Part shown: one piece after another, positions 1 through 64,000 of the stretch
Layout of the letters: each line of letters opens with the position of its first letter
Numbering within the stretch: the stretch's first letter is position 1
Assembly (NCBI RefSeq): GCF_900163635.1
Contig: NZ_FUID01000058.1
Coordinates: forward strand, 1-64,000
Reading direction: 5' to 3'
DNA length: 64,000 nt
Origin: Leucobacter sp. 7(1)
Lineage (GTDB): Bacteria > Actinomycetota > Actinomycetes > Actinomycetales > Microbacteriaceae
The notes under the pieces: model-generated
What the model was told of the DNA's origin: nothing
The model's input: the letters and a program-made list of their open reading frames with translations, nothing else
The model's database searches: none
Translations under genes and position numbers: made by a program

Positions 1-48
1 ATGGTACTGCACTCGGGAGGGTGTGGGAGAGTAGGACACCGCCGGACA
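1..48 (+). rRNA. rrf: 5S ribosomal RNA, 3' end (partial)
   Basis: The window opens inside a 5S rRNA. The stretch ending GTAGGACACCGCCGGACA is the conserved 3' part of actinobacterial 5S, including the GGGAGAGTAGG segment before the closing helix. The exact 3' end is inferred within a few bases. The rest of the rrn operon lies to the left of the window. Confidence 0.85.
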
Positions 49-59
49 CCTTTTATCGA

Positions 60-127
60 GGGTCGTATCCTGGACACCAGTGATGGTGCCGGGATGCGGC
101 CCTCGACTCATTTCACGACCCTTTTTT
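60..127 (+). terminator. rrn operon terminator
   Basis: GGGTCGT (60-66) pairs with ACGACCC (115-121), and the second arm is followed directly by six T residues. CGAGGG (57-62) can also pair with CCCTCG (100-105). This fits the intrinsic terminator of the preceding rRNA operon and separates it from the next gene. Confidence 0.7.
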
Positions 128-154
128 GAATAGCGTATTGCGGGAGGCACCATT

Positions 155-2119
155 ATGAACGAACGGGATCGACGAGAGCGCCCGGACGACGGAGCCCCCC
201 GCAACAAACGCGAAGGGTCCCCTTATCGGGGCGAACGCTCAGGCAACTCACGCCCGCAGCGCGACGACCGGTCGAGCCGGCCCGAGCGCCGCGATGGCGG
301 AAACGAGCGCGGTGGCTACGCACCGCGTGGGGGCGATGATCGTCGCCCGCAGCGCGATGGTGACTCGCGTCCCCCGTACCGCGGCAACCACGATGACCGT
401 CCCTCCTACCGTGGTGGTGACGACCGTCGTCCGCAGCGTGATGGCGACTCGCGCCCCTCGTATCGTGGTGGCGATGATCGCCGCCCCCAGCGTGATGGTG
501 ACTCGCGTCCCCCGTACCGCGGCAACCGGGATGACCGTCCCTCGTATCGTGGTGGTGACGACCGTCGGCCGAAGCGTGATGGCGACTCGCGCCCCTCGTA
601 TCGTGGCGGCGATGATCGTCGTCCGCAGCGTGATGGTGATTCACGTCCTCCGTACCGTGGGAACCGGGACGATCGTCCCTCGTACCGTGGTGGTGACGAC
701 CGTCGTCCGCAGCGCGGCGATGGCGATTCACGTCCCCCGTACCGCGGCAACCGCGATGACCGCCCTGCGTACCGTGGTGGCGATGATCGTCGCCCGCAGC
801 GTGACGGCGACTCGCGTCCCCCGTACCGCGGCAACCGGGATGATCGTCCCTCCTACCGTGGTGGCGACGACCGCCGGCCGCAGCGCGATGGGGATCGTCG
901 CCCGCAGCGTGACGGTGATTCGCGTCCCCCGTTCCGGGGGAACCGCGATGACCGGTCCGAGCGTCCGCAGCGTGATCCGCGCGCCAACTATGGTCGCGGG
1001 GGCACGCGCGGCGGCGGTCGAAGCGATCGCGGCGGCAGTGACCGTGAATTCACCGAGGCGGAACGGCTCCAGCACGAGCTGCGTCCCGTTCGGGCTGAGC
1101 ACCAAGACCCGGTGCTGCCAGACGAGGTCGATCCGCGCGATCTTCACCCATCGGCGCGCAACGAGCTGAAGACTCTGCAAGCGGACGTACAGGAACGTGT
1201 CTCCCGTCACCTCGCGATGGTCGCCTTCCTCATCGACGATGACCCCGAACTGGCACACCAGCACGCGCTCTCCGCGAGTCGTCGCGCCGGCCGAATTCCG
1301 GTGGCTCGTGAAACGCTCGCGATCACGGCGTACCGGACGGGTGACTTCGCCCTCGCGTTGCGGGAACTCCGCACGTACCGTCGCCTGAGTGGGCTCGACG
1401 GACACCTCGCGCTGATGGTCGACTGCGAGCGGGGCCTGGGCCGTCCCGAGAAGGCGATCGAGACCGGCCTGGAGGCCGATCCGAAGACCCTCGAGACGGA
1501 TCAGCGCGTTCACCTTGCGATCGCGATGTCTGGAGCGCGTCTCGACCTGGGTCAGACCCAGCAGGCGCTTTTCGAGCTCGAAATCCCCGAGCTCAACCCG
1601 AAGAAGGCGTTCTCCTGGAGCCCGGACCTATTCGCTGCCTACGCCGCAGTCCTCGAAGACCTGGGACGCACGTCAGAAGCAGCGACCTGGCAGAAGCACG
1701 CCGATCGCGCCTTGGCTGCTCTGGCAGATCATCATGGCTCACAGGACGAACTCGAGGTCTTCGAGATTCTTGAGTCCGAACCGCTTCCGGAGCCGGTCGA
1801 GATGTACGATGCTGATGCTGATGCTGATGCTGATGCTGATGCTGATGCTGTGGCCGATCCGAGTGAGGCCGTTGAGACCTCGGTCGAAGCCGCTCCCGAG
1901 ACGGTAGCCGAAGAATCGATCGAAGCTGCCCCCGAGGAGACTACGGAGTCCGCTCCCGAGCAGCCTGCCGCCGCCGCCCCTGTCGCAGAAGCGTCCGAAG
2001 ACGACTCTGACGTTGCTCCGCTCTCGTTTGCGGAGTCTGTGGAGGCTGAAGTTGATGAACTGCTGGCCGAGGCCGGCATCACCGAGACGCCGACGGAGGC
2101 GGAGGAGGAGTCCAAGTGA
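155..2119 (+). CDS. TPR-like protein with long Arg/Asp/Gly-rich repeat N-terminus
   Basis: Three regions are visible. Residues 1-295 are low-complexity and basic, built of a roughly 28-residue repeat with core GGDDRRPQRDGDSRPPYRG. Residues 297-545 are helical with TPR-like spacing (a HLAMVAFLIDDDPELAHQHA-type helix, then RTGDFALALRELRTYRRL). The C-terminus is acidic and includes a run of Asp-Ala pairs from about residue 552. The start is fixed by CGGGAGG 7 nt upstream. The stop overlaps the start of the HAD gene (GTGA), so the two are probably co-translated. The helical domain resembles the conserved actinobacterial TPR protein found beside this HAD gene. An RNA-binding role for the RGG-like tail is inference only. 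Confidence 0.85.
   Translation: MNERDRRERPDDGAPRNKREGSPYRGERSGNSRPQRDDRSSRPERRDGGNERGGYAPRGGDDRRPQRDGDSRPPYRGNHDDRPSYRGGDDRRPQRDGDSRPSYRGGDDRRPQRDGDSRPPYRGNRDDRPSYRGGDDRRPKRDGDSRPSYRGGDDRRPQRDGDSRPPYRGNRDDRPSYRGGDDRRPQRGDGDSRPPYRGNRDDRPAYRGGDDRRPQRDGDSRPPYRGNRDDRPSYRGGDDRRPQRDGDRRPQRDGDSRPPFRGNRDDRSERPQRDPRANYGRGGTRGGGRSDRGGSDREFTEAERLQHELRPVRAEHQDPVLPDEVDPRDLHPSARNELKTLQADVQERVSRHLAMVAFLIDDDPELAHQHALSASRRAGRIPVARETLAITAYRTGDFALALRELRTYRRLSGLDGHLALMVDCERGLGRPEKAIETGLEADPKTLETDQRVHLAIAMSGARLDLGQTQQALFELEIPELNPKKAFSWSPDLFAAYAAVLEDLGRTSEAATWQKHADRALAALADHHGSQDELEVFEILESEPLPEPVEMYDADADADADADADAVADPSEAVETSVEAAPETVAEESIEAAPEETTESAPEQPAAAAPVAEASEDDSDVAPLSFAESVEAEVDELLAEAGITETPTEAEEESK
325..940 (+). 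repeat. in-frame tandem repeats encoding the basic tail
   Basis: Degenerate units of about 84 bp (also 45-bp half units) encode YRGGDDRRPQRDGDSRPPYR followed by GNRDDRPS. Copies differ mostly at third codon positions and some units are shortened, which points to repeated expansion and contraction with selection to keep the frame open. The antisense strand is also open here because of the repeat composition. Confidence 0.8.
1808..1849 (+). repeat. (GATGCT)x7 hexanucleotide microsatellite
   Basis: Seven perfect GATGCT units encode seven Asp-Ala pairs in the acidic C-terminal region of the TPR-like protein. Slippage changes the tract by two residues without a frameshift. The GAT/GCT codons are unusual for this GC-rich genome. 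Confidence 0.9.
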
Positions 2120-3156
2120 GCCTGTTTGGGCGGAAAGCAACACCGTTGGGCGCGGCGCCGATTGCGGATCGCGAGCTCCTGCTCGCAGATCTCGACGGTG
2201 TCGTGTACCGCGGTCCGGGTGCGATCCCGGGTGCCGTGGAGGAACTGAATCGTGCCGCAGAGTCGGTGCGGCTCGCATACGTCACCAACAACGCGTCCCG
2301 TACGGATCGTGATGTCGCCGCCCACCTCAGCGAGTTGGGGCTCCGGGCCGCGGCGGGCGACGTGGTGACTTCGCCTCAGGCCGCAGTGACCCTGCTTCGG
2401 GAGACTGTGGCACCCGGCGCACTGGTGTTCGTGATCGGCGGCGAAGGCCTGACCGACGAGCTCACCAAGGCGGGATACGCGGTGACGCGCAGCGCAGATG
2501 ATGATCCCGCAGCCGTGGTGCAGGGCTTCGCACCCGACGTCGGGTGGGTGCACCTCGCGGAGGCCGCATTCGCCCTCGCCGAGAAGCCCGGCCGCCCGCA
2601 GCTGCCGTGGATCGCGACGAACACCGACTGGACGATTCCGGTCGCGCGGGGCTTGGCACCGGGCAACGGAACTCTCGTGTCCGCTGTGCACACCGCGGTC
2701 CAGCGCCTCCCAGTGTTCGCTGGGAAGCCCGAGACGCCTATTTTTGAGACCGCGTTCGAGCGCTTCGGCACGCGCAACGCGTTGATGATCGGTGATCGAC
2801 TAGACACCGATATGAAGGGCGCACGCGCTGCGGGGATCCCGTCGCTGCACGTGCTGACCGGCGTCGACCGCCCCAAACAGCTCGTCGCGGCGTCCAAGGA
2901 CATGCATCCGGACTACATCGTTGCGTCCCTCGCGGAACTCCACGAACCGTACCCGGAGACAGTGCAGCGCAAGGACGGCAGCATGCAAGTGGGCACAGCG
3001 CGCGTGGGGATGGACGGCCACATCGTTCGTATCGACGCTGAGGGGGACTCGCCGATCAATCTGCTGCGTGCAGGCTGCGCCGCCATCTGGGCTTCGGGTC
3101 TTGCGATCTACGGGCTGAAGGTCCCGGAGCGTCTCTTCGAGGATCACTGGCGCTAA
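2116..3156 (+). CDS. HAD superfamily IIA phosphatase
   Basis: This is a NagD/phosphoglycolate phosphatase-like hydrolase of 346 residues. The nucleophile motif LADLDGVVYRG lies near residue 20, motif II is VTNNASRT, the cap region follows, and the C-terminal Mg-binding motif is MIGDRLDTDMKGA after the GKPETPIF segment that typifies subclass IIA. The GTG start overlaps the upstream stop. Residues after about 270 go beyond the catalytic core and are not assigned. Phosphatase activity is well supported by family; the substrate is unknown. Confidence 0.9.
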   Translation: MSLFGRKATPLGAAPIADRELLLADLDGVVYRGPGAIPGAVEELNRAAESVRLAYVTNNASRTDRDVAAHLSELGLRAAAGDVVTSPQAAVTLLRETVAPGALVFVIGGEGLTDELTKAGYAVTRSADDDPAAVVQGFAPDVGWVHLAEAAFALAEKPGRPQLPWIATNTDWTIPVARGLAPGNGTLVSAVHTAVQRLPVFAGKPETPIFETAFERFGTRNALMIGDRLDTDMKGARAAGIPSLHVLTGVDRPKQLVAASKDMHPDYIVASLAELHEPYPETVQRKDGSMQVGTARVGMDGHIVRIDAEGDSPINLLRAGCAAIWASGLAIYGLKVPERLFEDHWR

Positions 3157-3263
3157 AGCGCCGCGATCCTCCGCGGGATCCCCTCCGGTCGCAGTGCGGG
3201 CGCCGCGCCGTGTCCGGACGGGCGCAGACGTGGCGGTTCCCGCGCCTTGTCAGCGGTCGCGGA

Positions 3264-3269
3264 TAGGCT
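3264..3269 (+). promoter_or_regulatory. TAGGCT -10 box, leaderless start
   Basis: A TANNNT-type -10 hexamer ends 7 nt before the ATG at 3277, so transcription should start at or next to the start codon. No Shine-Dalgarno sequence precedes the ATG, as expected for a leaderless mRNA. Confidence 0.55.
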
Positions 3270-3276
3270 GGGAACT

Positions 3277-3462
3277 ATGGAGAGCCAGGATCAGCCCACG
3301 AGCGCGCAGGCGAGCGTTCCATCTGGTAACCCTGAGGAAAGCCTGCTGAGTCGCGTCGAGGTGATCGAGGCACAACCGCTTGCACAGCGGGCGGCAGGAT
3401 TCGAGCAGCTTCACGACGAACTGCTCGCGGAGCTGCAACGAGGTGACCATGGTGACGCCTAG
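3277..3462 (+). CDS. small conserved actinobacterial protein upstream of tlyA
   Basis: This acidic 61-residue protein (begins MESQDQPTSAQ, with a helical core SRVEVIEAQPLAQRAAGFEQ) lies just before tlyA. Its stop lies 14 bp inside tlyA, so the two are translationally coupled. An in-frame TTG 30 nt upstream would extend it, but the ATG sits exactly where a leaderless transcript would begin. I do not recognise a domain. The position upstream of tlyA is common in actinobacteria; function is unknown. Confidence 0.65.
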   Translation: MESQDQPTSAQASVPSGNPEESLLSRVEVIEAQPLAQRAAGFEQLHDELLAELQRGDHGDA

Positions 3463-4318
3463 CGCGGTGTGGGCCGGCGCCCCGGCACGTCTCGATCGGG
3501 TGCTTCCGGAACTCGGTCTCGTGCGTTCACGCAGTCGGGCGACCGAGCTCATCGCCGCGGGCGGTGTCGCTGTGAACGGCACAACGGCCGCGAAGCCAGG
3601 TGTGCGCGTGGCAACCGGCGCTCGCGTCGAGGTTTCGGGCGACGACCACTATGTCGGCCGCGCCGCCCACAAACTCATCGCGGCACTCGATACCTTCGGG
3701 ATTGATCCGGCTGATCGCCTGGCTCTCGACCTGGGAGCGTCGACGGGTGGCTTCACCCAGGTCCTCCTGGAGCGTGGGGCGCGACTCGTGCAAGCGATCG
3801 ACGTGGGTCGCGATCAGTTGGCCCCGCAGTTGCGGGAGGATCCGCGAGTGCGGCTCGTCGAAGGGCGTAACGCACGGGAGCTCACCACGGCGAACCTTTC
3901 GACAGACACCCAGGAGCCAGCCTCGCCACAACTCGTGGTGGCGGATCTGTCGTTCATCTCGCTCTCGCTCGTGTTCCCCGCTATCGCACGGGTGGCCGCG
4001 GCGGACGCCGAGCTTGTGCTCCTGGTCAAGCCGCAGTTCGAGGTGGGTCGTGTCCGCGACGGGGTGGTGACGAGCCCGGAACTGTGGGCCGACGCGATCC
4101 GGATCGTGCTGCGCTCCGCCGCTGAACACGGCTTTACGGCGCGTGGGCTTGCGCCGTCCCCGATTTCGGGCGGAAGCGGGAATCGTGAATTCCTCGTGCA
4201 CTTCTCGCGCGCCGAAGCGCCCCATCCGACAGAATGGGAGGGGCGGATCGCGGAGCTCACCGGAGCACCGCTGCGGCCGCACGGAGTGGATCCGGAGCGA
4301 GACGAGGGAGCGCGATGA
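3449..4318 (+). CDS. tlyA: TlyA family rRNA cytidine-2'-O-methyltransferase
   Basis: TlyA methylates 16S and 23S rRNA cytidines using SAM, and in mycobacteria this makes ribosomes sensitive to capreomycin. The 289-residue product has an N-terminal S4 RNA-binding domain (RLDRVLPELGLVRSRSRATE) and a FtsJ/RrmJ-type Rossmann domain with the SAM motif LDLGASTGGF near residue 92 and the later KPQFEVGR segment. The ATG at 3449 is favoured; a GTG directly follows. The stop overlaps the nadK start (ATGA). Confidence 0.92.
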   Translation: MVTPSAVWAGAPARLDRVLPELGLVRSRSRATELIAAGGVAVNGTTAAKPGVRVATGARVEVSGDDHYVGRAAHKLIAALDTFGIDPADRLALDLGASTGGFTQVLLERGARLVQAIDVGRDQLAPQLREDPRVRLVEGRNARELTTANLSTDTQEPASPQLVVADLSFISLSLVFPAIARVAAADAELVLLVKPQFEVGRVRDGVVTSPELWADAIRIVLRSAAEHGFTARGLAPSPISGGSGNREFLVHFSRAEAPHPTEWEGRIAELTGAPLRPHGVDPERDEGAR

Positions 4319-5241
4319 CGACGGTGCACGAGGGTGAACCCCGGCGGTTCCTCATTGTTTCCCACACGCACCGGGAGGAAGCGATAGCGGCTACGATCGC
4401 CGCGGTCTCTGCGCTCCATGCTGCGGGTGTTATTCCCGTGTTTGCTGCGGAAGACAGCGACGAATTTGCCCCGCATCTCGATGTGTCCCGGATCGGAGTG
4501 CTGGGAACAAACGCGGCGATTGCGGACCTTGAAGCGGCGATCGTGCTGGGTGGTGACGGCACGATCCTGCGCGCCGCAGAGGTGCTCCGAGGCTCCGCCT
4601 GTCCCATCGTTGGGGTCAACCTGGGACATGTAGGGTTCCTCGCCGAGATGGAGAGCTTCGACCTCGCGTCCACGATTGACCGTGTACTGCGGCGTGACTA
4701 CACCGTGGAGGAGCGGCTGACCCTTGAGGTCAGCGCGACCTGCGACGGCGAAGTAATCGCGGACACCTGGGCTTTGAACGAGGCGAGCGTTGAGAAGCGC
4801 CGCCGCATGCTTGAGGTCGAGATCGGGGTGGACGGGCTGCCGGTCTCCTCATTCGCCTGCGACGGTATGGTCGTGGCCACCCCAACGGGTTCCACGGCCT
4901 ATGCGTTCTCGGCGGGCGGCCCCGTAGTGTGGCCGGGCGTGCAGGCAATGCTGATGGTGCCGATCGCGGCCCATGCGCTGTTCAACCGACCGCTCGTGAC
5001 CGGGACCGACTCGGAGCTGAGCGTGCGTATCCTCCCCGAAAACGTGGGTCCCGGGGTGCTGTGGTGTGATGGCCGGCGCCGCACCGAACTGCCTGCCGGT
5101 TCCACTGTGCGTGTGCGACGCTCTCCGCTCTCGGTGCGCCTGGCGCGGCTCAGCGCGGCCCCGTTCTCGGACCGCCTGGTGCGAAAATTCCACCTCCCGG
5201 TATCCGGGTGGCGGGGCAACGGACGTGAGGAGCGCTCATGA
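4315..5241 (+). CDS. nadK: NAD kinase
   Basis: NAD kinase phosphorylates NAD to NADP. The 308-residue protein carries the diagnostic GGDGTILRAAE motif near residue 79, the substrate loop containing NE (WALNEASVEK), and the conserved TPTGSTAYAFSAGGP region. ATGA overlaps link it to tlyA upstream and recN downstream, which is the standard actinobacterial tlyA-nadK-recN operon. Confidence 0.95.
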   Translation: MTTVHEGEPRRFLIVSHTHREEAIAATIAAVSALHAAGVIPVFAAEDSDEFAPHLDVSRIGVLGTNAAIADLEAAIVLGGDGTILRAAEVLRGSACPIVGVNLGHVGFLAEMESFDLASTIDRVLRRDYTVEERLTLEVSATCDGEVIADTWALNEASVEKRRRMLEVEIGVDGLPVSSFACDGMVVATPTGSTAYAFSAGGPVVWPGVQAMLMVPIAAHALFNRPLVTGTDSELSVRILPENVGPGVLWCDGRRRTELPAGSTVRVRRSPLSVRLARLSAAPFSDRLVRKFHLPVSGWRGNGREERS

Positions 5242-6941
5242 TCGAAGAAATGCGGATCCGGGATCTCGGAGTAATCGCGGATGCCACGCTGCCGCTCGGT
5301 CCCGGTTTCACGGCGATTACGGGCGAAACAGGCGCAGGTAAGACGATGGTTGTCAGTGCGCTTGGCCTGCTCATGGGCGAGCGCAGCGACGCGGGGGCTG
5401 TGCGCACCGGTGCGAGTCAGGCGCGTGTCAACGGGGTCGTACACACGGCGGATCCGGCGGTGACGGATCTCGTGGACGAGCTCGGCGGCGACGTCGAGGA
5501 CGGCGTGCTGATCCTCGGTCGCACCGTCAGTGCGGAGGGGCGCAGCAGAGCAAGCGTCGGCGGATCCAACGCACCCGTCGGTAGCCTGGGTCGCCTCGCC
5601 GAGCGACTGTTCGCCGTGCACGGGCAATCCGAGCAGCTCCGGTTACGTTCGGCAGCGGCGCAGCGCGACACACTTGACCGCTTTGCGGGCACCGACCTCG
5701 CGGCAACACTGACGGAGTACCGCACCGCCCATCGCGCCCGCCGCGAACTGGGAGAGCGCGTGGCAGAACTGACCGCCGCGCGCGATGAGCGTGCCGCTGA
5801 GGCGGTGCGGTTGCGTGCAGAACTCGACGAGATCGCTGAGGTCGACCCGCAGCCCGGAGAAGAGGCCGAACTCGCCGCACGTATCGATGTGCTCAGCAAC
5901 GTTGAAGCACTCCGCGCTGCGACAGTGGGGGCCCACGAAGCACTCGCGACGGAGTCTGACGACCCCATGAGTCAGGACGCTGCGAGCCTCGTCGATACGG
6001 CCGTGCGCGAACTCGAACGCGTCGCCGCACACGATGTCCGCCTGAGCGGCGTCCTCGAAACCCTGCAGAGCGTGAGTTTCCAAGTCGCCGACGCGGCGCG
6101 GGAACTCTCCGCCTACGTGGGTGATCTCGACGTTGAAGGGCCAGGTGAGCTCGCCCGAGCCAACGAGCGTCTCGCTGCCTTAAACGGGCTCTTCCGCCTG
6201 TACGGTGCGGATTCCGCCGCGGTAATTGCGCACTCCGGACAGTCCGCGGCCCGGCTGACCGAGCTCGAAGGCGACGACGAACTCATCGACAAGCTTGCGG
6301 CAGAACTCGAAGAGACAAACGAACGCGAACGCACGCTCGCCGAGCAGCTGAGCACGCAGCGCACCAATGCTGCCGTGCGGCTCTCCGAACTTGTCACGGT
6401 GGAACTGCGTGAACTTGCGCTCCCCGACGCCGACTTTGTGGTGCGGGTGCTTCCACTCGAGAGCTTGGGCGGATCCGGCGGCGACGAGGTGCAGCTCCTG
6501 CTGAGCCCGCACCCTGGGGCAACGCCACGGCCCATCGCGAAGAGCGCGTCCGGAGGTGAACTCTCCCGTGTCATGCTCGCGCTCGAGGTCGTCGTCGCGG
6601 GCGTCGATCCGGTACCGACGTTTGTCTTCGACGAGGTCGACGCAGGCGTGGGAGGTGCTGCCGCCATCGAGATCGGCCGACGGCTCGCACGCCTCGCGAA
6701 GAGCTCGCAGGTGATCGTCGTGACCCACCTTGCACAGGTCGCCGCGTTTGCCGGCAACCACCTACGTGTCGTGAAGGACTCAGCGGGCGGATTCACCGAA
6801 TCAAGCTGTCAGCGGCTCGACGGCGAGCACCGCCTCGCCGAGATGGCCCGCCTTCTGTCGGGCCTCAGTGATTCCTCGAGCGCGCTCGAACACGCCGCGG
6901 AACTCCTCGACCTCGGTGCCGCGGAGCGCGCCGTCGGGTAA
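5238..6941 (+). CDS. recN: DNA repair protein RecN
   Basis: RecN is an SMC-like ATPase that acts early in double-strand break repair. The 567-residue product has an N-terminal Walker A (TGETGAGKT, about residue 30), a long coiled-coil middle rich in Glu/Arg/Ala heptads (about 150-390), and a C-terminal ABC signature (SASGGELSR) followed by Walker B (FVFDEVDAGVGG). It ends the tlyA-nadK-recN operon. The length is normal for the family. Confidence 0.95.
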   Translation: MIEEMRIRDLGVIADATLPLGPGFTAITGETGAGKTMVVSALGLLMGERSDAGAVRTGASQARVNGVVHTADPAVTDLVDELGGDVEDGVLILGRTVSAEGRSRASVGGSNAPVGSLGRLAERLFAVHGQSEQLRLRSAAAQRDTLDRFAGTDLAATLTEYRTAHRARRELGERVAELTAARDERAAEAVRLRAELDEIAEVDPQPGEEAELAARIDVLSNVEALRAATVGAHEALATESDDPMSQDAASLVDTAVRELERVAAHDVRLSGVLETLQSVSFQVADAARELSAYVGDLDVEGPGELARANERLAALNGLFRLYGADSAAVIAHSGQSAARLTELEGDDELIDKLAAELEETNERERTLAEQLSTQRTNAAVRLSELVTVELRELALPDADFVVRVLPLESLGGSGGDEVQLLLSPHPGATPRPIAKSASGGELSRVMLALEVVVAGVDPVPTFVFDEVDAGVGGAAAIEIGRRLARLAKSSQVIVVTHLAQVAAFAGNHLRVVKDSAGGFTESSCQRLDGEHRLAEMARLLSGLSDSSSALEHAAELLDLGAAERAVG

Positions 6942-7027
6942 CCTCCGCCGCGACCGAGGTAACGGGGCGGTGGCGCGCCGGAGGGAAATTGCAGCGGTTT
7001 TCTCGCCGGGCAGGAGCGCCCGGGTGC

Positions 7028-7033
7028 TACGCT
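7028..7033 (+). promoter_or_regulatory. TACGCT -10 box, leaderless start
   Basis: A TANNNT hexamer ends 7 nt before the ATG of the permease gene, with no Shine-Dalgarno sequence between. This is the same arrangement as at several other genes in the window. Confidence 0.5.
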
Positions 7034-7040
7034 CCAACAC

Positions 7041-8306
7041 ATGGTGAAGATGTTCCGACGGCGTCGGCAGCAGGGGGTCCCAGCGGTACCGGATCTGGGG
7101 GATGACGAGCAGACGAAAGCTGCGTACCTCGACAACCACCCGGACGTGGTCCACGCGGACGTGGAACAGATGGACGCGGACACCCGCGAAATGTACCGTG
7201 ACGCCCGCGAGGCCGCTTTCGACGCGCACGAGGAACGATCGAAGACAACCGCGCGTGAGTTCGTGGTGCGTGCCCCGTTCCAGCTCGGCTTCACGGTCAC
7301 GCTCGGCGTTCTCGTCGCCTTGCTGTTTGGCGACATCGTCGGGCAGCTCTCGACGATCATCATGTACGTCGTTGCTGCATTGTTCGTGGCCCTCGGCCTC
7401 GACCCCGTGGTGCGCTGGTTGGAGCGAAAAGGACTGAAACGCGGCCTCGGCATCGGCGTTGTGTTCGGCGGCTTTGTCGTCCTCATCGCGGCCCTGCTCG
7501 CCATCGTGATTCCGATGATCGCAAACCAGATCGCTCTGCTCGTGAAGAGCGCTCCGGCACTCTTCAAGGACGTCACCGCGCAGCAGTGGTTCATGGACTT
7601 GAACGAGAACTTTGGTCGATTCATCGACTTCGATGGCCTTCTCAAAATGGGGCAGGATCTCGTCAGTAAGCCGGAGAACTGGGCGCAGGTCGCGGGTGGC
7701 GTGTGGCAGGCCGGTATCGGCATCGCTAACGGGCTCACTGCCGGGCTGATCGTACTGATCCTCACCCTCTACTTCCTCGCTTCGCTGCGCACGATCAAAC
7801 GGGCGTTCTACTCACTCGTGCCGCGTACGGGACGCGCGAAGGTGATGGACATCACCGAACAGGTCACCAAGTCCGTCGGTGGCTACGTGAGCGGAATGGT
7901 CGTCCTCGCGTTCATCAACGCGGTGCTGGGTTTTGTGATGATGACGATCGTCGGAGTTCCGTTCGCGGGGCTTGTCGCCGTGGGAGTCTTCCTGCTCGCC
8001 ATGATCCCGCTCATCGGATCCGTCGTCGCGACGGTCCTCGTATCCGCGGTGGCGCTGTTCGACTCGCCGATGACCGCGATTATCGCGGCGGGGTACTACC
8101 TCGTTTACATGCAGGTCGAATCGTATTTGCTCACCCCGCGGATCATGAACCGGGTCGTGTCTGTTCCTGGTGCGCTCGTTGTGATCGGCGCATTGGCCGG
8201 CGGCACATTGCTTGGCCTCCTGGGTGCACTGATCTCGATTCCCGTGACCGCGATGGTGTTGATGATCGTCAAACAGGTGTGGGTCCCGCGCCAAGAGCTC
8301 CGCTAA
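7041..8306 (+). CDS. AI-2E/PerM family membrane transporter
   Basis: The 421-residue protein has a charged N-terminal cytoplasmic extension (about 75 residues) and about eight hydrophobic segments in the 2+loop+5 pattern of the AI-2E/YdiK/PerM family. Family-like segments are ALFVALGLDPVVRWLERKG after TM2 and GVPFAGLVAVGVFLLAMIPL with the final ALISIPVTAMVLMI helix. The long central region (about 170-215) is the usual periplasmic/coiled part. The substrate cannot be told; some relatives are Na+/H+ antiporters or AI-2 exporters. Confidence 0.85.
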   Translation: MVKMFRRRRQQGVPAVPDLGDDEQTKAAYLDNHPDVVHADVEQMDADTREMYRDAREAAFDAHEERSKTTAREFVVRAPFQLGFTVTLGVLVALLFGDIVGQLSTIIMYVVAALFVALGLDPVVRWLERKGLKRGLGIGVVFGGFVVLIAALLAIVIPMIANQIALLVKSAPALFKDVTAQQWFMDLNENFGRFIDFDGLLKMGQDLVSKPENWAQVAGGVWQAGIGIANGLTAGLIVLILTLYFLASLRTIKRAFYSLVPRTGRAKVMDITEQVTKSVGGYVSGMVVLAFINAVLGFVMMTIVGVPFAGLVAVGVFLLAMIPLIGSVVATVLVSAVALFDSPMTAIIAAGYYLVYMQVESYLLTPRIMNRVVSVPGALVVIGALAGGTLLGLLGALISIPVTAMVLMIVKQVWVPRQELR

Positions 8307-8346
8307 GCGCGAGCTGAATCCGTCCCCCAGACCCAAACTCTACTGA

Positions 8347-8352
8347 TAGGAT
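8347..8352 (+). promoter_or_regulatory. TAGGAT -10 box, leaderless pyrG
   Basis: TAGGAT ends 8 nt before the GTG start of pyrG, so the mRNA probably begins at the start codon. Confidence 0.55.
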
Positions 8353-8360
8353 CGAAGCCC

Positions 8361-10055
8361 GTGGGAACAGATCAGAGCACGGACCAGACCCGGACAACTA
8401 AGCACATCTTCGTGACCGGAGGTGTCGTCTCCTCGCTGGGCAAGGGATTGACCGCCGCGAGTCTCGGAAACCTCCTGACCGCACGTGGCCTCCACGTCGT
8501 GATGCAGAAGTTGGATCCGTACCTCAACGTCGATCCCGGCACAATGAACCCGTTTGAGCACGGCGAAGTTTTCGTGACGGACGACGGCGCGGAGACCGAC
8601 CTCGACATCGGACACTACGAGCGCTTCCTCGGTATCAACCTGTCGCAGGCCGCAAACGTGACGACCGGTCAGATCTACCAGGAAGTGATCGCCAAGGAGC
8701 GCCGCGGCGAGTACCTGGGCCAGACCGTCCAGGTGATCCCGCACATCACCAACGAGATCAAGCGCCGCATGCGCCTCCAGTCGGAGCAGGTGCCGCAGCC
8801 CGACGTGATCATCACGGAGGTAGGTGGCACGGTTGGCGACATCGAGTCGCAGCCGTTCCTGGAAGCCGCACGGCAGGTGCGTCACGAACTCGGCCGCGGC
8901 AACGTGTTCTTCGTGCACGTGTCGCTCGTGCCGTTCATGGGTGCGTCCGGGGAGCAGAAGACCAAGCCCACCCAGCACTCGGTGGCCGCGCTGCGCTCGA
9001 TCGGAATCCAGCCTGACGCCCTCGTCCTGCGCAGTGATCGCCCCGTCACGGACGATAACCTCCGCAAGATCGCGCTCATGTGCGACGTCGAAGAGCGCGC
9101 CGTGGTCAACGCGATCGACGTGCCGAGCATCTACGACCTCCCGACGCTTCTCAACGAGCAGGGACTCGACAGCATCATCACCGAGAACCTGGGCCTCGAC
9201 GACAAGGCGACTGACGTCGACTGGACGGGCTGGCAGCCGGTGCTCGACGCGGTGCACCACCCGAAGGGCGAGATCACGCTCGCACTCGTCGGCAAGTACG
9301 TTGACCTTCCGGACGCCTACCTTTCGGTGACCGAGGCGCTGCGGGCCGGTGGTTTTGCACACTCGACAAAGGTCAACATCCGCTGGGTGCCCTCCGATGA
9401 CTGTGAGACGCCCGAGGGCGCACTCGCTGCACTCGGTGACGTGCACGGCATCTGCGTGCCCGGAGGCTTTGGGATCCGCGGCATCGAGGGCAAGCTGGGC
9501 GCGCTCCGCTTCGCCCGCGAGAACGGGATCCCCACTCTGGGGCTGTGCCTCGGCCTGCAGTGCATGGTCATCGAGTACGCGCGCAACGTCGCCGGACTCG
9601 AGGGTGCCTCGTCGACCGAGTTTGATCCGGAGACCCCGGTCCCCGTCATCGCGACGATGGCCGAGCAGGTCGACATCATCGACGGCGGCGACATGGGCGG
9701 CACCATGCGCCTGGGCCTCTACGAAGCTGCACTCGCTGAGGGATCCCTCGCCGCGCAGCTCTACGGGGCACCGACCGCAACCGAGCGTCACCGCCACCGC
9801 TACGAGGTGAACAACCAGTACCGTGCGCAGATCGCGGATGCCGGGCTGTCGTTCTCGGGCACCAGCCCGGACGGCGAGCTCGTCGAGTACGTGGAACTGC
9901 CCACCGCGCAGCACCCGTTCTACATTGCCACGCAGGCGCACCCTGAGCTGCGTTCGCGTCCCGGCACGCCGCACCCGCTGTTCGCGGGACTCGCGGGGGC
10001 CGCGATCGAGCGCCGCGACGCCGCACGCCTCTTCGAGGTCAACGGCGGTGAGTAA
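8361..10055 (+). CDS. pyrG: CTP synthase
   Basis: This enzyme amidates UTP to CTP with glutamine and ATP. The 564-residue product has the synthase domain with [16 protein letters not shown] near residue 20 and a C-terminal class I glutamine amidotransferase domain. The nucleophile Cys is in [11 protein letters not shown] (about residue 396) and the catalytic His-Glu pair is in [10 protein letters not shown] (about 525). It starts at GTG and overlaps the next gene by 8 bp. Confidence 0.97.
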
Positions 10056-10716
10056 CGATCCCGGTTCGGCTGGTGCGCCCCTCGCGGACGCGCCAGCCGA
10101 GGTTGAGGTGCTCGACACTGAGCTGCTCGTGCGCGGACATGTCTGGGACGTGCGCCGCGACAGGTTCCGCTTCGGCGATACCGAGCTCGTGCGTGACTAC
10201 CTCGACCATCCCGGGGCGGTTGCGGTGCTCGCGATCGACGCGCAGGATCGCGTCCTGCTGATCCAGCAGTACCGCCACGCGATCGGGCACCGTGACTGGG
10301 AAATCCCGGCGGGACTGATGGACATGCCCGGTGAGTCGGGCCTCGCCGGTGCGCAGCGCGAACTGGCCGAGGAAGCAGATTTGCGGGCCGATTCCTGGGG
10401 CTTGTTGCTTGACCTGTACCTCTCGCCAGGCGGCACGAGCGAGGCGATGCGCATTTTCCTCGCGCGGGACGTGCACGCGATCCAACACGACTACGTGCGC
10501 TCGGAAGAGGAAGCCGAACTGGTTCCGCACTGGGTCCCGCTTGATGATGCGGTTGCCGCGGCTCTCGACGGCCGGATCCAGAACGCGGTCACGGTGAGCG
10601 CAGTGTTGGCTGCGGCCGTTGCCCGGGGTCAGAACTGGGACTCGTTGCGGGATCCTGAACTGCCGTGGACGGCGCGCGCCGCCGCCCGGGGGGAGCGCTC
10701 GGCCGGATGGCGGTGA
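10048..10716 (+). CDS. Nudix hydrolase, ADP-ribose pyrophosphatase-like
   Basis: The 222-residue protein has the ADPRase-type core: [18 protein letters not shown] followed by a Nudix box (GLMDMPGE, then REL and EE). The glycine that normally ends the box is Asp (EEADL), a variant I recall in actinobacterial members. It follows pyrG with an 8-bp overlap and overlaps xerD, so it belongs to a pyrG-nudix-xerD unit. Hydrolysis of ADP-ribose is the likely role by family. Confidence 0.88.
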
Positions 10717-11741
10717 GCGCGGCCCAGGGCGCGCAGCGCTTCTTGCGCCACGTCGCACTCGAACTCGGTCTGTCCGACAACAGTCAGGCGGCGTACCGAC
10801 GCGATCTGGCAGCCTACTCCGCGTGGCTTGAGTCGCGTGGGATCGAGGATCTTACGGCCGTCACGCCGGACACGCTGTCCGCCTACGTGGCCGAGCTGAG
10901 CGGGGCGGAGCCGTCGCTCGCACCCGCGTCGATCACGCGCCGTCTCTCCACGGTGCGCGGCATGCACCGTTACCTCTTCGAGGAGGGCCTGCTCGACACA
11001 CACGCTGGCAGCGGGGTGCGTACCCCGAAGCGCGCCCAGCGGCTCCCGAAGGCGCTCTCCGTCGAAGACGTGGAAGCGCTCCTCACCGCGGCCGGGGGGC
11101 CCGTCGAGGCTGCTGGATCTGTCGCTGCTGGATCTGCCCTAGGGTCCGCCGCTGGATCCGCCTCTGCTGGGTTAGACGAGCCGGTCGCGCTGCGGGATCG
11201 TGCCCTGCTCGAGCTGCTCTATGCGAGCGGGGCGCGCATCAGCGAAGTGACCGCGCTGGATCTCGACGACCTGCTCGCGGGCACCGGTCACGGCGAGGCC
11301 TGGCGTGCACCCGAGCAGGCGCTTGGCGAGGGCGGATTTCTGCAGGTCACGGGCAAGGGCTCGCGGCAGCGGATCGTGCCCTACGGGAGCTATGCGGGGC
11401 GTGCGCTCGCGGCGTATTTGGTGCGGGCTCGGCCGGTGATGGTTGCGGCTGGGAAGGGTACCCCGGCGCTGTTTGTCGGTCCCCGTGGTGCGCGGCTCTC
11501 TCGCCAGAGTGCGTGGCTCGTGATCCGCTCCGCCGCTGAGCGTGCCGGGATCACGGCGGAGGTCTCGCCGCACACGCTGCGGCACTCGTTCGCCACGCAT
11601 CTGCTCTCCGGGGGTGCGGACGTGCGCACGGTGCAGGAACTGCTGGGACATGCCTCGGTCACAACGACCCAGATCTACACGCAGGTCACCGCGGACACGC
11701 TGCGCGAGCACTACCTGCTCGCCCACCCGCGCGCCCGGTAG
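10707..11741 (+). CDS. xerD: Tyrosine recombinase XerD
   Basis: XerD with XerC resolves chromosome dimers at dif. All catalytic residues are visible: Arg in SGARISE (about 176), Lys in GKGSRQR, HTLRHS (about 289), [11 protein letters not shown] with the nucleophilic Tyr near 324. At 344 residues it is longer than usual (about 300). The excess is an Ala/Gly/Ser insert between the N-terminal SAM-like and catalytic domains, and a second stretch before the Lys motif. The ATG with GGGGGAG upstream is chosen; a GTG 6 nt later gives a GTGA overlap and is possible. Confidence 0.93.
11098..11167 (+). repeat. in-frame repeat inside xerD linker
   Basis: Iterated GCTGCTGGATCTG-like units encode an Ala-Gly-Ser linker between the DNA-binding and catalytic domains. 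The copies are imperfect (GGATCT, GGATCC, GGGTCC), so this is an expanded linker and not a foreign insertion. Confidence 0.7.
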
Positions 11742-11790
11742 CGCCCGCGCCCTGACCAGTCCGCACCCGCGCCCGCGACCGGTCGTGCCC

Positions 11791-11874
11791 GCGCCCAAAC
11801 CGAGGCAAATTATCCTGTCTGAGCCGTTTATTGCAGAAAATCGCTCAGGTGCGATAACTTCCCTCGGTTTGGGC
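11791..11874. repeat. dispersed palindromic element, copy A
   Basis: The element is flanked by a perfect 13-bp inverted repeat, GCCCAAACCGAGG (11793-11805) against CCTCGGTTTGGGC. Pairing extends inward through TTATC/GATAA, with an inner CTGAGC/GCTCAG pair. The outer ends match copies B and C but the middle does not. It lies just after xerD and could fold as a transcript terminator; the conserved ends suggest a mobile or REP-like family. Confidence 0.8.
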
Positions 11875-11978
11875 GATTGCTCGCCGGCTACGACGTCGGC
11901 AGCGTCGGTCGGGCGTCCGGGGCGTCGGGATGCCGGGCTGCCACGCTCCCGCCCGCCCCGGGCACGCTCCCGCCCGAC

Positions 11979-12057
11979 CGAACCGAGGCAAATTATCCTG
12001 CCCGAGCGATTCTCCACGGTAAACGCCTACCGGCAGATAATACGACTCGGGTTGGGC
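11979..12057. repeat. dispersed palindromic element, copy B
   Basis: It begins CGAACCGAGGCAAATTATC, identical to copy A over CCGAGGCAAATTATCCTG, and ends with GATAAT...CTCGGGTTGGGC, the matching inverted end. The interior differs from copy A. Copies A and B are in the same orientation about 185 bp apart in the 369-bp gap between xerD and the convergent PEBP gene; I see no gene in the rest of that gap. Confidence 0.75.
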
Positions 12058-12110
12058 GGGCGGCGTCAGGCGGGCGGCGGGCGGGCAGGGGCCGAGCAGC
12101 CGGGCCCGGG

Positions 12111-12644
12111 CTAGCGCCCGAAGACGCCGGTGAGGCGGGCGCGGCCGAGCGTGTGGCCGAACATGTTGAAGCCGAGGTACGCGGGCGACGCGAGTTCGTC
12201 GAGTTCCAGCGCGTCCACGTCGAGGGCGTGCACCACGAACATGTAGCGGTGATCGCCGTGGCCCTCCGGCGGCGCGGAACCCAGGTACCCGCGCACCCCG
12301 CCGTCGTTGCGGAGCAGCGAGAACGCGGACGCGTACTCGGGGGCGACCGCGTCGAGCGTGATGGCACCCTCGGGCAGCGAGGTGAGTTCGGGGGACAAGT
12401 TGAATGCTGCGAGGTGCCAGAAGCCGCTCGCGGTGGGGGCATCGGGGTCAAAGCAGGTCAGAGCGAAGCTGCGTGTGCCCTCGGGGGCGCCGCTCCAGCT
12501 GAGCTGCGGGGTGCGGTCGCCGCCGCCGGTTCCGAGCGTGGCGGAGATCTGGGGAAGCGGCATTCGCCCACCGTCGGCGAGGGTGGCTGACGTCAGCGTG
12601 AACTCGGGAACCACGGGCAGGGCCGCGTAGGGGTCGGTGCTCAA
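12111..12644 (-). CDS. YbhB/YbcL (PEBP) family protein
   Basis: This is a 177-residue phosphatidylethanolamine-binding-protein-like fold. Family features visible are PQLSWSGAPEGTRSFALTCF, DPDAPTASGFWHLAAFNL (the DPDxP...HW-type ligand site) and the C-terminal GHGDHRYMFVVHALD. The start is TTG, chosen because GAAAGGAC lies 6 nt upstream on this strand and because the domain begins there; the longer open frame upstream is non-coding. Members bind small ligands or inhibit kinases/proteases; the specific role is unknown. Confidence 0.88.
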   Translation of the reverse strand: MSTDPYAALPVVPEFTLTSATLADGGRMPLPQISATLGTGGGDRTPQLSWSGAPEGTRSFALTCFDPDAPTASGFWHLAAFNLSPELTSLPEGAITLDAVAPEYASAFSLLRNDGGVRGYLGSAPPEGHGDHRYMFVVHALDVDALELDELASPAYLGFNMFGHTLGRARLTGVFGR

Positions 12645-12859
12645 GATCGTCCTTTCATTGCTGCGAAGCACGGGATCGGGCGTGTGAACGTGCGCGGCAA
12701 ACCGTGCTGGGTGCCGGATCTGACCGGCACCGCACTTTGGATGATACCGGCGTGGGGTGGGCGATTCGGGAGACCCGCGCGGGCCTATCCAGGGGGTCGC
12801 GAGGCCCCGCTCATCGTCCCGTGGGCGGCGAGAGTTTCCGATCTCGGTCCGCGGCATGC

Positions 12860-12893
12860 TACATTCTTCACATTCGATCGATCGATCGATCGA
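12860..12893 (+). promoter_or_regulatory. promoter and (CGAT)n element of the ABC importer
   Basis: A TACATT -10-like box (12860-12865) is followed by TTCA and a perfect CGAT tandem (12875-12893), which is self-complementary throughout. The expected transcription start falls at the beginning of this tract, so it is either an operator at +1 or a hairpin at the extreme 5' end of the mRNA. Downstream in the leader are GTGCCG/CGGCAC (12937-12952) and GGGGG/CCCCC (12958-12971) hairpins. The rest of the 348-bp gap upstream holds nothing I recognise. Confidence 0.4.
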
Positions 12894-12992
12894 GAAGCCG
12901 GCGGGAGAACGCAGCCACCGGAGCAACACACGCGCGGTGCCGAGAGCGGCACTGCGCGGGGGAGCACCCCCACTGACAAAGGAGTGAGTGAG

Positions 12993-13820
12993 ATGACCAA
13001 GCACGTACGCACGCGAATCGGGGCGATTGCCCTCGTCCTCGGTGCCGGAGTCCTCGGCCTGACGGGCTGCAGCGCCCCCGCAGATGCCGAGACAGGCTCA
13101 AGACCCGCGGCCGAAGGATCCGGCAGCACGCTTCCCACGATCGAGGCGGGAGCCTTTACCTGCTCCATGAGTGGCGAGTACCGGCCGTTCAACTACTTCG
13201 ATGAGGCGGGTGAGCTTGTCGGCTTTGACGTCGATATCTGCACCGCGATCGCGGAGGAGATCGGACTCGAGGCGAAGCCGGTCACCGCCCCGTTCAACTC
13301 CCTGATCGGCGGCCTGCAGGCGAACCGCGCGGACGCGATCATTGGCTCCCTCGCGGCGACGGAGGAGCGCAAGCAGCAGGTGCTCTTCACAGAGCCGTAC
13401 TACGAGACCGGGGCCTCGCTGTTCGTGCCCGCCGGATCGAAGATCACCTCGATCGACGAGCTCGACGGCGCGAAGGTGGGCGTCACCCTCGGCACCACCT
13501 TCGAGGAATACGCGCAGGGCCGCGACAACATCTCCGAGGTCCGCACGTACCAGGCCGACCCCGATGCGCTGAAGGATCTTGAGTCGGGCCGCATCGACGG
13601 CGTGATCACGCAGGGCTTCATCGGCAACTACCTCGCGAAGAACGCCGGCTTCAAGGTGCAGGAGGTCGGCGACGTGCTCATTCCCGATGTCGCGGCGATC
13701 GCGGTCGGCAAGGACAACACGAAGCTGCGCGACGCGATCGATGCGGCCCTCGTGACGCTCCATGAGGACGGCACCTACGACGCCCTGAGCCAGGAATGGT
13801 TCGGGGAGAGCCTGGGCTAA
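12993..13820 (+). CDS. ABC transporter substrate-binding lipoprotein, family 3
   Basis: The product is a 275-residue lipoprotein. A signal peptide with lipobox LTGC puts the lipidated Cys at residue 26, followed by a Ser/Thr-rich linker and a bacterial extracellular solute-binding domain of family 3 (SGEYRPFNYFDEAGELVGFD, then DAIIGSLAATEERK and the YYETGASLFV segment). These proteins bind polar amino acids or related small polar compounds. The ATG has AAAGGAG upstream. The next two genes supply the permease and ATPase. Confidence 0.92.
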   Translation: MTKHVRTRIGAIALVLGAGVLGLTGCSAPADAETGSRPAAEGSGSTLPTIEAGAFTCSMSGEYRPFNYFDEAGELVGFDVDICTAIAEEIGLEAKPVTAPFNSLIGGLQANRADAIIGSLAATEERKQQVLFTEPYYETGASLFVPAGSKITSIDELDGAKVGVTLGTTFEEYAQGRDNISEVRTYQADPDALKDLESGRIDGVITQGFIGNYLAKNAGFKVQEVGDVLIPDVAAIAVGKDNTKLRDAIDAALVTLHEDGTYDALSQEWFGESLG

Positions 13821-13877
13821 GTCGGAACGCGCCGGAGCGTCCGCCCCACCCACCACACGAAAGAACGAGAACACACG

Positions 13878-14528
13878 ATGGAATTTCTCCAGTCGCTCCT
13901 GTCGAGCTGGCCGGTGTTTGTGCAGGGCCTTGGGGTCACGCTCGCACTGACCGTGCTGACCCTGATCTTCTCCCTGCTCCTCGCGGTGCTCATTACCGCG
14001 ATGCGGCTCAGCGGGAAGAAGCCGCTCGTTTGGTTCGCGACCGCGTACCTGGCCATCATCCGCGGGGTGCCGCTCATTGCGCTCCTATTTGTCATCTACT
14101 TCGGGATCGTCGCGGTCGTGAAGGTAGAGGCGTTCACCGCGGCGGTGGTTGGCCTGAGTATTCACACATCGGCATATGTCTCGGAGATCCTGCGCTCGGG
14201 CCTTGCCTCGGTGCCGAAGGGGCAGGTGGAGGCGGCGCGTTCGCTCGGCATGAGCCGGATCCGCACGCTGCAGAAAGTCGTCGGTCCGCAGGCGATCCGC
14301 GTGGTTGTCCCGGCCCTCGCGAATCAGGCGATCATCTCGTTGAAGGACAGTTCGGTGGCTGCATTTATCACCGTCGGCGAACTGTTCATGACCGCGCAGC
14401 GGCTCTCTGCCGCGTCGTTTGAACCGCTGACGTATTACAGCATTGTCAGCCTGTACTATCTCGCGATCGTGGGCCTCATGACCCTCGGTGTGAACCGCGT
14501 CGAAGCCTACTTCAGGAAGCGAGGATAA
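13878..14528 (+). CDS. ABC amino-acid-type permease
   Basis: The product is a 216-residue HisM/GlnP-type permease with about five membrane helices. It has the conserved cytoplasmic EAA loop, EAARSLGMSRIRTLQKVVGP, where the ATPase docks, and the family start pattern FVQGLGVTLALTVLTL. It lies between the lipoprotein and ATPase genes and completes a three-component importer, probably working as a homodimer. Confidence 0.92.
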   Translation: MEFLQSLLSSWPVFVQGLGVTLALTVLTLIFSLLLAVLITAMRLSGKKPLVWFATAYLAIIRGVPLIALLFVIYFGIVAVVKVEAFTAAVVGLSIHTSAYVSEILRSGLASVPKGQVEAARSLGMSRIRTLQKVVGPQAIRVVVPALANQAIISLKDSSVAAFITVGELFMTAQRLSAASFEPLTYYSIVSLYYLAIVGLMTLGVNRVEAYFRKRG

Positions 14529-14534
14529 CCCCGC

Positions 14535-15311
14535 ATGAGCACCACACTCTCGGCCCCCACCCCGACCGACACCACCCCGCGTGTACGCATCCGCGACGCG
14601 GTGAAGCGCTATGGCAGTCACACCGTGCTCGAGGGTGTCAACCTCGATGTCGCCTGCGGTGAGGTCACCGTGCTGATCGGGCCCTCCGGCGCGGGCAAGA
14701 GCACGCTGCTGCGCTGCATCAACGGCCTCGAACGCCTGAGCGATGGCTCGGTGGAGATCGACGGCGAACATCTGGACTACCGCGAGCGCACGCTCAACAC
14801 GATGCGGCAGCGCGTGGGCATGGTGTTCCAGTCCTTCAACCTGTTCCCGCATCTCACCGTGTTGCAGAACGTGACCCTCGCCCAGCAGTGCGTCGCACAG
14901 CACCCGCGTGATGCCGCCGAAGCCACCGCGGAGCGGCTGCTGGACCGCGTGGGCCTGGCCGCCAAGAAGGACGCGTACCCGAGTTCGCTATCGGGCGGGC
15001 AACAGCAGCGGGTGGCGATCGCCCGCGCGCTCGCGATGAGCCCGAAACTCATGCTGTTTGACGAGCCCACCTCCGCGCTCGATCCTGAGCTTGTCGGTGA
15101 GGTGCTCGCGGTGATGCGCGAGCTCGCGCAGGACGGAATGACAATGGTTGCCGTCACCCACGAGATGCGCTTTGCGCGCCAGGTCGCGGACACGATTGCG
15201 CTTGTGGCCGATGGCAAGATCCAGGAGCAGGGCCCGCCGGATCAGGTGCTTGATGACCCGCAGTCCGACCGTGGCCGGGCCTTCCTGCGTCAGATCACGG
15301 AGGAAGATTGA
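14535..15311 (+). CDS. ABC transporter ATPase, polar amino acid type
   Basis: The 258-residue ATPase has Walker A GPSGAGKST (about residue 49), a Q-loop in VFQSFNLFPHLTVL, signature LSGGQQQRVAIARAL, Walker B LMLFDEPTSALDPE and the H-loop in AVTHEMRFARQV. This is the GlnQ/HisP subgroup. Its stop overlaps the TTG start of the crotonase gene, tying the importer to the acyl-CoA genes downstream. Confidence 0.93.
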   Translation: MSTTLSAPTPTDTTPRVRIRDAVKRYGSHTVLEGVNLDVACGEVTVLIGPSGAGKSTLLRCINGLERLSDGSVEIDGEHLDYRERTLNTMRQRVGMVFQSFNLFPHLTVLQNVTLAQQCVAQHPRDAAEATAERLLDRVGLAAKKDAYPSSLSGGQQQRVAIARALAMSPKLMLFDEPTSALDPELVGEVLAVMRELAQDGMTMVAVTHEMRFARQVADTIALVADGKIQEQGPPDQVLDDPQSDRGRAFLRQITEED

Positions 15312-16138
15312 CCCGCGCGGCGGCGGATCAGCGCGGCTTCGACCCCACGGTGCTGTTTGCGGACGCCGCCGAGTATCCCGAGGCCGGCGACTGCGTGCTC
15401 CTGGACATTACGGGGGAGACCGCCCGGATCGAGCTTCACCGCCCCGAGCGCTTGAACGCCGCATCGGCCGCGCTCATCTGGGGTCTCGCGGAGGCACTGC
15501 ATCGCGTCCGTGCAGCGCACTGCCGGGTTGTTGTCCTTAGCGGCGCGGGGCGAGCGTTCTGCGCCGGGCACGACCTCAAGGCGCCACCCCTGGCGCGCCA
15601 CTCGGCGGCCGCCCGGCGGCACCTCGACCGTTTGCAGTTCGTGAGTCACGCACTGCGCGATCCGGAGCTGATCTCCGTCGCGAACGTGCACGGCTTCGCC
15701 TACGGTGCCGGGATCGAGCTCGCACTGAGTTGCGATTTTGTCGTGGCGGAGCGCGGTACCCTGTTCCGATTCCCCGAGGTGTCGGTGGGGCTGTCGGTGA
15801 CCGGCGGGATATCGTTCTATCTTCCGCAGGCGATCGGGATGCCGCGGGCAAAGGAGCTCATCATGCTGGGAGAACCATTCGACGCGGGGACCGCACTGGG
15901 GCTTGGCATGATCACGCGGGTCGCGGACGGAGACGAGCGTGCTGTGGTGGCGGATCGGATCGCCGCCCGTGTCCTGGAACTCCCGCACGCCGCGATGGCG
16001 CTGGCAAAGGGCACAATCGAGCGGGTGTTCGCCGAGGACGCAGCCCGCGCGATGGCGCTCGAGATCGAGAACGGCCTCGACACCGGGGGTGCCGCGGACG
16101 CCGAGCGCGCCCGGGCCCGGTTCAGCGAGCGGCCGTGA
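15308..16138 (+). CDS. Enoyl-CoA hydratase/isomerase (crotonase) family protein
   Basis: The 276-residue crotonase-fold protein has oxyanion-hole segments CAGHDLKAPP (about residue 86) and GFAYGAGIELALSCD (about 130). Both acidic residues expected for hydratases are present: Glu in GAGIE and Glu in FRFPEVSVGL. It starts at TTG overlapping the ATPase stop (TTGA) and ends overlapping the ligase start (GTGA). It probably hydrates a 2-enoyl-CoA made by the ligase in the same operon. Confidence 0.88.
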   Translation: MTRAAADQRGFDPTVLFADAAEYPEAGDCVLLDITGETARIELHRPERLNAASAALIWGLAEALHRVRAAHCRVVVLSGAGRAFCAGHDLKAPPLARHSAAARRHLDRLQFVSHALRDPELISVANVHGFAYGAGIELALSCDFVVAERGTLFRFPEVSVGLSVTGGISFYLPQAIGMPRAKELIMLGEPFDAGTALGLGMITRVADGDERAVVADRIAARVLELPHAAMALAKGTIERVFAEDAARAMALEIENGLDTGGAADAERARARFSERP

Positions 16139-17769
16139 CGGGGCTCCCCGCGCCGGGGGTGCGCGTGGTCACCGACCTCGCGCAACCGCCCCGCTTCGCT
16201 CGGGTACCCCTTGAAGGGGTCGACAGCATCGCCGCCCTCATTGAACGTGCGGCAGAGCGGTGGCCCGATCGAGTCGCTTGGCGGTTCGATCCCTGCGGTC
16301 AGGCGCTGACCTTCGCCGAAATTGAGCGTCGCACCGCTCGGATCGCGGCGGCGCTTGGCGCGGACGGCGTGGCTGCGGGGGACCGGGTCGCCCTGATGGC
16401 CCCGAATTCCCCGGCGTTCCCGCTGAGCTGGCTGGCGCTCTCGCGCCTGGGGGCCGCCACGGTGCCCGTGAACGTGCGCTATCGCCGCCGCGATCTCGCG
16501 CATGTGCTGCGGGAGGCCGATCCGGCCCTGCTCCTCGCCGCCCCGGAGGCGCTCGAGACGGCGCGGGCTGCGGCCAAGCTCGCGGGGAGCGCGGTCCGGA
16601 TCGTCGACGTCGATACCTATCTCGCGGCGGCCGAGTCCCGCGCAGGGTCCCGCGCCGCAGCTCGCGACACCGCGCCGCGCCCCGGACCCGACACGATCGC
16701 GAACATCCAATTCACCTCGGGGACGACCGGTGCCCCGAAAGGCTGTGTGCTGAGCCACCGGTATTGGCTCGCGTTCGCGTGGACCCTGACCCAGGAGGCC
16801 CCGCAGATTGCCGCCGACGACGTGCTGTTTACTGCCCAGCCCATGTCATACATTGACCCACAGTGGAACGTGATTGTTGCGCTCGCCGCCGGGGCGGAAC
16901 TTGTCGTGGCGGACGGCTTTCACCCCAGCACGTTCTGGGACCGGGTACGTCGCTACGGTGTGACCTACTTCTACTGCTTGGGGCTCATGCCCGCGCTGCT
17001 CCATCGGATGCCGCCGAGCCCGCGCGATCGTGAGCATCGGGTGCGTCTGATCCAGGCTTCGGCGATTCCGGCCGCGCTGCACCGCACGCTGGAGGAGCGC
17101 TGGGGCGTGCCGTGGCTTGAGGCATTTGGTATGACGGAGACCGGATCGGACCTGTTCATGCAGGAGACAGAAGCGGCCCGGTTCGTGGGAAGCTCCTGGA
17201 TCGGAGTACCGCGCGCGCATCGCGAGGCCGCGGTCGTGACCCGCACGGGTTCCGTCGCGGCACCCGGGGAACCGGGTGAGTTGTGGATCCGGGGCGACGG
17301 GCTGTTTCTGGGCTACCTCGGGCAGGAGGATCGCGCCGCCGAGCCCGATGCCTGGTTCCGGACGGGAGACATTGTGCAGCACGACGGGGCGGGACGGATC
17401 GCGTACGTGGGCCGCACCAAGGACATGATTCGCCGGGCGGGTGAGAACGTCTCCGCCGCGGAGGTGGAGAGTGTTGTCACCGCGCACCCTGCTGTGCAGG
17501 TGTCGGCAGTGATCGCGGTCCCGGATGAGCTGCGGGGTGAGGAAGTCGCCTGTTTTGTGCTCCGCGAGCCGGGGGACCCGCGCGACGATGCGACTCTGTT
17601 CAGCGATCTCGCCGAGTTCTGCGCTGCGGAGCTCGCAAGCTTCAAGATTCCCCGATACTGGAGGTCGGTAACGAAGTTCCCGCGGACGGTTTCCGAACGC
17701 GTGGCCAAACACCGGCTCCCGGACCCGCTCGATCGATCGAGCTTCTGGGATCTGCGAAGCGAGAGGTGA
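16135..17769 (+). CDS. AMP-forming acyl-CoA ligase
   Basis: The 544-residue ANL-family enzyme activates a carboxylic acid to its CoA thioester. The P-loop FTSGTTGAPKG (about 190), AFGMTETGSD (A5), WFRTGDIVQHDGAGRIAYVGR (A7-A8 hinge) and the KDMIRRAGENVSAAEVE segment are intact. The A10 motif reads PRTVSERVAK where most members have a GK pair, so the usual adenylation Lys is Arg. The layout recalls the CaiC (carnitine/crotonobetaine) branch, but the substrate is not established. A long upstream extension of the frame is the shadow of the crotonase gene. Confidence 0.9.
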   Translation: MTGLPAPGVRVVTDLAQPPRFARVPLEGVDSIAALIERAAERWPDRVAWRFDPCGQALTFAEIERRTARIAAALGADGVAAGDRVALMAPNSPAFPLSWLALSRLGAATVPVNVRYRRRDLAHVLREADPALLLAAPEALETARAAAKLAGSAVRIVDVDTYLAAAESRAGSRAAARDTAPRPGPDTIANIQFTSGTTGAPKGCVLSHRYWLAFAWTLTQEAPQIAADDVLFTAQPMSYIDPQWNVIVALAAGAELVVADGFHPSTFWDRVRRYGVTYFYCLGLMPALLHRMPPSPRDREHRVRLIQASAIPAALHRTLEERWGVPWLEAFGMTETGSDLFMQETEAARFVGSSWIGVPRAHREAAVVTRTGSVAAPGEPGELWIRGDGLFLGYLGQEDRAAEPDAWFRTGDIVQHDGAGRIAYVGRTKDMIRRAGENVSAAEVESVVTAHPAVQVSAVIAVPDELRGEEVACFVLREPGDPRDDATLFSDLAEFCAAELASFKIPRYWRSVTKFPRTVSERVAKHRLPDPLDRSSFWDLRSER

Positions 17770-17775
17770 CCTGAG

Positions 17776-18513
17776 ATGACGACCCCAGTACTGGAGGAGC
17801 TCGCCACCCTTGCGGTTCCCGATCTCCCCACCGGCACGCACCTCCGCGTGCGCGAGGCCGCCCTGCACCTGTTTGCTCGCAAAGGGTACAACGCGACGGG
17901 AATCCGGGAGATCGCCACCCAGAGTGGGCTGACATCCTCCACGCTGTACCACTACGCGGGGACGAAGGACAAGCTGCTGTACCAGATCCTCACCGACTCG
18001 CACGAGCGATACACCCTCGCTTCCGACTTCCTGCGTGAACACTGCGACGACCCCGCCGAACTCCTTGCGCATCTCGTGTGGCTACACGTGGTCACGCACG
18101 CGCTCCAGCGCGAGTCCGCGATTGTCGGAGACACCGAGATCGACAATCTCGGCCCCGAAGACCGCGAACGGGTGGTTGCGCAGCGCGATCACTATGAGCG
18201 GATCTGGCAGCAGGCGATCCGGCAGGGCGTCGACGCAGGCAGCTTCACGGTGCGCGACGAACGCATCGTGCGCCTGGCGCTCCTCGAGACGTGCACCAGC
18301 GTCTCGCACTGGTTTTCACCCCGCGGGGAGCTTTCTGCGGCCGAGGTTGCGGAACGCTTCATCGACATTGCGTTCGCGATGCTGCGGCACGAGCCGAGCT
18401 CGGCCGAGGTGCCCACCGGGGAGGACCACCTGGCGGGCGCGCTCGTCACGCGAGTGTGGGGAATTTCCGCGGACGAGTACTCCGGCCGCACTGACGAAGG
18501 GACGGACACATGA
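17776..18513 (+). CDS. TetR family transcriptional regulator
   Basis: The 245-residue product has an N-terminal TetR helix-turn-helix (ALHLFARKGYNATGIREIAT, then SGLTSSTLYHYAGTKDKLLY) and a helical ligand-binding C-domain. It lies inside the acyl-CoA operon, 6 bp after the ligase and overlapping the SDR gene (ATGA), so it is co-expressed with the enzymes it probably regulates, plausibly in response to an acyl-CoA. Confidence 0.92.
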   Translation: MTTPVLEELATLAVPDLPTGTHLRVREAALHLFARKGYNATGIREIATQSGLTSSTLYHYAGTKDKLLYQILTDSHERYTLASDFLREHCDDPAELLAHLVWLHVVTHALQRESAIVGDTEIDNLGPEDRERVVAQRDHYERIWQQAIRQGVDAGSFTVRDERIVRLALLETCTSVSHWFSPRGELSAAEVAERFIDIAFAMLRHEPSSAEVPTGEDHLAGALVTRVWGISADEYSGRTDEGTDT

Positions 18514-19283
18514 TCGACTCCACCACGCCCACTTCTGGCCGCTGCGCGATCGTGACGGGTGCCGCCCGTGGGATCGGCCTGGCGACCGCGCACAAGCTCG
18601 CGCGCCGCGGCTGGCCGATCGCGCTCTTCGATCTCGACGAGGGCGCGCTTGACGCGGCTGCCGCCTCGATCAGGGCTGCCGGCGGCACTGCCCAGGGCTT
18701 CGCGGTCGACGTGTCCGACGAGGAGAGCGTGGCCCAGGGTGCCGCCGCGGCGAACGCTGCGCTCGGGGCGCCGCTCGTGCTCGTCAACAACGCCGGGGTG
18801 CTGCGTGACGATTTCCTCTTCAAAGCCACCCTCGATGACTGGGACCTGATCATGAACGTGCACCTGCGCGGCGCGTTCCTGATGAGCCGTGCGGTGCAGA
18901 GCTTCATGGTCGCGGAACGCTGGGGCCGGATCGTGAACCTGTCGAGCACCTCAGCGCTGGGGAACGCGGGGCAGAGCAACTACTCAGCGGCGAAGGCCGG
19001 GATCCAGGGCCTCACGAAGACGCTCGCGCTCGAACTGGGGAAGTTCGGGATCACGGCAAATGCGGTAGCCCCGGGGTTTATCGCAACAGATATGACACGC
19101 GCCACGGCGGAACGCCAGGGCCTCACCTTTGAGGAGCTCGCGGAGCGGGTCTCCGGGATGACGGCGGTACGCCGGATGGGGGATCCCGCAGACGTGGCGC
19201 ACGCCATCGCGTTTTTCGTCGCCGAGGAGAGCAGCTTCGTGTCTGGCCAGGTGCTGTACGTGGCGGGCGGTCCGAGTGCCTAA
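18510..19283 (+). CDS. SDR oxidoreductase, FabG-like
   Basis: The 257-residue classical short-chain dehydrogenase has the cofactor motif TGAARGIG near residue 13, NNAG near 93, catalytic Ser in LSSTSALGNAGQ, and YSAAK at about 157. The C-terminal FVSGQVLYVAGG matches 3-oxoacyl-ACP/CoA reductases. In this operon it most likely oxidises or reduces a 3-hydroxy/3-oxoacyl-CoA downstream of the crotonase. Confidence 0.9.
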   Translation: MIDSTTPTSGRCAIVTGAARGIGLATAHKLARRGWPIALFDLDEGALDAAAASIRAAGGTAQGFAVDVSDEESVAQGAAAANAALGAPLVLVNNAGVLRDDFLFKATLDDWDLIMNVHLRGAFLMSRAVQSFMVAERWGRIVNLSSTSALGNAGQSNYSAAKAGIQGLTKTLALELGKFGITANAVAPGFIATDMTRATAERQGLTFEELAERVSGMTAVRRMGDPADVAHAIAFFVAEESSFVSGQVLYVAGGPSA

Positions 19284-19863
19284 CACGGTGCCGGATCCGG
19301 CACCGCTGGACACGGCGGCGCCGGAACCCGCACAGCTCGACGCGGTGATGCCGGATCCTGCGACGCCGGACACAACAGCGCCGGATCCCGCGCCGCGTGT
19401 GTTTTCCGGGCTCGCGGAACTCCGGGCCGCCGCGGGCGCCGAACTCGGCCCGAGCGCGTGGTTTCCGATCACGCAACAGCGCGTTGACGACTTCGCGCGG
19501 GTCACCGAAGATTGGCAGCCGATCCACTGCGATCCTGACGCTGCGGCGCAGTCGATGTTTGGCGGCACTATCGCGCACGGCTACCTCACCGTTGCGCTGC
19601 TTTCCCGATTCGCGCGGGAGCTCTACACGATTGCAAACACGCGAACCGTGGTGAACTATGGCCTTGACCGGGTGCGCTTCCCGGCACCGCTGCCGGTGGG
19701 GGCGCGGGTCCGCGCTCGCGCGCGCATCGGCGAGCCCCGCGCCCGCGGTGAGCTGCTCGAGGTTCCCGTGAGCTACACGGTGGAGGCTGCGGGAGGTACG
19801 CGTCCCGTGCTGATCGCCGACACGCTCATCCTTGTTGAAGCGTCAACACCGGTGGTGGAGTAG
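19276..19863 (+). CDS. MaoC-like dehydratase with Pro/Asp/Ala repeat N-terminus
   Basis: Residues about 40-195 form a hot-dog MaoC domain with the hydratase motif region TEDWQPIHCDPDAA, followed by FGGTIAHGYLT. Residues 1-38 are a low-complexity repeat of PDPAPLDTAAPEPAQLD type, absent from typical family members and possibly not translated in full; an internal start nearer the domain cannot be excluded. The GTG start overlaps the SDR stop by 8 bp. It ends the accessory operon before parA. Confidence 0.85.
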   Translation: MPNTVPDPAPLDTAAPEPAQLDAVMPDPATPDTTAPDPAPRVFSGLAELRAAAGAELGPSAWFPITQQRVDDFARVTEDWQPIHCDPDAAAQSMFGGTIAHGYLTVALLSRFARELYTIANTRTVVNYGLDRVRFPAPLPVGARVRARARIGEPRARGELLEVPVSYTVEAAGGTRPVLIADTLILVEASTPVVE

Positions 19864-19960
19864 CACGCTGCGCGGCCGCCGTAGCGCTGCACCCGCGGCG
19901 GCGCGCCAGGCGATCCGCCCCCGCGCCGCAGCACGCCCAGAGGGACCCGCGAAGCCGCGA

Positions 19961-19995
19961 TAGGATGGAGCGTTAGCGAGTACCTGCAGGAGGAG
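19961..19995 (+). promoter_or_regulatory. parA promoter (TAGGAT) and strong RBS
   Basis: TAGGAT (19961-19966) is a good -10 box. Unlike the leaderless genes nearby, about 30 nt of leader follow it and end in AGGAGGAG (19988-19995), 8 nt before the ATG. This marks the start of the parA-scpA-scpB-rluB unit. Confidence 0.55.
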
Positions 19996-20003
19996 AATCG
20001 GGA

Positions 20004-20858
20004 ATGGCGAAGACACAGGTCGAGATCGGTCCCACCGGCCGACCCGAGCGCATCATTCCCGCGCCCCCGAAATTGGAGCGGCACGGCCCAGCGCGCATCA
20101 TCGCGATGTGCAACCAAAAGGGTGGCGTTGGTAAGACGACAAGCACGATCAACCTCGCGGCCGCGCTCGCGCGCTACGGTCGGCGCGTGCTCGCCGTGGA
20201 CTTCGACCCCCAGGGTGCCCTGTCCGCCGGGCTCGGGATTCCCGCCCATGACGTCGTCACGATTTATGACCTGATGCTCGGCAAGGTGAAGGATCCGCAC
20301 GAGGCGATCCAGCGCACGAACACGCCGGGGCTCGACGTGATCCCTGCCAACATCGACCTGTCCGCCGCCGAGGTGCACCTTGTCTCCGAGGTGGCCCGCG
20401 AGCAGATCCTGGGCGGCGTACTGCGCAAGGTCGCCGCCGACTACGACGTGATCCTCGTCGACTGCCAGCCCTCGCTCGGCCTCCTGACAGTGAACGCGCT
20501 CACCGCAAGTCACGGGGTCCTGATCCCGCTGGCCTGCGAGTACTTCGCGCTGCGCGGTGTCGCGCTGCTCGTTGAGACCGTCGACAAAGTGCGGGATCGC
20601 CTCAACCCTGCGCTGGAGCTCGACGGGATCCTGGCGACAATGTACGACTCGCGCACGCTGCACGCCCGTGAGGTGCTGGAGCGCGTGGTGGACACGTTCG
20701 GCGACAAGGTCTTCGACACTGTCATCGGCAGGACGGTCAAGTTGCCGGATGCCCAGATCGCGGCGCAGCCGGTGCTCGATTACGCGCCCACAAACGCCGC
20801 CTCCGAGGCGTATCTGAAGCTCGCACGGGAACTCGTGCAGCGGGGCGTGGTCGCGTAA
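20004..20858 (+). CDS. parA: ParA family (Soj-like) ATPase
   Basis: The 284-residue deviant Walker ATPase has NQKGGVGKTT near residue 37, the Walker A' motif with both Lys residues, and VDFDPQGALSAGLG. It heads a cluster with scpA and scpB, where a ParA homologue is standard in actinobacteria, distinct from the oriC-linked parAB pair. No parB and no parS-like site are in the window. A role in chromosome segregation or condensin loading is inferred from context. Confidence 0.92.
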   Translation: MAKTQVEIGPTGRPERIIPAPPKLERHGPARIIAMCNQKGGVGKTTSTINLAAALARYGRRVLAVDFDPQGALSAGLGIPAHDVVTIYDLMLGKVKDPHEAIQRTNTPGLDVIPANIDLSAAEVHLVSEVAREQILGGVLRKVAADYDVILVDCQPSLGLLTVNALTASHGVLIPLACEYFALRGVALLVETVDKVRDRLNPALELDGILATMYDSRTLHAREVLERVVDTFGDKVFDTVIGRTVKLPDAQIAAQPVLDYAPTNAASEAYLKLARELVQRGVVA

Positions 20859-20867
20859 GTTTCGATC

Positions 20868-21722
20868 ATGGCAGCGCTCGACACGAACCAGGAGCCGGGC
20901 GTGCGCGACGCGTCGTCGGGCGATCCGAGCGCGCCAGAAGCCGGGTTTCACGTCACCCTTGAAGTGTTCGATGGGCCGTTCGACCTGCTGCTCAGCCTGA
21001 TCGGGAAGCACGAACTCGATATCACCGAGGTCTCCCTGAGCCTGGTCACCGACGAGTTCATTTCCTACCTCGCCTCGATTGAGGGCCAGGGGCTGATCGA
21101 GCTGGATCGCGCCTCCGAGTTCCTCGTTGTCGCCGCAACGCTGCTCGATTTGAAGATCGCGAGCCTGCTGCCCCAGGGGGAGGCGGTCGACGCCGAGGAT
21201 ATTGCGTTGCTTGAGGCGCGGGATCTGCTGTTTGCGCGGCTGCTGCAATACCGGGCGTTCAAGCAGGCCACCGCGTGGTTTCGGGAACGGCTCGCGTCCG
21301 AAGAAGCCAGACACCCTCGCCTCGTGCCGCTCGATGCGAAGTACCGCGACCGCGGCCCCGAACTTGTCTGGACCCTTTCCGCCGCGGATTTTGGCGCGAT
21401 CGCCGCGCTCGCGTTCGCGCCTCGGGAATTGCCCACCGTGGGGCTCGACCACCTGCACGCCCCGCTCGTGTCGATCCGCGAGCAGGCCGCGATCGTGGTG
21501 GCACAATTACGCAGCGATGGCCTGCGAAGCTTCCGAGAGCTGATCGTGGGGGTGTCGGAGCGGGGCGTGATCGTGGCCCGGTTCCTCGCGATCCTGGAAC
21601 TCTACCGCCGCGCCGCGGTCACCTTCGAGCAGACCGAACCCCTGGGGGAGCTGCTTGTGCAGTGGACCGGGGAGAACTGGTCGGATGACGAGCTTGCGAC
21701 ACTGGGGAACGACTATGACTAA
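20868..21722 (+). CDS. scpA: Segregation and condensation protein A
   Basis: ScpA is the kleisin of the SMC-ScpAB condensin. The 284-residue product has the N-terminal kleisin motif VFDGPFDLLLSLIGKHELDI followed by the LLDLKIASLLP helix, and a C-terminal winged-helix region that binds the SMC head (ELIVGVSERGVIVARFLAIL). It lies 9 bp after parA and overlaps scpB. Confidence 0.95.
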   Translation: MAALDTNQEPGVRDASSGDPSAPEAGFHVTLEVFDGPFDLLLSLIGKHELDITEVSLSLVTDEFISYLASIEGQGLIELDRASEFLVVAATLLDLKIASLLPQGEAVDAEDIALLEARDLLFARLLQYRAFKQATAWFRERLASEEARHPRLVPLDAKYRDRGPELVWTLSAADFGAIAALAFAPRELPTVGLDHLHAPLVSIREQAAIVVAQLRSDGLRSFRELIVGVSERGVIVARFLAILELYRRAAVTFEQTEPLGELLVQWTGENWSDDELATLGNDYD

Positions 21723-22398
21723 TGCTGAGAACACGGCCGCTGTGGACGCCACAGGGACCACCGACACCGTGGACGCCACCGCTGAGGCCCTCGCCGCGGT
21801 GCGGGCGAACCACACACTGACCCAGCAACTTGAAGCATTGCTGCTCGTGGCGGACGAGCCACTCAGTGCCGTGGGCCTCGCCACAGCCACGGATCGACCT
21901 GTGAAAGACGTCCGTGTGGCGCTGGAGGCGCTCGCCGCCGACTACGATGGTCAGGGGAGCAGTACCGGCGACTCTCCGGGGTCCGACCTCGCGAGCACAA
22001 CCCCACGCGGTTTTGAACTGCGTGAAGTCGCCGGTGGGTATCGCTTCTACGTCCGGGCGAGCTTGGACCCGCTGATCGCGGACTTCGTTCAGCAGCAATC
22101 CCCGGCACGGCTGTCACAGGCCGCACTCGAAACGCTCGCAGTTATTGCCTACCGGCAACCGATTGCACGCGGGGCGATTGCCTCGATTCGTGCCGTAAAC
22201 GTCGACTCGGTGGTCCGCACCCTGCTCGCACGTGGCCTCATCACCGAGGTGGGCCACGATCCAGAAACCACCGCCACGCTATATGGCACCTCAGACACGC
22301 TGCTCGGGCACCTGGGTATCGGAGATATTTCCGAGCTCCCCCCGATCGCACCACTACTTGATGATCCAGCAGAAGGGTTCGACAATGAGTCGCTCTGA
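21715..22398 (+). CDS. scpB: Segregation and condensation protein B
   Basis: The 227-residue product has tandem winged-helix domains: LTQQLEALLLVADEPLSAVG at the first and SQAALETLAVIAYRQPIARG at the second, both diagnostic of ScpB. A poorly conserved insert lies between them (about residues 80-95). It overlaps scpA by 8 bp and rluB by 14 bp, so the three are translated as one unit. Confidence 0.95.
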   Translation: MTNAENTAAVDATGTTDTVDATAEALAAVRANHTLTQQLEALLLVADEPLSAVGLATATDRPVKDVRVALEALAADYDGQGSSTGDSPGSDLASTTPRGFELREVAGGYRFYVRASLDPLIADFVQQQSPARLSQAALETLAVIAYRQPIARGAIASIRAVNVDSVVRTLLARGLITEVGHDPETTATLYGTSDTLLGHLGIGDISELPPIAPLLDDPAEGFDNESL

Positions 22399-24661
22399 AT
22401 CAGAGTTCGGCGGATCGTTTTCCGTCGACGGTTCCAACGTCGAGGTAGACCTCGCCGAATTCGGTTGGCCGGGCGACCGTCCTGCCGCCACCGATACTGA
22501 CGACGTCGAATCCGACGTCGAGACCACGCACGACGACGACGGCAGGATCCGCCTGCAAAAGGCGCTTGCCCACGCAGGGATCGCCTCGCGCCGCGCCTGC
22601 GAAGCCCTCATCACGAGCGGTCGGGTGACCGTCAATGGTGAGCCGGAACGCGAGCTGGGATCCCGCATCGATCCGAGCTCCGACGAGGTGCGGGTGGACG
22701 GGGTTGTTGTGCAGCTCGACGCCACCAAGCGCTACTTTGTGCTGAACAAGCCGCTTGGCGTGGTCTCCACGATGAGCGACGAGAACGGGCGCCCCGACCT
22801 GCGCGAGTTCACCAAGAAGATCGAGGACCGGCTCTACAACGTCGGGCGCCTCGACACCGATACGAGTGGCCTGCTCATCCTCACCAACGATGGGGATCTC
22901 GCCCACAAGCTCGCGCACCCGAGCTTCGGCGTGCAGAAAACATACATTGCCAAGGTGCGCGGCCGGGTCACCGCGTCGGTGATCCAGCAGCTCAAGGATG
23001 GCATCGAGCTGTCCGACGGTCCCATTCGCGCTGACTGGGCCAAGATTCTCCCGGGCGGATCGGGAAAGACACACTCCCTCGTTGAGCTCACGATTCACTC
23101 CGGCCGCAACCGCATTGTCCGCCGGATGCTGGCTGAGGTGGGCCACCCCGTTGTGGAGCTTGTCCGTCGCAAGTTCGGCCCGCTCCGGCTCGGCACGCTC
23201 CCGATGGGTGAACTGCGCGAGCTCGGTGCCGCGGAGCGTGGCGCGCTGCTCTCCGCTACATCCTTCGAGGAGGGTGGTGAGGAGAATGGTGGTGAGCGCG
23301 GTGCACGGCGCCCCATCACCTCGGGCCGTCCGGGCGACGGCAAGGGCGCGCAGGGCATGCGCGGGATTGCCGCAAAGGGCAACCCGCATGGCCGCCGCAG
23401 TGCCGAATACCAGGGCGACGACCGCTTCGACGGGCCCCGCAGCGCGGGATCACGCTCGGGAGCGCCGCGTTCCGGCGGACGCGACGAACGTCGTGGGGGT
23501 GTCGACCGCGATGATCGTCGTGGGGGCTACGGCCGCGATGAGAGTCGTGGGGGCTACGGCCGCGATGAGCGTCCGACCCGCGAGCGTCGCTCTGATGAGC
23601 GCCGTTCCGATGAGGGCCGCGGCGGCCGTGGCGACGCGACGGCCGGTGGCCGCTACGCTCGCTCGAATGATCTCCGTTCGCGCGGCGGGCGCGATGCGGG
23701 CCGCGAGGGTGGCTTCGATCGTTCGCGCGGTGGGCGCGATGCAGGCCGCGAGGGCGGCTTCGACCGTTCGCGCGGGTCGCGTGACGGTGGTTTCGACCGG
23801 TCGGGCGGATCGCGTGACGGTGGGCGTGATGGTGGTTTCGATCGTTCGCGCGGGTCGCGTGACGGTGGTTTCGATCGTTCGCGCGGCGGGCGCGATGCGG
23901 GCCGCGAGGGCGGCTTCGATCGTTCGCGCGGCGGGCGCGACGGTGGTTTCGACCGGTCGGGCGGATCGCGTGACGGTGGCCGCGAGGGTGGCTACGATCG
24001 TTCGCGTGGTGGTCGCGACGGCGGCTCGTCCTACGGCGGGCGTGACACGGGGGCCCGCGGATTCCGTGAGGGTGGCCGCGATGGCGGCCGCGACGGCGGA
24101 TACCGTGGCGGGCGCGATAGTGATGCCCGGAGCGGCGGTGCCCGGAGTGGTGGCGCACGCGATTCAGGATTCCGCGGCACCCGTGACGGCGGTTTCGATC
24201 GTTCGCGCGACAACCGTTCTGGCGGATCCCGCGACGGTGGGTCTCGCGACGGTGGATTCCGCGGCGGCCGTGACGACAACTCTCGGGGATCCCGCGACGG
24301 TGGCTACGACCGTGGCCGACCCAGCGATTCCCGCGGTGGGCGTGACAGCGGCCGCGACGGCGGCTTTGGCCGCTCGCGCGACGAGCGTGGCGACGCACGC
24401 GGCGGCTTCCGCGGCAACCGCGATGGCGGGGCCGACCGCTCCCGCGGTGAGCGAGGCGATGCTCGTGGCGGCCGTGACTTCGGCGGTGCCCGTGGATCCC
24501 GCGACAGTGGCTCCCGCGACAGTGGCTCCCGTGACAGTGGTTCACGCGGCGAGGGCTCCCGTGACAGTGGCTCGCGTGGCGACCGCGGACCGCGCGGCGG
24601 CGGCCGCGATGGCGGATCCCGCGGCCCCCGCGACGGACAGCAGAGGCGAGACGAATGGTGA
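22385..24661 (+). CDS. rluB: 23S rRNA pseudouridine synthase RluB with giant RDGG-rich tail
   Basis: RluB/RsuA-family enzymes isomerise a 23S rRNA uridine near the peptidyl transferase centre. Residues 55-110 are an S4 domain (RLQKALAHAGIASRRACEAL), and the synthase domain has GRLDTDTSGLLILTNDGDL with the catalytic Asp near residue 158. The enzyme normally ends near residue 300. Here about 450 extra residues follow, made of repeated GGRDAGREGGFDRSRG-like units (Arg, Gly, Asp, Ser), predicted disordered. The ATG at 22385 lies inside scpB, and the stop overlaps tyrA. The tail may bind RNA; that is inference. Confidence 0.93.
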   Translation: MSRSESEFGGSFSVDGSNVEVDLAEFGWPGDRPAATDTDDVESDVETTHDDDGRIRLQKALAHAGIASRRACEALITSGRVTVNGEPERELGSRIDPSSDEVRVDGVVVQLDATKRYFVLNKPLGVVSTMSDENGRPDLREFTKKIEDRLYNVGRLDTDTSGLLILTNDGDLAHKLAHPSFGVQKTYIAKVRGRVTASVIQQLKDGIELSDGPIRADWAKILPGGSGKTHSLVELTIHSGRNRIVRRMLAEVGHPVVELVRRKFGPLRLGTLPMGELRELGAAERGALLSATSFEEGGEENGGERGARRPITSGRPGDGKGAQGMRGIAAKGNPHGRRSAEYQGDDRFDGPRSAGSRSGAPRSGGRDERRGGVDRDDRRGGYGRDESRGGYGRDERPTRERRSDERRSDEGRGGRGDATAGGRYARSNDLRSRGGRDAGREGGFDRSRGGRDAGREGGFDRSRGSRDGGFDRSGGSRDGGRDGGFDRSRGSRDGGFDRSRGGRDAGREGGFDRSRGGRDGGFDRSGGSRDGGREGGYDRSRGGRDGGSSYGGRDTGARGFREGGRDGGRDGGYRGGRDSDARSGGARSGGARDSGFRGTRDGGFDRSRDNRSGGSRDGGSRDGGFRGGRDDNSRGSRDGGYDRGRPSDSRGGRDSGRDGGFGRSRDERGDARGGFRGNRDGGADRSRGERGDARGGRDFGGARGSRDSGSRDSGSRDSGSRGEGSRDSGSRGDRGPRGGGRDGGSRGPRDGQQRRDEW
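23660..24640 (+). repeat. repeat array encoding the RluB tail
   Basis: Degenerate 21-66 bp units of the type GGCTTCGATCGTTCGCGCGG and GGGCGCGATGCGGGCCGCGA recur in-frame. Strong purine/pyrimidine periodicity leaves other frames open on both strands (a 609-codon frame overlaps it), but their products are only the frame-shifted repeat and have no family signature. Confidence 0.75.
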
Positions 24662-25767
24662 CCGACACGGCCTACTCGCCCCGCACCCACGCGGCGCGCA
24701 CGCAGGGTCCCGTGCACATCATTGGTGCCGGGCTGCTGGGCGCCAGCGTGGGTCTCGGCCTGCGCGAGCGCGGCGTCGACGTGACCCTCGAAGACCTCTC
24801 GCCGACAACGGTGGCGCTCGCCGCTGACTACGGTGCCGGGCGGGTCCGCTCAGCGGAGGATCCCGCGCCCGCGCTTGTTGTCGTGGCAACCCCGCCAGAC
24901 GTGGCCGCGGACGCGGTCGAACGCGCGCTCCGCGCCTTCCCGGACGCTGTCGTGACCGACGTGACAAGCGTCAAGCTCGCGCCGTTCTTGGAGCTCACCC
25001 GCCGTGGCGTGGACCTCACGAACTATGTTGGCTCGCACCCGATGGCCGGGCGAGAGCGCGGCGGTGCCATCATGGCGCGCGCCGACCTCTTTGTTGCGAG
25101 GCCCTGGGTGATCTGCCGCGACGAGGCAACTCCCGCGGCGGCGCTCGCGCTTGTCGAGGACGTGGCCTTGGACCTGGGCGGCGTGCTCATCGAGATGACA
25201 CCGGAAGAACACGACCGGGCCGTTGGCCTCGTGTCCCACCTCCCGCAGGTCGTGTCGAGCCTGCTCGCGGCCCGGCTCGTGCCCGCCACCGAGCAAGCCA
25301 TTGGGCTCGCCGGAGGTGGCCTGCGCGATACGACGCGCGTCGCCGCAAGCGATCCCGAACTCTGGATTCAGATTCTCGGGGCAAACCGTGAACCAGTGGT
25401 CGAGCTGCTCGACGCGATCGGGGCCGACATTGCCGCCTTCGCTGACGCGCTCCGCGATCCCGCGCAACCGGGCGCGAAGCGCCGCATCGCCGACCTGCTC
25501 GCCGCAGGAAACAGTGGCGTCAGCCGGATCCCCGGCAAGCACGGCTCATCCGAGCGATTCACAACGATTACGGTCCTCATCGACGATACGCCCGGCCAAT
25601 TGGGGCTCCTGCTCACCGAACTCGGAGAACTGGGCATTAACATGGAAGACTTGCGCCTTGAGCACTCGCCGGGCGCACAAATAGGCTTTGCGGAGATCGC
25701 GGTGCTGCCGGAGGTCGCTGAACGGGCGATCTCCGATCTCACCGAACGGGGATGGAGGACACTGTGA
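24655..25767 (+). CDS. tyrA: Prephenate dehydrogenase with C-terminal ACT domain
   Basis: The enzyme converts prephenate to 4-hydroxyphenylpyruvate in tyrosine synthesis. The 370-residue product has a Rossmann motif GAGLLGASVGLGL near residue 22, the substrate segment SHPMAGRERGG with the catalytic His, and a C-terminal ACT domain (VLIDDTPGQLGLLLTELGEL) suited to tyrosine feedback. It overlaps rluB and cmk, the usual actinobacterial order. Confidence 0.94.
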   Translation: MVTDTAYSPRTHAARTQGPVHIIGAGLLGASVGLGLRERGVDVTLEDLSPTTVALAADYGAGRVRSAEDPAPALVVVATPPDVAADAVERALRAFPDAVVTDVTSVKLAPFLELTRRGVDLTNYVGSHPMAGRERGGAIMARADLFVARPWVICRDEATPAAALALVEDVALDLGGVLIEMTPEEHDRAVGLVSHLPQVVSSLLAARLVPATEQAIGLAGGGLRDTTRVAASDPELWIQILGANREPVVELLDAIGADIAAFADALRDPAQPGAKRRIADLLAAGNSGVSRIPGKHGSSERFTTITVLIDDTPGQLGLLLTELGELGINMEDLRLEHSPGAQIGFAEIAVLPEVAERAISDLTERGWRTL

Positions 25768-26531
25768 CACACGCTGCACTCGGGGCAACCCCCGGATCCG
25801 GCACCGCTGCACCGCTCCTCGTCGCCATCGATGGCCCCGCGGGCAGTGGTAAATCGAGCGTGTCCCGCACGGCTGCCGAGCAGCTCGGGTTCGGGATCCT
25901 CGACACCGGTGCCGCGTACCGCTCACTCGCGTGGACGGGGCGCCGCCTGGGGCTCGACCTCGACAACGCGGCGGCAATGGAAAACCTGCTCGACGCATGG
26001 CAGTACCGGATCACCCTGCGCGGCACCCAGCAGGTCACCGTCGCCGTGGCCGGGGGATTGGCTGCCGCAGACCCCGAGCTTGAATCCCCGGTGGATGTCA
26101 CCGCCGCGATCCGCGAGCACGAGGTCAGCGGGCAGGTCAGCCGCGTCTCGAAGCACCCGATGGTGCGGGAGCGCCTGAACGCAATGTTCCGTCGCACGGT
26201 CGCGGAATCCGGCCTGCCGGGCGTCGTGATCGAGGGCCGCGACATCACCACGGTTGTCGCCCCCGACGCCCCCGTGCGGATCCTGCTCACCGCCTCACCC
26301 GAGGTGCGAGCCACCCGTCGAGCCGGGGAACTCCCCGGACTCACCCCCGAGCAGGTCCTCGCGGATCTGCAAGCGCGCGACGCGAAGGACGCCCTCGTGG
26401 TCGACTTCATCACCCCCGCCCCGGGGGTCACGCTCGTAGACACGAGCGACCTGAACTTCGAGCAGTCGGTGCAGGCTGTTATCGATATCGTACGAGCGGC
26501 GCAGAACGCTGCGGAAGAGAGCACAGTATGA
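25764..26531 (+). CDS. cmk: Cytidylate kinase
   Basis: Cmk phosphorylates CMP and dCMP. The 255-residue product has the P-loop [15 protein letters not shown], the CMP-binding [12 protein letters not shown] region, and the [15 protein letters not shown] segment. The GTG at 25764 is chosen because GGAGG lies 5 nt upstream and the start overlaps the tyrA stop (GTGA); an ATG 12 nt earlier lacks this spacing. It overlaps der by ATGA. Confidence 0.94.
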
Positions 26532-28099
26532 GCACGGAGCAGAACGGCGCAGTGAACGCCGACGCGAACGAGGCGGAGGTGTTCGATCCCGCAGCGATCG
26601 ATGCGTCCGAGGTGATTGCCGGCGAGGGCTTCAGCCCCGAGGGTGACGACTACACCGTGACCGACGAGGAGCGGATGCGCGCCATGCGCTCCAACCTTGA
26701 CGGCTTCGATCTCGAAGAAGATGACCTTGTCATCGTGAACGAGGACGGCGAGTTCCTCGGCTTCACCGAGGCACCCGCTGAGGCGCTCCCGGTTGTCGCG
26801 ATCGTGGGCCGACCGAACGTCGGCAAGTCCGCGCTCGTGAACCGTATCCTGGGCCGCCGCGAGGCCGTCGTCGAGGACCTGCCCGGCGTGACCCGAGACC
26901 GGGTGAGCTACCCCGCCGAGTGGACCGGCAAGCGCTTCACGCTTGTCGACACCGGCGGCTGGGAGCCCGACGCCAAGGGGCTCGACGCGTCCGTCGCCCT
27001 GCAGGCCGAGGTGGCCATCGAGCTCTGTGATGCGGTCATGTTCGTGGTCGACTCCCGCGTGGGCCCGACCGCGACGGACGAGCGCGTAGTGCAGCTGCTG
27101 CGCAGCACGAACAAGCCCGTCTTCCTCGTCGCGAACAAGGTTGACGACGCCGTGCTCGAGCCGGAGGCCGCCCAGCTGTGGTCACTAGGACTCGGCGAGC
27201 CGCACCCCGTCTCCGCACTGCACGGCCGCGGCGTTGCCGACCTGCTCGACGTCGTCATCGCGGCACTGCCTGACGAGTCCGCAGTTGCGCAGCCGAAGCT
27301 GCAGGGCCCCCGCCGCGTCGCCCTGCTGGGCCGCCCGAACGTGGGCAAGTCCAGCCTGCTCAACAAGGCCGCAGGTGAAGAGCGCGCCGTCGTCTCCGAC
27401 GTCGCGGGCACCACGCGTGACCCCGTAGACGAGCAGGTCGAGATCGCGGGCCGCGTGTGGACCTTTGTGGACACCGCCGGTATTCGCCGTCGCGTGCACC
27501 TCCAGAAGGGTGCCGACTTCTACGCTTCGCTGCGCACCGCGGCCGCCCTGGAAAAGGCCGAGGTTGCCGTCGTCCTGATCGACGTGACCCAGGAGATCAG
27601 CGACCAGGATCTGCGCATCATCGACCTCGTGCTTGAGTCCGGCCGTGCGCTTGTGCTGGCGTTCAACAAGTGGGATCTGCTCGATGACGATCGCCGCCGC
27701 TACCTCGAGCGTGAGATCGAACAGGATCTCGCACACGTCAGCTGGGCACCCCGAGTCAACATCTCGGCGCGCACCGGCCGCCACCTCGAGAAGCTGGTCC
27801 CCGCGCTGGAGGCCGCGCTCGACTCCTGGGACACCCGCATCCCGACCGGCAAGTTCAACGCCTTCGTGGCAGAGCTCGTGCAGGAGCACCCGCACCCGCT
27901 GCGCGGCGGCAAGCAGCCGAAGATCCTGTTCGGCACGCAGGTGCAGAACCGGCCGCCCACGTTTGTGCTGTTCACCTCGGGCTTCCTGGACCCCGGGTAC
28001 CGCCGCTTCATCCAGCGCCGCCTGCGCGAGACGTACAGCTTCGAGGGCTCGCCCATCGTGATCAACATGCGCATCCGCGAAAAGCGCGTCCGCGCGTAG
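26528..28099 (+). CDS. der: Ribosome assembly GTPase Der (EngA)
   Basis: Der acts in 50S subunit maturation. The 523-residue product has two G domains, with P-loops [12 protein letters not shown] (about 94) and [12 protein letters not shown] (about 268), the corresponding DTGG and DTAG motifs, NKVD and NKWD, and a C-terminal KH-like domain. An acidic N-terminal extension of about 85 residues precedes the first G domain, as in other actinobacterial Der proteins. It ends the tyrA-cmk-der unit. Confidence 0.96.
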
Positions 28100-28127
28100 T
28101 CTGCCGGGCGCGCCCGCATCGGATGCT

Positions 28128-28169
28128 GAACGCCCCCGTGGACCCCGTTGGGGGTTCACGGGGGCGTTC
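28128..28169 (+). terminator. terminator hairpin after der
   Basis: GAACGCCCCCGTG (28128-28140) pairs perfectly with CACGGGGGCGTTC (28157-28169), and the pairing continues inward through GACCCC/GGGGTT. The stem is very strong but lacks a T tract, as is common for high-GC actinobacteria. Confidence 0.75.
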
Positions 28170-28250
28170 GTGTGTGTGGGGCTTGGGGGTGCCGCGGGAA
28201 GCGCGGGTTTGTGCGTACCCGCCGGACGTCCCGGGCAATGGCGTACCCGC

Positions 28251-28329
28251 GCCCAAACTGAGGCAATTTATCGAAAGGGAGGCTAACTCCGGCGAGAACG
28301 GCTCCGTCTGGATAAATTGCCTCGGGGAG
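28251..28329. repeat. dispersed palindromic element, copy C
   Basis: GAGGCAATTTATC (28260-28272) is matched by a perfect inverted copy GATAAATTGCCTC (28310-28322). The outer flank CGTACCCGCGCCCAAACTG matches the left flank and end of copy A. The middle is unrelated to copies A and B. The rest of the 305-bp gap between der and the DUF817 gene holds the der terminator and a promoter. Confidence 0.8.
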
Positions 28330-28392
28330 GGTGCGCGCTCCAAGGGCGCACGCAGGCAGGCATCCCCACCCGGGCACTCAGCCCAGCTGGAA

Positions 28393-28398
28393 TAGGGT
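28393..28398 (+). promoter_or_regulatory. TAGGGT -10 box, leaderless start
   Basis: TAGGGT ends 6 nt before the ATG of the DUF817 gene, with no Shine-Dalgarno sequence, indicating a leaderless transcript. Confidence 0.5.
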
Positions 28399-28404
28399 AT
28401 TCGG

Positions 28405-29337
28405 ATGCAGAACGAATCCGTGCCGGGGGAGCAGCGCATGACGCCGCTGGAGCGGACGATCGACCGGGCCGCCCACCGGATTCTAGCGAACGCCCCGCAG
28501 CGCGGTGTCCGCGCCGTGCTTGTCGAGTGCGCCGTGTTCCTCCTGAAGCAGGCGTGGGCGTGTGTGTTCGGCGCGCTGCTCCTCGTTGTGATTGTGGCGG
28601 CGCGGCTCTGGTACCCGGACGACGCGATCCTGGCCCGCAACGACGCGCTCACGATCGCCGCGGTCCTGATCCAGATCGGCATGCTCGCGTTCAAGCTCGA
28701 GAGCGGGCGGGAACTGTGGGTGATCGTGCTGTTCCACATCGCGGGCACCACGATGGAGATCTTCAAGACTGACGTCGGATCGTGGGCCTACGAGGCCGAG
28801 GGCGTGCTCCACATCGGCGCGGTGCCCCTGTTCAGCGGGTTCATGTACGCGGCTGTCGGCTCGTACATGGTGCGCGTGTATCGACTGCACCGTCTGCGTT
28901 TCACACATTACCCCCGCGTGTGGCTGACAACGATTGTGACCGCCGCGATCTACGTGAATTTCTTCTCCCACCACTTCATCGTGGATCTGCGCTGGGTGCT
29001 GCTCGCCCTCGTGGTGGTGCTGTGGTGGCGCACGGTGATGCACTTCCGCGTGTGGCGGGTGACGCTCCGGGTGCCGCTGCTGCTCGTGTTCGCGGGCGTC
29101 GCGGTGTTCATCTGGATCGCGGAGAACATCGCCACCTGGGGCGGCGCGTGGCTCTACCCGCACCAGGAGGGCGGCTGGGAGCTCGTGTCCCCGCAGAAGC
29201 TCATCGCCTGGTTCCTGCTCATGATCATCTCGGTCGTGATGGTGACATGGGTGTACCCGCCCCGTCCGGTGGACGAGGCGGGTACGGAAGATGTGAGCGG
29301 ATCCGGTGCTGTGCCGGACCCGGCACCCAGTGCTTAG
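28405..29337 (+). CDS. DUF817 family membrane protein
   Basis: The 310-residue integral membrane protein has about seven to eight hydrophobic helices. The conserved segments GRELWVIVLFHIAGTTMEIF, KTDVGSWAYEAE and the FFSHHFIVDLRW motif match the DUF817 family. Function is unknown; the conserved acidic and His residues in membrane segments suggest a transport or enzymatic role within the membrane. It converges on the next gene with a 4-bp overlap. Confidence 0.8.
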   Translation: MQNESVPGEQRMTPLERTIDRAAHRILANAPQRGVRAVLVECAVFLLKQAWACVFGALLLVVIVAARLWYPDDAILARNDALTIAAVLIQIGMLAFKLESGRELWVIVLFHIAGTTMEIFKTDVGSWAYEAEGVLHIGAVPLFSGFMYAAVGSYMVRVYRLHRLRFTHYPRVWLTTIVTAAIYVNFFSHHFIVDLRWVLLALVVVLWWRTVMHFRVWRVTLRVPLLLVFAGVAVFIWIAENIATWGGAWLYPHQEGGWELVSPQKLIAWFLLMIISVVMVTWVYPPRPVDEAGTEDVSGSGAVPDPAPSA

Positions 29338-29789
29338 ATCCAGGCGAACGGTGCCGCGAGGAGCCCAACTCCGAGGAACACAACGCCGATCAGGATGCCG
29401 ATCGCGGTCAGTGCGAGCATGATGGCGTTGAGCCAGATGCCCCAGAGCGTGAGCGTGCGCTCTGAGGTGCCGCGCCGCAGCGCGAGGATACCGAACACGA
29501 GGCCGGTGATCGGGGCAATGAACGTCCAGCTACTCACGACGGACGCGATGCCGAGCACGAAGCTCACGATCGAGAAGATGCGAGTCGTTTCCGGGTTCGG
29601 GGCCGCCTGGGGCGCGCCCTGGGGAGCCTGCGGTGCGGGCTGTGCCCACTGCTGTGCGGGGTCTGCGGTGCCCTGGGAGGAAGTTCCCGTGGCGGGGAAT
29701 GTGGCCTCGCCGGGGATTGCAGTTGTGGGCTGGCCGTCCTGGCCGTTCGGGGTGGGAACGGCGTCGGGGAGGATCGCGGTGGTGTTCAT
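29334..29789 (-). CDS. DUF4190-like small membrane protein
   Basis: The 151-residue product has a Pro/Gln/Ala-rich cytoplasmic N-terminus (about 70 residues) and two or three membrane helices; TRIFSIVSFVLGIASVV starts the first and a short GLVFGILALRR turn follows, as in DUF4190 proteins. The ATG at 29789 is chosen because GAAAGGAGCG lies just upstream; the open frame further upstream has no plausible start signal. Function is unknown. Confidence 0.75.
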   Translation of the reverse strand: MNTTAILPDAVPTPNGQDGQPTTAIPGEATFPATGTSSQGTADPAQQWAQPAPQAPQGAPQAAPNPETTRIFSIVSFVLGIASVVSSWTFIAPITGLVFGILALRRGTSERTLTLWGIWLNAIMLALTAIGILIGVVFLGVGLLAAPFAWI

Positions 29790-29903
29790 GGGGCGCTCCT
29801 TTCGAGCATGAGGCGGGTGTCCGGGTGGGTCCCTGTCCTGATGCTTCAAAGGTATGCCGGTACCCCGGTGCGGCGCGTCCTGCCCCGGTATCGTCCCCGT
29901 CAT

Positions 29904-29956
29904 ACCCGGGTACTGTCCGCGGTCGGGGGTTTCCCTGACTCGTGCGGTACCCGGGT
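29904..29956. promoter_or_regulatory. two TACCCGGGT palindromes upstream of the DUF4190 gene
   Basis: ATACCCGGGTACT and GGTACCCGGGTCT each contain the palindrome ACCCGGGT, 44 bp apart, in the 408-bp gap between the DUF4190 gene and the MFS gene. They could be an operator pair for the divergent-side promoter. I see no gene in the remainder of that gap. Confidence 0.3.
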
Positions 29957-30160
29957 CTGATTGGGAAGTGAGCCGTTCGCGCTGCTGGCATGCAGAGTCC
30001 AACGGCGCGTGCGCTCAAACCCCCGGAGCTTCTTGGCCTGGGTGCCGGATCCGCCACCACATCTCCGTGTTTTTCGGGAATCTCCGTGTGGTTGGGGACG
30101 CGGGGGAGCAGGCAGGGAGGCAGTCTGGCAGGTGGACGGGCGGTCGGGTGGTCGGCGTGC

Positions 30161-30188
30161 GGTGGCCTCCGTGACGGCGAAGGCCACC
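30161..30188 (-). terminator. terminator hairpin after MFS gene
   Basis: GGTGGCCT (30161-30168) and AGGCCACC (30181-30188) form a perfect 8-bp stem with a 12-nt loop, 9 bp beyond the MFS stop codon. No T tract follows on the relevant strand. Confidence 0.45.
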
Positions 30189-30197
30189 GCGCGCGGT

Positions 30198-31745
30198 TTA
30201 GTGCGACGCTGCCGAGACGTCGGTGCCCTTCGGAGTGATGAGGAATACCGCGCCGGCCACGACGAGCATGATGATGCCTCCCGTGATTCCGGTTGTCTGT
30301 AGCGCGTGCGTGAACGCGACACCCGCCTCGCTGGCGAGTTCGGGAAGGCGCAGCTCCTCAGCGATGGACACCGCCGCGCCAAGAGACTCACCCGCTTGGC
30401 CCGCGAGCACGGGGTCGAGCCCGCCGGTGATGCCGGAGGCGACGAACTCGGCGCGGTAGAGCAGCGCGGCGATGCTGCCGAGGATCGCGACACCGAGGAC
30501 GGCCCCGAGCTCGTAGGAGGTTTCCTCGATCGCGCCCGCGCTGCCGGCCTTCTCTTCGGGAGAGCCGTGCATGATCATGGCGGAGCCGATCGCGAGCGAC
30601 CCGCTGCCCATGCCCACGAGGATCAGTGCGACGGTGACGGTCAACTGCGTGAGCGTGCCGGGCTGGATCCCGACGACGATCATGCCGATGCCTGCGAAAC
30701 CGATGCCGCCGGCGAGCACGGCGCGTGCACCGATCACGCGGGCGAGCGGGGGTGCGAGGAGCGACGCGATGGCACCCGAGATCGCGATCGGAATGAGGCG
30801 CGCACCGGCCTCCATGGGTGAGGCACCGTCGACAAGCTGCAGCCACTGCGCAATGAGGAGCAGGGCCGCGATCATCGCGAAGGTGGAGCCAAGTGCGGCG
30901 ATCACGCCCGCGGAGAATGCCCGGTTGCGGAACAGTTTGAGATCGAGCAGCGGAGAGTCGCTGCGGATACAGCGGAGCACGAACCACGCGAGCAGTGCCG
31001 CGCCGGCGGCGAACGCGATGAGCGCCTCGGGGACGAAGAACGTCGCCTCCTTGCCGAAGGTCTTGATGGCCCACACAAGCAGGGTCATGCCCACGAGTGA
31101 CAGGAGCGCGGCGAAGGCGTCCCAGCGGCCGGGGTTCGAAACGCGCGATTCGGGCAGGATGATGATGCCCGCGATCACGGCGACAAACATCAGCGGCACG
31201 TTCACCAGGAACGCGGCGTGCCAGGAGAAGTGCTCGAGCAGGAAACCGCCGATGAGCGGCCCGACCGCAGCGCCGAGCCCGGACACGGCGGCCCAGATGC
31301 TGAGCGCGGTGGCGCGTTCCTTCGCGTCGGTGAAGATGACGCGGATCAGGGACAGCGTGATCGGCATGATCATTGCGCCGCCGACGCCGAGGAGGGCGCG
31401 GACGCCAATCACGGATTCGGCGCTGTTCGCAAACAGGATCAGGAGCGAGGCCCCGCCGAAGATCGTGTAGCCGAGCATCAGCATGCGTTTGCGGCCCCAG
31501 CGATCCGCGATCGCCGCGAAGGAGACGAGCAGTCCCGCGAGCACAAGCGAATACACGTCGATGATCCAGAGCTGCTGATCCGAGGTTGGGTGTAGCTCGG
31601 CGGCCATCTCGGGCAGCGCGATGTTGAGAATTGTCATGTCCATCGTGATCACGAGCAAGCTCGCGGTGAGCACGGCGACGGCCGCCCATCGGCGGCCGCG
31701 GCTGAGGAGCTGCGCGGGGGCCTGGGGTACGGGAGGGGTGGACAT
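30198..31745 (-). CDS. MFS multidrug exporter, DHA2 (EmrB/QacA) family
   Basis: The 515-residue protein has 14 predicted membrane helices. DHA2 features are LLVITMDMTILNIALPEMAAEL in TM1 (cut here to its core TMDMTILNIALP), the motif A loop AIADRWGRKRMLMLG, and the TM5 segment GLGAAVGPLIGGFLLEHFSW. It probably exports drugs with proton antiport. The TetR gene 282 bp upstream on the same strand is its likely regulator; no gene is seen between them. Confidence 0.92.
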   Translation of the reverse strand: MSTPPVPQAPAQLLSRGRRWAAVAVLTASLLVITMDMTILNIALPEMAAELHPTSDQQLWIIDVYSLVLAGLLVSFAAIADRWGRKRMLMLGYTIFGGASLLILFANSAESVIGVRALLGVGGAMIMPITLSLIRVIFTDAKERATALSIWAAVSGLGAAVGPLIGGFLLEHFSWHAAFLVNVPLMFVAVIAGIIILPESRVSNPGRWDAFAALLSLVGMTLLVWAIKTFGKEATFFVPEALIAFAAGAALLAWFVLRCIRSDSPLLDLKLFRNRAFSAGVIAALGSTFAMIAALLLIAQWLQLVDGASPMEAGARLIPIAISGAIASLLAPPLARVIGARAVLAGGIGFAGIGMIVVGIQPGTLTQLTVTVALILVGMGSGSLAIGSAMIMHGSPEEKAGSAGAIEETSYELGAVLGVAILGSIAALLYRAEFVASGITGGLDPVLAGQAGESLGAAVSIAEELRLPELASEAGVAFTHALQTTGITGGIIMLVVAGAVFLITPKGTDVSAASH

Positions 31746-32027
31746 GGGTCCTACCTTTCGGTGTTCGGGTGGTGACGGATCGTGGTGGGTGAGGTGTGTA
31801 TGAGGGAGAAGGCTGCGAGGCCGGTCGGAGGGTGTGGGATCGGAGCCTGAGCTGCAGGTGAGTCGAGCGTGCCGTTCTCCGGGGTGGTGATGCGCTGAAC
31901 CCGGGGTGGGTGGGAGCCAGGGAGCGGTCGCTGAGCGGAGGCTGCTGGGGTGTGCGGCAGGCGCTGATCCTGGAACGGAGGAGGGCGGTGGCGCGGAGGG
32001 GCGGTGGTGCGAAAGGCGGTGGTGCGG

Positions 32028-32690
32028 CTACGCTCTGGGATCCGGTGCGTGCCGCGATCCAGAGTCTGCGGTGAGATCCGGCCGGTCCTCCGGCCGTCGG
32101 TCTCGGGCGGCCCGATCCGCATCGCCGGTGGCGCCCACGAGGGCACAGAACACTCGGGTCAGGTGCGCGTGGTCGAGCGGCTCGTCGTGCAGGCCAGCGT
32201 GGATCGTGGCACCGTCGAGATAGACGGACAGCGCGAGCGCGGCGTCGGCACCGATGGGTCCAGTGAGCATCTCGATCAGGCGGTCGTTCCAGCGGAGCGC
32301 GAGGGCGCGGAGCCGCGGATCGGTGGTGCCGCTTGTCATGAGCGCGATGTCGGAGAGTACGGCGCGGCGATCCTGCAGAAAGGTGAGGACCTCGGCGGCG
32401 GCCCGGGACGGATCGCGGGCGAAGTCCGCGGCGAAGGGCTCGATCGCGGCGAGCGACTCGTCGATCTCGTCGGCGAGCTGCTGCAGGGCGGCGTCGCGGA
32501 GCTCGTCGATCGACGCGAAGTGCTGCGTGGTGGAGCCCAGCGGCACCCCGGCGCGGGCGGCGATGGCGCGGTGGGTGAGGGCTGCGGGACCGTGCTCGGC
32601 TGCGAGCTCGGCGGCGGCGGCGAGGATCTCGCGGCGGCGGCCCTCGGGGTCCCGGCGGCGCGGGGTCGTGGCATCGCGTGACTCGGCCAT
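32028..32690 (-). CDS. TetR family transcriptional regulator
   Basis: The 220-residue product has an N-terminal TetR HTH (ILAAAAELAAEHGPAALTHR, then AIAARAGVPLGSTTQHFASI). GAGGAG precedes the ATG. It lies upstream of the MFS exporter on the same strand and probably represses itself and the exporter through the tandem operator at its promoter. The extreme C-terminus is basic and poorly conserved. Confidence 0.9.
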   Translation of the reverse strand: MAESRDATTPRRRDPEGRRREILAAAAELAAEHGPAALTHRAIAARAGVPLGSTTQHFASIDELRDAALQQLADEIDESLAAIEPFAADFARDPSRAAAEVLTFLQDRRAVLSDIALMTSGTTDPRLRALALRWNDRLIEMLTGPIGADAALALSVYLDGATIHAGLHDEPLDHAHLTRVFCALVGATGDADRAARDRRPEDRPDLTADSGSRHAPDPRA

Positions 32691-32719
32691 GCGCTGCTCC
32701 TCTCCCGTGTCACCGTAAG

Positions 32720-32747
32720 TGTACTTTTGTACATGTACTTTTGTACA
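32720..32747. promoter_or_regulatory. tandem TetR operator
   Basis: Two identical, directly abutting copies of TGTACTTTTGTACA occupy 32720-32733 and 32734-32747. Each is a TGTAC/GTACA inverted repeat, and a GTACATGTAC palindrome forms at the junction. They lie 30 bp upstream of the TetR start in the divergent tetR-rraA gap and are AT-rich against the local background. Confidence 0.8.
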
Positions 32748-32872
32748 TTAACTTGCTGTGTGACGCAAGGTGTCGACTGTGCAGAGAAATCGTCCCGTTT
32801 GTCAGACGTTGCCGGTAGCGTGGTTCGTGTCCGGCAGCCGCGCCGCGGCACAGCCCGAGGAGGAAACCTGAC

Positions 32873-33343
32873 ATGGCTCAGATCAGCACGGCCGACCTGT
32901 ACGACGAACGTGGGGACCAGCTGCAGTCCGTCGCGCTCCAGTTCCAGGACATCGGGGGCATGAGCGGCTTCACCGGTACGGTGCGCACGGTCCGCTGCTT
33001 CCAGGACAACGCGCTGCTCAAAGAACTCCTCAGCACGCCCGGCGACGGCGCTGTGCTCGTCATTGACGGTGCCGGATCCCTCGCCACCGCGCTCGTGGGC
33101 GACATCATCGCGGGCCTCGCTGTCGACAACGGCTGGGCCGGCCTCATCGTGCACGGTGCGATCCGCGACCGCGTCGCGATCGGCACGCTGCCCTTCGGCG
33201 TGAAAGCGCTCGGCTCCAACCCCGCGAAGTCCACCAAGACCGGCGCGGGCGAGGTTGACGTCGACGTCGAATTCGGGGGAGTCGTCTTCCGCCCCGGCGC
33301 AACCGTGTGGTGCGATGAGGACGGCATTCTCGTCGAGGCGTAG
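32873..33343 (+). CDS. rraA: RraA family protein
   Basis: The 156-residue product has the RraA/MenG-like fold. It begins [15 protein letters not shown] and has the conserved [20 protein letters not shown] and [20 protein letters not shown] segments, with the R-D pair used for metal/substrate binding in aldolase relatives. E. coli RraA inhibits RNase E; some relatives are 4-hydroxy-4-methyl-2-oxoglutarate aldolases. Size and sequence favour the RraA type. GGAGGAAACC precedes the ATG. Confidence 0.88.
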
Positions 33344-33395
33344 CCGCCACGCACACGCGCTCCTACGGCGGCGGTCCCGGTGGTCCCGCCGCCGC

Positions 33396-33401
33396 TAGGA
33401 T
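33396..33401 (+). promoter_or_regulatory. TAGGAT -10 box, leaderless start
   Basis: TAGGAT ends 7 nt before the GTG of the YhhN-family gene, with no Shine-Dalgarno sequence between them. Confidence 0.5.
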
Positions 33402-33408
33402 CGGCAGT

Positions 33409-34122
33409 GTGAAGACTCGCATGTGGGCGCTGCTGCCCTTCCTGCCCTACGCGATCGTGTCGATCGTGCACGTCACCGCGCGGTTTGCGGAGCACCCGCT
33501 CGACGCCCCCAGTAAGCTCTGGCTCATGCCGGCGCTGGCGCTCGGCGTGATCTGGGCCTCCGCCACAATCCGGCCCTGGCCGCGCAGCATCGTCCCCCTA
33601 CTTGTCGGTTCGGTGCTGTTCTCCTGGCTGGGAGACGGGGCCAGCACCTTCTTCCCGATGTTTGACGACGAGCTGCCGATGATGCTGCTCTGCTTCGGGC
33701 TCGCTCACGTCGGTTACCTGCTGCTCATGTGGCGGGCGCGCGGCGTCGCCGTGCAGCGGATCCCGCGCTGGGCGCTTGTCTACGCGCTCGCCTACGCCGC
33801 GCTGATCACGGTCCTGATCCCGCACACCGGGGCGCTCACCGTGCCCGTGATCCTCTACGGCCTGCTGCTCGCGGGCACCGCGGCGATGGCCTCGCGCTGC
33901 GGGCCGGTGATCGCGTGGGGCGGGGCCTGGTTCCTCGTGTCCGACGCGATCCTGTCGTTCCGCATCTTCCTGCCCGAAGCGATGCCCGCGTGGACAAGCG
34001 GCATGGTGATGCTCACCTACACGCTGGGTCAGGGCCTGATTGCAGCGGGAATTATCGCTGCGCTGCGTCGCCGGGCAGTGGCGGAATCGCCTGCAACAGC
34101 TTCTGCGCGCCCCGCGTTGTAG
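33409..34122 (+). CDS. YhhN/TMEM86-like (lysoplasmalogenase family) membrane protein
   Basis: The 237-residue protein has about eight hydrophobic helices. FSWLGDGASTFFP and CFGLAHVGYLLLMWR resemble the conserved Asp- and His-containing motifs of the YhhN family, whose animal members hydrolyse lysoplasmalogen. The bacterial role is not settled. Its last 71 bp overlap the convergent Nudix gene. Confidence 0.8.
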   Translation: MKTRMWALLPFLPYAIVSIVHVTARFAEHPLDAPSKLWLMPALALGVIWASATIRPWPRSIVPLLVGSVLFSWLGDGASTFFPMFDDELPMMLLCFGLAHVGYLLLMWRARGVAVQRIPRWALVYALAYAALITVLIPHTGALTVPVILYGLLLAGTAAMASRCGPVIAWGGAWFLVSDAILSFRIFLPEAMPAWTSGMVMLTYTLGQGLIAAGIIAALRRRAVAESPATASARPAL

Positions 34123-34969
34123 CCGCACCGGCCGCGAGTACGCGGGCCTGCAGTTCGACGTCGCTCGTCACCACGGTCACAACGGCGCTCGCCGCCACCA
34201 ATTGCTCGACAGCCTCGACGATCGTGTCGTCACCGAGCCGCGGGGCTTCCACCACACGCACGTGCGCGCCGTCGTCGACACCGCGCGCCGCACCCTCGAC
34301 AACAATCACCCAGTCCGGGAAGGCGTCCACGAGTCCGGGAACCTGCGTTTCGGGGAGATCGAAAAACCCGGAACGGATCCCCTCACCGCTGCCCGCGTGG
34401 GCGTCGATCCGATCCCGCAGTCGCACCGCGGCCGCGTGGCGATCCTTCCACCAGCCGTCCGGCACCGATCCCACGACGTTGGCCGCGTCCACCACCACGG
34501 TCGGGGTGCCGCGCAGCAGCGGGCGCAGAATCTGCCAGCTGTTCGCAAAGGCCGGGTGCAGCGCCAGATCCTCGACCTCGGCCACCGGCACCCAGGCGAG
34601 CGCGTGGCTCTCCGGGTCCGTGATCTCGGGCGTAAACGGCGTCGCGACGTCCGCGATCAGGGTCGTATACGTCCAGCCGCCCCGATCCAGCACGTGCGTG
34701 AAGCGGGGCGTCACGGCGTCGTCGGGGACCCCGGCTTCTTCCTGTGATTCACGGATGCCGGCGTCGATCGCGGACTCGCCCTCGTGACGCGCGCCGCCGG
34801 GAATGCCCCAGGTGTCGCCGTGGTCGCTCCAGGTGACGCGATGCTGCATGAGGATCGCGTCAAGATCGCGGTCGTAGGCGAGCAGCCCAGCCGCGCCGTA
34901 GCGGCCCCAGTAGCGGCCCCCGTCCTCGGCAGTGACCCACGCATCGCCGTTGTCTCGAAGGTCGCTCAT
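34052..34969 (-). CDS. Nudix hydrolase fused to NYN/PIN-like domain
   Basis: Residues about 20-160 form a Nudix domain with a box beginning GGARHEGESAIDAG and ending RESQEEAGV. Residues about 175-300 begin TVVVDAANVVGS and later have VVTVVTSDVELQARVLA, the Asp-containing strands of the NYN/YacP-like PIN fold, which suggests a nuclease or nucleotide-handling second domain. A TANNNT box (TACCCT on this strand, 34976-34981) ends 6 nt before the ATG, suggesting a leaderless message. Substrates are unknown. Confidence 0.82.
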   Translation of the reverse strand: MSDLRDNGDAWVTAEDGGRYWGRYGAAGLLAYDRDLDAILMQHRVTWSDHGDTWGIPGGARHEGESAIDAGIRESQEEAGVPDDAVTPRFTHVLDRGGWTYTTLIADVATPFTPEITDPESHALAWVPVAEVEDLALHPAFANSWQILRPLLRGTPTVVVDAANVVGSVPDGWWKDRHAAAVRLRDRIDAHAGSGEGIRSGFFDLPETQVPGLVDAFPDWVIVVEGAARGVDDGAHVRVVEAPRLGDDTIVEAVEQLVAASAVVTVVTSDVELQARVLAAGAATTRGAQKLLQAIPPLPGDAAQR

Positions 34970-35118
34970 GCCTCCAGGGTATCCCGGGGTCCGGGGCTTG
35001 CGCCTGGAAGTTCCCGTTCATGACGGCTCAGTCGCAGAAGCTGCGGCGGCTGGGCGCGGCGTGAGTTTTTTCCCGGGCGGGCTTCCCCTCGGAGTGTGGC
35101 TCGGGGAGGATGGGGTGC

Positions 35119-35556
35119 ATGGAGACACACGCAAACGGAGTGGACGTGCTCGACCCGAGCGAGTGCTGGGAGCTCGCCGCGACCGCGTCGGTCGGGCGAC
35201 TCGTCACCCGGGTCGGCGACATCATCGACATCGCCCCCGTGAACTACGTCGTGGACGGCGGCACCCTGGTGTTTCGCACCGCCGCCGGGAGCAAACTCTC
35301 CGGGCTGACGGTGAACAGCGCAGTGGTGTTCCAGATCGACCGCTTCGACGCGCGGGGCGGCTGGAGTCTCGTGTTCCACGGCGACGCGCGTGCGCTCGAG
35401 TCTGAATCCGAGATCGACGCTGCAGCACAGCTCCCGCTGCAGCCGCTGATCCCGACCCTGAAACCCACCTTCGTGCGGATCAGCGTGGCGTCGGTGACCG
35501 GCCGCGCATTCCGCTTCGGCGAGGAGCTGCGCCGCGAAGACGTGCAGCACGGCTGA
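35119..35556 (+). CDS. Pyridoxamine 5'-phosphate oxidase-like FMN-binding protein
   Basis: The 145-residue split-barrel protein has LDPSECWELAATASVGRLVT, followed by APVNYVVDGGTLVFRTAAGSK and VVFQIDRFDARGGWSLVFHG. This pattern belongs to the small actinobacterial PPOX family that binds FMN or F420. The second ATG (35119) is chosen because GGGGAGG then lies 9 nt upstream; the first ATG is directly adjacent to it. Function is unknown. Confidence 0.85.
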   Translation: METHANGVDVLDPSECWELAATASVGRLVTRVGDIIDIAPVNYVVDGGTLVFRTAAGSKLSGLTVNSAVVFQIDRFDARGGWSLVFHGDARALESESEIDAAAQLPLQPLIPTLKPTFVRISVASVTGRAFRFGEELRREDVQHG

Positions 35557-35641
35557 CCGTCGGTGCGTTCCGCGTTGCCGAGTGACGCGCCCGGGAAACG
35601 CGAAGTTCGCCCCGTGGTCTTCGCGTGCCGCGGAGTATGGG

Positions 35642-35647
35642 TAAGAT
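35642..35647 (+). promoter_or_regulatory. probable tRNA promoter -10 box
   Basis: TAAGAT lies about 57 bp upstream of the tRNA half-copy and about 150 bp upstream of the intact tRNA-Pro, with no gene between. It is the only -10-like box I can see that would serve them. Confidence 0.35.
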
Positions 35648-35704
35648 AGAGGGGTTGCCATGATGGTGAACTTCCTCACGGAGGCCTCACGATCGCGATG
35701 ACAA

Positions 35705-35772
35705 CGGGCTGTGGCGCAGCTTGGTAGCGCACCTGACTGGGGGTTAAGGGGTTTACCCCTCCCGGACGGCCC
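35705..35772 (+). pseudogene. tRNA-Pro 5' half remnant (tRNA-like)
   Basis: The first 40 nt are identical to the 5' part of the intact tRNA-Pro, through the D arm and anticodon GGG. The 3' half is replaced: AGGGG-TTTA-CCCCT forms a short hairpin in place of the T arm, and there is no TTCAAAT. GGGCTGT (35706-35712) can still pair with ACGGCCC (35766-35772), so a truncated cloverleaf is possible. Position upstream of the intact gene suggests a leftover of integration or duplication. Confidence 0.75.
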
Positions 35773-35795
35773 AAAACAACTGAAAAATGATGCCA

Positions 35796-35869
35796 CGGGC
35801 TGTGGCGCAGCTTGGTAGCGCACCTGACTGGGGGTCAGGGGGTCGCAGGTTCAAATCCTGTCAGCCCGA
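35796..35869 (+). tRNA. tRNA-Pro (anticodon GGG)
   Basis: This is a complete 74-nt cloverleaf: acceptor CGGGCTG/CAGCCCG, D arm GCGC/GCGC, anticodon stem CCTGA/TCAGG with loop CTGGGGG (anticodon GGG), T arm with GTTCAAAT, discriminator A. No CCA is encoded. It is followed by a terminator hairpin and the ICE integrase, so its 3' half is the probable attachment site (attL). Confidence 0.95.
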
Positions 35870-35873
35870 CAGA

Positions 35874-35909
35874 AAAGCCCTGATGAGAAGCAGTTTTCAT
35901 CAGGGCTTT
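35874..35909 (+). terminator. terminator between tRNA-Pro and integrase
   Basis: AAAGCCCTGATGA (35874-35886) pairs perfectly with TCATCAGGGCTTT (35897-35909). The stem ends in T residues on both strands, so it could terminate both the tRNA transcript and the convergent integrase transcript. Confidence 0.8.
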
Positions 35910-36079
35910 GTCATGTCTTGCGTCGGGTTTTTGTTGGTCCCCTTCTGGTCCCCTCCGCTCTTCACGCCCTGGCTTCCTAGACGAGTCTGAGCCCTTCGAA
36001 GATGCTCGCCTGTGGATAAGGGGACCAAAAGGGGACCAGAAGCGCTTCGAGGCCGTTTTCGCGCTCCGTTCTCCGGTCA

Positions 36080-37309
36080 TCAGAGCCCTCGCGTGGACGG
36101 ATTGGTGCGTGAGCTGTGACGCTTCTGCCCGGAGGGTGAGAGGAACGCGTTGGCCTGCTCGGCAGCCGAGGCAAGATGTCGATCATCGGGGTGCAAGTAC
36201 CCCCGGGTGGTTTCCATCGAGGCGTGCCCGAGGATCTCTTGAAGCACATGGAGCGGAACGCCCGCGTCGGCCATCCAGGTCGCTCCGGTGTGCCGGAGCC
36301 CATGACGAGTGAGGTCGGGCAGTCCGAGCTTCGCAACGATCGCGTCCCAGTCCGTGGCGTCGCGCACCGTCGCGGTGGTGAGATAGCCACCCTTCGGGCC
36401 GACGAGGAGCGGGTCTTCGGGCTCCTTGCCGGTGGTGAGTCGTTCGAGTACGGGGCGGAGGGGTTCGAGGATCGGCACGCGCCGTTCCTTCCGGCTCTTG
36501 GTTGGTTTGGTGATGAGACCGCCTTTGCCGGGGAATACCTGTCGGGAGATCACGACGAGGTTCTTGTCGAATCGGACATCCCCGACCTGAAGCCCCGACA
36601 CTTCGGAGGAGCGTGCGGCGAGGAGTGCTGCGAGCATGACGAAGTCGCTGTAGGGCTGGCCGACCTTCCCGCAGGCTTTCGCGAGCTTGTTGAGCGTCTT
36701 CATATCCGGGATCGCGTGCGCCCGCGGTGACGCTTGCTCGGCAGACTGGTTCCTGAACGCGTTCCGGTTGAGGCTGCGCTTGGCACGATTCTTCGCAGGG
36801 TTGATCGTGATCAGCCCGTCACGCACCGCCTCGTCGAGCACTCGCACGAGTGGGGCGATGGAGTTCTTGATCGTGGAGGCACCGTAGCGTTGCTCCCACC
36901 CGTCGATGGTGCGGTCGATGATGCCAGCGGTGATCTGTGTGACGGGCAGATGACCGAGTGCGGGTAGCACCCGTAGCTTCAATCCGAATCCGTAGGTTTC
37001 GCCCGTCGATGTCGGGTCGAGCCCGCGCGCCCACCGCTCTCCGATGGAGGTGACGAACTCCGTCAGCGTCATTGCCGTATCCATGCCTTTGACTGACGAG
37101 TTCCGCAGTTGGTCGAAGAAGCTGTGGGCTGCGGCTTCGTCGGGGACGATCTCGGTGCGGATGACTCGTCGTTTGGTGATCGGGTCGGTCCAGCGGGCTC
37201 GGGCGCGGATGCCGTAGGAGCGGCGCTCCATGTCGGTAGAGATCTTCACCCCGACCGGTGGCACTGGCTTCGGTGCAGCCTTGGGGAACGGCTCACCCTT
37301 GCGTGGCAT
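36080..37309 (-). CDS. int: Phage/ICE tyrosine integrase
   Basis: The product has about 409 residues: an N-terminal arm-binding region (SYGIRARARWTDPITKRRVI), a core-binding domain, and the catalytic domain with Arg in AARSSEVSGLQVGD, Lys in TKPTKSRKERRVPI, HGLRHTGATW, and GHASMETTRGYLH with the nucleophilic Tyr. The ATG at 37309 gives a 17-bp overlap with xis; an upstream ATG at 37372 lies deep inside xis and is less likely. It sits next to tRNA-Pro, its probable target. Confidence 0.93.
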   Translation of the reverse strand: MPRKGEPFPKAAPKPVPPVGVKISTDMERRSYGIRARARWTDPITKRRVIRTEIVPDEAAAHSFFDQLRNSSVKGMDTAMTLTEFVTSIGERWARGLDPTSTGETYGFGLKLRVLPALGHLPVTQITAGIIDRTIDGWEQRYGASTIKNSIAPLVRVLDEAVRDGLITINPAKNRAKRSLNRNAFRNQSAEQASPRAHAIPDMKTLNKLAKACGKVGQPYSDFVMLAALLAARSSEVSGLQVGDVRFDKNLVVISRQVFPGKGGLITKPTKSRKERRVPILEPLRPVLERLTTGKEPEDPLLVGPKGGYLTTATVRDATDWDAIVAKLGLPDLTRHGLRHTGATWMADAGVPLHVLQEILGHASMETTRGYLHPDDRHLASAAEQANAFLSPSGQKRHSSRTNPSTRGL

Positions 37310-37508
37310 GGTCGTGTTCCAGCTCTGCCAGCCAAGCATCGACGGCTTCGAGCCGGTACCTGGCGATGCCACTCATTCGGATGAACGGTGGCCCCGTTCC
37401 CGCCGACCGCCACCGGGACAGGGTGGACTCTGACACCTTCAGATAGGTTGCGACATCTCGACTGTGGAGCAGCGGCGAGGTGAGGCCTGCCAGGGAGGTG
37501 TCGGTCAT
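37293..37508 (-). CDS. xis: Excisionase-like HTH protein
   Basis: The 71-residue MerR-type winged HTH (LHSRDVATYLKVSESTLSRW, RSAGTGPPFIRMSGIARYR) matches the small AlpA/Xis DNA-binding proteins encoded before integrases. It overlaps the integrase gene and, by ATGA, the upstream DUF4913-like gene. It probably controls the direction of recombination. Confidence 0.88.
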   Translation of the reverse strand: MTDTSLAGLTSPLLHSRDVATYLKVSESTLSRWRSAGTGPPFIRMSGIARYRLEAVDAWLAELEHDHATQG

Positions 37509-38071
37509 GAAACTTCCCCCGTCCGGGGATCGAGCGACCGGTAGAAGGCGTCTTCCTCTTCCCGTCGCTTCGCGACTTCGGCGTAGACGAACTCGACGAA
37601 CTCGGTCTCCCGGTCCTCGATCACGGTGTCATCGACGGATGGAGCCGGCGGTTCGCCCGGCCAAGCAGTCTGCCTGGTGGGGCGGTCGCGGTCGAGGCGT
37701 GTGCCGATTCCCGCGACCCAGTCACGAAGCCGGAGGCGTGCGTCGGCGAAGTCTCGATGCCATGCGAACGGTGCTGACCCGCTCTTTTCTGAGTCGTATG
37801 AGCAGAGCCAGTGCAGGTGGAGTGCGGAGAGCTCCCACAGCAGTTCGGGGTGGTGATGCCAGAACGGAGGAATGACGGAAGCGGGGAGTCCATAGGTTCG
37901 CCGCAGCCAGTGCACCCAGCGGTTGAGCTCTAGCCATTCCGCTTCAAGGTCTTCCGGGCCCAGCAGGTTCCAGTTGATGGGGTGCGGAGGCTCGACCAAC
38001 AGCGGCCCCTCGAACTCTGCCTCGAAGTCGTCTTCGTCGAGCTCCTCCGGCCCAACCGTGTTCTCATCCAT
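37505..38071 (-). CDS. DUF4913-like ICE protein
   Basis: The 188-residue product has an acidic N-terminus (PEELDEDDFEAEFEGP) and the conserved core LRRTYGLPASVIPPFWHHHP then ELLWELSALHLHWLCSYD, which matches DUF4913, a domain found on actinobacterial plasmids and ICEs. The C-terminal third is charged and likely helical. The ATG at 38071, 13 bp after the ssb stop, is the first plausible start. Function is unknown; the context suggests DNA transfer or maintenance. Confidence 0.8.
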   Translation of the reverse strand: MDENTVGPEELDEDDFEAEFEGPLLVEPPHPINWNLLGPEDLEAEWLELNRWVHWLRRTYGLPASVIPPFWHHHPELLWELSALHLHWLCSYDSEKSGSAPFAWHRDFADARLRLRDWVAGIGTRLDRDRPTRQTAWPGEPPAPSVDDTVIEDRETEFVEFVYAEVAKRREEEDAFYRSLDPRTGEVS

Positions 38072-38084
38072 CGCGCGCCCCGTC

Positions 38085-38543
38085 TCAGAGACTCGCTCGC
38101 GATGCTGCCTTGGGCTGCGGTGAGGCGGCAGACGCGACCGCCGTGTCAGCGAGCGCGTCAGGTTCGTGCGAGATGGCTTCACGACGGGGTGACCGATCGA
38201 CCTCGTAGCGAGTGCGGGCGAGGTCGTGGCCGATGCGCGAGGCGATGAACTCCTCTGCGGTTACTGTTTCTCCGTCCTTGTCGTAGCTGTACTCGTGGAC
38301 GCGACCGGAAGCGACGAACCGGTCACCTTTCCTGAACCGTGCCGCGGCTTCCTCTGCCGTCTTGCGGAAGATCGCGAGGTCATGGAATGTCGGGTCGAGT
38401 TGGGTGAACGACCCATTTGGCTCCTTTCGAGAATGCTCAACCCCAATGCGGGCGTGCAACCGTGAGATCCCGTGTTCGCTCACGGTCAGCTGCGGCTGCG
38501 TGGCGATGAACCCCGAGATGGACTGCTGCGTCTGAATGGCCAT
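38085..38543 (-). CDS. ssb: Single-stranded DNA-binding protein
   Basis: The 152-residue product has an OB fold beginning QTQQSISGFIATQPQLTVSE and containing FHDLAIFRKTAEEAAARFRK, then KGDRFVASGRVHEYSYDKDG. The C-terminus lacks the usual acidic DDDIPF tip of chromosomal SSB, ending in Ala/Ser instead. The ATG with CAGGAG upstream is chosen over an earlier in-frame start. It probably protects the transferred strand during conjugation. Confidence 0.87.
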   Translation of the reverse strand: MAIQTQQSISGFIATQPQLTVSEHGISRLHARIGVEHSRKEPNGSFTQLDPTFHDLAIFRKTAEEAAARFRKGDRFVASGRVHEYSYDKDGETVTAEEFIASRIGHDLARTRYEVDRSPRREAISHEPDALADTAVASAASPQPKAASRASL

Positions 38544-38627
38544 CCGATTACTCCTGTCAGATCGTGCAACGACACGTCGTCGCCGCTCACCTGACAGGTG
38601 CACATCCATTTACCGCTGTTGACCGGG

Positions 38628-40403
38628 TCATGGGCGCTGTTGCAGCAACTGCTCAATCTCCGAACGATGCGACTGAAGGTCGGCAGCGTCTCGTCGGGAA
38701 GTCCACGCATGCAAGCGCGCGATGATCGGTGGTGCGGCGCGCAGCAAGATGAGGCTGGTGCCGAATGGGAGGGTGCGGATCACGTCGGGCGGCATGATCG
38801 GCACTCTTCGGATGGAGCGTTGCGCGGTGCGGGAACCGTGGTCTCCGACCGTGGTGGAGTCGGTGATCTCGTCACGCTCCCCGATGAGTGTGGTGAGGTC
38901 TTGAAGATCGCGGGAGTTGGAGGCGCCGCCGAGGATGATCTTCACAATCGACGCGTCCCAGATCGCGCCGGCTGCGTTGTCCGACCACTTCTCTCGTGCC
39001 TGGGCGAGGGACTGTAACACCGGCATCGTCGTGATTCCCGTGCCGCCGCCTTCCGCCATCAGCGTCGGCAAGGACGGCAACGGGGCAAGGTTCCCGATCT
39101 CATCCAAAGCGAGCAAGAGGGGTGGGTCGAGGCGTGCGGCGGGTGATCTGGCGGCGAGGCGTCGGGCGGCTTCGACGAGGTCTTCTACGAACGCGGACAC
39201 CAGTGCGGCGCTGTTGTTCGCCCCCGCACCCGTCGCGAGGAGGTACACGGTGCCGCGCTTGCGGAGGAACTCTTCGGGATCGAAGCGCTCATCCGGGCCG
39301 GGACTGACCGCGTCGAGCACACGCGGGTCAGCGAGTGCCGCCAACGACAGCGAGACGCCTTGCCAGATGGAGTCGCGGGTTCTCGGGTCTGCGTCGATCA
39401 TGGCCTGCAAGGAGTCCGCCCACCCGGTTGCGGCGTTCGTGTTCGCGGTGAGGATCGCGACCGCATCCGATGCTGCCACCGGGTCGAGTGTCCACCGGAA
39501 CAACTCGGCCGGAGAACGGTGATCCAACGCCGCAGCATGTAGGAGAGCTTGGAGTGCGGTGCGGGTTTTCCCTTCCCAGAAGTCCCCGCCTTCGACACCT
39601 CCGGCGGATAGGCCGGTGCCGGCGGCGAGGCCGGTGGCGCGGATCATCGCGGTCAACGGGTCCTCGCACCCTCGGATCGGCGACCAGCGGAGTCCTGCGG
39701 GGACGCCTTCGGCGAGGTGCTGCGGGTCGAACACGGCCACGGGGCGGTCGTCGGTGCCGCGGGCTGTGAGGGTGGCGGTGAGGTTGTCGGGGCGGGTGGA
39801 AGTGGTAACGACCGAGCCGGGGGCATCGAGGATCGCGTTGATCACCACGTGCAGGCCCTTTCCCGAGCGGGGTGGCCCGATCAGCAGGATCGAGTCCTCC
39901 ACGCTCGCCCACACATTCACACCCCGAGACGCACCAAGGAGATAGCCCACGTCTCCGACCGTCGGGTTCTGGATTGACGGGCGGAGCTGTCCGGCGCGAC
40001 GCAGCAGTGACCTCTCTGATGTAGCTGTGGTCACGTCGGTGCGGGTGGCGATTCCAGCGATCCGGTACGGGTCGACCTTCGTGCGCCGGGCCTGTTCCCG
40101 GAGCGTCCGCCAGACCCACCAGCCCGCCGCCCCGACCGCGATGATCAAGGCGCCTGCGACGATCCAGTAGACGACGGCGTTGAGCTCTTCGGCGCCGAGC
40201 GCGGCTCCCGGATCATCCGGATGCAGGAGCACGCCGAGGCCAGCTTCGATCCCACCCGTCGGCTGATCGACCCTGGTAACCCAGGCGGCGATAGTCCCCG
40301 CAACACGGAGGATGACCGCGAGGGCTGCGGCGGTGATGAGGGCGATGATGCCGAGGTTCGCCAGCTCGTCCCCGAGTGCCCCACCTTGCCTGGGGGTGCT
40401 CAT
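38628..40403 (-). CDS. Type IV coupling protein (VirD4/TraG family)
   Basis: The 591-residue membrane ATPase brings the relaxosome to the secretion channel. Two N-terminal membrane helices (about 15-35 and 70-90) precede the motor domain with Walker A GPPRSGKGLHVV (about 176) and Walker B LLLALDEIGNLAPL (about 425). It overlaps the next upstream gene by ATGA. It identifies the element as conjugative. Confidence 0.92.
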   Translation of the reverse strand: MSTPRQGGALGDELANLGIIALITAAALAVILRVAGTIAAWVTRVDQPTGGIEAGLGVLLHPDDPGAALGAEELNAVVYWIVAGALIIAVGAAGWWVWRTLREQARRTKVDPYRIAGIATRTDVTTATSERSLLRRAGQLRPSIQNPTVGDVGYLLGASRGVNVWASVEDSILLIGPPRSGKGLHVVINAILDAPGSVVTTSTRPDNLTATLTARGTDDRPVAVFDPQHLAEGVPAGLRWSPIRGCEDPLTAMIRATGLAAGTGLSAGGVEGGDFWEGKTRTALQALLHAAALDHRSPAELFRWTLDPVAASDAVAILTANTNAATGWADSLQAMIDADPRTRDSIWQGVSLSLAALADPRVLDAVSPGPDERFDPEEFLRKRGTVYLLATGAGANNSAALVSAFVEDLVEAARRLAARSPAARLDPPLLLALDEIGNLAPLPSLPTLMAEGGGTGITTMPVLQSLAQAREKWSDNAAGAIWDASIVKIILGGASNSRDLQDLTTLIGERDEITDSTTVGDHGSRTAQRSIRRVPIMPPDVIRTLPFGTSLILLRAAPPIIARLHAWTSRRDAADLQSHRSEIEQLLQQRP

Positions 40404-40990
40404 TGGATTCTGCCGATGGTGAGGGTGCCGGAGACGCGGCCAAGGAGGATCACTTCACCCACCACCGCTACAGCCGCCTGCTCCGCAGTGAGCAGTGCGC
40501 GGGCGGTGCCGTCACCGCTGGCATCTGTATGAGCGTGGATGATCGCAACGGCGACATCCTCACCCGGCACGAATCCCGACCCCACCACCTGATGCAGCAC
40601 CGGCGGGGCCGCGCTGAATGCCGGCGGAGCGACGGTTGCCCTGGTTGGAGTTTCCCACGGTGTCGGTGCGGGTCGTTCGCGGGGTGGGGTGATGATGTCG
40701 GTGAACGTCGACCCGTCTGCCTCCCGCACCTGGACCCGCAGCGGCGTCCGGTCACGGGCGGTGAGGGTGTCGAGGATCGCCGGGAACGACTCGCGCCGCC
40801 ATGCAGGCGCGAACGGCTCCGGCAGATAAGGAACCCCATTCACCGTGACTGTCATCGCCCCGTCGCCGTCGATGGTGAACTCCACGACCGGCACCGTCAC
40901 CGGGCCGCCCGGTTCAGGTGTCGGCGTCTTCTGCGATTTCGGCGGCTGGTGGTCAGGGTGGGTGCGGCGGTAGCGCGGCTTCGGCGTCAC
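40400..40990 (-). CDS. ICE protein of unknown function
   Basis: The 196-residue product has a basic, Pro-rich N-terminus (PKPRYRRTHPDHQPPKSQK) and a mixed alpha/beta remainder with no family I recognise; VPVVEFTIDGDGAMTVTVNG near residue 35 and AVAIIHAHTDASGDGT near 145 are hydrophobic strands. No signal peptide or membrane helix is clear. The GTG start follows GGAAGGA by 6 nt, preferred to a TTG 15 nt upstream. It is coupled by ATGA to the coupling-protein gene, so a conjugation accessory role is likely. Confidence 0.7.
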   Translation of the reverse strand: MTPKPRYRRTHPDHQPPKSQKTPTPEPGGPVTVPVVEFTIDGDGAMTVTVNGVPYLPEPFAPAWRRESFPAILDTLTARDRTPLRVQVREADGSTFTDIITPPRERPAPTPWETPTRATVAPPAFSAAPPVLHQVVGSGFVPGEDVAVAIIHAHTDASGDGTARALLTAEQAAVAVVGEVILLGRVSGTLTIGRIQ

Positions 40991-41063
40991 AGAGAGTCCT
41001 TCCAAACGGGTGCAGTGGTGTCGCCATGCAGGTGCGCCTGAAGAGTCCCGGGCGCGGAAAAGT

Positions 41064-41100
41064 GGGAGGGCACGAACCTGGGGGTGGTTCGTGCCCTCCC
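41064..41100 (-). terminator. terminator after surface protein gene
   Basis: GGGAGGGCACGAACC (41064-41078) and GGTTCGTGCCCTCCC (41086-41100) form a perfect 15-bp stem with a 7-nt loop, 45 bp beyond the stop codon of the surface-protein gene on the minus strand. Confidence 0.75.
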
Positions 41101-41145
41101 GTGCTGACCTGCCGTGTTGGGGGTGCCAGCAGATCAGCAGCTTCG

Positions 41146-44100
41146 TTAGTCCTCCTTTGCTTCCTCGAACTGGGTCTTGAACTCCTCGAACGTCAGGTCC
41201 TCTTCACGGACATGGCCGTTGCGTTCGCGGGCGATCGCGAGGCGACGCCCGAACAGCAGCCCCCCACCCGTCGCCGCAGCGATCAGCCCCCCGGCGAGGC
41301 CGAGCGGCCACCAGTCACCACCACCGGTGTGCGCGAGCTCACCCGGCGTACCCGGCTTCCCGGGCTTCTCCGGCGACTCGGTGACGGTGGTGGTTTCGTC
41401 CGGTGCGCCGCAGACGCCACGGTGCAGGATCATGCCCTCAGCGTCGGTGACTGTCTCCACCCAGTAGTAGACGCCCGTCCGGTCGAAGATCACCTCGTCG
41501 GAGCGATACTCACCCGGCCCGTCCAACTCGATCACCACCGAGGTGAAGACGAGTTCTTCCGCGGTGCAGGCGGCGGTGTCGCCATCCTGCCGGTACGCCT
41601 CGAACCGGAGCTGCGCGCCGTCGGGGACGGTGCCGGTGACAGTCGCGGCATCATGCGCCGGATCACCGAGCGTGACGGTCGGGACCGCGTTCGTCTTCAC
41701 GATCAGCTCTTCCGGCTGCTCCTTGACGACCGTCGTCTCACCGGGTGCCCCGCACTCGCCCTCAGCGAGCACGTTGCCGTCGATGTCGTAGAACGTTTCG
41801 ATCCAGTACACGCTCCCCGCCGTATCGACGCTCGTAGTGCCGGAGCGGTAGACACCGGCCTGAGTGACAGGAATCTCGTCGCTCTCGAAGAACGGCACCT
41901 CACACACCGGGCCGGTCTCGGCCGGGTGCGGCCCGTACGCGCGGAACACCAGATACGCGCCGTCGGGAATCTTCGTGCCCTGCACGAGCGCCGTATCCGA
42001 GAACGGCTCACCGACGAATGCTTCCGGGGTCGCCTGCGTGATCACCGACACCGGCACCTCGGTGCCGGTGGGTGGGACGTAGAAGCGTTCCAGCACATCC
42101 GCCGGCGACGACTGGTACGGCTGCACCCGATCATCACCCGCGAACATCGTCACGAGGACGTAGAAGCCGGGCTCCGTCGGCACGATCTGGTCTACATCCG
42201 TGTACCCGAGCTTGTAGACCCCGTTCCGCGCCGGCGTCGACAGCTCGGTCAGTACCGGGGCGGTGGTGAGATCGAGATCGTCAGTGAGTTCCGCATCGGT
42301 GGTGAAGGGGCCGTAGACGGTGTGACGGAGCTCATCGACATCCGCACCCCAGTACCCGTCACCAGCGAAATCACCATGGTTCGCCGGGAACCCCGACACC
42401 GTCACCACATCGAAGGCACGCCCGCCGGGGTGCACGTTGTACTCCCGCATCAACGAGGTCACCGTGACAGGCCACCTGACCGAGGTCGTCTCCACGTTGA
42501 TGCCATAGTCGTCCTGCCAGTCGGCGGCGAGGTAGTCGCGCACCCACTCCGGCTGCGACGACTTCCGCACCTCCCACACCCAGGTCACAAACCCGCCTGT
42601 CGGTGCGACCACCGACGGCGACGTGTAGACGCCAGGCCCGTCAGCGGTGACGGTGACCGTGCCCAGCGGCACAGCAGCCGCATCGATCTCCGCGTCCTGG
42701 GTCGGGGGTAGGGTGCCGGGGACTTGGTAGGCGGTGCCTTCTAACATCACCGGAATCGGTGCGCCGTCCTTCTTCAACCAGGCGCCGTTCGAGCTGGACA
42801 CGGTGATGGTGTCCGTGAGCGCGTCGCCGGGGACAGCGAGACGCTGATCCGCCTCCGACAGTGCGACGGGCTGGAACGGCACCACCGACGTCTCTGTGAC
42901 CTGTCCGAAGCGGTCGGTGAAGGAATCGGTGAGGTACTTCGCGTGATCTCCGTGGGCATCCTTATCGATCGCCCACACCCAGGTGTAGAACCCCGACTCC
43001 GGAGCGATGATCGTGCCAGGCGAGGTGTAGGAACCGGCACCGGTGAGCGTCACGGTCTCCGTGCCCGCGATAGGTGCTCCGACGGGCGGGCTGTCGGCTT
43101 CGGCGGGTTGCTCATCGAACGGCCCGTACAGGGTGCCGGTCGCGGTCACCTCAACAGGTGCACCATCCAGGTGAATCCAGGTGCCCTTCGACACCGACAC
43201 CGTAAGCCCGTCCACGAACGCATCACCCTCAGCAACGAAACGGGAAGCGACCTCGGTGGTGATCTCCGGCTGGAAATCCAGCTCGATCACCGGCGACTCC
43301 GCCGACGCCGACAGCCCGGTCGAGGAACCCGCGACGGCGGCGATCAGACGCTGCTTCCCACCACCCGGCGTGACATACAGGCCCAGGGCGGCCCCGTACC
43401 CGGCAGCGTCGATGCTCATCGACGCACCCACCTGGTACGACGGAACCCCGTCGGCGGGGGTGCCCGTGATCGGATGCGCACCCGCACCGATCGCCCGCGA
43501 CGAAGAACCGTCCGCGAACACCGCATCCGTCAGGGTCGCGGTGCCGGCGAGGCCTGCGGGGTGGGTGGCGACGGTGAGGGTCCCGGCGTACTGATCCGCC
43601 ATCGCCAGCGACAGAGACATCGTGGGGTCGGTGACCGCGTTCACGGCGGCTTCCTGCCGCATCGTGGCGAGGTTCGCGAGAATCGTGCCCCGCTCCGACG
43701 CAGGCGCGCGGGCAACGTAGTAGTCGTCACCGGACATGCCGTGCGAGTTGTAGGTGCCCGCGCTCGTGACCGACCAGACATGCAGCGCGACGGCGGCGGT
43801 GATGTTCGGATCACTAGACTGCCCCCACCGGTCCAGGACGTAGTTCAGTTCCGCGAGCTGCTGCCGCGACAGGGAATCCAGCGACGTGATCCGCTCCGGA
43901 CCCGAGGTGTTGCCGTAGGGGGCGGCGGCGTCGAGGTCCGCGCAGTACGCCTGACGGCCGTCCACATCGGTGTTGTACGCGCCCAGGAACGCGCCACCGG
44001 ACCAATAGCCGACGCCTTCGCTGCCGGCGTGCGCGGGCTGCGTGCCCAGCGCGAAGGAACCGGCGATCACCAGCAGCGCGATGAGCGCGGACAACCACCT

Positions 44101-44160
44101 CCTGAGCCTGGCCGGTGGCGGTGACCCGGTGACCGGGGATGGGGTGAGTGATCCTGACAC
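41146..44160 (-). CDS. Large sortase-anchored surface protein
   Basis: The 1004-residue product has an N-terminal signal peptide (RRWLSALIALLVIAGSFALG, cleavage after AHA) and a Cys-containing N-terminal domain resembling thioester-type adhesin domains (YCADLDAAAPYG). Several related beta-rich modules of about 110-130 residues follow, each with GDALTDTITVS-, GVYTSPSVVAP- and WVWE-like segments. The C-terminus has a Pro/Gly spacer, LAHTG sorting motif, membrane helix, and then an unusually long charged tail of about 35 residues. GTG at 44160 has AGGAGG 6 nt upstream; an earlier TTG is less likely. It may promote mating contacts. Confidence 0.85.
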   Translation of the reverse strand: MSGSLTPSPVTGSPPPARLRRWLSALIALLVIAGSFALGTQPAHAGSEGVGYWSGGAFLGAYNTDVDGRQAYCADLDAAAPYGNTSGPERITSLDSLSRQQLAELNYVLDRWGQSSDPNITAAVALHVWSVTSAGTYNSHGMSGDDYYVARAPASERGTILANLATMRQEAAVNAVTDPTMSLSLAMADQYAGTLTVATHPAGLAGTATLTDAVFADGSSSRAIGAGAHPITGTPADGVPSYQVGASMSIDAAGYGAALGLYVTPGGGKQRLIAAVAGSSTGLSASAESPVIELDFQPEITTEVASRFVAEGDAFVDGLTVSVSKGTWIHLDGAPVEVTATGTLYGPFDEQPAEADSPPVGAPIAGTETVTLTGAGSYTSPGTIIAPESGFYTWVWAIDKDAHGDHAKYLTDSFTDRFGQVTETSVVPFQPVALSEADQRLAVPGDALTDTITVSSSNGAWLKKDGAPIPVMLEGTAYQVPGTLPPTQDAEIDAAAVPLGTVTVTADGPGVYTSPSVVAPTGGFVTWVWEVRKSSQPEWVRDYLAADWQDDYGINVETTSVRWPVTVTSLMREYNVHPGGRAFDVVTVSGFPANHGDFAGDGYWGADVDELRHTVYGPFTTDAELTDDLDLTTAPVLTELSTPARNGVYKLGYTDVDQIVPTEPGFYVLVTMFAGDDRVQPYQSSPADVLERFYVPPTGTEVPVSVITQATPEAFVGEPFSDTALVQGTKIPDGAYLVFRAYGPHPAETGPVCEVPFFESDEIPVTQAGVYRSGTTSVDTAGSVYWIETFYDIDGNVLAEGECGAPGETTVVKEQPEELIVKTNAVPTVTLGDPAHDAATVTGTVPDGAQLRFEAYRQDGDTAACTAEELVFTSVVIELDGPGEYRSDEVIFDRTGVYYWVETVTDAEGMILHRGVCGAPDETTTVTESPEKPGKPGTPGELAHTGGGDWWPLGLAGGLIAAATGGGLLFGRRLAIARERNGHVREEDLTFEEFKTQFEEAKED

Positions 44161-44232
44161 GAGAGGCCTCCTGACGTTTGCCAACAGCGACCCGGGAATC
44201 CGGTCGCCTTCACACCAGGTGCACCACCACCA

Positions 44233-45246
44233 TCACAACCCCCGACTCGGCCCCTCCCGCCGGGCACCAGGCGGGTTAGCTTCAAGGGGATCGTTCTCGA
44301 GCCCCGCCCGCTCACGCAGCCGACGATGCACCCCGTCACGAACCATGTGCAGCAGTTCGCGCACGTCGTCGTACCCGGTGATCACCGTGGCAAGGCCATC
44401 GCGCAGGAGCCGGTGACACCCCGCCGAAGTCGCACTCGTCACCGGCCCCGGCACCGCACCTACAGGCCGGCCGAGCTCGACCGCGCGGGCGGCGGTATGG
44501 AGGGTGCCCGACCGGTAGCCCGCCTCCGCGATTACGACGGTTCCGGAGAGGGCGGCGAGGAGGCGGCCGCGTTGCAGGAACCGCCACTTCGTCGGCGCCG
44601 ACCCCGGCGGCACCTCCGACAACAAGAGACCTTGCTTGCTGATGCGGGTGAGGAGATCGGTGTGCCCGGCCGGGTAGAGCCGGTCAAGCCCGCCAGCCAG
44701 CACCGCAACCGAGGGGCCTCCGGCTGCGAGTGCGGCACGGTGCGCGGCACCATCGATCCCGTACGCACCACCGGAGAACACCCGATGCCCCTCGTCCACC
44801 GCGGACCGCACCAACTCAGCCGTGACGTGCTCCCCATACCCGGTCGAGGCTCGCGCCCCAGTGACGGTGAGCCGTTCCCAGACGGGTTCCGTCAGCAGCT
44901 CGGTGTCACCTCTCGCCCACAGTGCGAACGGTGCACGATCACCGAGGGCGTCGATCCCGGACGGCCAATGCGCATCGCCAGGGATCAGCACCCGCATCCC
45001 ATGACGCTCCGCAGCCGCGATGACTCGCCCGGTGTGTGCGGCGTCGATACGTGGTGCGAGACGCCGCTGCCAGGTATCACCATCCGGCCCCACCGGAACT
45101 CCCGCTCCGATCGCTCGCGCGACGGTTTCGGTAGCGCCGACGGTGCGGATCATCCGACCTGTGACGGTGTCTCCGGGTTCGGAGGCGATGGCGAGGATGA
45201 TCCTCGCGATGCGCTCATCCGCTGCCAGCTCGTTGATCGTGTCCAT
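44233..45246 (-). CDS. DprA/Smf family DNA-processing protein
   Basis: The 337-residue product has the Rossmann-like DprA fold: VTGARASTGYGEHVTAELVR, then FSGGAYGIDGAAHRAAL and AVLAGGLDRLYPAGH, LLSEVPPGSAPTKWRFLQRG, and VVIAEAGYRSGTLHTAARA. Chromosomal DprA loads RecA onto incoming single-stranded DNA. A copy on an ICE next to transfer genes and ssb suggests a role in processing the transferred strand. The ATG with GGGAGCAGGAG upstream is chosen; the open frame further upstream is not coding. Confidence 0.9.
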   Translation of the reverse strand: MDTINELAADERIARIILAIASEPGDTVTGRMIRTVGATETVARAIGAGVPVGPDGDTWQRRLAPRIDAAHTGRVIAAAERHGMRVLIPGDAHWPSGIDALGDRAPFALWARGDTELLTEPVWERLTVTGARASTGYGEHVTAELVRSAVDEGHRVFSGGAYGIDGAAHRAALAAGGPSVAVLAGGLDRLYPAGHTDLLTRISKQGLLLSEVPPGSAPTKWRFLQRGRLLAALSGTVVIAEAGYRSGTLHTAARAVELGRPVGAVPGPVTSATSAGCHRLLRDGLATVITGYDDVRELLHMVRDGVHRRLRERAGLENDPLEANPPGARREGPSRGL

Positions 45247-45429
45247 TGCTCCTGCTCCCTTGCTCGTTGTGCCTGTTGAGCGACAGGTGAGCCTGTGTGC
45301 TCGTCGCGAGGCTGCGCCGCAAGAAGCGAACGCTGGGTCACGCGGGGCGCGTGGGGAGAACAGACAGCGGCTGCTCAAAGTCTCTAGTCGCCGTTGTCGC
45401 CCGATCGCAGGAGATGCGCATCCTTCGGG

Positions 45430-45512
45430 TAAAGTGATCCCTGGTGCGTCGGGAAGTCTGGTCGACATTGACGCCGACCGTATCCGGTTGGCAGTTGCGA
45501 CCGGAGGACACC
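45430..45512 (+). promoter_or_regulatory. promoter and structured 5' leader 1, shared with nhaA
   Basis: TAAAGT (45430-45435) is followed after exactly 10 nt by a 24-nt block (45446-45469) that recurs identically before nhaA. GTCG/CGAC within the block can close a hairpin around GGGAAGTCTGGT. GGTCG (45460-45464) can instead pair with a downstream CGACC. A third hairpin, CCGGT (45484-45488) with ACCGG (45500-45504), would occlude the GGAGG ribosome site (45503-45507). The arrangement looks like a cis-regulatory RNA. Confidence 0.55.
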
Positions 45513-45614
45513 ATGCTTCACATTTTGATCGTGCAGGGCGCGAGTATCCGATTACTTGGCCAGTTCTCGCTGCCTTGTTGTGCAGGTTCTTCAAGCGGCG
45601 AGCCGCGACAGTGA
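45513..45614 (+). CDS. 33-codon upstream ORF coupled to the glycosyltransferase
   Basis: ATG at 45513 has a very strong Shine-Dalgarno (CCGGAGG, 5 nt away). The peptide begins MLHILIVQGASIRLLGQ and ends in a Ser/Gly tail. Its TGA overlaps a GTG (GTGA) that opens the glycosyltransferase frame, so ribosomes could be handed on. It may be a leader peptide controlling downstream translation or a decayed gene. No family is recognised. Confidence 0.5.
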   Translation: MLHILIVQGASIRLLGQFSLPCCAGSSSGEPRQ

Positions 45615-46852
45615 TCGGGCGGCGAGTCCTGGACTCGCAGTTGCGGGTGCTGTTGCTAACGGCTGGTAGCCGTGGTGACGTTGAACCGTTCGTGTCGCTC
45701 GCGTCTGCTCTGCGAGGGGCCGGGCATGCTGTCCGAATATGCGTGCCAGACGACCCGGACGCTGAGTACGGCCCTGATCATGTCAGCCTTGGGGTGAGCT
45801 TTTCTGCCCTCGCCCTCGCTGTTTCTGAGGTCGGAGCGATGCGTGCCTATCGCGAGCACATTGTTCCGGCGATGAGCAAGATCCTGAGTCGCGTGGTGGA
45901 CGAGGCGACCGCATGGCAGCCCGATGTGATCGTTTCTCACCCCAAGTTGCTCACTGTGCCGATCGTGGCAGAGCGTCTTCGCATTCCGTACCTCACGGTC
46001 GAGTTGGCACCGGTGCTGACAGCCACAGCCGAGTTTCCTGCTGCTGGCGTCCTTCGCCGCTCGTACGGACCGGTCCTCAACCGGCTGAGCTACCGTATCC
46101 CTGCCTTAGGTGAACGCATGTTCGCCACTGATATCCGTGCCGCTCGGCAACGCCTCGGGTTTGCCCGCTCTCAGCGGGTATCACCGTCTGCGGGATCGCT
46201 TATCGCGGTGAGCCCATCTCTACTGGCTCGTCCCCTGGACTGGCCCGCAAAAGCCAATATGACTGGCGACTGGCCACGCCAACCTCATCCGGGTGAAGTC
46301 TTGGACGCCGAGGTTTCGGAGTTCCTGTCCGCTCCTGCGCCGTTCGCATACGCCGGGTTCGGGTCGATGCGGGGTGGCGACCCCGCATCGCGGGCGGAAG
46401 CGATCATCGAGGGGGCGCGGAAAGCAGGATTACGGGTACTGCTTGCAACTGGGTGGGGTGGTCTTGAGCCGCCTCGGCGATGTGTTGGGCGAGATCTCTT
46501 GACCGTGTCGTCGGTTCCACACCACCTGGTGCTGCCGGAAGCGTCGGTCGCGATTCATCACGGCGGCGCGGGAACTGTCCACGCAGCATCACGGGCAGGG
46601 ACGCCGTCGGTTCTCGTTCCCTTTCTCGGCGACCAACCCTTTTGGGCGAGGACGCTGCAACGGTCCGGTCTTACCGGCAAGCCCTTACACCGAGATCGTC
46701 TCTCTTCGCAGAACGTTCGTGCGGCGATCGCGGACGCCGTTGGCCGTCAGACCGCCGTGCATAGTGTCGCGGAGCGGATGTGGACAGAGGACGGGCTTGG
46801 CGTTGCGGTCGCCGAAATCGTGCGAGTTGCGGTAGGCGGCACGCGGAGGTGA
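45611..46852 (+). CDS. GT1-family glycosyltransferase
   Basis: The 413-residue GT-B enzyme resembles macrolide/sterol UDP-glycosyltransferases. The N-domain starts LRVLLLTAGSRGDVEPFVSL, and the C-domain has the nucleotide-sugar motif VAIHHGGAGTVHAASRAGTP, followed by PFLGDQPFWA. The start is uncertain: GTG at 45611 overlaps the upstream ORF, while TTG at 45641 sits right at the first strand. The G+C content looks lower than in neighbouring genes. It might inactivate an antibiotic or modify a lipid; the acceptor is unknown. Confidence 0.82.
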   Translation: MIGRRVLDSQLRVLLLTAGSRGDVEPFVSLASALRGAGHAVRICVPDDPDAEYGPDHVSLGVSFSALALAVSEVGAMRAYREHIVPAMSKILSRVVDEATAWQPDVIVSHPKLLTVPIVAERLRIPYLTVELAPVLTATAEFPAAGVLRRSYGPVLNRLSYRIPALGERMFATDIRAARQRLGFARSQRVSPSAGSLIAVSPSLLARPLDWPAKANMTGDWPRQPHPGEVLDAEVSEFLSAPAPFAYAGFGSMRGGDPASRAEAIIEGARKAGLRVLLATGWGGLEPPRRCVGRDLLTVSSVPHHLVLPEASVAIHHGGAGTVHAASRAGTPSVLVPFLGDQPFWARTLQRSGLTGKPLHRDRLSSQNVRAAIADAVGRQTAVHSVAERMWTEDGLGVAVAEIVRVAVGGTRR

Positions 46853-47331
46853 CTGGGACTGTCGTTTTCTTGGGCGACCCGCTTCATATTTCGGCGCCAT
46901 GCGCGACGCGAGAAGTGGAAAATCCCCGCACCCTCGTGTGGGTGTGCGATCTGCGCACTACCGGCGACAAGCGGTCAGCCCGCAAGCGACTGAAGCAAGC
47001 AACCGCAGCGATGTTCGATGTGTGCCGGGTTCGCCGGACGGTACGCCATTTACTGGTGGCGTACACAGTCCAGTCATCCTGCTCGGCGAGCATCGACCAT
47101 GTGGCGTGGACGCTAGCGACACGGCTGCACGCGCAGCTTGAGCTCCGGAGTGGACGAGATATCGATGTCGTGTTCGTGAACATCTCCAACCTCGACGATC
47201 AGAAGCTGCTGTCCGACAGAGCAGTTGAATGGTCTTCGCAGCTCGAGGGCCTCGCTGGAGCTGCTGTTCTTGACTGGGGCGACATCAGGAACGAGAGCAT
47301 TCGTCGAGCCGCGAACCGGGCATATCTATAA
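46849..47331 (+). CDS. unknown protein partnered with the glycosyltransferase
   Basis: The 160-residue product starts at GTG overlapping the glycosyltransferase stop (GTGA). It has a strand-rich core (NPRTLVWVCDLRTTGDKRS, VRHLLVAYTVQSSCSA, DIDVVFVNISNLDD). Basic residues are frequent (SARKRLKQATAAMFD). I recognise no family. Strict coupling to the glycosyltransferase suggests a shared role. Confidence 0.65.
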   Translation: MTGTVVFLGDPLHISAPCATREVENPRTLVWVCDLRTTGDKRSARKRLKQATAAMFDVCRVRRTVRHLLVAYTVQSSCSASIDHVAWTLATRLHAQLELRSGRDIDVVFVNISNLDDQKLLSDRAVEWSSQLEGLAGAAVLDWGDIRNESIRRAANRAYL

Positions 47332-47341
47332 CGCCGCACAG

Positions 47342-47414
47342 TAGAATAGGGATTGGCGCGTCGGGAAGTCTGGTCGACATTTCACTGTTTGTCGACTCCT
47401 GATCGGATCTGCCT
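47342..47414 (+). promoter_or_regulatory. promoter and structured 5' leader 2, nhaA
   Basis: TAGAAT (47342-47347) is followed after 10 nt by the same 24-nt block as leader 1 (47358-47381). GTCGAC occurs twice (47373-47378 and 47391-47396) and the copies can pair with each other, in competition with the GTCG/CGAC hairpin inside the block. The leader ends at the nhaA ATG without a strong Shine-Dalgarno sequence. Sequences outside the block and -10 box are unrelated to leader 1. Confidence 0.55.
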
Positions 47415-48755
47415 ATGACTTCTCGTCCTGCCCACCCCACGCCTCGGCGTTCGCTGTTCCCGAACCGAGGCTCCTATGCCGAAGCCGTGCGCATCGGAGC
47501 CTTGCTCCGCAAGGAAACCGTGGGCGGTGTGCTGCTCGTGGTCTTCGCTGTCGTCGGCATCGTGTGGGCGAACTCGCCCTGGGCAGAGGGCTACTTCGCG
47601 TTGCGGGACTTCGAGATCGGGTACGAGCCTTGGCATCTGAAGCTCAGCCTTGGCGCATGGGCGGCCGACGGACTGCTCGCAATCTTCTTCTTCCTCGTCG
47701 GCCTCGAACTCAAACGAGAGTTCGTCGCCGGAGACCTCCGCCGATTCTCCACCGCGATCGTCCCGGTCGCTGCTGCCGCCGGTGGCGTCGTCGTGCCCGC
47801 ACTCGTCTATGTCGCGATCGTGGCACAGAGCCCGGAGTTGCTGCGCGGTTGGGCGATCCCGACCGCAACAGATATCGCGTTCGCTGTCGCCGTTCTCGCC
47901 CTCATCGGCTCACACCTGCCCAGTCCGCTGCGCATCTTCCTCCTCACCCTCGCCGTGGTCGACGACCTCATCGCGATCACGATCATCGCGGTGTTCTACA
48001 CCGACAGCATCCAGATCGTCCCGCTGCTGCTGGGCCTGCTCGTCATTGCCGTCTATGCGGTCCTCGCCCAGCGGTACCGGCAGTTCTTCCACCTCAAGCC
48101 CGCCGCAGCCTGGCTCGTCCTCCTGCCCATCGGCGTAATCGCTTGGGCATTCGTGCACGCCTCCGGCATTCACGCAACGATCGCGGGTGTCCTCCTCGGA
48201 TTCACCATTCCCGTCCTTCACCGTCGCCGCGACCACACACCAGACACCGAACCTGGCCTCGCAGAGGTCTTCGAGCATCGGTTCCGTCCCCTCTCGGCGG
48301 GGGTCGCGGTCCCCGTCTTCGCGTTCTTCTCCGCAGGCGTCGCCCTCGGTGGTGTCGATGGTTTCCTCTCCGCGCTCGCCGATCCCGTCACGATCGGGAT
48401 CGTGGTCGCACTCGTGGCCGGAAAACCTGTGGGCATTGTCGCCGTCACCTGGCTCACCACCCGAATCCGGGGCATCAACCTCGACCCCGCCCTGAAATGG
48501 GTAGACCTCATCGGGGTCGGACTCCTCGCCGGAATCGGGTTCACCGTCTCGCTGCTCGTTACCGAGCTCAGCTTCTCCGCCACCGACCCGCACCACGACC
48601 ACGCGAAAGTCGCGATCCTTCTCGCCTCCGTACTCGCGGCTCTCATCGCATCGATCCTGCTGAGCACCCGCAACCGTCGCTACCGCCGCATCGCGCAGGA
48701 AGACGCCATCGACGAAGACGGCGACGGGATCCCGGACGTGTACCAGCAGCGGTAG
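47415..48755 (+). CDS. nhaA: Na+/H+ antiporter NhaA
   Basis: The 446-residue protein has about 12 membrane helices. NhaA hallmarks include [18 protein letters not shown], the [14 protein letters not shown] segment and [15 protein letters not shown] with the paired Asp residues that bind Na+, and [13 protein letters not shown]. The C-terminus adds a short acidic tail ([14 protein letters not shown]). It exports Na+ or Li+ for protons. On the ICE it is cargo under its own leader. Confidence 0.94.
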
Positions 48756-48953
48756 ACAGGGGTCCTCTCACAGCGCATGTGAGGATGCTGTCTGTTCGTA
48801 AACGGGGTTCCAGCGCAACGCGCGAGGCAAGCAGAACCCTCAGACCTGATGCTTCGTGCGCTGGGAATCTGTCTCTAGACCCGCATCTTCCTGACGATGC
48901 TTAACGCTTACTAGGTGTGCCTCGCCCGGACCAGCAAGGCCCTCACCCCTGTT

Positions 48954-49025
48954 CAAGAATCCTGACGACCCATCATGATTCCTGACAGTTTTGCAGTATT
49001 CTTGAAGCATGGTCACGATTCCTGA
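48954..49025 (+). repeat. recombinase-site-like repeats, left end of island
   Basis: Three direct copies of CANGAWTCCTGA begin at 48954, 48974 and 49014, spaced by 20 and 40 bp (the same face of the helix). TTCAAGAAT (48952-48960) is inverted as ATTCTTGAA (48998-49006). The third copy is followed by AGCTGCGGGG, matching the right end of the island. They lie directly upstream of the recombinase gene in the 282-bp gap after nhaA, where no gene is seen. Confidence 0.6.
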
Positions 49026-49037
49026 AGCTGCGGGGCG

Positions 49038-50126
49038 ATGAAGCTCGCGGCGGTGCGGAGCATCGGGACGGCCCGCGGGTGGCGGTCCATGGAGGATGTT
49101 GCGGACTTCGAGCAGGAGATCATCGACCAGTACGCTCTCGCGATGGCCGCTGCCGGGCTCAGCGATGGCTATATCGCGCAGTCCAGAGCGGTCGTGTTCG
49201 AGTTCCTGCATCACCTTGATGCTCCGCTGTGGCAGGCGAGGCCTTCCGATGCGGATATGTTCCTGGCCGGGCTGCGACGGGCAGGGCTGGCGGTCACGAC
49301 CCGAGCGAACAAGGCCGGAGCGATCGCGCAGTTCTACGACTTCGTCATTGCCCGCTACCAGAGCGACATCAACGCGCTGACCGAGTGGGTGATCGAGCAG
49401 CCCGTCGCCGAGTACAACCGGCAGTCCGGGGCGTCGCTGGGCAAGGTCAGGGTGCCGCCGTCCGATACGGAGATCGATCGGCTCTTCGGCGGCTGGGCGG
49501 CCTCCCTCCAGGACGAACGACGCTATCTGCCCGCCGCGAGGAACTACTTCGCTGCGTCGCTCTGGCGGCGGGTCGGGGTGCGCATCACCGAGAGCACGAA
49601 GCTCGACATCCGTGATTGGCGACCCGATCTCGGGGCGCTGGGCAAGCTGCATGTCCGGTTCGGGAAGGGTTCACGCGGACGCGGGTCGAAGCAACGTCTC
49701 GTGCCTGCGATCAACGGCACAGACAAGCTCATCGACTGGTGGCTCGGCGATGTACGACACCGCTTCGGCCCCGATTGGGACAACCCGGATGCCCCGATGA
49801 TCCCCTCCGAACGGTTCGACCATGAGCTCGGCCGTTCCTGGCGGGCCAGCGACGACGTGCTCCGACGAGGCCTCGCCCGAGCCACTGAGCGATTCCTTCC
49901 CGCCTGGGCCGACGGACGGATGACGCCGCACGTGCTCCGGCACTACTGCGCATCATCGCTATATCTGGCGGGCATGGATTTGAAGGCTCTGCAAGAGCTG
50001 CTGGGCTACCAGTGGCTCTCGACCACGACGCAGTACATCCACGTCCCGGGCGAGCACGTCGAGCAGTCGTGGATGCAGGCGAACCGGCGACTGGAACACC
50101 GATTCGAAGGGATGACCGCGCAATGA
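49038..50126 (+). CDS. Tyrosine recombinase of the island (TnpA-like)
   Basis: The 362-residue product has an N-terminal core-binding domain and a catalytic domain with Arg in RRVGVRITESTKLD, Lys in GKGSRGRGSKQRLV, PHVLRHYCASSLY, and LGYQWLSTTTQYIHV with the nucleophilic Tyr. The second His of the usual LGH motif is Tyr here. It overlaps the next gene by ATGA. The length matches TnpA of Tn554; homology to that family is suggested, not shown. Confidence 0.9.
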   Translation: MKLAAVRSIGTARGWRSMEDVADFEQEIIDQYALAMAAAGLSDGYIAQSRAVVFEFLHHLDAPLWQARPSDADMFLAGLRRAGLAVTTRANKAGAIAQFYDFVIARYQSDINALTEWVIEQPVAEYNRQSGASLGKVRVPPSDTEIDRLFGGWAASLQDERRYLPAARNYFAASLWRRVGVRITESTKLDIRDWRPDLGALGKLHVRFGKGSRGRGSKQRLVPAINGTDKLIDWWLGDVRHRFGPDWDNPDAPMIPSERFDHELGRSWRASDDVLRRGLARATERFLPAWADGRMTPHVLRHYCASSLYLAGMDLKALQELLGYQWLSTTTQYIHVPGEHVEQSWMQANRRLEHRFEGMTAQ

Positions 50127-50452
50127 AATGGAATCTGCGAGTCCAGGCTGCCGAGCGCGGCATCTGGAAGTCAGCGGAGCTGCGGCGGATGCTCGCCGAC
50201 GCTGGGCTGGAGATCAGTCAGGGCAAGATGTCGGGGCTGTGGACGGGCACCCCGACCACGATCCGGTTGGACGACCTCGACGTCATCTGCCACGTCCTCG
50301 GCTGCGAGCCGACCGATCTCCTCGTACCTGAACCCGAGAAGGTCCGGGCTCGCAAGCCCAGCGCCCGCCGACGGGAAGAAGCCAACGGGAGCTCGAACGT
50401 CGTCGCGCCCCGGTTCGGCCCGAAGAACGACCGGCCAGCCCCGCCGCTATGA
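50123..50452 (+). CDS. XRE-type HTH protein of the recombinase module
   Basis: The 109-residue product has an XRE/Cro-type HTH (ELRRMLADAGLEISQGKMSG, LWTGTPTTIRLDDLDVICHV, then LGCEPTDLLVPEP) and a basic, disordered C-terminus. It is locked between the two larger module genes by ATGA overlaps on both sides. It is either an accessory DNA-binding factor of the recombinase or a regulator of the module. Confidence 0.85.
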   Translation: MKWNLRVQAAERGIWKSAELRRMLADAGLEISQGKMSGLWTGTPTTIRLDDLDVICHVLGCEPTDLLVPEPEKVRARKPSARRREEANGSSNVVAPRFGPKNDRPAPPL

Positions 50453-52224
50453 GCCCGGCACGCGGCCCGCACGGACCTCTGAGTCCGCCGCTACCCTGCA
50501 CGAGCTGCGGGGTGAAGCCGGCCGCGTGGCTCACACCCCGCATCGACTTCTGCTACGACTGCGTCCCCGGCGGGCCGTTCACGCCGCCGTCCTGCACCAA
50601 GTGCGGATCGACCAAGTATTACAGCCAAGGGCTCTGCGCTCCGTGTCATCCCGGCAGCCCCGGCTACGTCGACTCCTGCCGCGACTGCCTCGCCTGGGGC
50701 GTCTACCGCGGGCTCAACTGGCGCTGCTGGAAGTGTCGTTGGTGGTTCACGCACTACCCGCAGGGCGAATGCGTCTCCTGCCACTGTGAGGTCACTGTCG
50801 GCGAGCAAGGGTACTGTCGGCTCTGCCTGGAAACCGCCCGCTATCACCAAAGGCCCGGTGAACCGCTCGACCTCGACGCGGCTCGCAACTACGGGCAGCA
50901 GCTCTTCTTCGCCTCAATGAACGACGTTCGTCAGCCCGCGGAACTCCACCTGCCGATGGCGATGAGCATCAGCGAAGCGATCCGGGTCATCAACACGCCG
51001 CCGCCGATTCCGACCAGTTACCAGCCGGTGCTGTTCTATCTCGACCCCGATCCCGTGCGGCTGCGGCAGCGCTCCAACGAGATCCAACTACGTGACATCA
51101 CCTCGCGCACCGATCACTTCCTCTACGCCCGAGCCCGCGAGTACGCGTGGAGCAAGCGGCAGACCAACCAGGTCCGGCGCACTCTGAAGGTCCTGCAGCT
51201 CGTGTTCCCCGGCGCGAACCTGCGCTTTCGCGCCTCCGATATCCTCACGATGCGCAGCTACGACGACGGCAGCAACATCCGCTCGACCATCGAGGTCCTC
51301 GAAGATTCCGGCCTGCTCATCGATGACCGGGTTCCCTCATTCACCAAGCTCTTCGAACGCAAGACCCATGCCCTGCCCGAGCCGATGCGATCCCAGCTCG
51401 AGCTCTGGCGCGACATCATGGTCGACGGCTCCAAGACCCCGCCGCGCCGACAGCCTCGCGACACGATGACGGTCAAGGGTCAGATGTATGGCATCCTTCC
51501 CGCGATCACCCGCTGGGTCGAAGACGGGCGCACGAGCCTGGTCGGAATCAGCACCGACGACATCCTCGCCGCGCTTCCTGACGACCCGTCGCGCCGCCAC
51601 ACCATGTTGCTCGGCTTTCGCACTCTGTTCACGATCCTGCGTGGCCGCAAGCAGATCTTCATCGACCCCACCAAAGCGATCCCGCTGCGCAGCCCCAGGC
51701 GCAACATGCCGTTGCCGATGGAACCCACCGCGATCCGCGACGCCCTGGTCAACCCCGATCCCGCGGTCGCCATGGCCGTATCGCTCGTCGCGTTCCACGC
51801 CCTGACCACGCAGCAGGTCCAGCACATCCACCTCACCGACATCATCGACGGGCGACTGCGGATGCCCGACGGCCGTGACATCCCACTCGCGAAACCTGTC
51901 CGCGTCCGCCTGAGCGCGTGGCTCGACCACCGAGCCAAACGCTGGCCGGAAACGAAGAACCCCTACCTGCTCGTCACCGTCCAGACCGCGCCCAGGCTCT
52001 CACCGCCCAGCCGGAACTTCCCCTGGAAGAAAGCCGGCGTCACCGCCCAAGCACTCCGCACCGACCGGATTCTCTACGAAGTCGAGCAGACCGGCGGCGA
52101 CATCAGACGTATCTGCGACCTCTTCGGCATCAGCGTCGAGGGAGCCCTGCGCTACACCGCCACCGGTCAAACCGCTATCAAGGCCGGTCCGATCGACCAG
52201 TTGCTCCCTGCTGCGGCAAGGTGA
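50449..52224 (+). CDS. Zn-ribbon protein with degenerate tyrosine-recombinase fold (TnpB-like)
   Basis: The 591-residue protein has about 150 N-terminal residues crowded with CxxC pairs (CTSCG, CYDC, CTKCG, CAPC, CRDC, CWKC, CVSCHC, CRLC), indicating several zinc ribbons. The middle is helical. The C-terminal part follows the recombinase catalytic pattern in order (FHALTTQQVQHIHLTDI, then VTAQALRTDRILYEVEQTGG and LFGISVEGALRYT), but the first Arg and the His residues are missing, so it is probably not catalytic alone. It is likely a DNA-targeting partner of the first recombinase. Confidence 0.75.
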   Translation: MSPARGPHGPLSPPLPCTSCGVKPAAWLTPRIDFCYDCVPGGPFTPPSCTKCGSTKYYSQGLCAPCHPGSPGYVDSCRDCLAWGVYRGLNWRCWKCRWWFTHYPQGECVSCHCEVTVGEQGYCRLCLETARYHQRPGEPLDLDAARNYGQQLFFASMNDVRQPAELHLPMAMSISEAIRVINTPPPIPTSYQPVLFYLDPDPVRLRQRSNEIQLRDITSRTDHFLYARAREYAWSKRQTNQVRRTLKVLQLVFPGANLRFRASDILTMRSYDDGSNIRSTIEVLEDSGLLIDDRVPSFTKLFERKTHALPEPMRSQLELWRDIMVDGSKTPPRRQPRDTMTVKGQMYGILPAITRWVEDGRTSLVGISTDDILAALPDDPSRRHTMLLGFRTLFTILRGRKQIFIDPTKAIPLRSPRRNMPLPMEPTAIRDALVNPDPAVAMAVSLVAFHALTTQQVQHIHLTDIIDGRLRMPDGRDIPLAKPVRVRLSAWLDHRAKRWPETKNPYLLVTVQTAPRLSPPSRNFPWKKAGVTAQALRTDRILYEVEQTGGDIRRICDLFGISVEGALRYTATGQTAIKAGPIDQLLPAAAR

Positions 52225-52273
52225 ACTCCAGGCAAACACTCCGCGGTGAATGACGGTTACACTTGCAGCCTGG

Positions 52274-52292
52274 TTCGATGGATGTGAATATA
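52274..52292 (+). promoter_or_regulatory. possible ArsR box before trxB
   Basis: TTCGATGGATGTGAATATA matches 12 of 19 positions of the boxes upstream of arsR at the other end of the island and lies 5 bp before the trxB start. It probably brings the resistance operon under arsenic-responsive control. Confidence 0.4.
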
Positions 52293-52297
52293 GAAGC

Positions 52298-53266
52298 ATG
52301 TCGATGCAACAGGTAGTGATCGTCGGGTCTGGTCCGGCGGGGTATACGGCCGCGGTGTACGCGGCACGGGCGGGGCTTTCCCCGGTGGTGATCGCGGGAT
52401 CGGTGACGGCGGGTGGTTCGTTGATGACGACGACCGAGGTGGAGAACTTCCCCGGCTTCACAGACGGGGTGCAGGGGCCGGAGCTGATGGAGGCGATGCG
52501 TGCGCAGGCGGAGCGCTTCGGTGCCCGCGTCCTCCTCGATGACGCGACCCGCCTCGACCTCACCCGCCCCGTCAAAACGATCGAGACCGGTGCGGGCGAG
52601 GTGTTCCAGGCGCGCAGCGTGATCCTCACCACCGGCTCCGCCTACCGCAAGCTCGGGCTGCCTGAAGAGGAGCGGCTTTCGGGACATGGCCTGTCGTGGT
52701 GCGCGACCTGTGACGGGTTCTTCTTCCGCGACCAGGAGATCGCCGTGATCGGCGGCGGTGACTCGGCGATGGAAGAAGCCTTGTTCCTGACCCGGTTCGC
52801 GTCGAAGGTCACGATCGTGCACCGTCGCGACGTGTTCCGGGCGTCGAAGATCATGGCCGAGCGCGTGCTCGCGGATCCGAAGATCGAGGTCGTCTGGCAC
52901 AGTGAGGTCGCAGGCATCCTCGGCGAGACCAACGTCGAGGGTCTCCGGCTGCGCGACACTCTCACGGGGGCGGAGCGGATGCTGCCCGTGACGGGGGTGT
53001 TCGTTGCGATCGGGCACGATCCGCGCTCGGAGCTGCTGACCGGCCAGGTCGACCTCGACGAGGACGGATATGTGCAGGTCGCGCATCCGTCGACGGCGAC
53101 GAATCTGACCGGCGTGTTCGCTGCGGGGGATCTTGTGGATCGCCGCTACCGTCAGGCAATCACCGCCGCCGGGACCGGGTGCGCTGCCGCCCTCGACGCG
53201 CAGCACTTCCTCGCCGGGCTCCCTGACGAGGCACGTGATTCTGAACTTCTGGAGGTGTCCGCATGA
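52298..53266 (+). CDS. trxB: Thioredoxin reductase
   Basis: The 322-residue flavoprotein has the FAD motif [18 protein letters not shown], the redox pair CATCD near residue 137, the NADPH motif [14 protein letters not shown], and C-terminal [16 protein letters not shown]. It supplies electrons to the thioredoxin encoded next (ATGA overlap), which can recycle thioredoxin-dependent arsenate reductase. An ATG 6 nt downstream is an alternative start. In ars operons such genes are sometimes called arsT. Confidence 0.94.
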
Positions 53267-53589
53267 GCGCGACGATCACGGTGACCGATGCCACGTTCGA
53301 GGCCGAGGTGATCCAGTCCGATCTTCCCGTGGTGGTCGATATCTGGGCGGCCTGGTGCGGGCCGTGCAAGCAGATCGCCCCGATCCTCGACGACCTCGCC
53401 GGCGAGTACGACGGCCGGGTGAAGATCGTCAAGCTCGATGCCGACGCGAACCCCGAAACGGTGACCGCGGCTGGGGTCACGTCGATCCCGACCTTGGGCT
53501 TCTATCGGGGCGGTGAGCGCGTGAACGTGCTCACCGGCGCGCATCCGCGTTCGGTGATCGCCGGCAAGATCGAGGAGCTGCTGGCATGA
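53263..53589 (+). CDS. trxA: Thioredoxin
   Basis: The 108-residue product has the active site [10 protein letters not shown] near residue 30, the cis-Pro segment [13 protein letters not shown], and otherwise standard thioredoxin length. ATGA overlaps tie it to trxB and acr3. It is the dedicated electron donor for arsenate reduction in this operon. Confidence 0.95.
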
Positions 53590-54674
53590 CCGCTGAGACG
53601 ATGACGAGAACCGTGCCCGCGCGCCTGTCCACCCTCGACAAGTGGCTGCCGGCGTGGATCGGCCTGGCGATGGTCGCCGGCCTGCTCCTCGGCCGGTTCG
53701 TCCCCGCGGTCTCGGAGGTGCTGGGGCGGCTGGAGGTCGGTGGCATCTCGGTGCCGATCGGGCTGGGCCTGCTGGTGATGATGTACCCGGTGCTCGCGAA
53801 GGTGCGTTACGACAGAGTCGCCGCGGTCACCGGCGACAAGCGGCTCCTCGTCTCCTCGCTGCTGCTGAACTGGATCGCCGGGCCCGCGGTGATGTTCGCC
53901 CTAGCCTGGATCTTCCTGCCCGACCTGCCCGAGTACCGCACCGGCCTGATCATCGTGGGGCTCGCGCGCTGCATCGCGATGGTTGTGATCTGGAACGACC
54001 TCGCCTGCGGCGACAGGGAGGCGACGGCCGTGCTCGTGGCGATCAACTCCGTGTTCCAGGTCGTGATGTTCTCGGTGCTCGGCTGGTTCTACCTCGCCGT
54101 CCTGCCCGGCTGGCTCGGCCTCGACACGCAGGGGCTCGAGGTGTCGGTGTGGCAGATCGCCCTGAACGTGCTCGTGTTCCTCGGCGTGCCGCTCGTCGCG
54201 GGCTTCGCCTCCCGGTACATCGGCGAAAAGCGCAAGGGGCGAGTCTGGTACGAGGAGAAGTTCCTCCCCGTGATCGGCCCCTGGGCGCTCTGCGGGCTGC
54301 TGTTCACGATCGTCCTCCTCTTCGCGCTCCAGGGTGATGCGATCATCGAGAACCCGCTCGACGTCGCCCGGATCGCGCTGCCGCTGCTGGTCTACTTCGC
54401 CCTCATGTGGTTCGCCGGACTCCTGCTCGGCAAGGGCATCGGCCTCGGCTATGCCCGCTCGACGACGCTCGCGTTCACCGCGGCGGGCAACAACTTCGAA
54501 CTCGCCATCGCCGTCGCGATCGGCACGTTCGGGGCAGCGAGCGGGCAGGCCCTCGCCGGTGTCGTGGGTCCGCTCATCGAAGTGCCCGTACTCGTCGGTC
54601 TCGTCTACGTGTCGCTGTGGGCGGCCCGCGCCTGGTTCCGCACCGACCCCTACCGTCCGGAGGCCCGCTCGTGA
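53586..54674 (+). CDS. acr3: Arsenite efflux permease, ACR3 family
   Basis: The 362-residue protein has ten membrane helices. ACR3 signatures are GLLVMMYPVLAKVRY, GLARCIAMVVIWNDLACGD (containing the conserved Cys used in arsenite transport) and LAFTAAGNNFELAIAVAIG. It pumps As(III) out of the cell. It overlaps trxA and the ArsR-ArsC gene. Confidence 0.95.
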   Translation: MTAETMTRTVPARLSTLDKWLPAWIGLAMVAGLLLGRFVPAVSEVLGRLEVGGISVPIGLGLLVMMYPVLAKVRYDRVAAVTGDKRLLVSSLLLNWIAGPAVMFALAWIFLPDLPEYRTGLIIVGLARCIAMVVIWNDLACGDREATAVLVAINSVFQVVMFSVLGWFYLAVLPGWLGLDTQGLEVSVWQIALNVLVFLGVPLVAGFASRYIGEKRKGRVWYEEKFLPVIGPWALCGLLFTIVLLFALQGDAIIENPLDVARIALPLLVYFALMWFAGLLLGKGIGLGYARSTTLAFTAAGNNFELAIAVAIGTFGAASGQALAGVVGPLIEVPVLVGLVYVSLWAARAWFRTDPYRPEARS

Positions 54675-55675
54675 CCGACACGCTCATGACCTCGGCAGAC
54701 TCCGCAGAGGAGTGTGCGCCCGGATCGGCGCACGCGATCGACGCCGAAATCGCGCGGGCTCTGGCGGGAACGCTCAAGGCTCTCGCCGAGCCGCTGCGGC
54801 TGCGGATGCTCTTGGCGATCGCGACCGATCCGCGTGGCGAGTCTTGCGTGTGCGATCTCGCCGAACTCGCCGATGTCTCTCAACCCACCGTTTCCCATCA
54901 CCTGAAGGTTCTCAAGACCGTGGGGCTGCTGGAGTCTGAGCGGCGCGGCACCTGGGTCTGGTACTCGATTCCTGCGGACCGGCGCGGGGCGGTGACCGCG
55001 CTGCTGGAGGCCTTCGCCCCGGCCGTCGCGACTCCTGCCCGCATGCCCGTGACCGCCGGTACAGGAGATCTCGCGGACATGGATGAGCACATCACCCACC
55101 TCGCCGTGGATCTCGCCGCGAAGACGCGCGCACTGCCTCGGGAGACCGTGATGGCGATCGTCCGCGACTCGTACACGGCGCTGGCACGGTCGGCGAAGAT
55201 CACCCGCTACCTTGTCCCGCTGACCGAACGCTTCGCCAAGCAACGGCTCGCCGACCTCACCCGGGACCGGACTACCGCCCTGCCGCAGGTGCTGTTCGTG
55301 TGCGTCGCGAACGCCGGGCGCTCCCAGCTCGCTGCCGCCCTCACCCGACATCTCTCGGGCGGGAACGTGGTAGCACGGTCGGCGGGATCGACTCCGGCGG
55401 CGGGTATCCACCCGCATGTGCAGCAGCTCATCATGGACATCAACGGTCCCGATGCCGTGGATGCGTTCCCGAAGCCGTTGACCGACGACGCCATCCGCGC
55501 AGCCGACGTCGTGGTCACCATGGGCTGTGGCGATGTCTGCCCGATCATCCCCGGAGTCCGCTACGAGGACTGGGCCGTCGCCGACCCGGCCCTGGCCTCA
55601 CCCGCCGGTGTCGCTGCGATCCGCGGCGACATCGAGGGCCGCGTCCGAGCGCTCCTCGATTCCCTGACCGACTGA
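54671..55675 (+). CDS. ArsR repressor fused to LMW-phosphatase-type arsenate reductase
   Basis: The 334-residue product has three parts. Residues 20-125 are an ArsR winged HTH with the metalloid site ESCVCDLAEL and SQPTVSHHLKVLKT. Residues about 130-200 are a helical bundle of the type found in actinobacterial ArsC. Residues about 205-334 are a low-molecular-weight phosphatase fold with CVANAGRSQLAAA, similar to the next gene. It could both sense and reduce arsenic. The GTG start overlaps the acr3 stop; the long open frame upstream is the shadow of acr3. Confidence 0.88.
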   Translation: MTDTLMTSADSAEECAPGSAHAIDAEIARALAGTLKALAEPLRLRMLLAIATDPRGESCVCDLAELADVSQPTVSHHLKVLKTVGLLESERRGTWVWYSIPADRRGAVTALLEAFAPAVATPARMPVTAGTGDLADMDEHITHLAVDLAAKTRALPRETVMAIVRDSYTALARSAKITRYLVPLTERFAKQRLADLTRDRTTALPQVLFVCVANAGRSQLAAALTRHLSGGNVVARSAGSTPAAGIHPHVQQLIMDINGPDAVDAFPKPLTDDAIRAADVVVTMGCGDVCPIIPGVRYEDWAVADPALASPAGVAAIRGDIEGRVRALLDSLTD

Positions 55676-55697
55676 CTGACTGAAAGCGAACCGTCTC

Positions 55698-56105
55698 ATG
55701 ACCGACCACAAGCCCTCCGTCCTGTTCGTCTGCGTACACAACGCCGGCCGCTCCCAGATGGCCGCAGGCTACCTCCGCCACCTCGCCGGTGACCGTATCG
55801 AAGTGCGTTCGGCCGGGTCGATGCCCGCCGAGCAGATCAACCCCGTCGCCGTCGACGCCATGCGCGAAGAAGGCATCGACATCACCGCCGAGCAACCCAA
55901 GATCCTCACCACCGATGCCGTGCAGGACTCCGACGTGGTGATCACCATGGGCTGCGGCGACGCCTGCCCGTTCTTCCCCGGCAAGCGGTACGAGGACTGG
56001 AAGCTTAACGACCCCGCCGGGCAGGGCATCGACGCGGTCCGACCGATCCGCGACGACATCAAGGCGCGCGTGCAGACACTGATCACCGAACTGATCGAGC
56101 AGTGA
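55698..56105 (+). CDS. arsC: Arsenate reductase ArsC (LMW phosphatase family)
   Basis: The 135-residue product has the P-loop CVHNAGRSQMAAGYL near residue 11, and ITMGCGDACPFFPGKRYEDW with Cys residues in the second active-site region. This is the thioredoxin- or mycothiol-linked class, consistent with trxA-trxB in the same operon. It reduces As(V) to As(III) for export by ACR3. It overlaps chrA (GTGA). Confidence 0.93.
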   Translation: MTDHKPSVLFVCVHNAGRSQMAAGYLRHLAGDRIEVRSAGSMPAEQINPVAVDAMREEGIDITAEQPKILTTDAVQDSDVVITMGCGDACPFFPGKRYEDWKLNDPAGQGIDAVRPIRDDIKARVQTLITELIEQ

Positions 56106-57340
56106 CCCCAGAAACACCCCCGACACCCTTCTCAGAGCGCGGAAGCGCCGGCGAGGTCTTCCGCGCGTTCGCGAAGCTCGGGGTGACGTCCTTCGGCGGT
56201 CCGGTCGCGCACCTGGGCTACTTCCGCGAAGAGCTCGTCGCGCGCCGTAAGTGGGTGAGCGAGGCCCAGTACGCCGAGCTCGTCGCGCTCTGCCAGTTTC
56301 TGCCCGGGCCGGCATCGAGCCAGGTCGGCTTCGCACTCGGCTTCATCCGCAGCGGCCCGCTCGGCGCACTGGCCGCCTGGACGGCCTTCAGCCTGCCCTC
56401 CGCGCTGCTGCTCGTACTGTTCGGCATCGGCGCCGTCTCGCTTGACGGCCCGGTCGGGGTCGGGCTGCTCATGGGCCTCAAGGCCGTCGCGGTCGCGGTT
56501 GTCGCGCACGCCGTCCTCGGTATGGCCCGGACGCTCACGCCTGATCTGCACCGCATCCTCATCGGACTCGCCGCCGCGGGGCTCGCCCTGCTGCTCCCCG
56601 GGAATCTCGGGCAGCTCGCCGCGATCCTCGTCGGGCTCGCCGCGGGCATCCTGTGGTGCCGACAGGCGGTCCCGGAAGCCGCGGAGCCGCTGGCCGTGCG
56701 GATCCCGCGGCGCACCGGGATCGCTGCCCTCGCCCTGGTCGGCCTGCTGCTGGCCGCACTTCCGCTGCTGGCGCGGCTGACGCGTGACCCCTGGGTGGGC
56801 ATCGCGGACGCCTTCACCCGGGCTGGCGCGCTCGTCTTCGGCGGGGGTCACGTGGTGCTCCCGCTGCTGCAAGCCGAGCCCGCGATCGCAGGCTCGGTGA
56901 CGCACGAGCAGTTCCTCGCCGGCTACAGCGCGGCGCAGGCCGTGCCCGGCCCGCTGTTCACCTTCGCGGCTTATCTCGGCTTCGAGATGCGGAACGGGTG
57001 CGCTGCTCCGCTCGCCGCGCTCCTGGCGCTCGTCGCGGTGTTCCTGCCGGGGATGCTGCTCCTCATCGGTGTGCTGCCGTTCTGGGGACGGCTCCGCGAG
57101 AACCCGACCGTGCGATCGGCCATGGCGGGCGCGAACGCCGCAGTCGTCGGGATCCTCGCCGCCGCGCTCTGGACACCCGTGATCACCTCCGGAGTCACCG
57201 GCGTCGCGCCGCTGCTGATCGCGCTCGGATGCTTCGCCCTCCTCATCGTCTGGAAACTGCCGGCGTGGCTCGCCGTTCTAGCTGGTGCCGCGGCAGGCGT
57301 TCTGGCGAGTCTCCTCGGCCTCGGTCTCGCCTGGAGCTGA
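56102..57340 (+). CDS. chrA: Chromate transporter ChrA
   Basis: The 412-residue protein has two homologous halves (CHR domains): FAKLGVTSFGGPVAHLGYFR with YAELVALCQFLPGPASSQVG in the first, and ALVFGGGHVVLPLLQAEP with FLAGYSAAQAVPGPLFTFAA in the second. Full-length ChrA exports chromate. The gene ends exactly where the convergent merR stop begins. Confidence 0.93.
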   Translation: MTPETPPTPFSERGSAGEVFRAFAKLGVTSFGGPVAHLGYFREELVARRKWVSEAQYAELVALCQFLPGPASSQVGFALGFIRSGPLGALAAWTAFSLPSALLLVLFGIGAVSLDGPVGVGLLMGLKAVAVAVVAHAVLGMARTLTPDLHRILIGLAAAGLALLLPGNLGQLAAILVGLAAGILWCRQAVPEAAEPLAVRIPRRTGIAALALVGLLLAALPLLARLTRDPWVGIADAFTRAGALVFGGGHVVLPLLQAEPAIAGSVTHEQFLAGYSAAQAVPGPLFTFAAYLGFEMRNGCAAPLAALLALVAVFLPGMLLLIGVLPFWGRLRENPTVRSAMAGANAAVVGILAAALWTPVITSGVTGVAPLLIALGCFALLIVWKLPAWLAVLAGAAAGVLASLLGLGLAWS

Positions 57341-57724
57341 TCACGGCGCGATCCTGTCCCCGAGCAGCCCGATGAACTCGTCCGCCGCCGCGAGCTGCTT
57401 CGCGAGCTTCGCGCGCCGCTCCTCAGCGTCGGCCAGGAACTGGGAGAGGAGCTCGGCGGCGTCCGCGCCGACGGCGCCGCCACCCGCACTCGCCTCCAGT
57501 GCCCGCAGCAGATCGCCCATCTGGTCCAGTGAGTACCCGAGCGGCTTCATCCGGCGGATGAGCATGAGTCGCTCGTAGTCGTCCTCCGTGTAGAGGCGGA
57601 ACCCGCCCTCGGAGCGGCCCGAGGGAGCAAGCAAGCCAATCTGGTCGTAGTGGCGGATGGTCCGCAGCGACAACTCCGTCCGCTCAGCCAGTTCGCCGAT
57701 ATGCATCATCCCCGCTTCGGGCAT
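57341..57724 (-). CDS. MerR family transcriptional regulator
   Basis: The 127-residue product has a MerR HTH (IGELAERTELSLRTIRHYDQ, IGLLAPSGRSEGGFRLYTED) and a helical dimerisation segment, with no Cys cluster typical of metal sensors. The palindrome at 57751-57777 just upstream is its likely operator, controlling itself and the divergent SulP gene. Confidence 0.88.
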   Translation of the reverse strand: MPEAGMMHIGELAERTELSLRTIRHYDQIGLLAPSGRSEGGFRLYTEDDYERLMLIRRMKPLGYSLDQMGDLLRALEASAGGGAVGADAAELLSQFLADAEERRAKLAKQLAAADEFIGLLGDRIAP

Positions 57725-57750
57725 AGCGCTGCTCCCTCCTCAGATTAGCT

Positions 57751-57777
57751 CCAACACTCACGTTACGTTAGAGTTGG
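57751..57777. promoter_or_regulatory. MerR operator palindrome
   Basis: CCAACACTCACGT, a central T, then ACGTTAGAGTTGG form a 27-bp inverted repeat (11 of 13 positions match). The size and position between divergent promoters suit a MerR dimer site. Confidence 0.65.
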
Positions 57778-57917
57778 TTCTTGTGCTCGCATGTTCTCGC
57801 GGGCATCCACCCGACGACCAGACCCCCGAGCGGGGCGGTGTCGGGCGCGCGCCGACGCGCGCTCTCACTCTTCGATGGTGTCACACCTGACCCGCACTGA
57901 CCTTGGAGGCCTACCTC

Positions 57918-59438
57918 ATGACGACAACGACGACTGCCGACGACCGGGCACGGTATCGGCCCGAACCCTCAGTGCTGACCGCTCTGAAGACTCCCCGCAT
58001 CCTCACCCGCGAAGTCCTTGCCGGTCTCGTCGTCGCCCTCGCCCTGATCCCCGAGGCGATCAGCTTCTCCATCATCGCCGGCGTCGACCCGAAGGTCGGC
58101 CTGTTCTCCTCGTTCATCATGGCAATCACGATCGCGTTCGTCGGCGGCCGCCCGGCGATGATTACCGCCGCGACCGGCGCGATCGCACTGGTCATTGCTC
58201 CCGTGGCGCGCGAGTACGGGATGGACTACTTCATCGCGACCGTACTCCTGGCGGGCGTGCTGCAGATCGTGCTGGCGGTATTCGGGGTCGCGAAGCTGAT
58301 GCGGTTCATCCCGCGCAGCGTCATGGTCGGCTTCGTCAACGCCCTGGCGATCCTGATTTTCATGGCCCAGCTGCCCGAGCTCATCGGCGTGCCCTGGATG
58401 GTCTATCCGCTCGTCGCCGTCGGGCTGCTGATCATGATCGGCATGCCCAAGCTCACCAAGATCGTCCCCGCCCCGCTGGTGTCGATCGTGCTGGTCACCG
58501 CCGCGGTGGTGGTCTTCGCGATCAACGTGCCCGCCGTCGGCGACAAGGGCGAGCTGCCCCGCAGCCTGCCCGAACTGTTCATCCCGAACGTGCCGCTCAC
58601 ATGGGAGACTCTCACGATCATCGCCCCCTACGCGCTGGCGATGGCGCTCGTCGGGCTGATGGAGTCGCTGATGACGGCGAAGCTCGTCGACGACGTCACC
58701 GACACCCACTCGAACAAGACCCGTGAATCCTGGGGGCAGGGGGTGGCGAACCTCGTCTCCGGCATCTTCGGCGGCATGGGTGGCTGCGCAATGATCGGGC
58801 AGACCATGATCAACGTGAAGGCCTCTGGCGCCCGCACCCGCATCTCGACCTTCCTCGCCGGCGTGTTCCTGCTGATCCTCATCGTCGTCCTCGGCGATAT
58901 CGTGGCGATCATCCCGATGGCCGCACTGGTCGCGGTGATGATCATGGTCTCGGTCGGAACCTTCGACTGGCACTCCATCAAGCCCTCGACGCTGAAGCGG
59001 ATGCCGAAGAGCGAGACCACGGTCATGGTGATCACCGTTGCCGTGGTCGTCGCGACCCACAACCTCGCGATCGGCGTCGTCGTCGGCGTGTTCGTCGCCT
59101 CGGTCATGTTCGTCCGCCGCGTCGCCCACCTCATCGACGTGCGCCGCGAGATCACCGATCACGACGGCACCCCGGTCGCGCACTACACCGTCGAAGGGCA
59201 GCTCCTGTTCGCCTCCAGCAACGACCTGACGACGATGTTCGAGTACGTGGACGATCCCGACCGCGTCGTCATCGACCTCACTCGGTCACACATCTGGGAT
59301 GCCTCCACCGTTGCCGCGCTCGACGCCATCGAGACGAAGTACGAACAGCACGGCAAGACGGTCGAGTTCATCGGTATGAACGACTACACCACCGCATTCC
59401 ACGCCCGTCTCACGGGCGGACTCGGAAGCGGCCACTGA
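57918..59438 (+). CDS. SulP family anion transporter with STAS domain
   Basis: The 506-residue protein has about 12 membrane helices, the SulP start region [20 protein letters not shown], and [20 protein letters not shown] with [22 protein letters not shown]-terminal STAS domain covers about residues 400-500. SulP proteins move sulfate, bicarbonate or related anions. The ATG at 57918 is chosen because TTGGAGG lies 8 nt upstream. Beside chrA and ars genes it may handle sulfate competing with chromate; that is inference. Confidence 0.9.
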
Positions 59439-59507
59439 CATCATCAGCCGGTCGCCTGGGGTCCGGGGCCGCAGCGGGGCGGGAGCTGATGATGGATTGC
59501 GTGGGGT

Positions 59508-60719
59508 CTACCCCTGCTGGTCGGCGCTCAGCAGGAGCAGGATGGTGCCGACTGCGGCGATGCCCGCGAGCACGGCGAATCCGGTCGCGTAGCTGCCCGC
59601 CGCCCAGGCAAGAAAGGTGCCTGCCCAGGGGGCGATCGCGGTGGCCAGCAGCACCGCGACGCCCATCACCGCGGACAGGTGCCCGTAGGCGCGCGGCCCC
59701 CACCGGTCGGTGATCGCCGTTGCCTGCAGCAGTGTCGCGATGCCCCGCCCGACGCCGGCGAGGATCGACAGCCCTACGAGCACCGTCGACGGGCCGGGAA
59801 CGACGGCGAGGGCCGCGGTGGAGACGGTGACGAGCGCGAACACGACCGCGGTGCGCGTCAGGAGCGAAGCGCGAGCGGCCACAGCGGTGTAGAGGAGGCG
59901 GCCGGCGACCTGCCCGAGACCGCCGAGGCCGAGCACCCAGGCCGCGCTCTGCATGCCGAGGCCCCGTTCGAGCATGAGCGGGACGATCGCGATCAGCGCC
60001 GCGTACATCGCCAGCGACACCACCGCGAGTCCGGCCGTCAGCAGCACGAACCGGGAACTGCGCACCACCCGGGCCGCATACGCTTGCACCGGCTCCGCAT
60101 GCTCCGACCGCGTCTCGTGAAGGGCGGGCCAGGGGCGGTGCAGCGCCCACGCGTGCAGCGGCACGGTCACTGCCAGGAGCACACCGGCGGCGGCGAGGTA
60201 AGTGCCCCGCCACCCGAGCACCTCCACCGCAGCGGCGGTGATCGGGGCGAAGATCGTGCTCGCCAGTCCCGCGGCCAGCGTCAGCGTCGCCAGCGCGCCG
60301 AGCCTGCGCCGGGTAAACCATCCGGTGATCGCCGCGAATGCCGGCGGATACAAGGTTCCCGCCATCGCCGCCCCGGTCAGCAGCCACCCTCCCGCGAATA
60401 CCCACACGTTCGGAGCAAGCGCCACGACGATGAGGCCCGCGACGGCGAGCAGTGAGCCACCGGTCATCACGCCGCGGGGTCCGTGCCGGTCGATCACCTT
60501 CCCGACCGGAATCCCGGTCACGGCGGAGACCGCCAGCGCGCCGGAGAACGCCGCGGTGATCCCCATCGGCGCCCACCCGGTGTCCGCGCCGATTGCCGGG
60601 GCGAGGACGGTGAAGGCGTAGTAGAGCAGTCCCCACGAGACCACCTCGGTCACGCACAGCACCGTCAGCACGACCCCCAGCCGCGGCCGGATCCCATCGT
60701 CCGCCCCGCCCTTACCCAT
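59508..60719 (-). CDS. MFS transporter
   Basis: The 403-residue protein has 12 predicted membrane helices, the loop motif GKVIDRHGPRGVMTGG between TM2 and TM3, and GLGGLGQVAGRLLYTA in the second half. The substrate is unknown. It overlaps the ArsO-like gene by 8 bp, so it may export a product of the two flavin enzymes, such as an arsenical. It reads towards sulP. Confidence 0.88.
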   Translation of the reverse strand: MGKGGADDGIRPRLGVVLTVLCVTEVVSWGLLYYAFTVLAPAIGADTGWAPMGITAAFSGALAVSAVTGIPVGKVIDRHGPRGVMTGGSLLAVAGLIVVALAPNVWVFAGGWLLTGAAMAGTLYPPAFAAITGWFTRRRLGALATLTLAAGLASTIFAPITAAAVEVLGWRGTYLAAAGVLLAVTVPLHAWALHRPWPALHETRSEHAEPVQAYAARVVRSSRFVLLTAGLAVVSLAMYAALIAIVPLMLERGLGMQSAAWVLGLGGLGQVAGRLLYTAVAARASLLTRTAVVFALVTVSTAALAVVPGPSTVLVGLSILAGVGRGIATLLQATAITDRWGPRAYGHLSAVMGVAVLLATAIAPWAGTFLAWAAGSYATGFAVLAGIAAVGTILLLLSADQQG

Positions 60720-61773
60720 GCATCAGTCGTTCCGCACCACGGTCGAGGTGGGCGAGGACGTGCGCGGCGTCGCGGTGGACGCCGCGCAGCGTGTTCGAGG
60801 AGAACGAGCGTTGGAACTCCACCCCGAGAAACCCCAGCCCGGTGAGCGCGGTCGAGACCCCCTGGCGATGCCGCGGCATCCCGTGCGCATCCACGGCGCC
60901 GAGCGCGTGCAGGTAGGGCAGGTGCGGGCGGTAGCCGGTCGCGAACACCACCGCATCGACCTGCTCCCGACGCCCGTCGGCCCAGACCACGCCATCTCGG
61001 GTGAACGCGGTGAACATCGGCCGCTGATCGGGGCGTCCGGACGCGAGCGCTTCCCGGTAGACACCGGTGTCGAGCACGGGCGTGCCCGTCACCAGGCGGG
61101 AGAGGATCACCCACGGGATCCGGTCGATGCCGGTGTGGGTCAGCCAGAAGTGCAGGTCGCGGCCGGCGACCCGCTGCTGAGCGAACCGCACCCGGCCCCG
61201 CACCGCGAGCGAGGTGTCCGCGACCTGTCCCAGTTCGACGGCGATCTGGATCGCGGAGTTCCCGGCCCCGACCACGACGACCCGCCGCCCCGCGAACCGG
61301 GCGGGCGAGCGATAGTCCGCCACATGCAGCACCTCGCCCGCATAGCCCTCCAGGCCCGGGAGCCGTGGCGTGAACGGGTTCGCGAAAGAACCGGTCGCAG
61401 CGATCAGCGCGTCCCCGGCCACTGTCGAGCCGTCCGCGAGCACCGCGACGAACCGATCGTCGTCCCGGGTGACCGTTTCGACCCGCGCTCGGGTGCGGAT
61501 CTCGGCGCCCAGCCAGGCCGCGTAGCCGCGCAAGAACTGCACCACCTCGTCACGATGCGGGTATTCATCCGGCGGCCCGGAGAACGGGTATCCGGGGAAG
61601 CCGGAGAACCGGCGGGGCGAGAACAGTCGCAGACTGTCGTAGTACGACGGCCACGACCCCACCGGCTCGTGGCCGGCTTCGAGCACCACCGGCTCCCAGC
61701 CGCGCTCGGCCCCGGCGCGGGCGGCGGCGAGCCCGGACTGCCCGCCGCCGACGATCAGCAGCCGCCGGCTCAC
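60712..61773 (-). CDS. Flavin-dependent monooxygenase, ArsO-like
   Basis: The 353-residue product has an N-terminal FAD motif GGGQSGLAAARAGAERGW, FSPRRFSGFPGYPF, an NADPH motif GAGNSAIQIAVELG, and the ATGYRP motif (FATGYRPHLPYL) typical of flavin monooxygenases. Flavin enzymes called ArsO occur in actinobacterial ars clusters, role unproven. The GTG start overlaps the stop of the upstream flavin gene. Confidence 0.85.
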   Translation of the reverse strand: MSRRLLIVGGGQSGLAAARAGAERGWEPVVLEAGHEPVGSWPSYYDSLRLFSPRRFSGFPGYPFSGPPDEYPHRDEVVQFLRGYAAWLGAEIRTRARVETVTRDDDRFVAVLADGSTVAGDALIAATGSFANPFTPRLPGLEGYAGEVLHVADYRSPARFAGRRVVVVGAGNSAIQIAVELGQVADTSLAVRGRVRFAQQRVAGRDLHFWLTHTGIDRIPWVILSRLVTGTPVLDTGVYREALASGRPDQRPMFTAFTRDGVVWADGRREQVDAVVFATGYRPHLPYLHALGAVDAHGMPRHRQGVSTALTGLGFLGVEFQRSFSSNTLRGVHRDAAHVLAHLDRGAERLMHG

Positions 61774-63077
61774 CCGCGCGACCCGAGTTGCACCAGCTGC
61801 GGCCCACCACAGCAGCCTCCCGCCTCCTCCTCGGGCGCATCGAACACGCCGCTGCCACCGCAGACCCCGGTATCCGGCAGCACGAGATCGACCCGGGCTG
61901 CCGCCTCCAGATCACCGGCAAGCGATGCGACGACCGAGCGGACCTGCTCGTACCCGGTCATCGCGAGAAACGTCGGCGCCCGCCCATACGACTTCGCCCC
62001 GACGATGAAGAACCCCAGCTCCGGATGCGACAGCTCCGCCGCCCCGGTCGCCCGCACCGAACCGCAGGAGTGAATGTTCGGGTCGACCTCGGACGCGACC
62101 CGCACCGGAGCCTGGAGCCGGTAGTCGAGCTCGAGCCGCACTTCGGTGAGGAACGACAGATCCGGTCGGTACCCCGTCAGCACGACCACCCGATTAGCCG
62201 GATCGAGCACCCGCCCATCCTCGGCCGCAACGACGGCTCGCCCACCCGCGACGGTGATTACCTCGGTGCGGAACCCGGTGACGAAAGTGACCAAGCCCGC
62301 GTCGACGGCCTGTTTCGCGCGCTGGCCCAGCACGCCGCGTTCGGCCAGCTCATCGGCCGCACCGCCACCAAAGGTGTTGCCGACCGTACCGCGCCGCAGC
62401 ACCCACGACACCCGCGTCGCAGGATGCTCCCGCACGACCGCAGCGAGCTCGATGATCGCCGTCGCCGCCGAATGCCCGCTCCCGACCACCACGACATGCT
62501 TACCCGCCAGTGCTGCGGCGTCGGCCGGATCCGGGATGCGATGCGTCACCAGGCCCGCCGCGGCCGCGGCCTGCTCACCGAGCGCCGGCAGCCCGTTCGC
62601 GCCGGCCGGTGCCGGATGCGTCCACGTTCCCGACGCGTCGATCACCGCCCGCGCCTCGACCCGCACCTCGGTGCCATCCGCGTCCCGCAGCTGCACGACG
62701 AACGGCTGCTCGGCCCGGCCCGCATCCACCGACAGATCACGGCCCTTCCGCGCCACCCCGACCACGCGCGCGCCGTATCGCACACGCCCGCCGAGCGCAG
62801 CGGCAAGCGGGGCGAGGTACCCGCCGATCCATTCCCCGCCCGTGGGATACCCGCCGCTCGGCACCTTCCATCCGTCCGCGGCGAGCAGCCGAGACGCGGC
62901 AGCATCGACCAGCTCCGGCCACGGCGAGAACAGGCGCACGTGCCGCCACTGCGCGACCGAGGCCGCCGCCACCGGCCCCGCCTCAACCACCACCGGCTCG
63001 ATCCCACGCTCCAGCAGATGCGCCGCCGTAGCCAGCCCCTGCGGGCCCGCACCGATCACAACCACAGGCAGATCCAT
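61770..63077 (-). CDS. FAD-dependent oxidoreductase with Cys-rich tail
   Basis: The 435-residue product has FAD motif GAGPQGLATAAHLLERGI, NAD(P) motif GSGHSAATAIIELA, and LTGYRPDLSF. Near the C-terminus are CGGSG and GGCCGGPQLV, with three Cys residues that could bind a soft metalloid. It is divergent from arsR and shares its operator region, so it is probably arsenic-inducible. ATG at 63077 is chosen; a GTG 12 nt upstream is an alternative. Its reaction is unknown. Confidence 0.82.
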   Translation of the reverse strand: MDLPVVVIGAGPQGLATAAHLLERGIEPVVVEAGPVAAASVAQWRHVRLFSPWPELVDAAASRLLAADGWKVPSGGYPTGGEWIGGYLAPLAAALGGRVRYGARVVGVARKGRDLSVDAGRAEQPFVVQLRDADGTEVRVEARAVIDASGTWTHPAPAGANGLPALGEQAAAAAGLVTHRIPDPADAAALAGKHVVVVGSGHSAATAIIELAAVVREHPATRVSWVLRRGTVGNTFGGGAADELAERGVLGQRAKQAVDAGLVTFVTGFRTEVITVAGGRAVVAAEDGRVLDPANRVVVLTGYRPDLSFLTEVRLELDYRLQAPVRVASEVDPNIHSCGSVRATGAAELSHPELGFFIVGAKSYGRAPTFLAMTGYEQVRSVVASLAGDLEAAARVDLVLPDTGVCGGSGVFDAPEEEAGGCCGGPQLVQLGSRG

Positions 63078-63091
63078 CACAACCCCCACTC

Positions 63092-63149
63092 ATCGATAAA
63101 CTTCAATGCGATAAGGCTCCACCACGTATCGACAAATGTCAATACGTGG
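63092..63149. promoter_or_regulatory. ArsR boxes between divergent arsR and flavin gene
   Basis: Two direct copies fit ATCGAYAAANNTCAATRCG (63092-63110 and 63128-63146). The second sits inside the inverted repeat CCACGTAT/ATACGTGG (63122-63129 and 63142-63149). Their position between the two start codons suits repression of both genes. Confidence 0.7.
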
Positions 63150-63164
63150 TGGAGAATGGGTGCC

Positions 63165-63503
63165 ATGACCACCACCGCACCCGCGACGTCCAGTGCCTGC
63201 TGCTTGCCCGGCGGTCAGCCCCTCGACGACGCCGAGGCGATCCAGCTCGCGCGCGTCTTCAAAGCCCTCGGAGATCCAGCACGGGTGAAGCTGTTCTCCC
63301 TGATCGTGGCCTCCGCGAACGGCGAGATGTGCGTGTGCGACCTCACCGAACCCGTCGGGCTCTCCCAGCCGACTGTCTCGCACCACATGAAACTCCTCGT
63401 CGACGCCGGGCTCGTCACCCGAGAACAACGCGGACGCTGGGCCTACTACGCGCCCGCCCCCGGCCCCCTCCTCACAGCCGTCCGCCACCTCACCGAGCAA
63501 TGA
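63165..63503 (+). CDS. arsR: ArsR family transcriptional repressor
   Basis: The 112-residue winged HTH has the arsenite-binding motif MCVCDLTEPVG, the recognition helix LSQPTVSHHMKLLVDAGL, and an additional CC pair near the N-terminus (SSACCLPGG). It should release its operators on binding As(III). ATG at 63165 is chosen with GGAG 11 nt upstream; ATG at 63156 lies too close to it. It is the last gene before the island's right end. Confidence 0.92.
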   Translation: MTTTAPATSSACCLPGGQPLDDAEAIQLARVFKALGDPARVKLFSLIVASANGEMCVCDLTEPVGLSQPTVSHHMKLLVDAGLVTREQRGRWAYYAPAPGPLLTAVRHLTEQ

Positions 63504-63534
63504 GACCACGCAGGACCCCCTCGACGGCTCCGGG

Positions 63535-63567
63535 TGCGTCCGCATCTTTGCTGAACATGCGGACGCA
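63535..63567 (+). terminator. terminator after arsR
   Basis: TGCGTCCGCAT (63535-63545) pairs perfectly with ATGCGGACGCA (63557-63567) over 11 bp with an 11-nt loop, 32 bp after the arsR stop. Confidence 0.65.
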
Positions 63568-63608
63568 TACCCCCAGAAACACGCCCTGCATCCGCGCCTT
63601 CCCGGTAA

Positions 63609-64000
63609 TCAAGCATCAGAATTCCTGAACTTGCGGGGAACAGATGTCATTCGCTGGGTGGTATCGAACGCAGCCAGCTCGGCCGGGTGGAGTTGGTGCT
63701 GGACGACGAAGGAGCGTTCCTTGATCCGCCAGAGTCCTTGTCCGGTGCCGAGTCCTGGGAGGAGTTTCTGTTCGGTGCCGGTGAGGCCGAGGGCGGCGGC
63801 GGTGGCTCCGAGTTGGTCGGGTTCTTGTCGGTAGATGATCCGCGTCTCCGCGTTCGCCAGGAGCGAGTTGGCGAGGGCGCGCATGGCGGAGCCGGAGTCG
63901 CCGACGTTGTCGAGGTCGGTGAGTTTGTGGAAGATCAGCATGTTCGCGATCCCGTAATGCCTCGCGAGTCGCCATTGCGCATCCATCCGCCGCAGCAGGG
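63609..64000 (-). CDS. VirB4-like conjugation ATPase, C-terminal end (partial)
   Basis: The frame is open to the window edge, so only about 130 C-terminal residues are seen. FHKLTDLDNVGDSGSAMRAL, then NAETRIIYRQEPDQL and LPGLGTGQGLWRIKERSFVV, are typical of the end of actinobacterial TraC/VirB4-type ATPases that drive the type IV secretion channel. The last residues (after TTQRM) overlap the proposed island end and may have been altered by the insertion. Confidence 0.78.
   Translation of the reverse strand, partial: LLRRMDAQWRLARHYGIANMLIFHKLTDLDNVGDSGSAMRALANSLLANAETRIIYRQEPDQLGATAAALGLTGTEQKLLPGLGTGQGLWRIKERSFVVQHQLHPAELAAFDTTQRMTSVPRKFRNSDA

Follow-up and report, generated by a model that had tools for sequence, protein, structure and literature searches.

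A 25-nt structured RNA element at the predicted 5' ends of cation-transporter mRNAs in Actinomycetota: a candidate alkali-cation riboswitch

Selective sensors of Na+ are few, be they RNA or protein. In the sections of PMC9337991 used here, only one bacterial protein is given as a selective Na+ sensor before the Na+-I riboswitch (DUF1646 motif), and the regulon of the latter, like the one described below, consists of Na+ transport genes, occasionally joined by K+, Mg2+ or energy-coupling genes. Li+-I (nhaA-I) is, according to the parts of PMC9646797 drawn on here, a small cis-acting RNA before nhaA and related cation-transporter genes, Na+-II is a rare variant of it, and nhaA is also the most frequent gene downstream of Li+-II (nhaA-II); the element reported here shares this gene context.

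The window, i.e., the whole stretch of 64,000 nucleotides from a Leucobacter-like genome that was analysed, contains two leaders with a common block. An earlier note had claimed that positions 45446-45469 and 47358-47381 are identical and that each block follows its -10 box at a distance of 10 nt. Comparison of the window sequence confirmed the identity (24 of 24 nt, with about 7e-6 such pairs per 64 kb expected by chance as a rough estimate), and both blocks begin 10 positions past the last base of TAAAGT (45431-45436) and TAGAAT (47343-47348), respectively. The start given for the block has to be corrected by three bases, since GG(T/C) at 45443 and 47355 already belongs to the conserved element and opens it; these bases had been missed because the third differs (T vs C). 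Another contig carries a third copy (C68:4141-4161), as perfect as the two others, ahead of a second nhaA. The three copies in this genome thus precede one operon of a small ORF, a glycosyltransferase and an unknown protein, and two nhaA genes. The features of the window are:

45431..45436 (+), -10 box TAAAGT of leader 1 (sequence; TANNNT spacing across sites)
45443..45467 (+), leader element copy 1, GGTGC GTCGGGAAGTCTGGTCGACA, predicted mRNA 5' end (model R1 match, E 4.1e-9)
45447..45451 (+), P1 5' strand CGTCG of copy 1, partner 45463-45467 (covariation, NhaA tree)
45463..45467 (+), P1 3' strand CGACA of copy 1 (covariation, NhaA tree)
45498..45507 (+), putative competing strand CGACC with adjoining GGAGG, leader 1 (MFE structure; enrichment of such strands across sites)
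45513..45614 (+), small ORF of 33 aa, start ATG 45513, preceded by GGAGG; stop TGA overlapping the glycosyltransferase start GTG (ORF reading)
45611..46852 (+), glycosyltransferase gene, EryCIII-like_C / Glyco_transf_28 (domain matches)
46849..47331 (+), 160-aa protein of unknown family (homology and linkage of relatives)
47343..47348 (+), -10 box TAGAAT of leader 2 (sequence; TANNNT spacing across sites)
47355..47379 (+), leader element copy 2, GGCGC GTCGGGAAGTCTGGTCGACA (model R1 match, E 7.1e-9)
47391..47396 (+), putative competing strand GTCGAC, partner GTCGAC 47373-47378 of the element (leader 2 MFE; enrichment across sites)
47415..48755 (+), nhaA, Na+/H+ antiporter gene (PF06965, E 1.4e-128; TIGR00773 above cut-off)

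The complete element has 25 nt, GGNGHGYCGGGAAGNCUGGUCGRCR, and the repeated block of the window is its core. It is present in 48 of 54 genus, 173 of 297 order and, by a search with model R1, 112 of 396 phylum genomes. Restriction of the block to this locus had been named beforehand as a possible refutation; it is instead kept across the phylum. Among the matches listed, at least 117 genome-contig stretches carry the element, all with actinobacterial names as far as the names tell. The annotated plasmid records gave 13 actinobacterial matches, and all 10 of those examined match R1. Outside the phylum no full match was found: of five non-actinobacterial plasmid matches two were examined, one matching R1 in part (28.7 bits over model positions 7-25) and the other not at all, and viral contigs contained no exact match to the degenerate pattern.

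Sites were collected through patterns and model R1 and amount to 267, including five weak ones judged to be chance matches (L061m3696, L100p4247, L107m6289, L143m6828 and L269m551), which were removed only from the comparison of Shine-Dalgarno openness per length bin. Leaving out five sites without GG at -5/-4 or too near the end of the locus gave 262 sites, from which 209 non-redundant ones, less than 60% identical outside the element, were drawn. A repeat or mobile element was rejected because the similarity of these sites is limited to the 25 nt. An ORF through the block was rejected as well: by eye, the GTG frame differs between GGTGC and GGCGT leaders and is absent in GGCGC leaders, and the variable columns have no triplet period.

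The position relative to the promoter is nearly fixed. A TANNNT box stands at offsets -19 to -16 from the first G of the hairpin in 208 of 262 sites, compared with 2 of 262 in the mirror-strand control. With this spacing, the element is predicted to form the 5' end of the mRNA, starting at or near the GG. This GG at -5/-4 occurs in 209/209 non-redundant sites, a set pre-filtered for it, and G at -2 in 207/209. When the 5' GGNG was paired with the downstream leader, the energy was no better than with shuffled sequences (t -0.7 and -0.2), and perfect complements to it were found downstream in 61 cases against 48.6 in shuffles.

The fold consists of one hairpin of five pairs, -1 to 3 with 15 to 19, with a wobble (U.G or C.A) as outermost pair. 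The loop of 11 nt, GGAAGNCUGGU, is nearly invariant, an invariance that is overstated since the sites were found via patterns and R1. Covariation, proposed earlier as a check, was found at two pairs on the NhaA tree (n=181, i.e., the 187 nhaA sites without five with proteins below 200 aa and one duplicate). Positions 1 and 17 changed 15 and 16 times, 15 of these on shared branches, and positions -1 and 19 changed 53 and 37 times with 30 shared changes: 16 UG to CA, eight CA to UG, five UG to AA and one AG to CA. The switch between U.G and C.A, which are isosteric wobbles, was thus made on 24 branches. The mutual information of 0.946 (1/17) and 0.654 (-1/19) was reached in 0 of 1000 simulations; the column pair (-1,20), which lies outside the model, likewise exceeded all 1000 (0.175). 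In 143 sites that predate R1 (UG 69, CA 47), -1/19 has the highest mutual information of all column pairs from -8 to 44. Within the genus, 30 of 72 sites are altered at 1 or 17, and all 30 at both. In the 181 NhaA leaders -1/19 is U.G in 95 and C.A in 58, and Watson-Crick pairs are rare (UA 5, CG 2).

A pair counter applied to a 65-sequence alignment detected no excess, as 486 of 500 shuffles scored as high for standard pairs and 475 of 500 for the covariation score, because it scores C.A as unpaired. In a nearest-neighbour model the hairpin alone almost never forms (mean probability 0.004 in 185 leaders), so that tertiary contacts or a bound factor have to account for its stability.

Competitors of the hairpin's 3' strand are enriched in the downstream leader: complements to positions 12-18 occur in 54 of 209 non-redundant leaders, compared with 18.0 in shuffles. 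The tree covariation and this enrichment support the GTCG/CGAC hairpin with a downstream CGAC-containing competitor that had been proposed from the window alone. The hairpin said to cover the ribosome site of leader 1 also appears in the predicted MFE structure, in which UCUGGUCG (45457-45464) is paired to 45498-45505, a strand made up of CGACC and the opening GGA of GGAGG (45503-45507). An H-type pseudoknot of the loop GGU alone with a downstream ACC is not favoured, as complements to CUGGU number 86 against 80.6 in shuffles and those reaching the 3' arm 54 against 18.0.

Across the leader sets, no uniform influence of the hairpin on how open the Shine-Dalgarno sequence is was found. When the hairpin was forced, the Shine-Dalgarno sequence of 185 leaders became more open in 36, less open in 63 and stayed the same in 86, i.e., there is no general opening. 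By another measure, leaders of 22-44 nt were more open in eight cases and less open in none (n=13, one of which, leader 1 of the window, was given a wrong start codon by the script); the longer bins gave 10 more and 6 less open of 49, 16 and 12 of 83, 14 and 15 of 67, and 2 and 7 of 31.

Linkage to nhaA, the other check proposed, was found at 187 of 267 sites. Further cation-transport genes behind the element encode NhaP-type proteins (18), MrpA (14), TrkH (4), CitMHS/ArsB/NhaD-like proteins (4), P-type ATPases (2), a Na/Ca exchanger (1) and a H+-pyrophosphatase (1), together with nhaA 231 of 267 sites, although these tallies are no random sample since the phylum loci were chosen by hand from the matches listed, with multi-copy genomes first. 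A script picked the downstream genes from the ORFs, with errors at some single loci (TTG instead of ATG 45513 for leader 1 of the window); the encoded proteins were grouped via BLAST and one representative per cluster was scanned. Within the order, the element occurs in 22 of 30 NhaA loci, scored as presence in the locus and not by distance (best NhaA match per genome, for 30 of the 48 order genomes having one). Behind the element on the 10 plasmid records lie nhaA directly (3), a hydrolase gene followed by nhaA (1), a Na+/H+ antiporter gene (1), STAS genes (2), a hydrolase gene (1) or no annotated gene (2). Some members stand before genes with no evident connection to ions (STAS, CBS, Crp-like, ABC, NfeD, glycosyltransferase), and these would also be explained by a protein-mediated stress response.

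The two sets of genes in the window had been called unrelated, and they have more in common than that. The 160-aa protein, third of the glycosyltransferase operon, has no Pfam or NCBIfam match and is homologous to a family whose genes, in relatives, stand directly after the same type of leader, divergent from trkH. A 34-aa ORF at the position matching the small ORF is found in Microbacterium ihumii L129.

The comparative data support a cis-acting RNA common to the glycosyltransferase operon and the Na+/H+ antiporter gene, as had been suggested. By comparison across sites, the 5' leaders of related genes share an RNA of conserved structure with covarying pairs, as expected of a riboswitch. We consider it a compact cis-regulatory RNA at the predicted 5' ends of cation-transporter mRNAs of Actinomycetota, and probably an undescribed alkali-cation riboswitch aptamer with Na+ as the first candidate. 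We infer direct sensing by the element, the identity of the ligand and the direction of the switch. By default, the 3' strand would pair with the downstream competitor beside or over the ribosome-binding site and expression would be dampened; at high ion concentration the hairpin-loop fold would be stabilised, the competitor freed and the transporter made. In the window, one salt signal would couple nhaA with the operon of small ORF, glycosyltransferase and unknown protein.

The chances are about even that this is a new, phylum-wide class of Na+ (or Na+ and pH) riboswitch, of ~25 nt at the extreme 5' end of the mRNA, with a favoured wobble pair and a salt regulon of NhaA, Mrp, NhaP-type, Trk, P-type ATPase, pyrophosphatase, the 160-aa family and the glycosyltransferase of the window. 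It would then be among the smallest natural aptamers (~25 nt), and as an ion aptamer its size would suit direct structural study of how RNA discriminates alkali ions. The 160-aa family and the glycosyltransferase operon would be new candidate members of the salt response in actinobacteria, among which are antibiotic producers and soil dwellers.

It is rather unlikely that the RNA switch responds to a different osmotic or pH cue (protons, K+, a second messenger or a compatible solute). C.A pairs can be protonated; however, the proton-free U.G outnumbers C.A at -1/19 (95 vs 58 of 181), so that this pair is no universal pH sensor. Targets such as TrkH and the NhaP-type antiporters, with K+/H+ antiporter models as their nearest, would fit K+, and by analogy so may the salt-induced cation/H+ antiporter gene SCO3602 of S. 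coelicolor, interpreted by its authors in terms of K+ uptake in the portion of PMC13011467 used here, but the NhaA, MrpA and NhaD-like genes indicate Na+/Li+ first.

It is unlikely that the element is a structured RNA operator whose invariant loop is bound by an actinobacterial RNA-binding regulator of cation-transporter mRNAs. The short stem, weak in energy models, the nearly invariant loop and the broad regulon with STAS, CBS and Crp-like genes would agree with a bound protein, whereas the enrichment of a competitor for the 3' arm points more to a switch and the genes centre on a single ion chemistry. Reading at the DNA level, as an operator for a repressor dimer or as initially transcribed sequence for RNA polymerase, is very improbable: it would account for the fixed distance to the -10 box and for the arms as inverted repeats, but dimer symmetry does not predict that -1/19 swaps U.G for C.A and avoids Watson-Crick pairs. 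With U.G or C.A as outer pair in 153 of 181 NhaA leaders, the DNA half-sites differ at that base and are not equivalent; the loop is also asymmetric, and the element takes one orientation to the promoter box. Pairing of the element with a trans-acting small RNA, for which the long invariant sequence opening the mRNA would be suited, is most improbable, as an ungapped search of both strands of the own genome with 21 bases and up to three mismatches returned only the three leader copies and the stem covaries rather than being frozen.

Against the riboswitch classes already described, the candidate alkali-cation aptamer stands apart. No Rfam family matches it at gathering score, searches for its sequence in CC-licensed articles of PubMed Central found no paper, and among the results listed there no actinobacterial nhaA leader RNA or salt-transporter RNA sensor turned up. 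The ydaO/yuaA c-di-AMP riboswitch (RF00379) is tied to osmotic stress and gave no window match at gathering score. It resembles the element as an RNA switch occurring in actinobacteria, S. lividans among them, and differs from it in that its targets there are cell-wall hydrolases, as stated in the part of PMC8079986 consulted. A scan of the genome with the model of Na+-I (RF03071) gave nothing up to E 10. Li+-II (RF03038, 84 positions) reached at best 21.6 bits against a threshold of 70.4, and 0 of 4 sub-threshold matches fell at the leaders. For Li+-I (RF03057), through which, as parent model, Na+-II was compared, the best match in the genome had 16.1 bits against 37 and lay on other contigs, and none of seven sub-threshold matches (E up to 10) was at the three leaders. 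In architecture Li+-I is also different: its model spans 55 positions, whereas the element is a single hairpin whose loop has 11 nt, placed where the transcript is predicted to begin.

The 24-nt blocks at 45446-45469 and 47358-47381 are identical, as the earlier note had reported, and in both copies the block starts ten positions past the end of a TANNNT box, so that the spacing it described is also correct. The blocks belong to a conserved 25-nt leader motif (the element), and the features concerned lie at the following positions of the window:

45443-45467, element, copy 1 (leader 1)
45447 and 45468, correlated columns -1 and 20 of copy 1
45513-45614, 33-aa ORF, first gene of the leader 1 operon
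45611-46852, glycosyltransferase of the leader 1 operon, GTG start at 45611
46849-47331, 160-aa protein of the leader 1 operon, GTG start at 46849
47355-47379, element, copy 2 (leader 2)
47359 and 47380, correlated columns -1 and 20 of copy 2
47391-47396, GTCGAC, competitor of leader 2 in the predicted structure

A pattern search allowing three mismatches found exactly three copies in the own genome, the third on contig C68 upstream of another nhaA, and no match to the reversed control pattern. In the genus the core is present with at most two mismatches in 48 of 54 genomes (72 sites; reversed pattern, one match). Searched exactly in bacterial and archaeal contigs, the pattern occurs in at least 117 stretches, and the names of the matches listed are all actinobacterial. 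A 27-position covariance model, R1, was built from 65 distinct site sequences. It matched 112 of 396 phylum and 173 of 297 order genomes at E up to 0.01, where the weakest matches may be chance, with nine copies in one phylum genome. The block is thus conserved beyond this locus.

Of 262 sites, 208 have TANNNT at -19 to -16, against 2 with it at the mirrored position of the opposite strand; TAnnnT is described as the -10 hexamer of S. lividans (PMC8079986). This fixed spacing would place the GG at or adjoining the transcription start, and judged from sequence the element would form the 5'-terminal 25 nt of the mRNA. Within 160 nt, an ORF of 250 aa or more starts on the motif strand at 215 of the 262 sites and on the other strand at 59. 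Several nhaA leaders of large genomes (L182, L183, L211, L214) are without TANNNT at the usual place; they share ACCCTCA immediately 5' of GG, perhaps the -10 of another sigma factor.

The consensus was derived from 209 sites with less than 60% identity outside the block and reads, with the leading G of the original GTCG as position 0, G-5 G-4 N G-2 H-1 G0 Y1 C2 G3, loop GGAAGNCUGGU, C15 G16 R17 C18 R19. Columns -3, -1, 1, 9, 17 and 19 are free; since the collection was pattern-seeded and GG-filtered, the invariance of the others is overstated.

The hairpin comprises five pairs, -1 to 3 with 15 to 19. In 30 of the 72 genus sites C1...G17 replaces U1...A17, with no single-sided change. A tree of 181 NhaA proteins puts 15 changes in column 1 and 16 in column 17, with 15 branches on which both change; for columns -1 and 19 the numbers are 53 and 37, with 30 shared branches (16 U.G to C.A, 8 the reverse, 5 U.G to A.A and 1 A.G to C.A). 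For both pairs mutual information exceeds all 1000 independent simulations on this tree. The control pairs (-3,19) and (-3,-1) show no excess, 510 and 102 of 1000 simulations reaching the observed value; for the third control pair, (-1,20), none of 1000 does (mutual information 0.175). Where -1 is U, column 20 holds a purine in 65 of 76 sites; where -1 is C, it holds a pyrimidine in 34 of 48. At pair 0/18, normally G-C, compensated forms are rare: A-U in one genus member and U-A in two sites. Pair -1/19 already gave the strongest signal of all column pairs in 143 sites predating R1. A standard pair counter found no excess over shuffles, but it is blind to the -1/19 signal because it scores C.A as unpaired. 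On these comparative grounds the evolutionary record supports the hairpin. Since U.G and C.A are isosteric wobbles and only 7 of 181 NhaA leaders have a Watson-Crick pair at -1/19, wobble geometry appears to be under selection there, which speaks for an RNA and makes a dimeric DNA site less likely.

Linkage to nhaA was tallied by clustering the downstream ORFs of 267 sites in 269 non-randomly chosen loci, with 20 cluster representatives scanned with Pfam and 10 with NCBIfam. NhaA follows 187 sites. The others precede NhaP-type CPA1 proteins with TrkA_C (18), MrpA (14), a 160-aa family without named match (5), TrkH, CitMHS/ArsB/NhaD-like and DrrA-type ABC proteins (4 each), glycosyltransferase, STAS, CBS, Crp-like, P-type ATPase and an unassigned pair (2 each), 14 singletons and no ORF (5). 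The singletons, four of whose 14 sites were judged chance, include an H+-pyrophosphatase, a Na/Ca exchanger, NfeD, a third CBS protein and an alpha/beta hydrolase. In a subset of 95 sites (L154-L183 and L210-L269, from the phylum search plus our choice of its places) NhaA accounts for 47, MrpA for 12 and the NhaP type for 10. Conversely, the element is present in 22 of 30 NhaA loci of the order, these being the best NhaA match in each of the 30 among 48 order genomes having one.

A similarity search found 18 matching plasmid records, 13 of them actinobacterial; gene context was examined in 10 of the 13, and R1 matches all ten sites (E up to 3.2e-9). Directly behind the element lies nhaA in Arthrobacter, Glutamicibacter and Streptomyces F8; in Rhodococcus a hydrolase gene comes first and nhaA second. 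One Streptomyces has a Na+/H+ antiporter gene there, Pseudonocardia a hydrolase gene, and two records a STAS gene, one of these being annotated with a CDS start that overlaps the element. In the remaining two records no gene is annotated behind it. An alpha/beta hydrolase gene follows the element in L271 (2501-4876), L277 and L241, with nhaA next in line in the Rhodococcus plasmid pRWAY01. STAS-domain proteins follow copies on two Streptomyces plasmids and in one 9.5-Mb genome (L212, L210, L270, L278), which hints at a connection of the salt leader with anti-sigma-factor antagonists.

In the window nhaA follows leader 2. The three leader 1 genes are probably translationally coupled, because each downstream start overlaps the preceding stop. 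Microbacterium ihumii (L129) shares this gene order, including the two leader copies and a small ORF at the equivalent place. In both genera this ORF (33-34 aa, own GGAG, stop/start overlap) separates leader 1 from the glycosyltransferase, and the two versions have little sequence likeness. It may encode a leader peptide. The glycosyltransferase bears a distant resemblance to the rifamycin-inactivating Rgt and macrolide glycosyltransferases, far under family cut-offs. The 160-aa protein shows 26% identity (E 9e-8) to a family member encoded directly behind the element. Members in the window and in L007, L014, L028, L030, L031 and L098 follow the element directly in one of two settings: after the glycosyltransferase, or divergent from trkH and flanked by one leader on either side, as several genomes have it. 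Of 17 non-own relatives in the genus, 12 begin immediately after an element copy. Two members scanned with Pfam and one with NCBIfam gave no match.

The earlier note had proposed a downstream competing strand, and strands complementary to the 3' arm are indeed enriched. In 178 of 262 leaders they bind with better energy than dinucleotide shuffles do, and the reversed-sequence control gave nothing; complements to positions 12-18 occur in 54 of 209 non-redundant leaders against 18.0 expected. The same 209 leaders show no enrichment of complements to isolated pieces of the loop, and just a slight one for the 5' GGNGHG (61 against 48.6), with no accompanying energy gain. The hairpin it had placed at the leader 1 ribosome site is likewise predicted, the competitor extending into the GGAGG of the small ORF. 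Across 185 leaders, energy models give the competitor a mean probability of 0.79 and the hairpin one of 0.004; this preference fits a switch whose hairpin requires a ligand or factor and, on energy alone, fits a weak or wrong hairpin equally. Forcing the hairpin in 13 short leaders, including one with a wrong start (window leader 1), opened the ribosome site in 8 and closed it in none; in longer leaders it had no consistent effect. From these models we tentatively infer that expression would be on when the hairpin is formed.

At gathering score, Rfam gave only a tRNA in the window and only tRNAs in twenty related loci. Sub-threshold matches at the leaders (E up to 10) were one to Chloroflexi-1 (14.2 bits, gathering score 80) and one to isrJ (13.3, 37), the latter on the other strand. 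Literature searches in CC-licensed PubMed Central did not find the element sequence, and among the papers listed none names an actinobacterial nhaA leader RNA; we claim novelty only with respect to Rfam 15 and these searches. The gene set points to alkali cations as the putative ligand; Na+ is our first guess, followed by Li+, pH or another osmotic signal. The Li+-I, Li+-II and Na+-I riboswitch models do not match at the leaders. These riboswitches control genes that overlap the gene set of the element and are described as switching them on in response to the ion (PMC9646797, PMC9337991).
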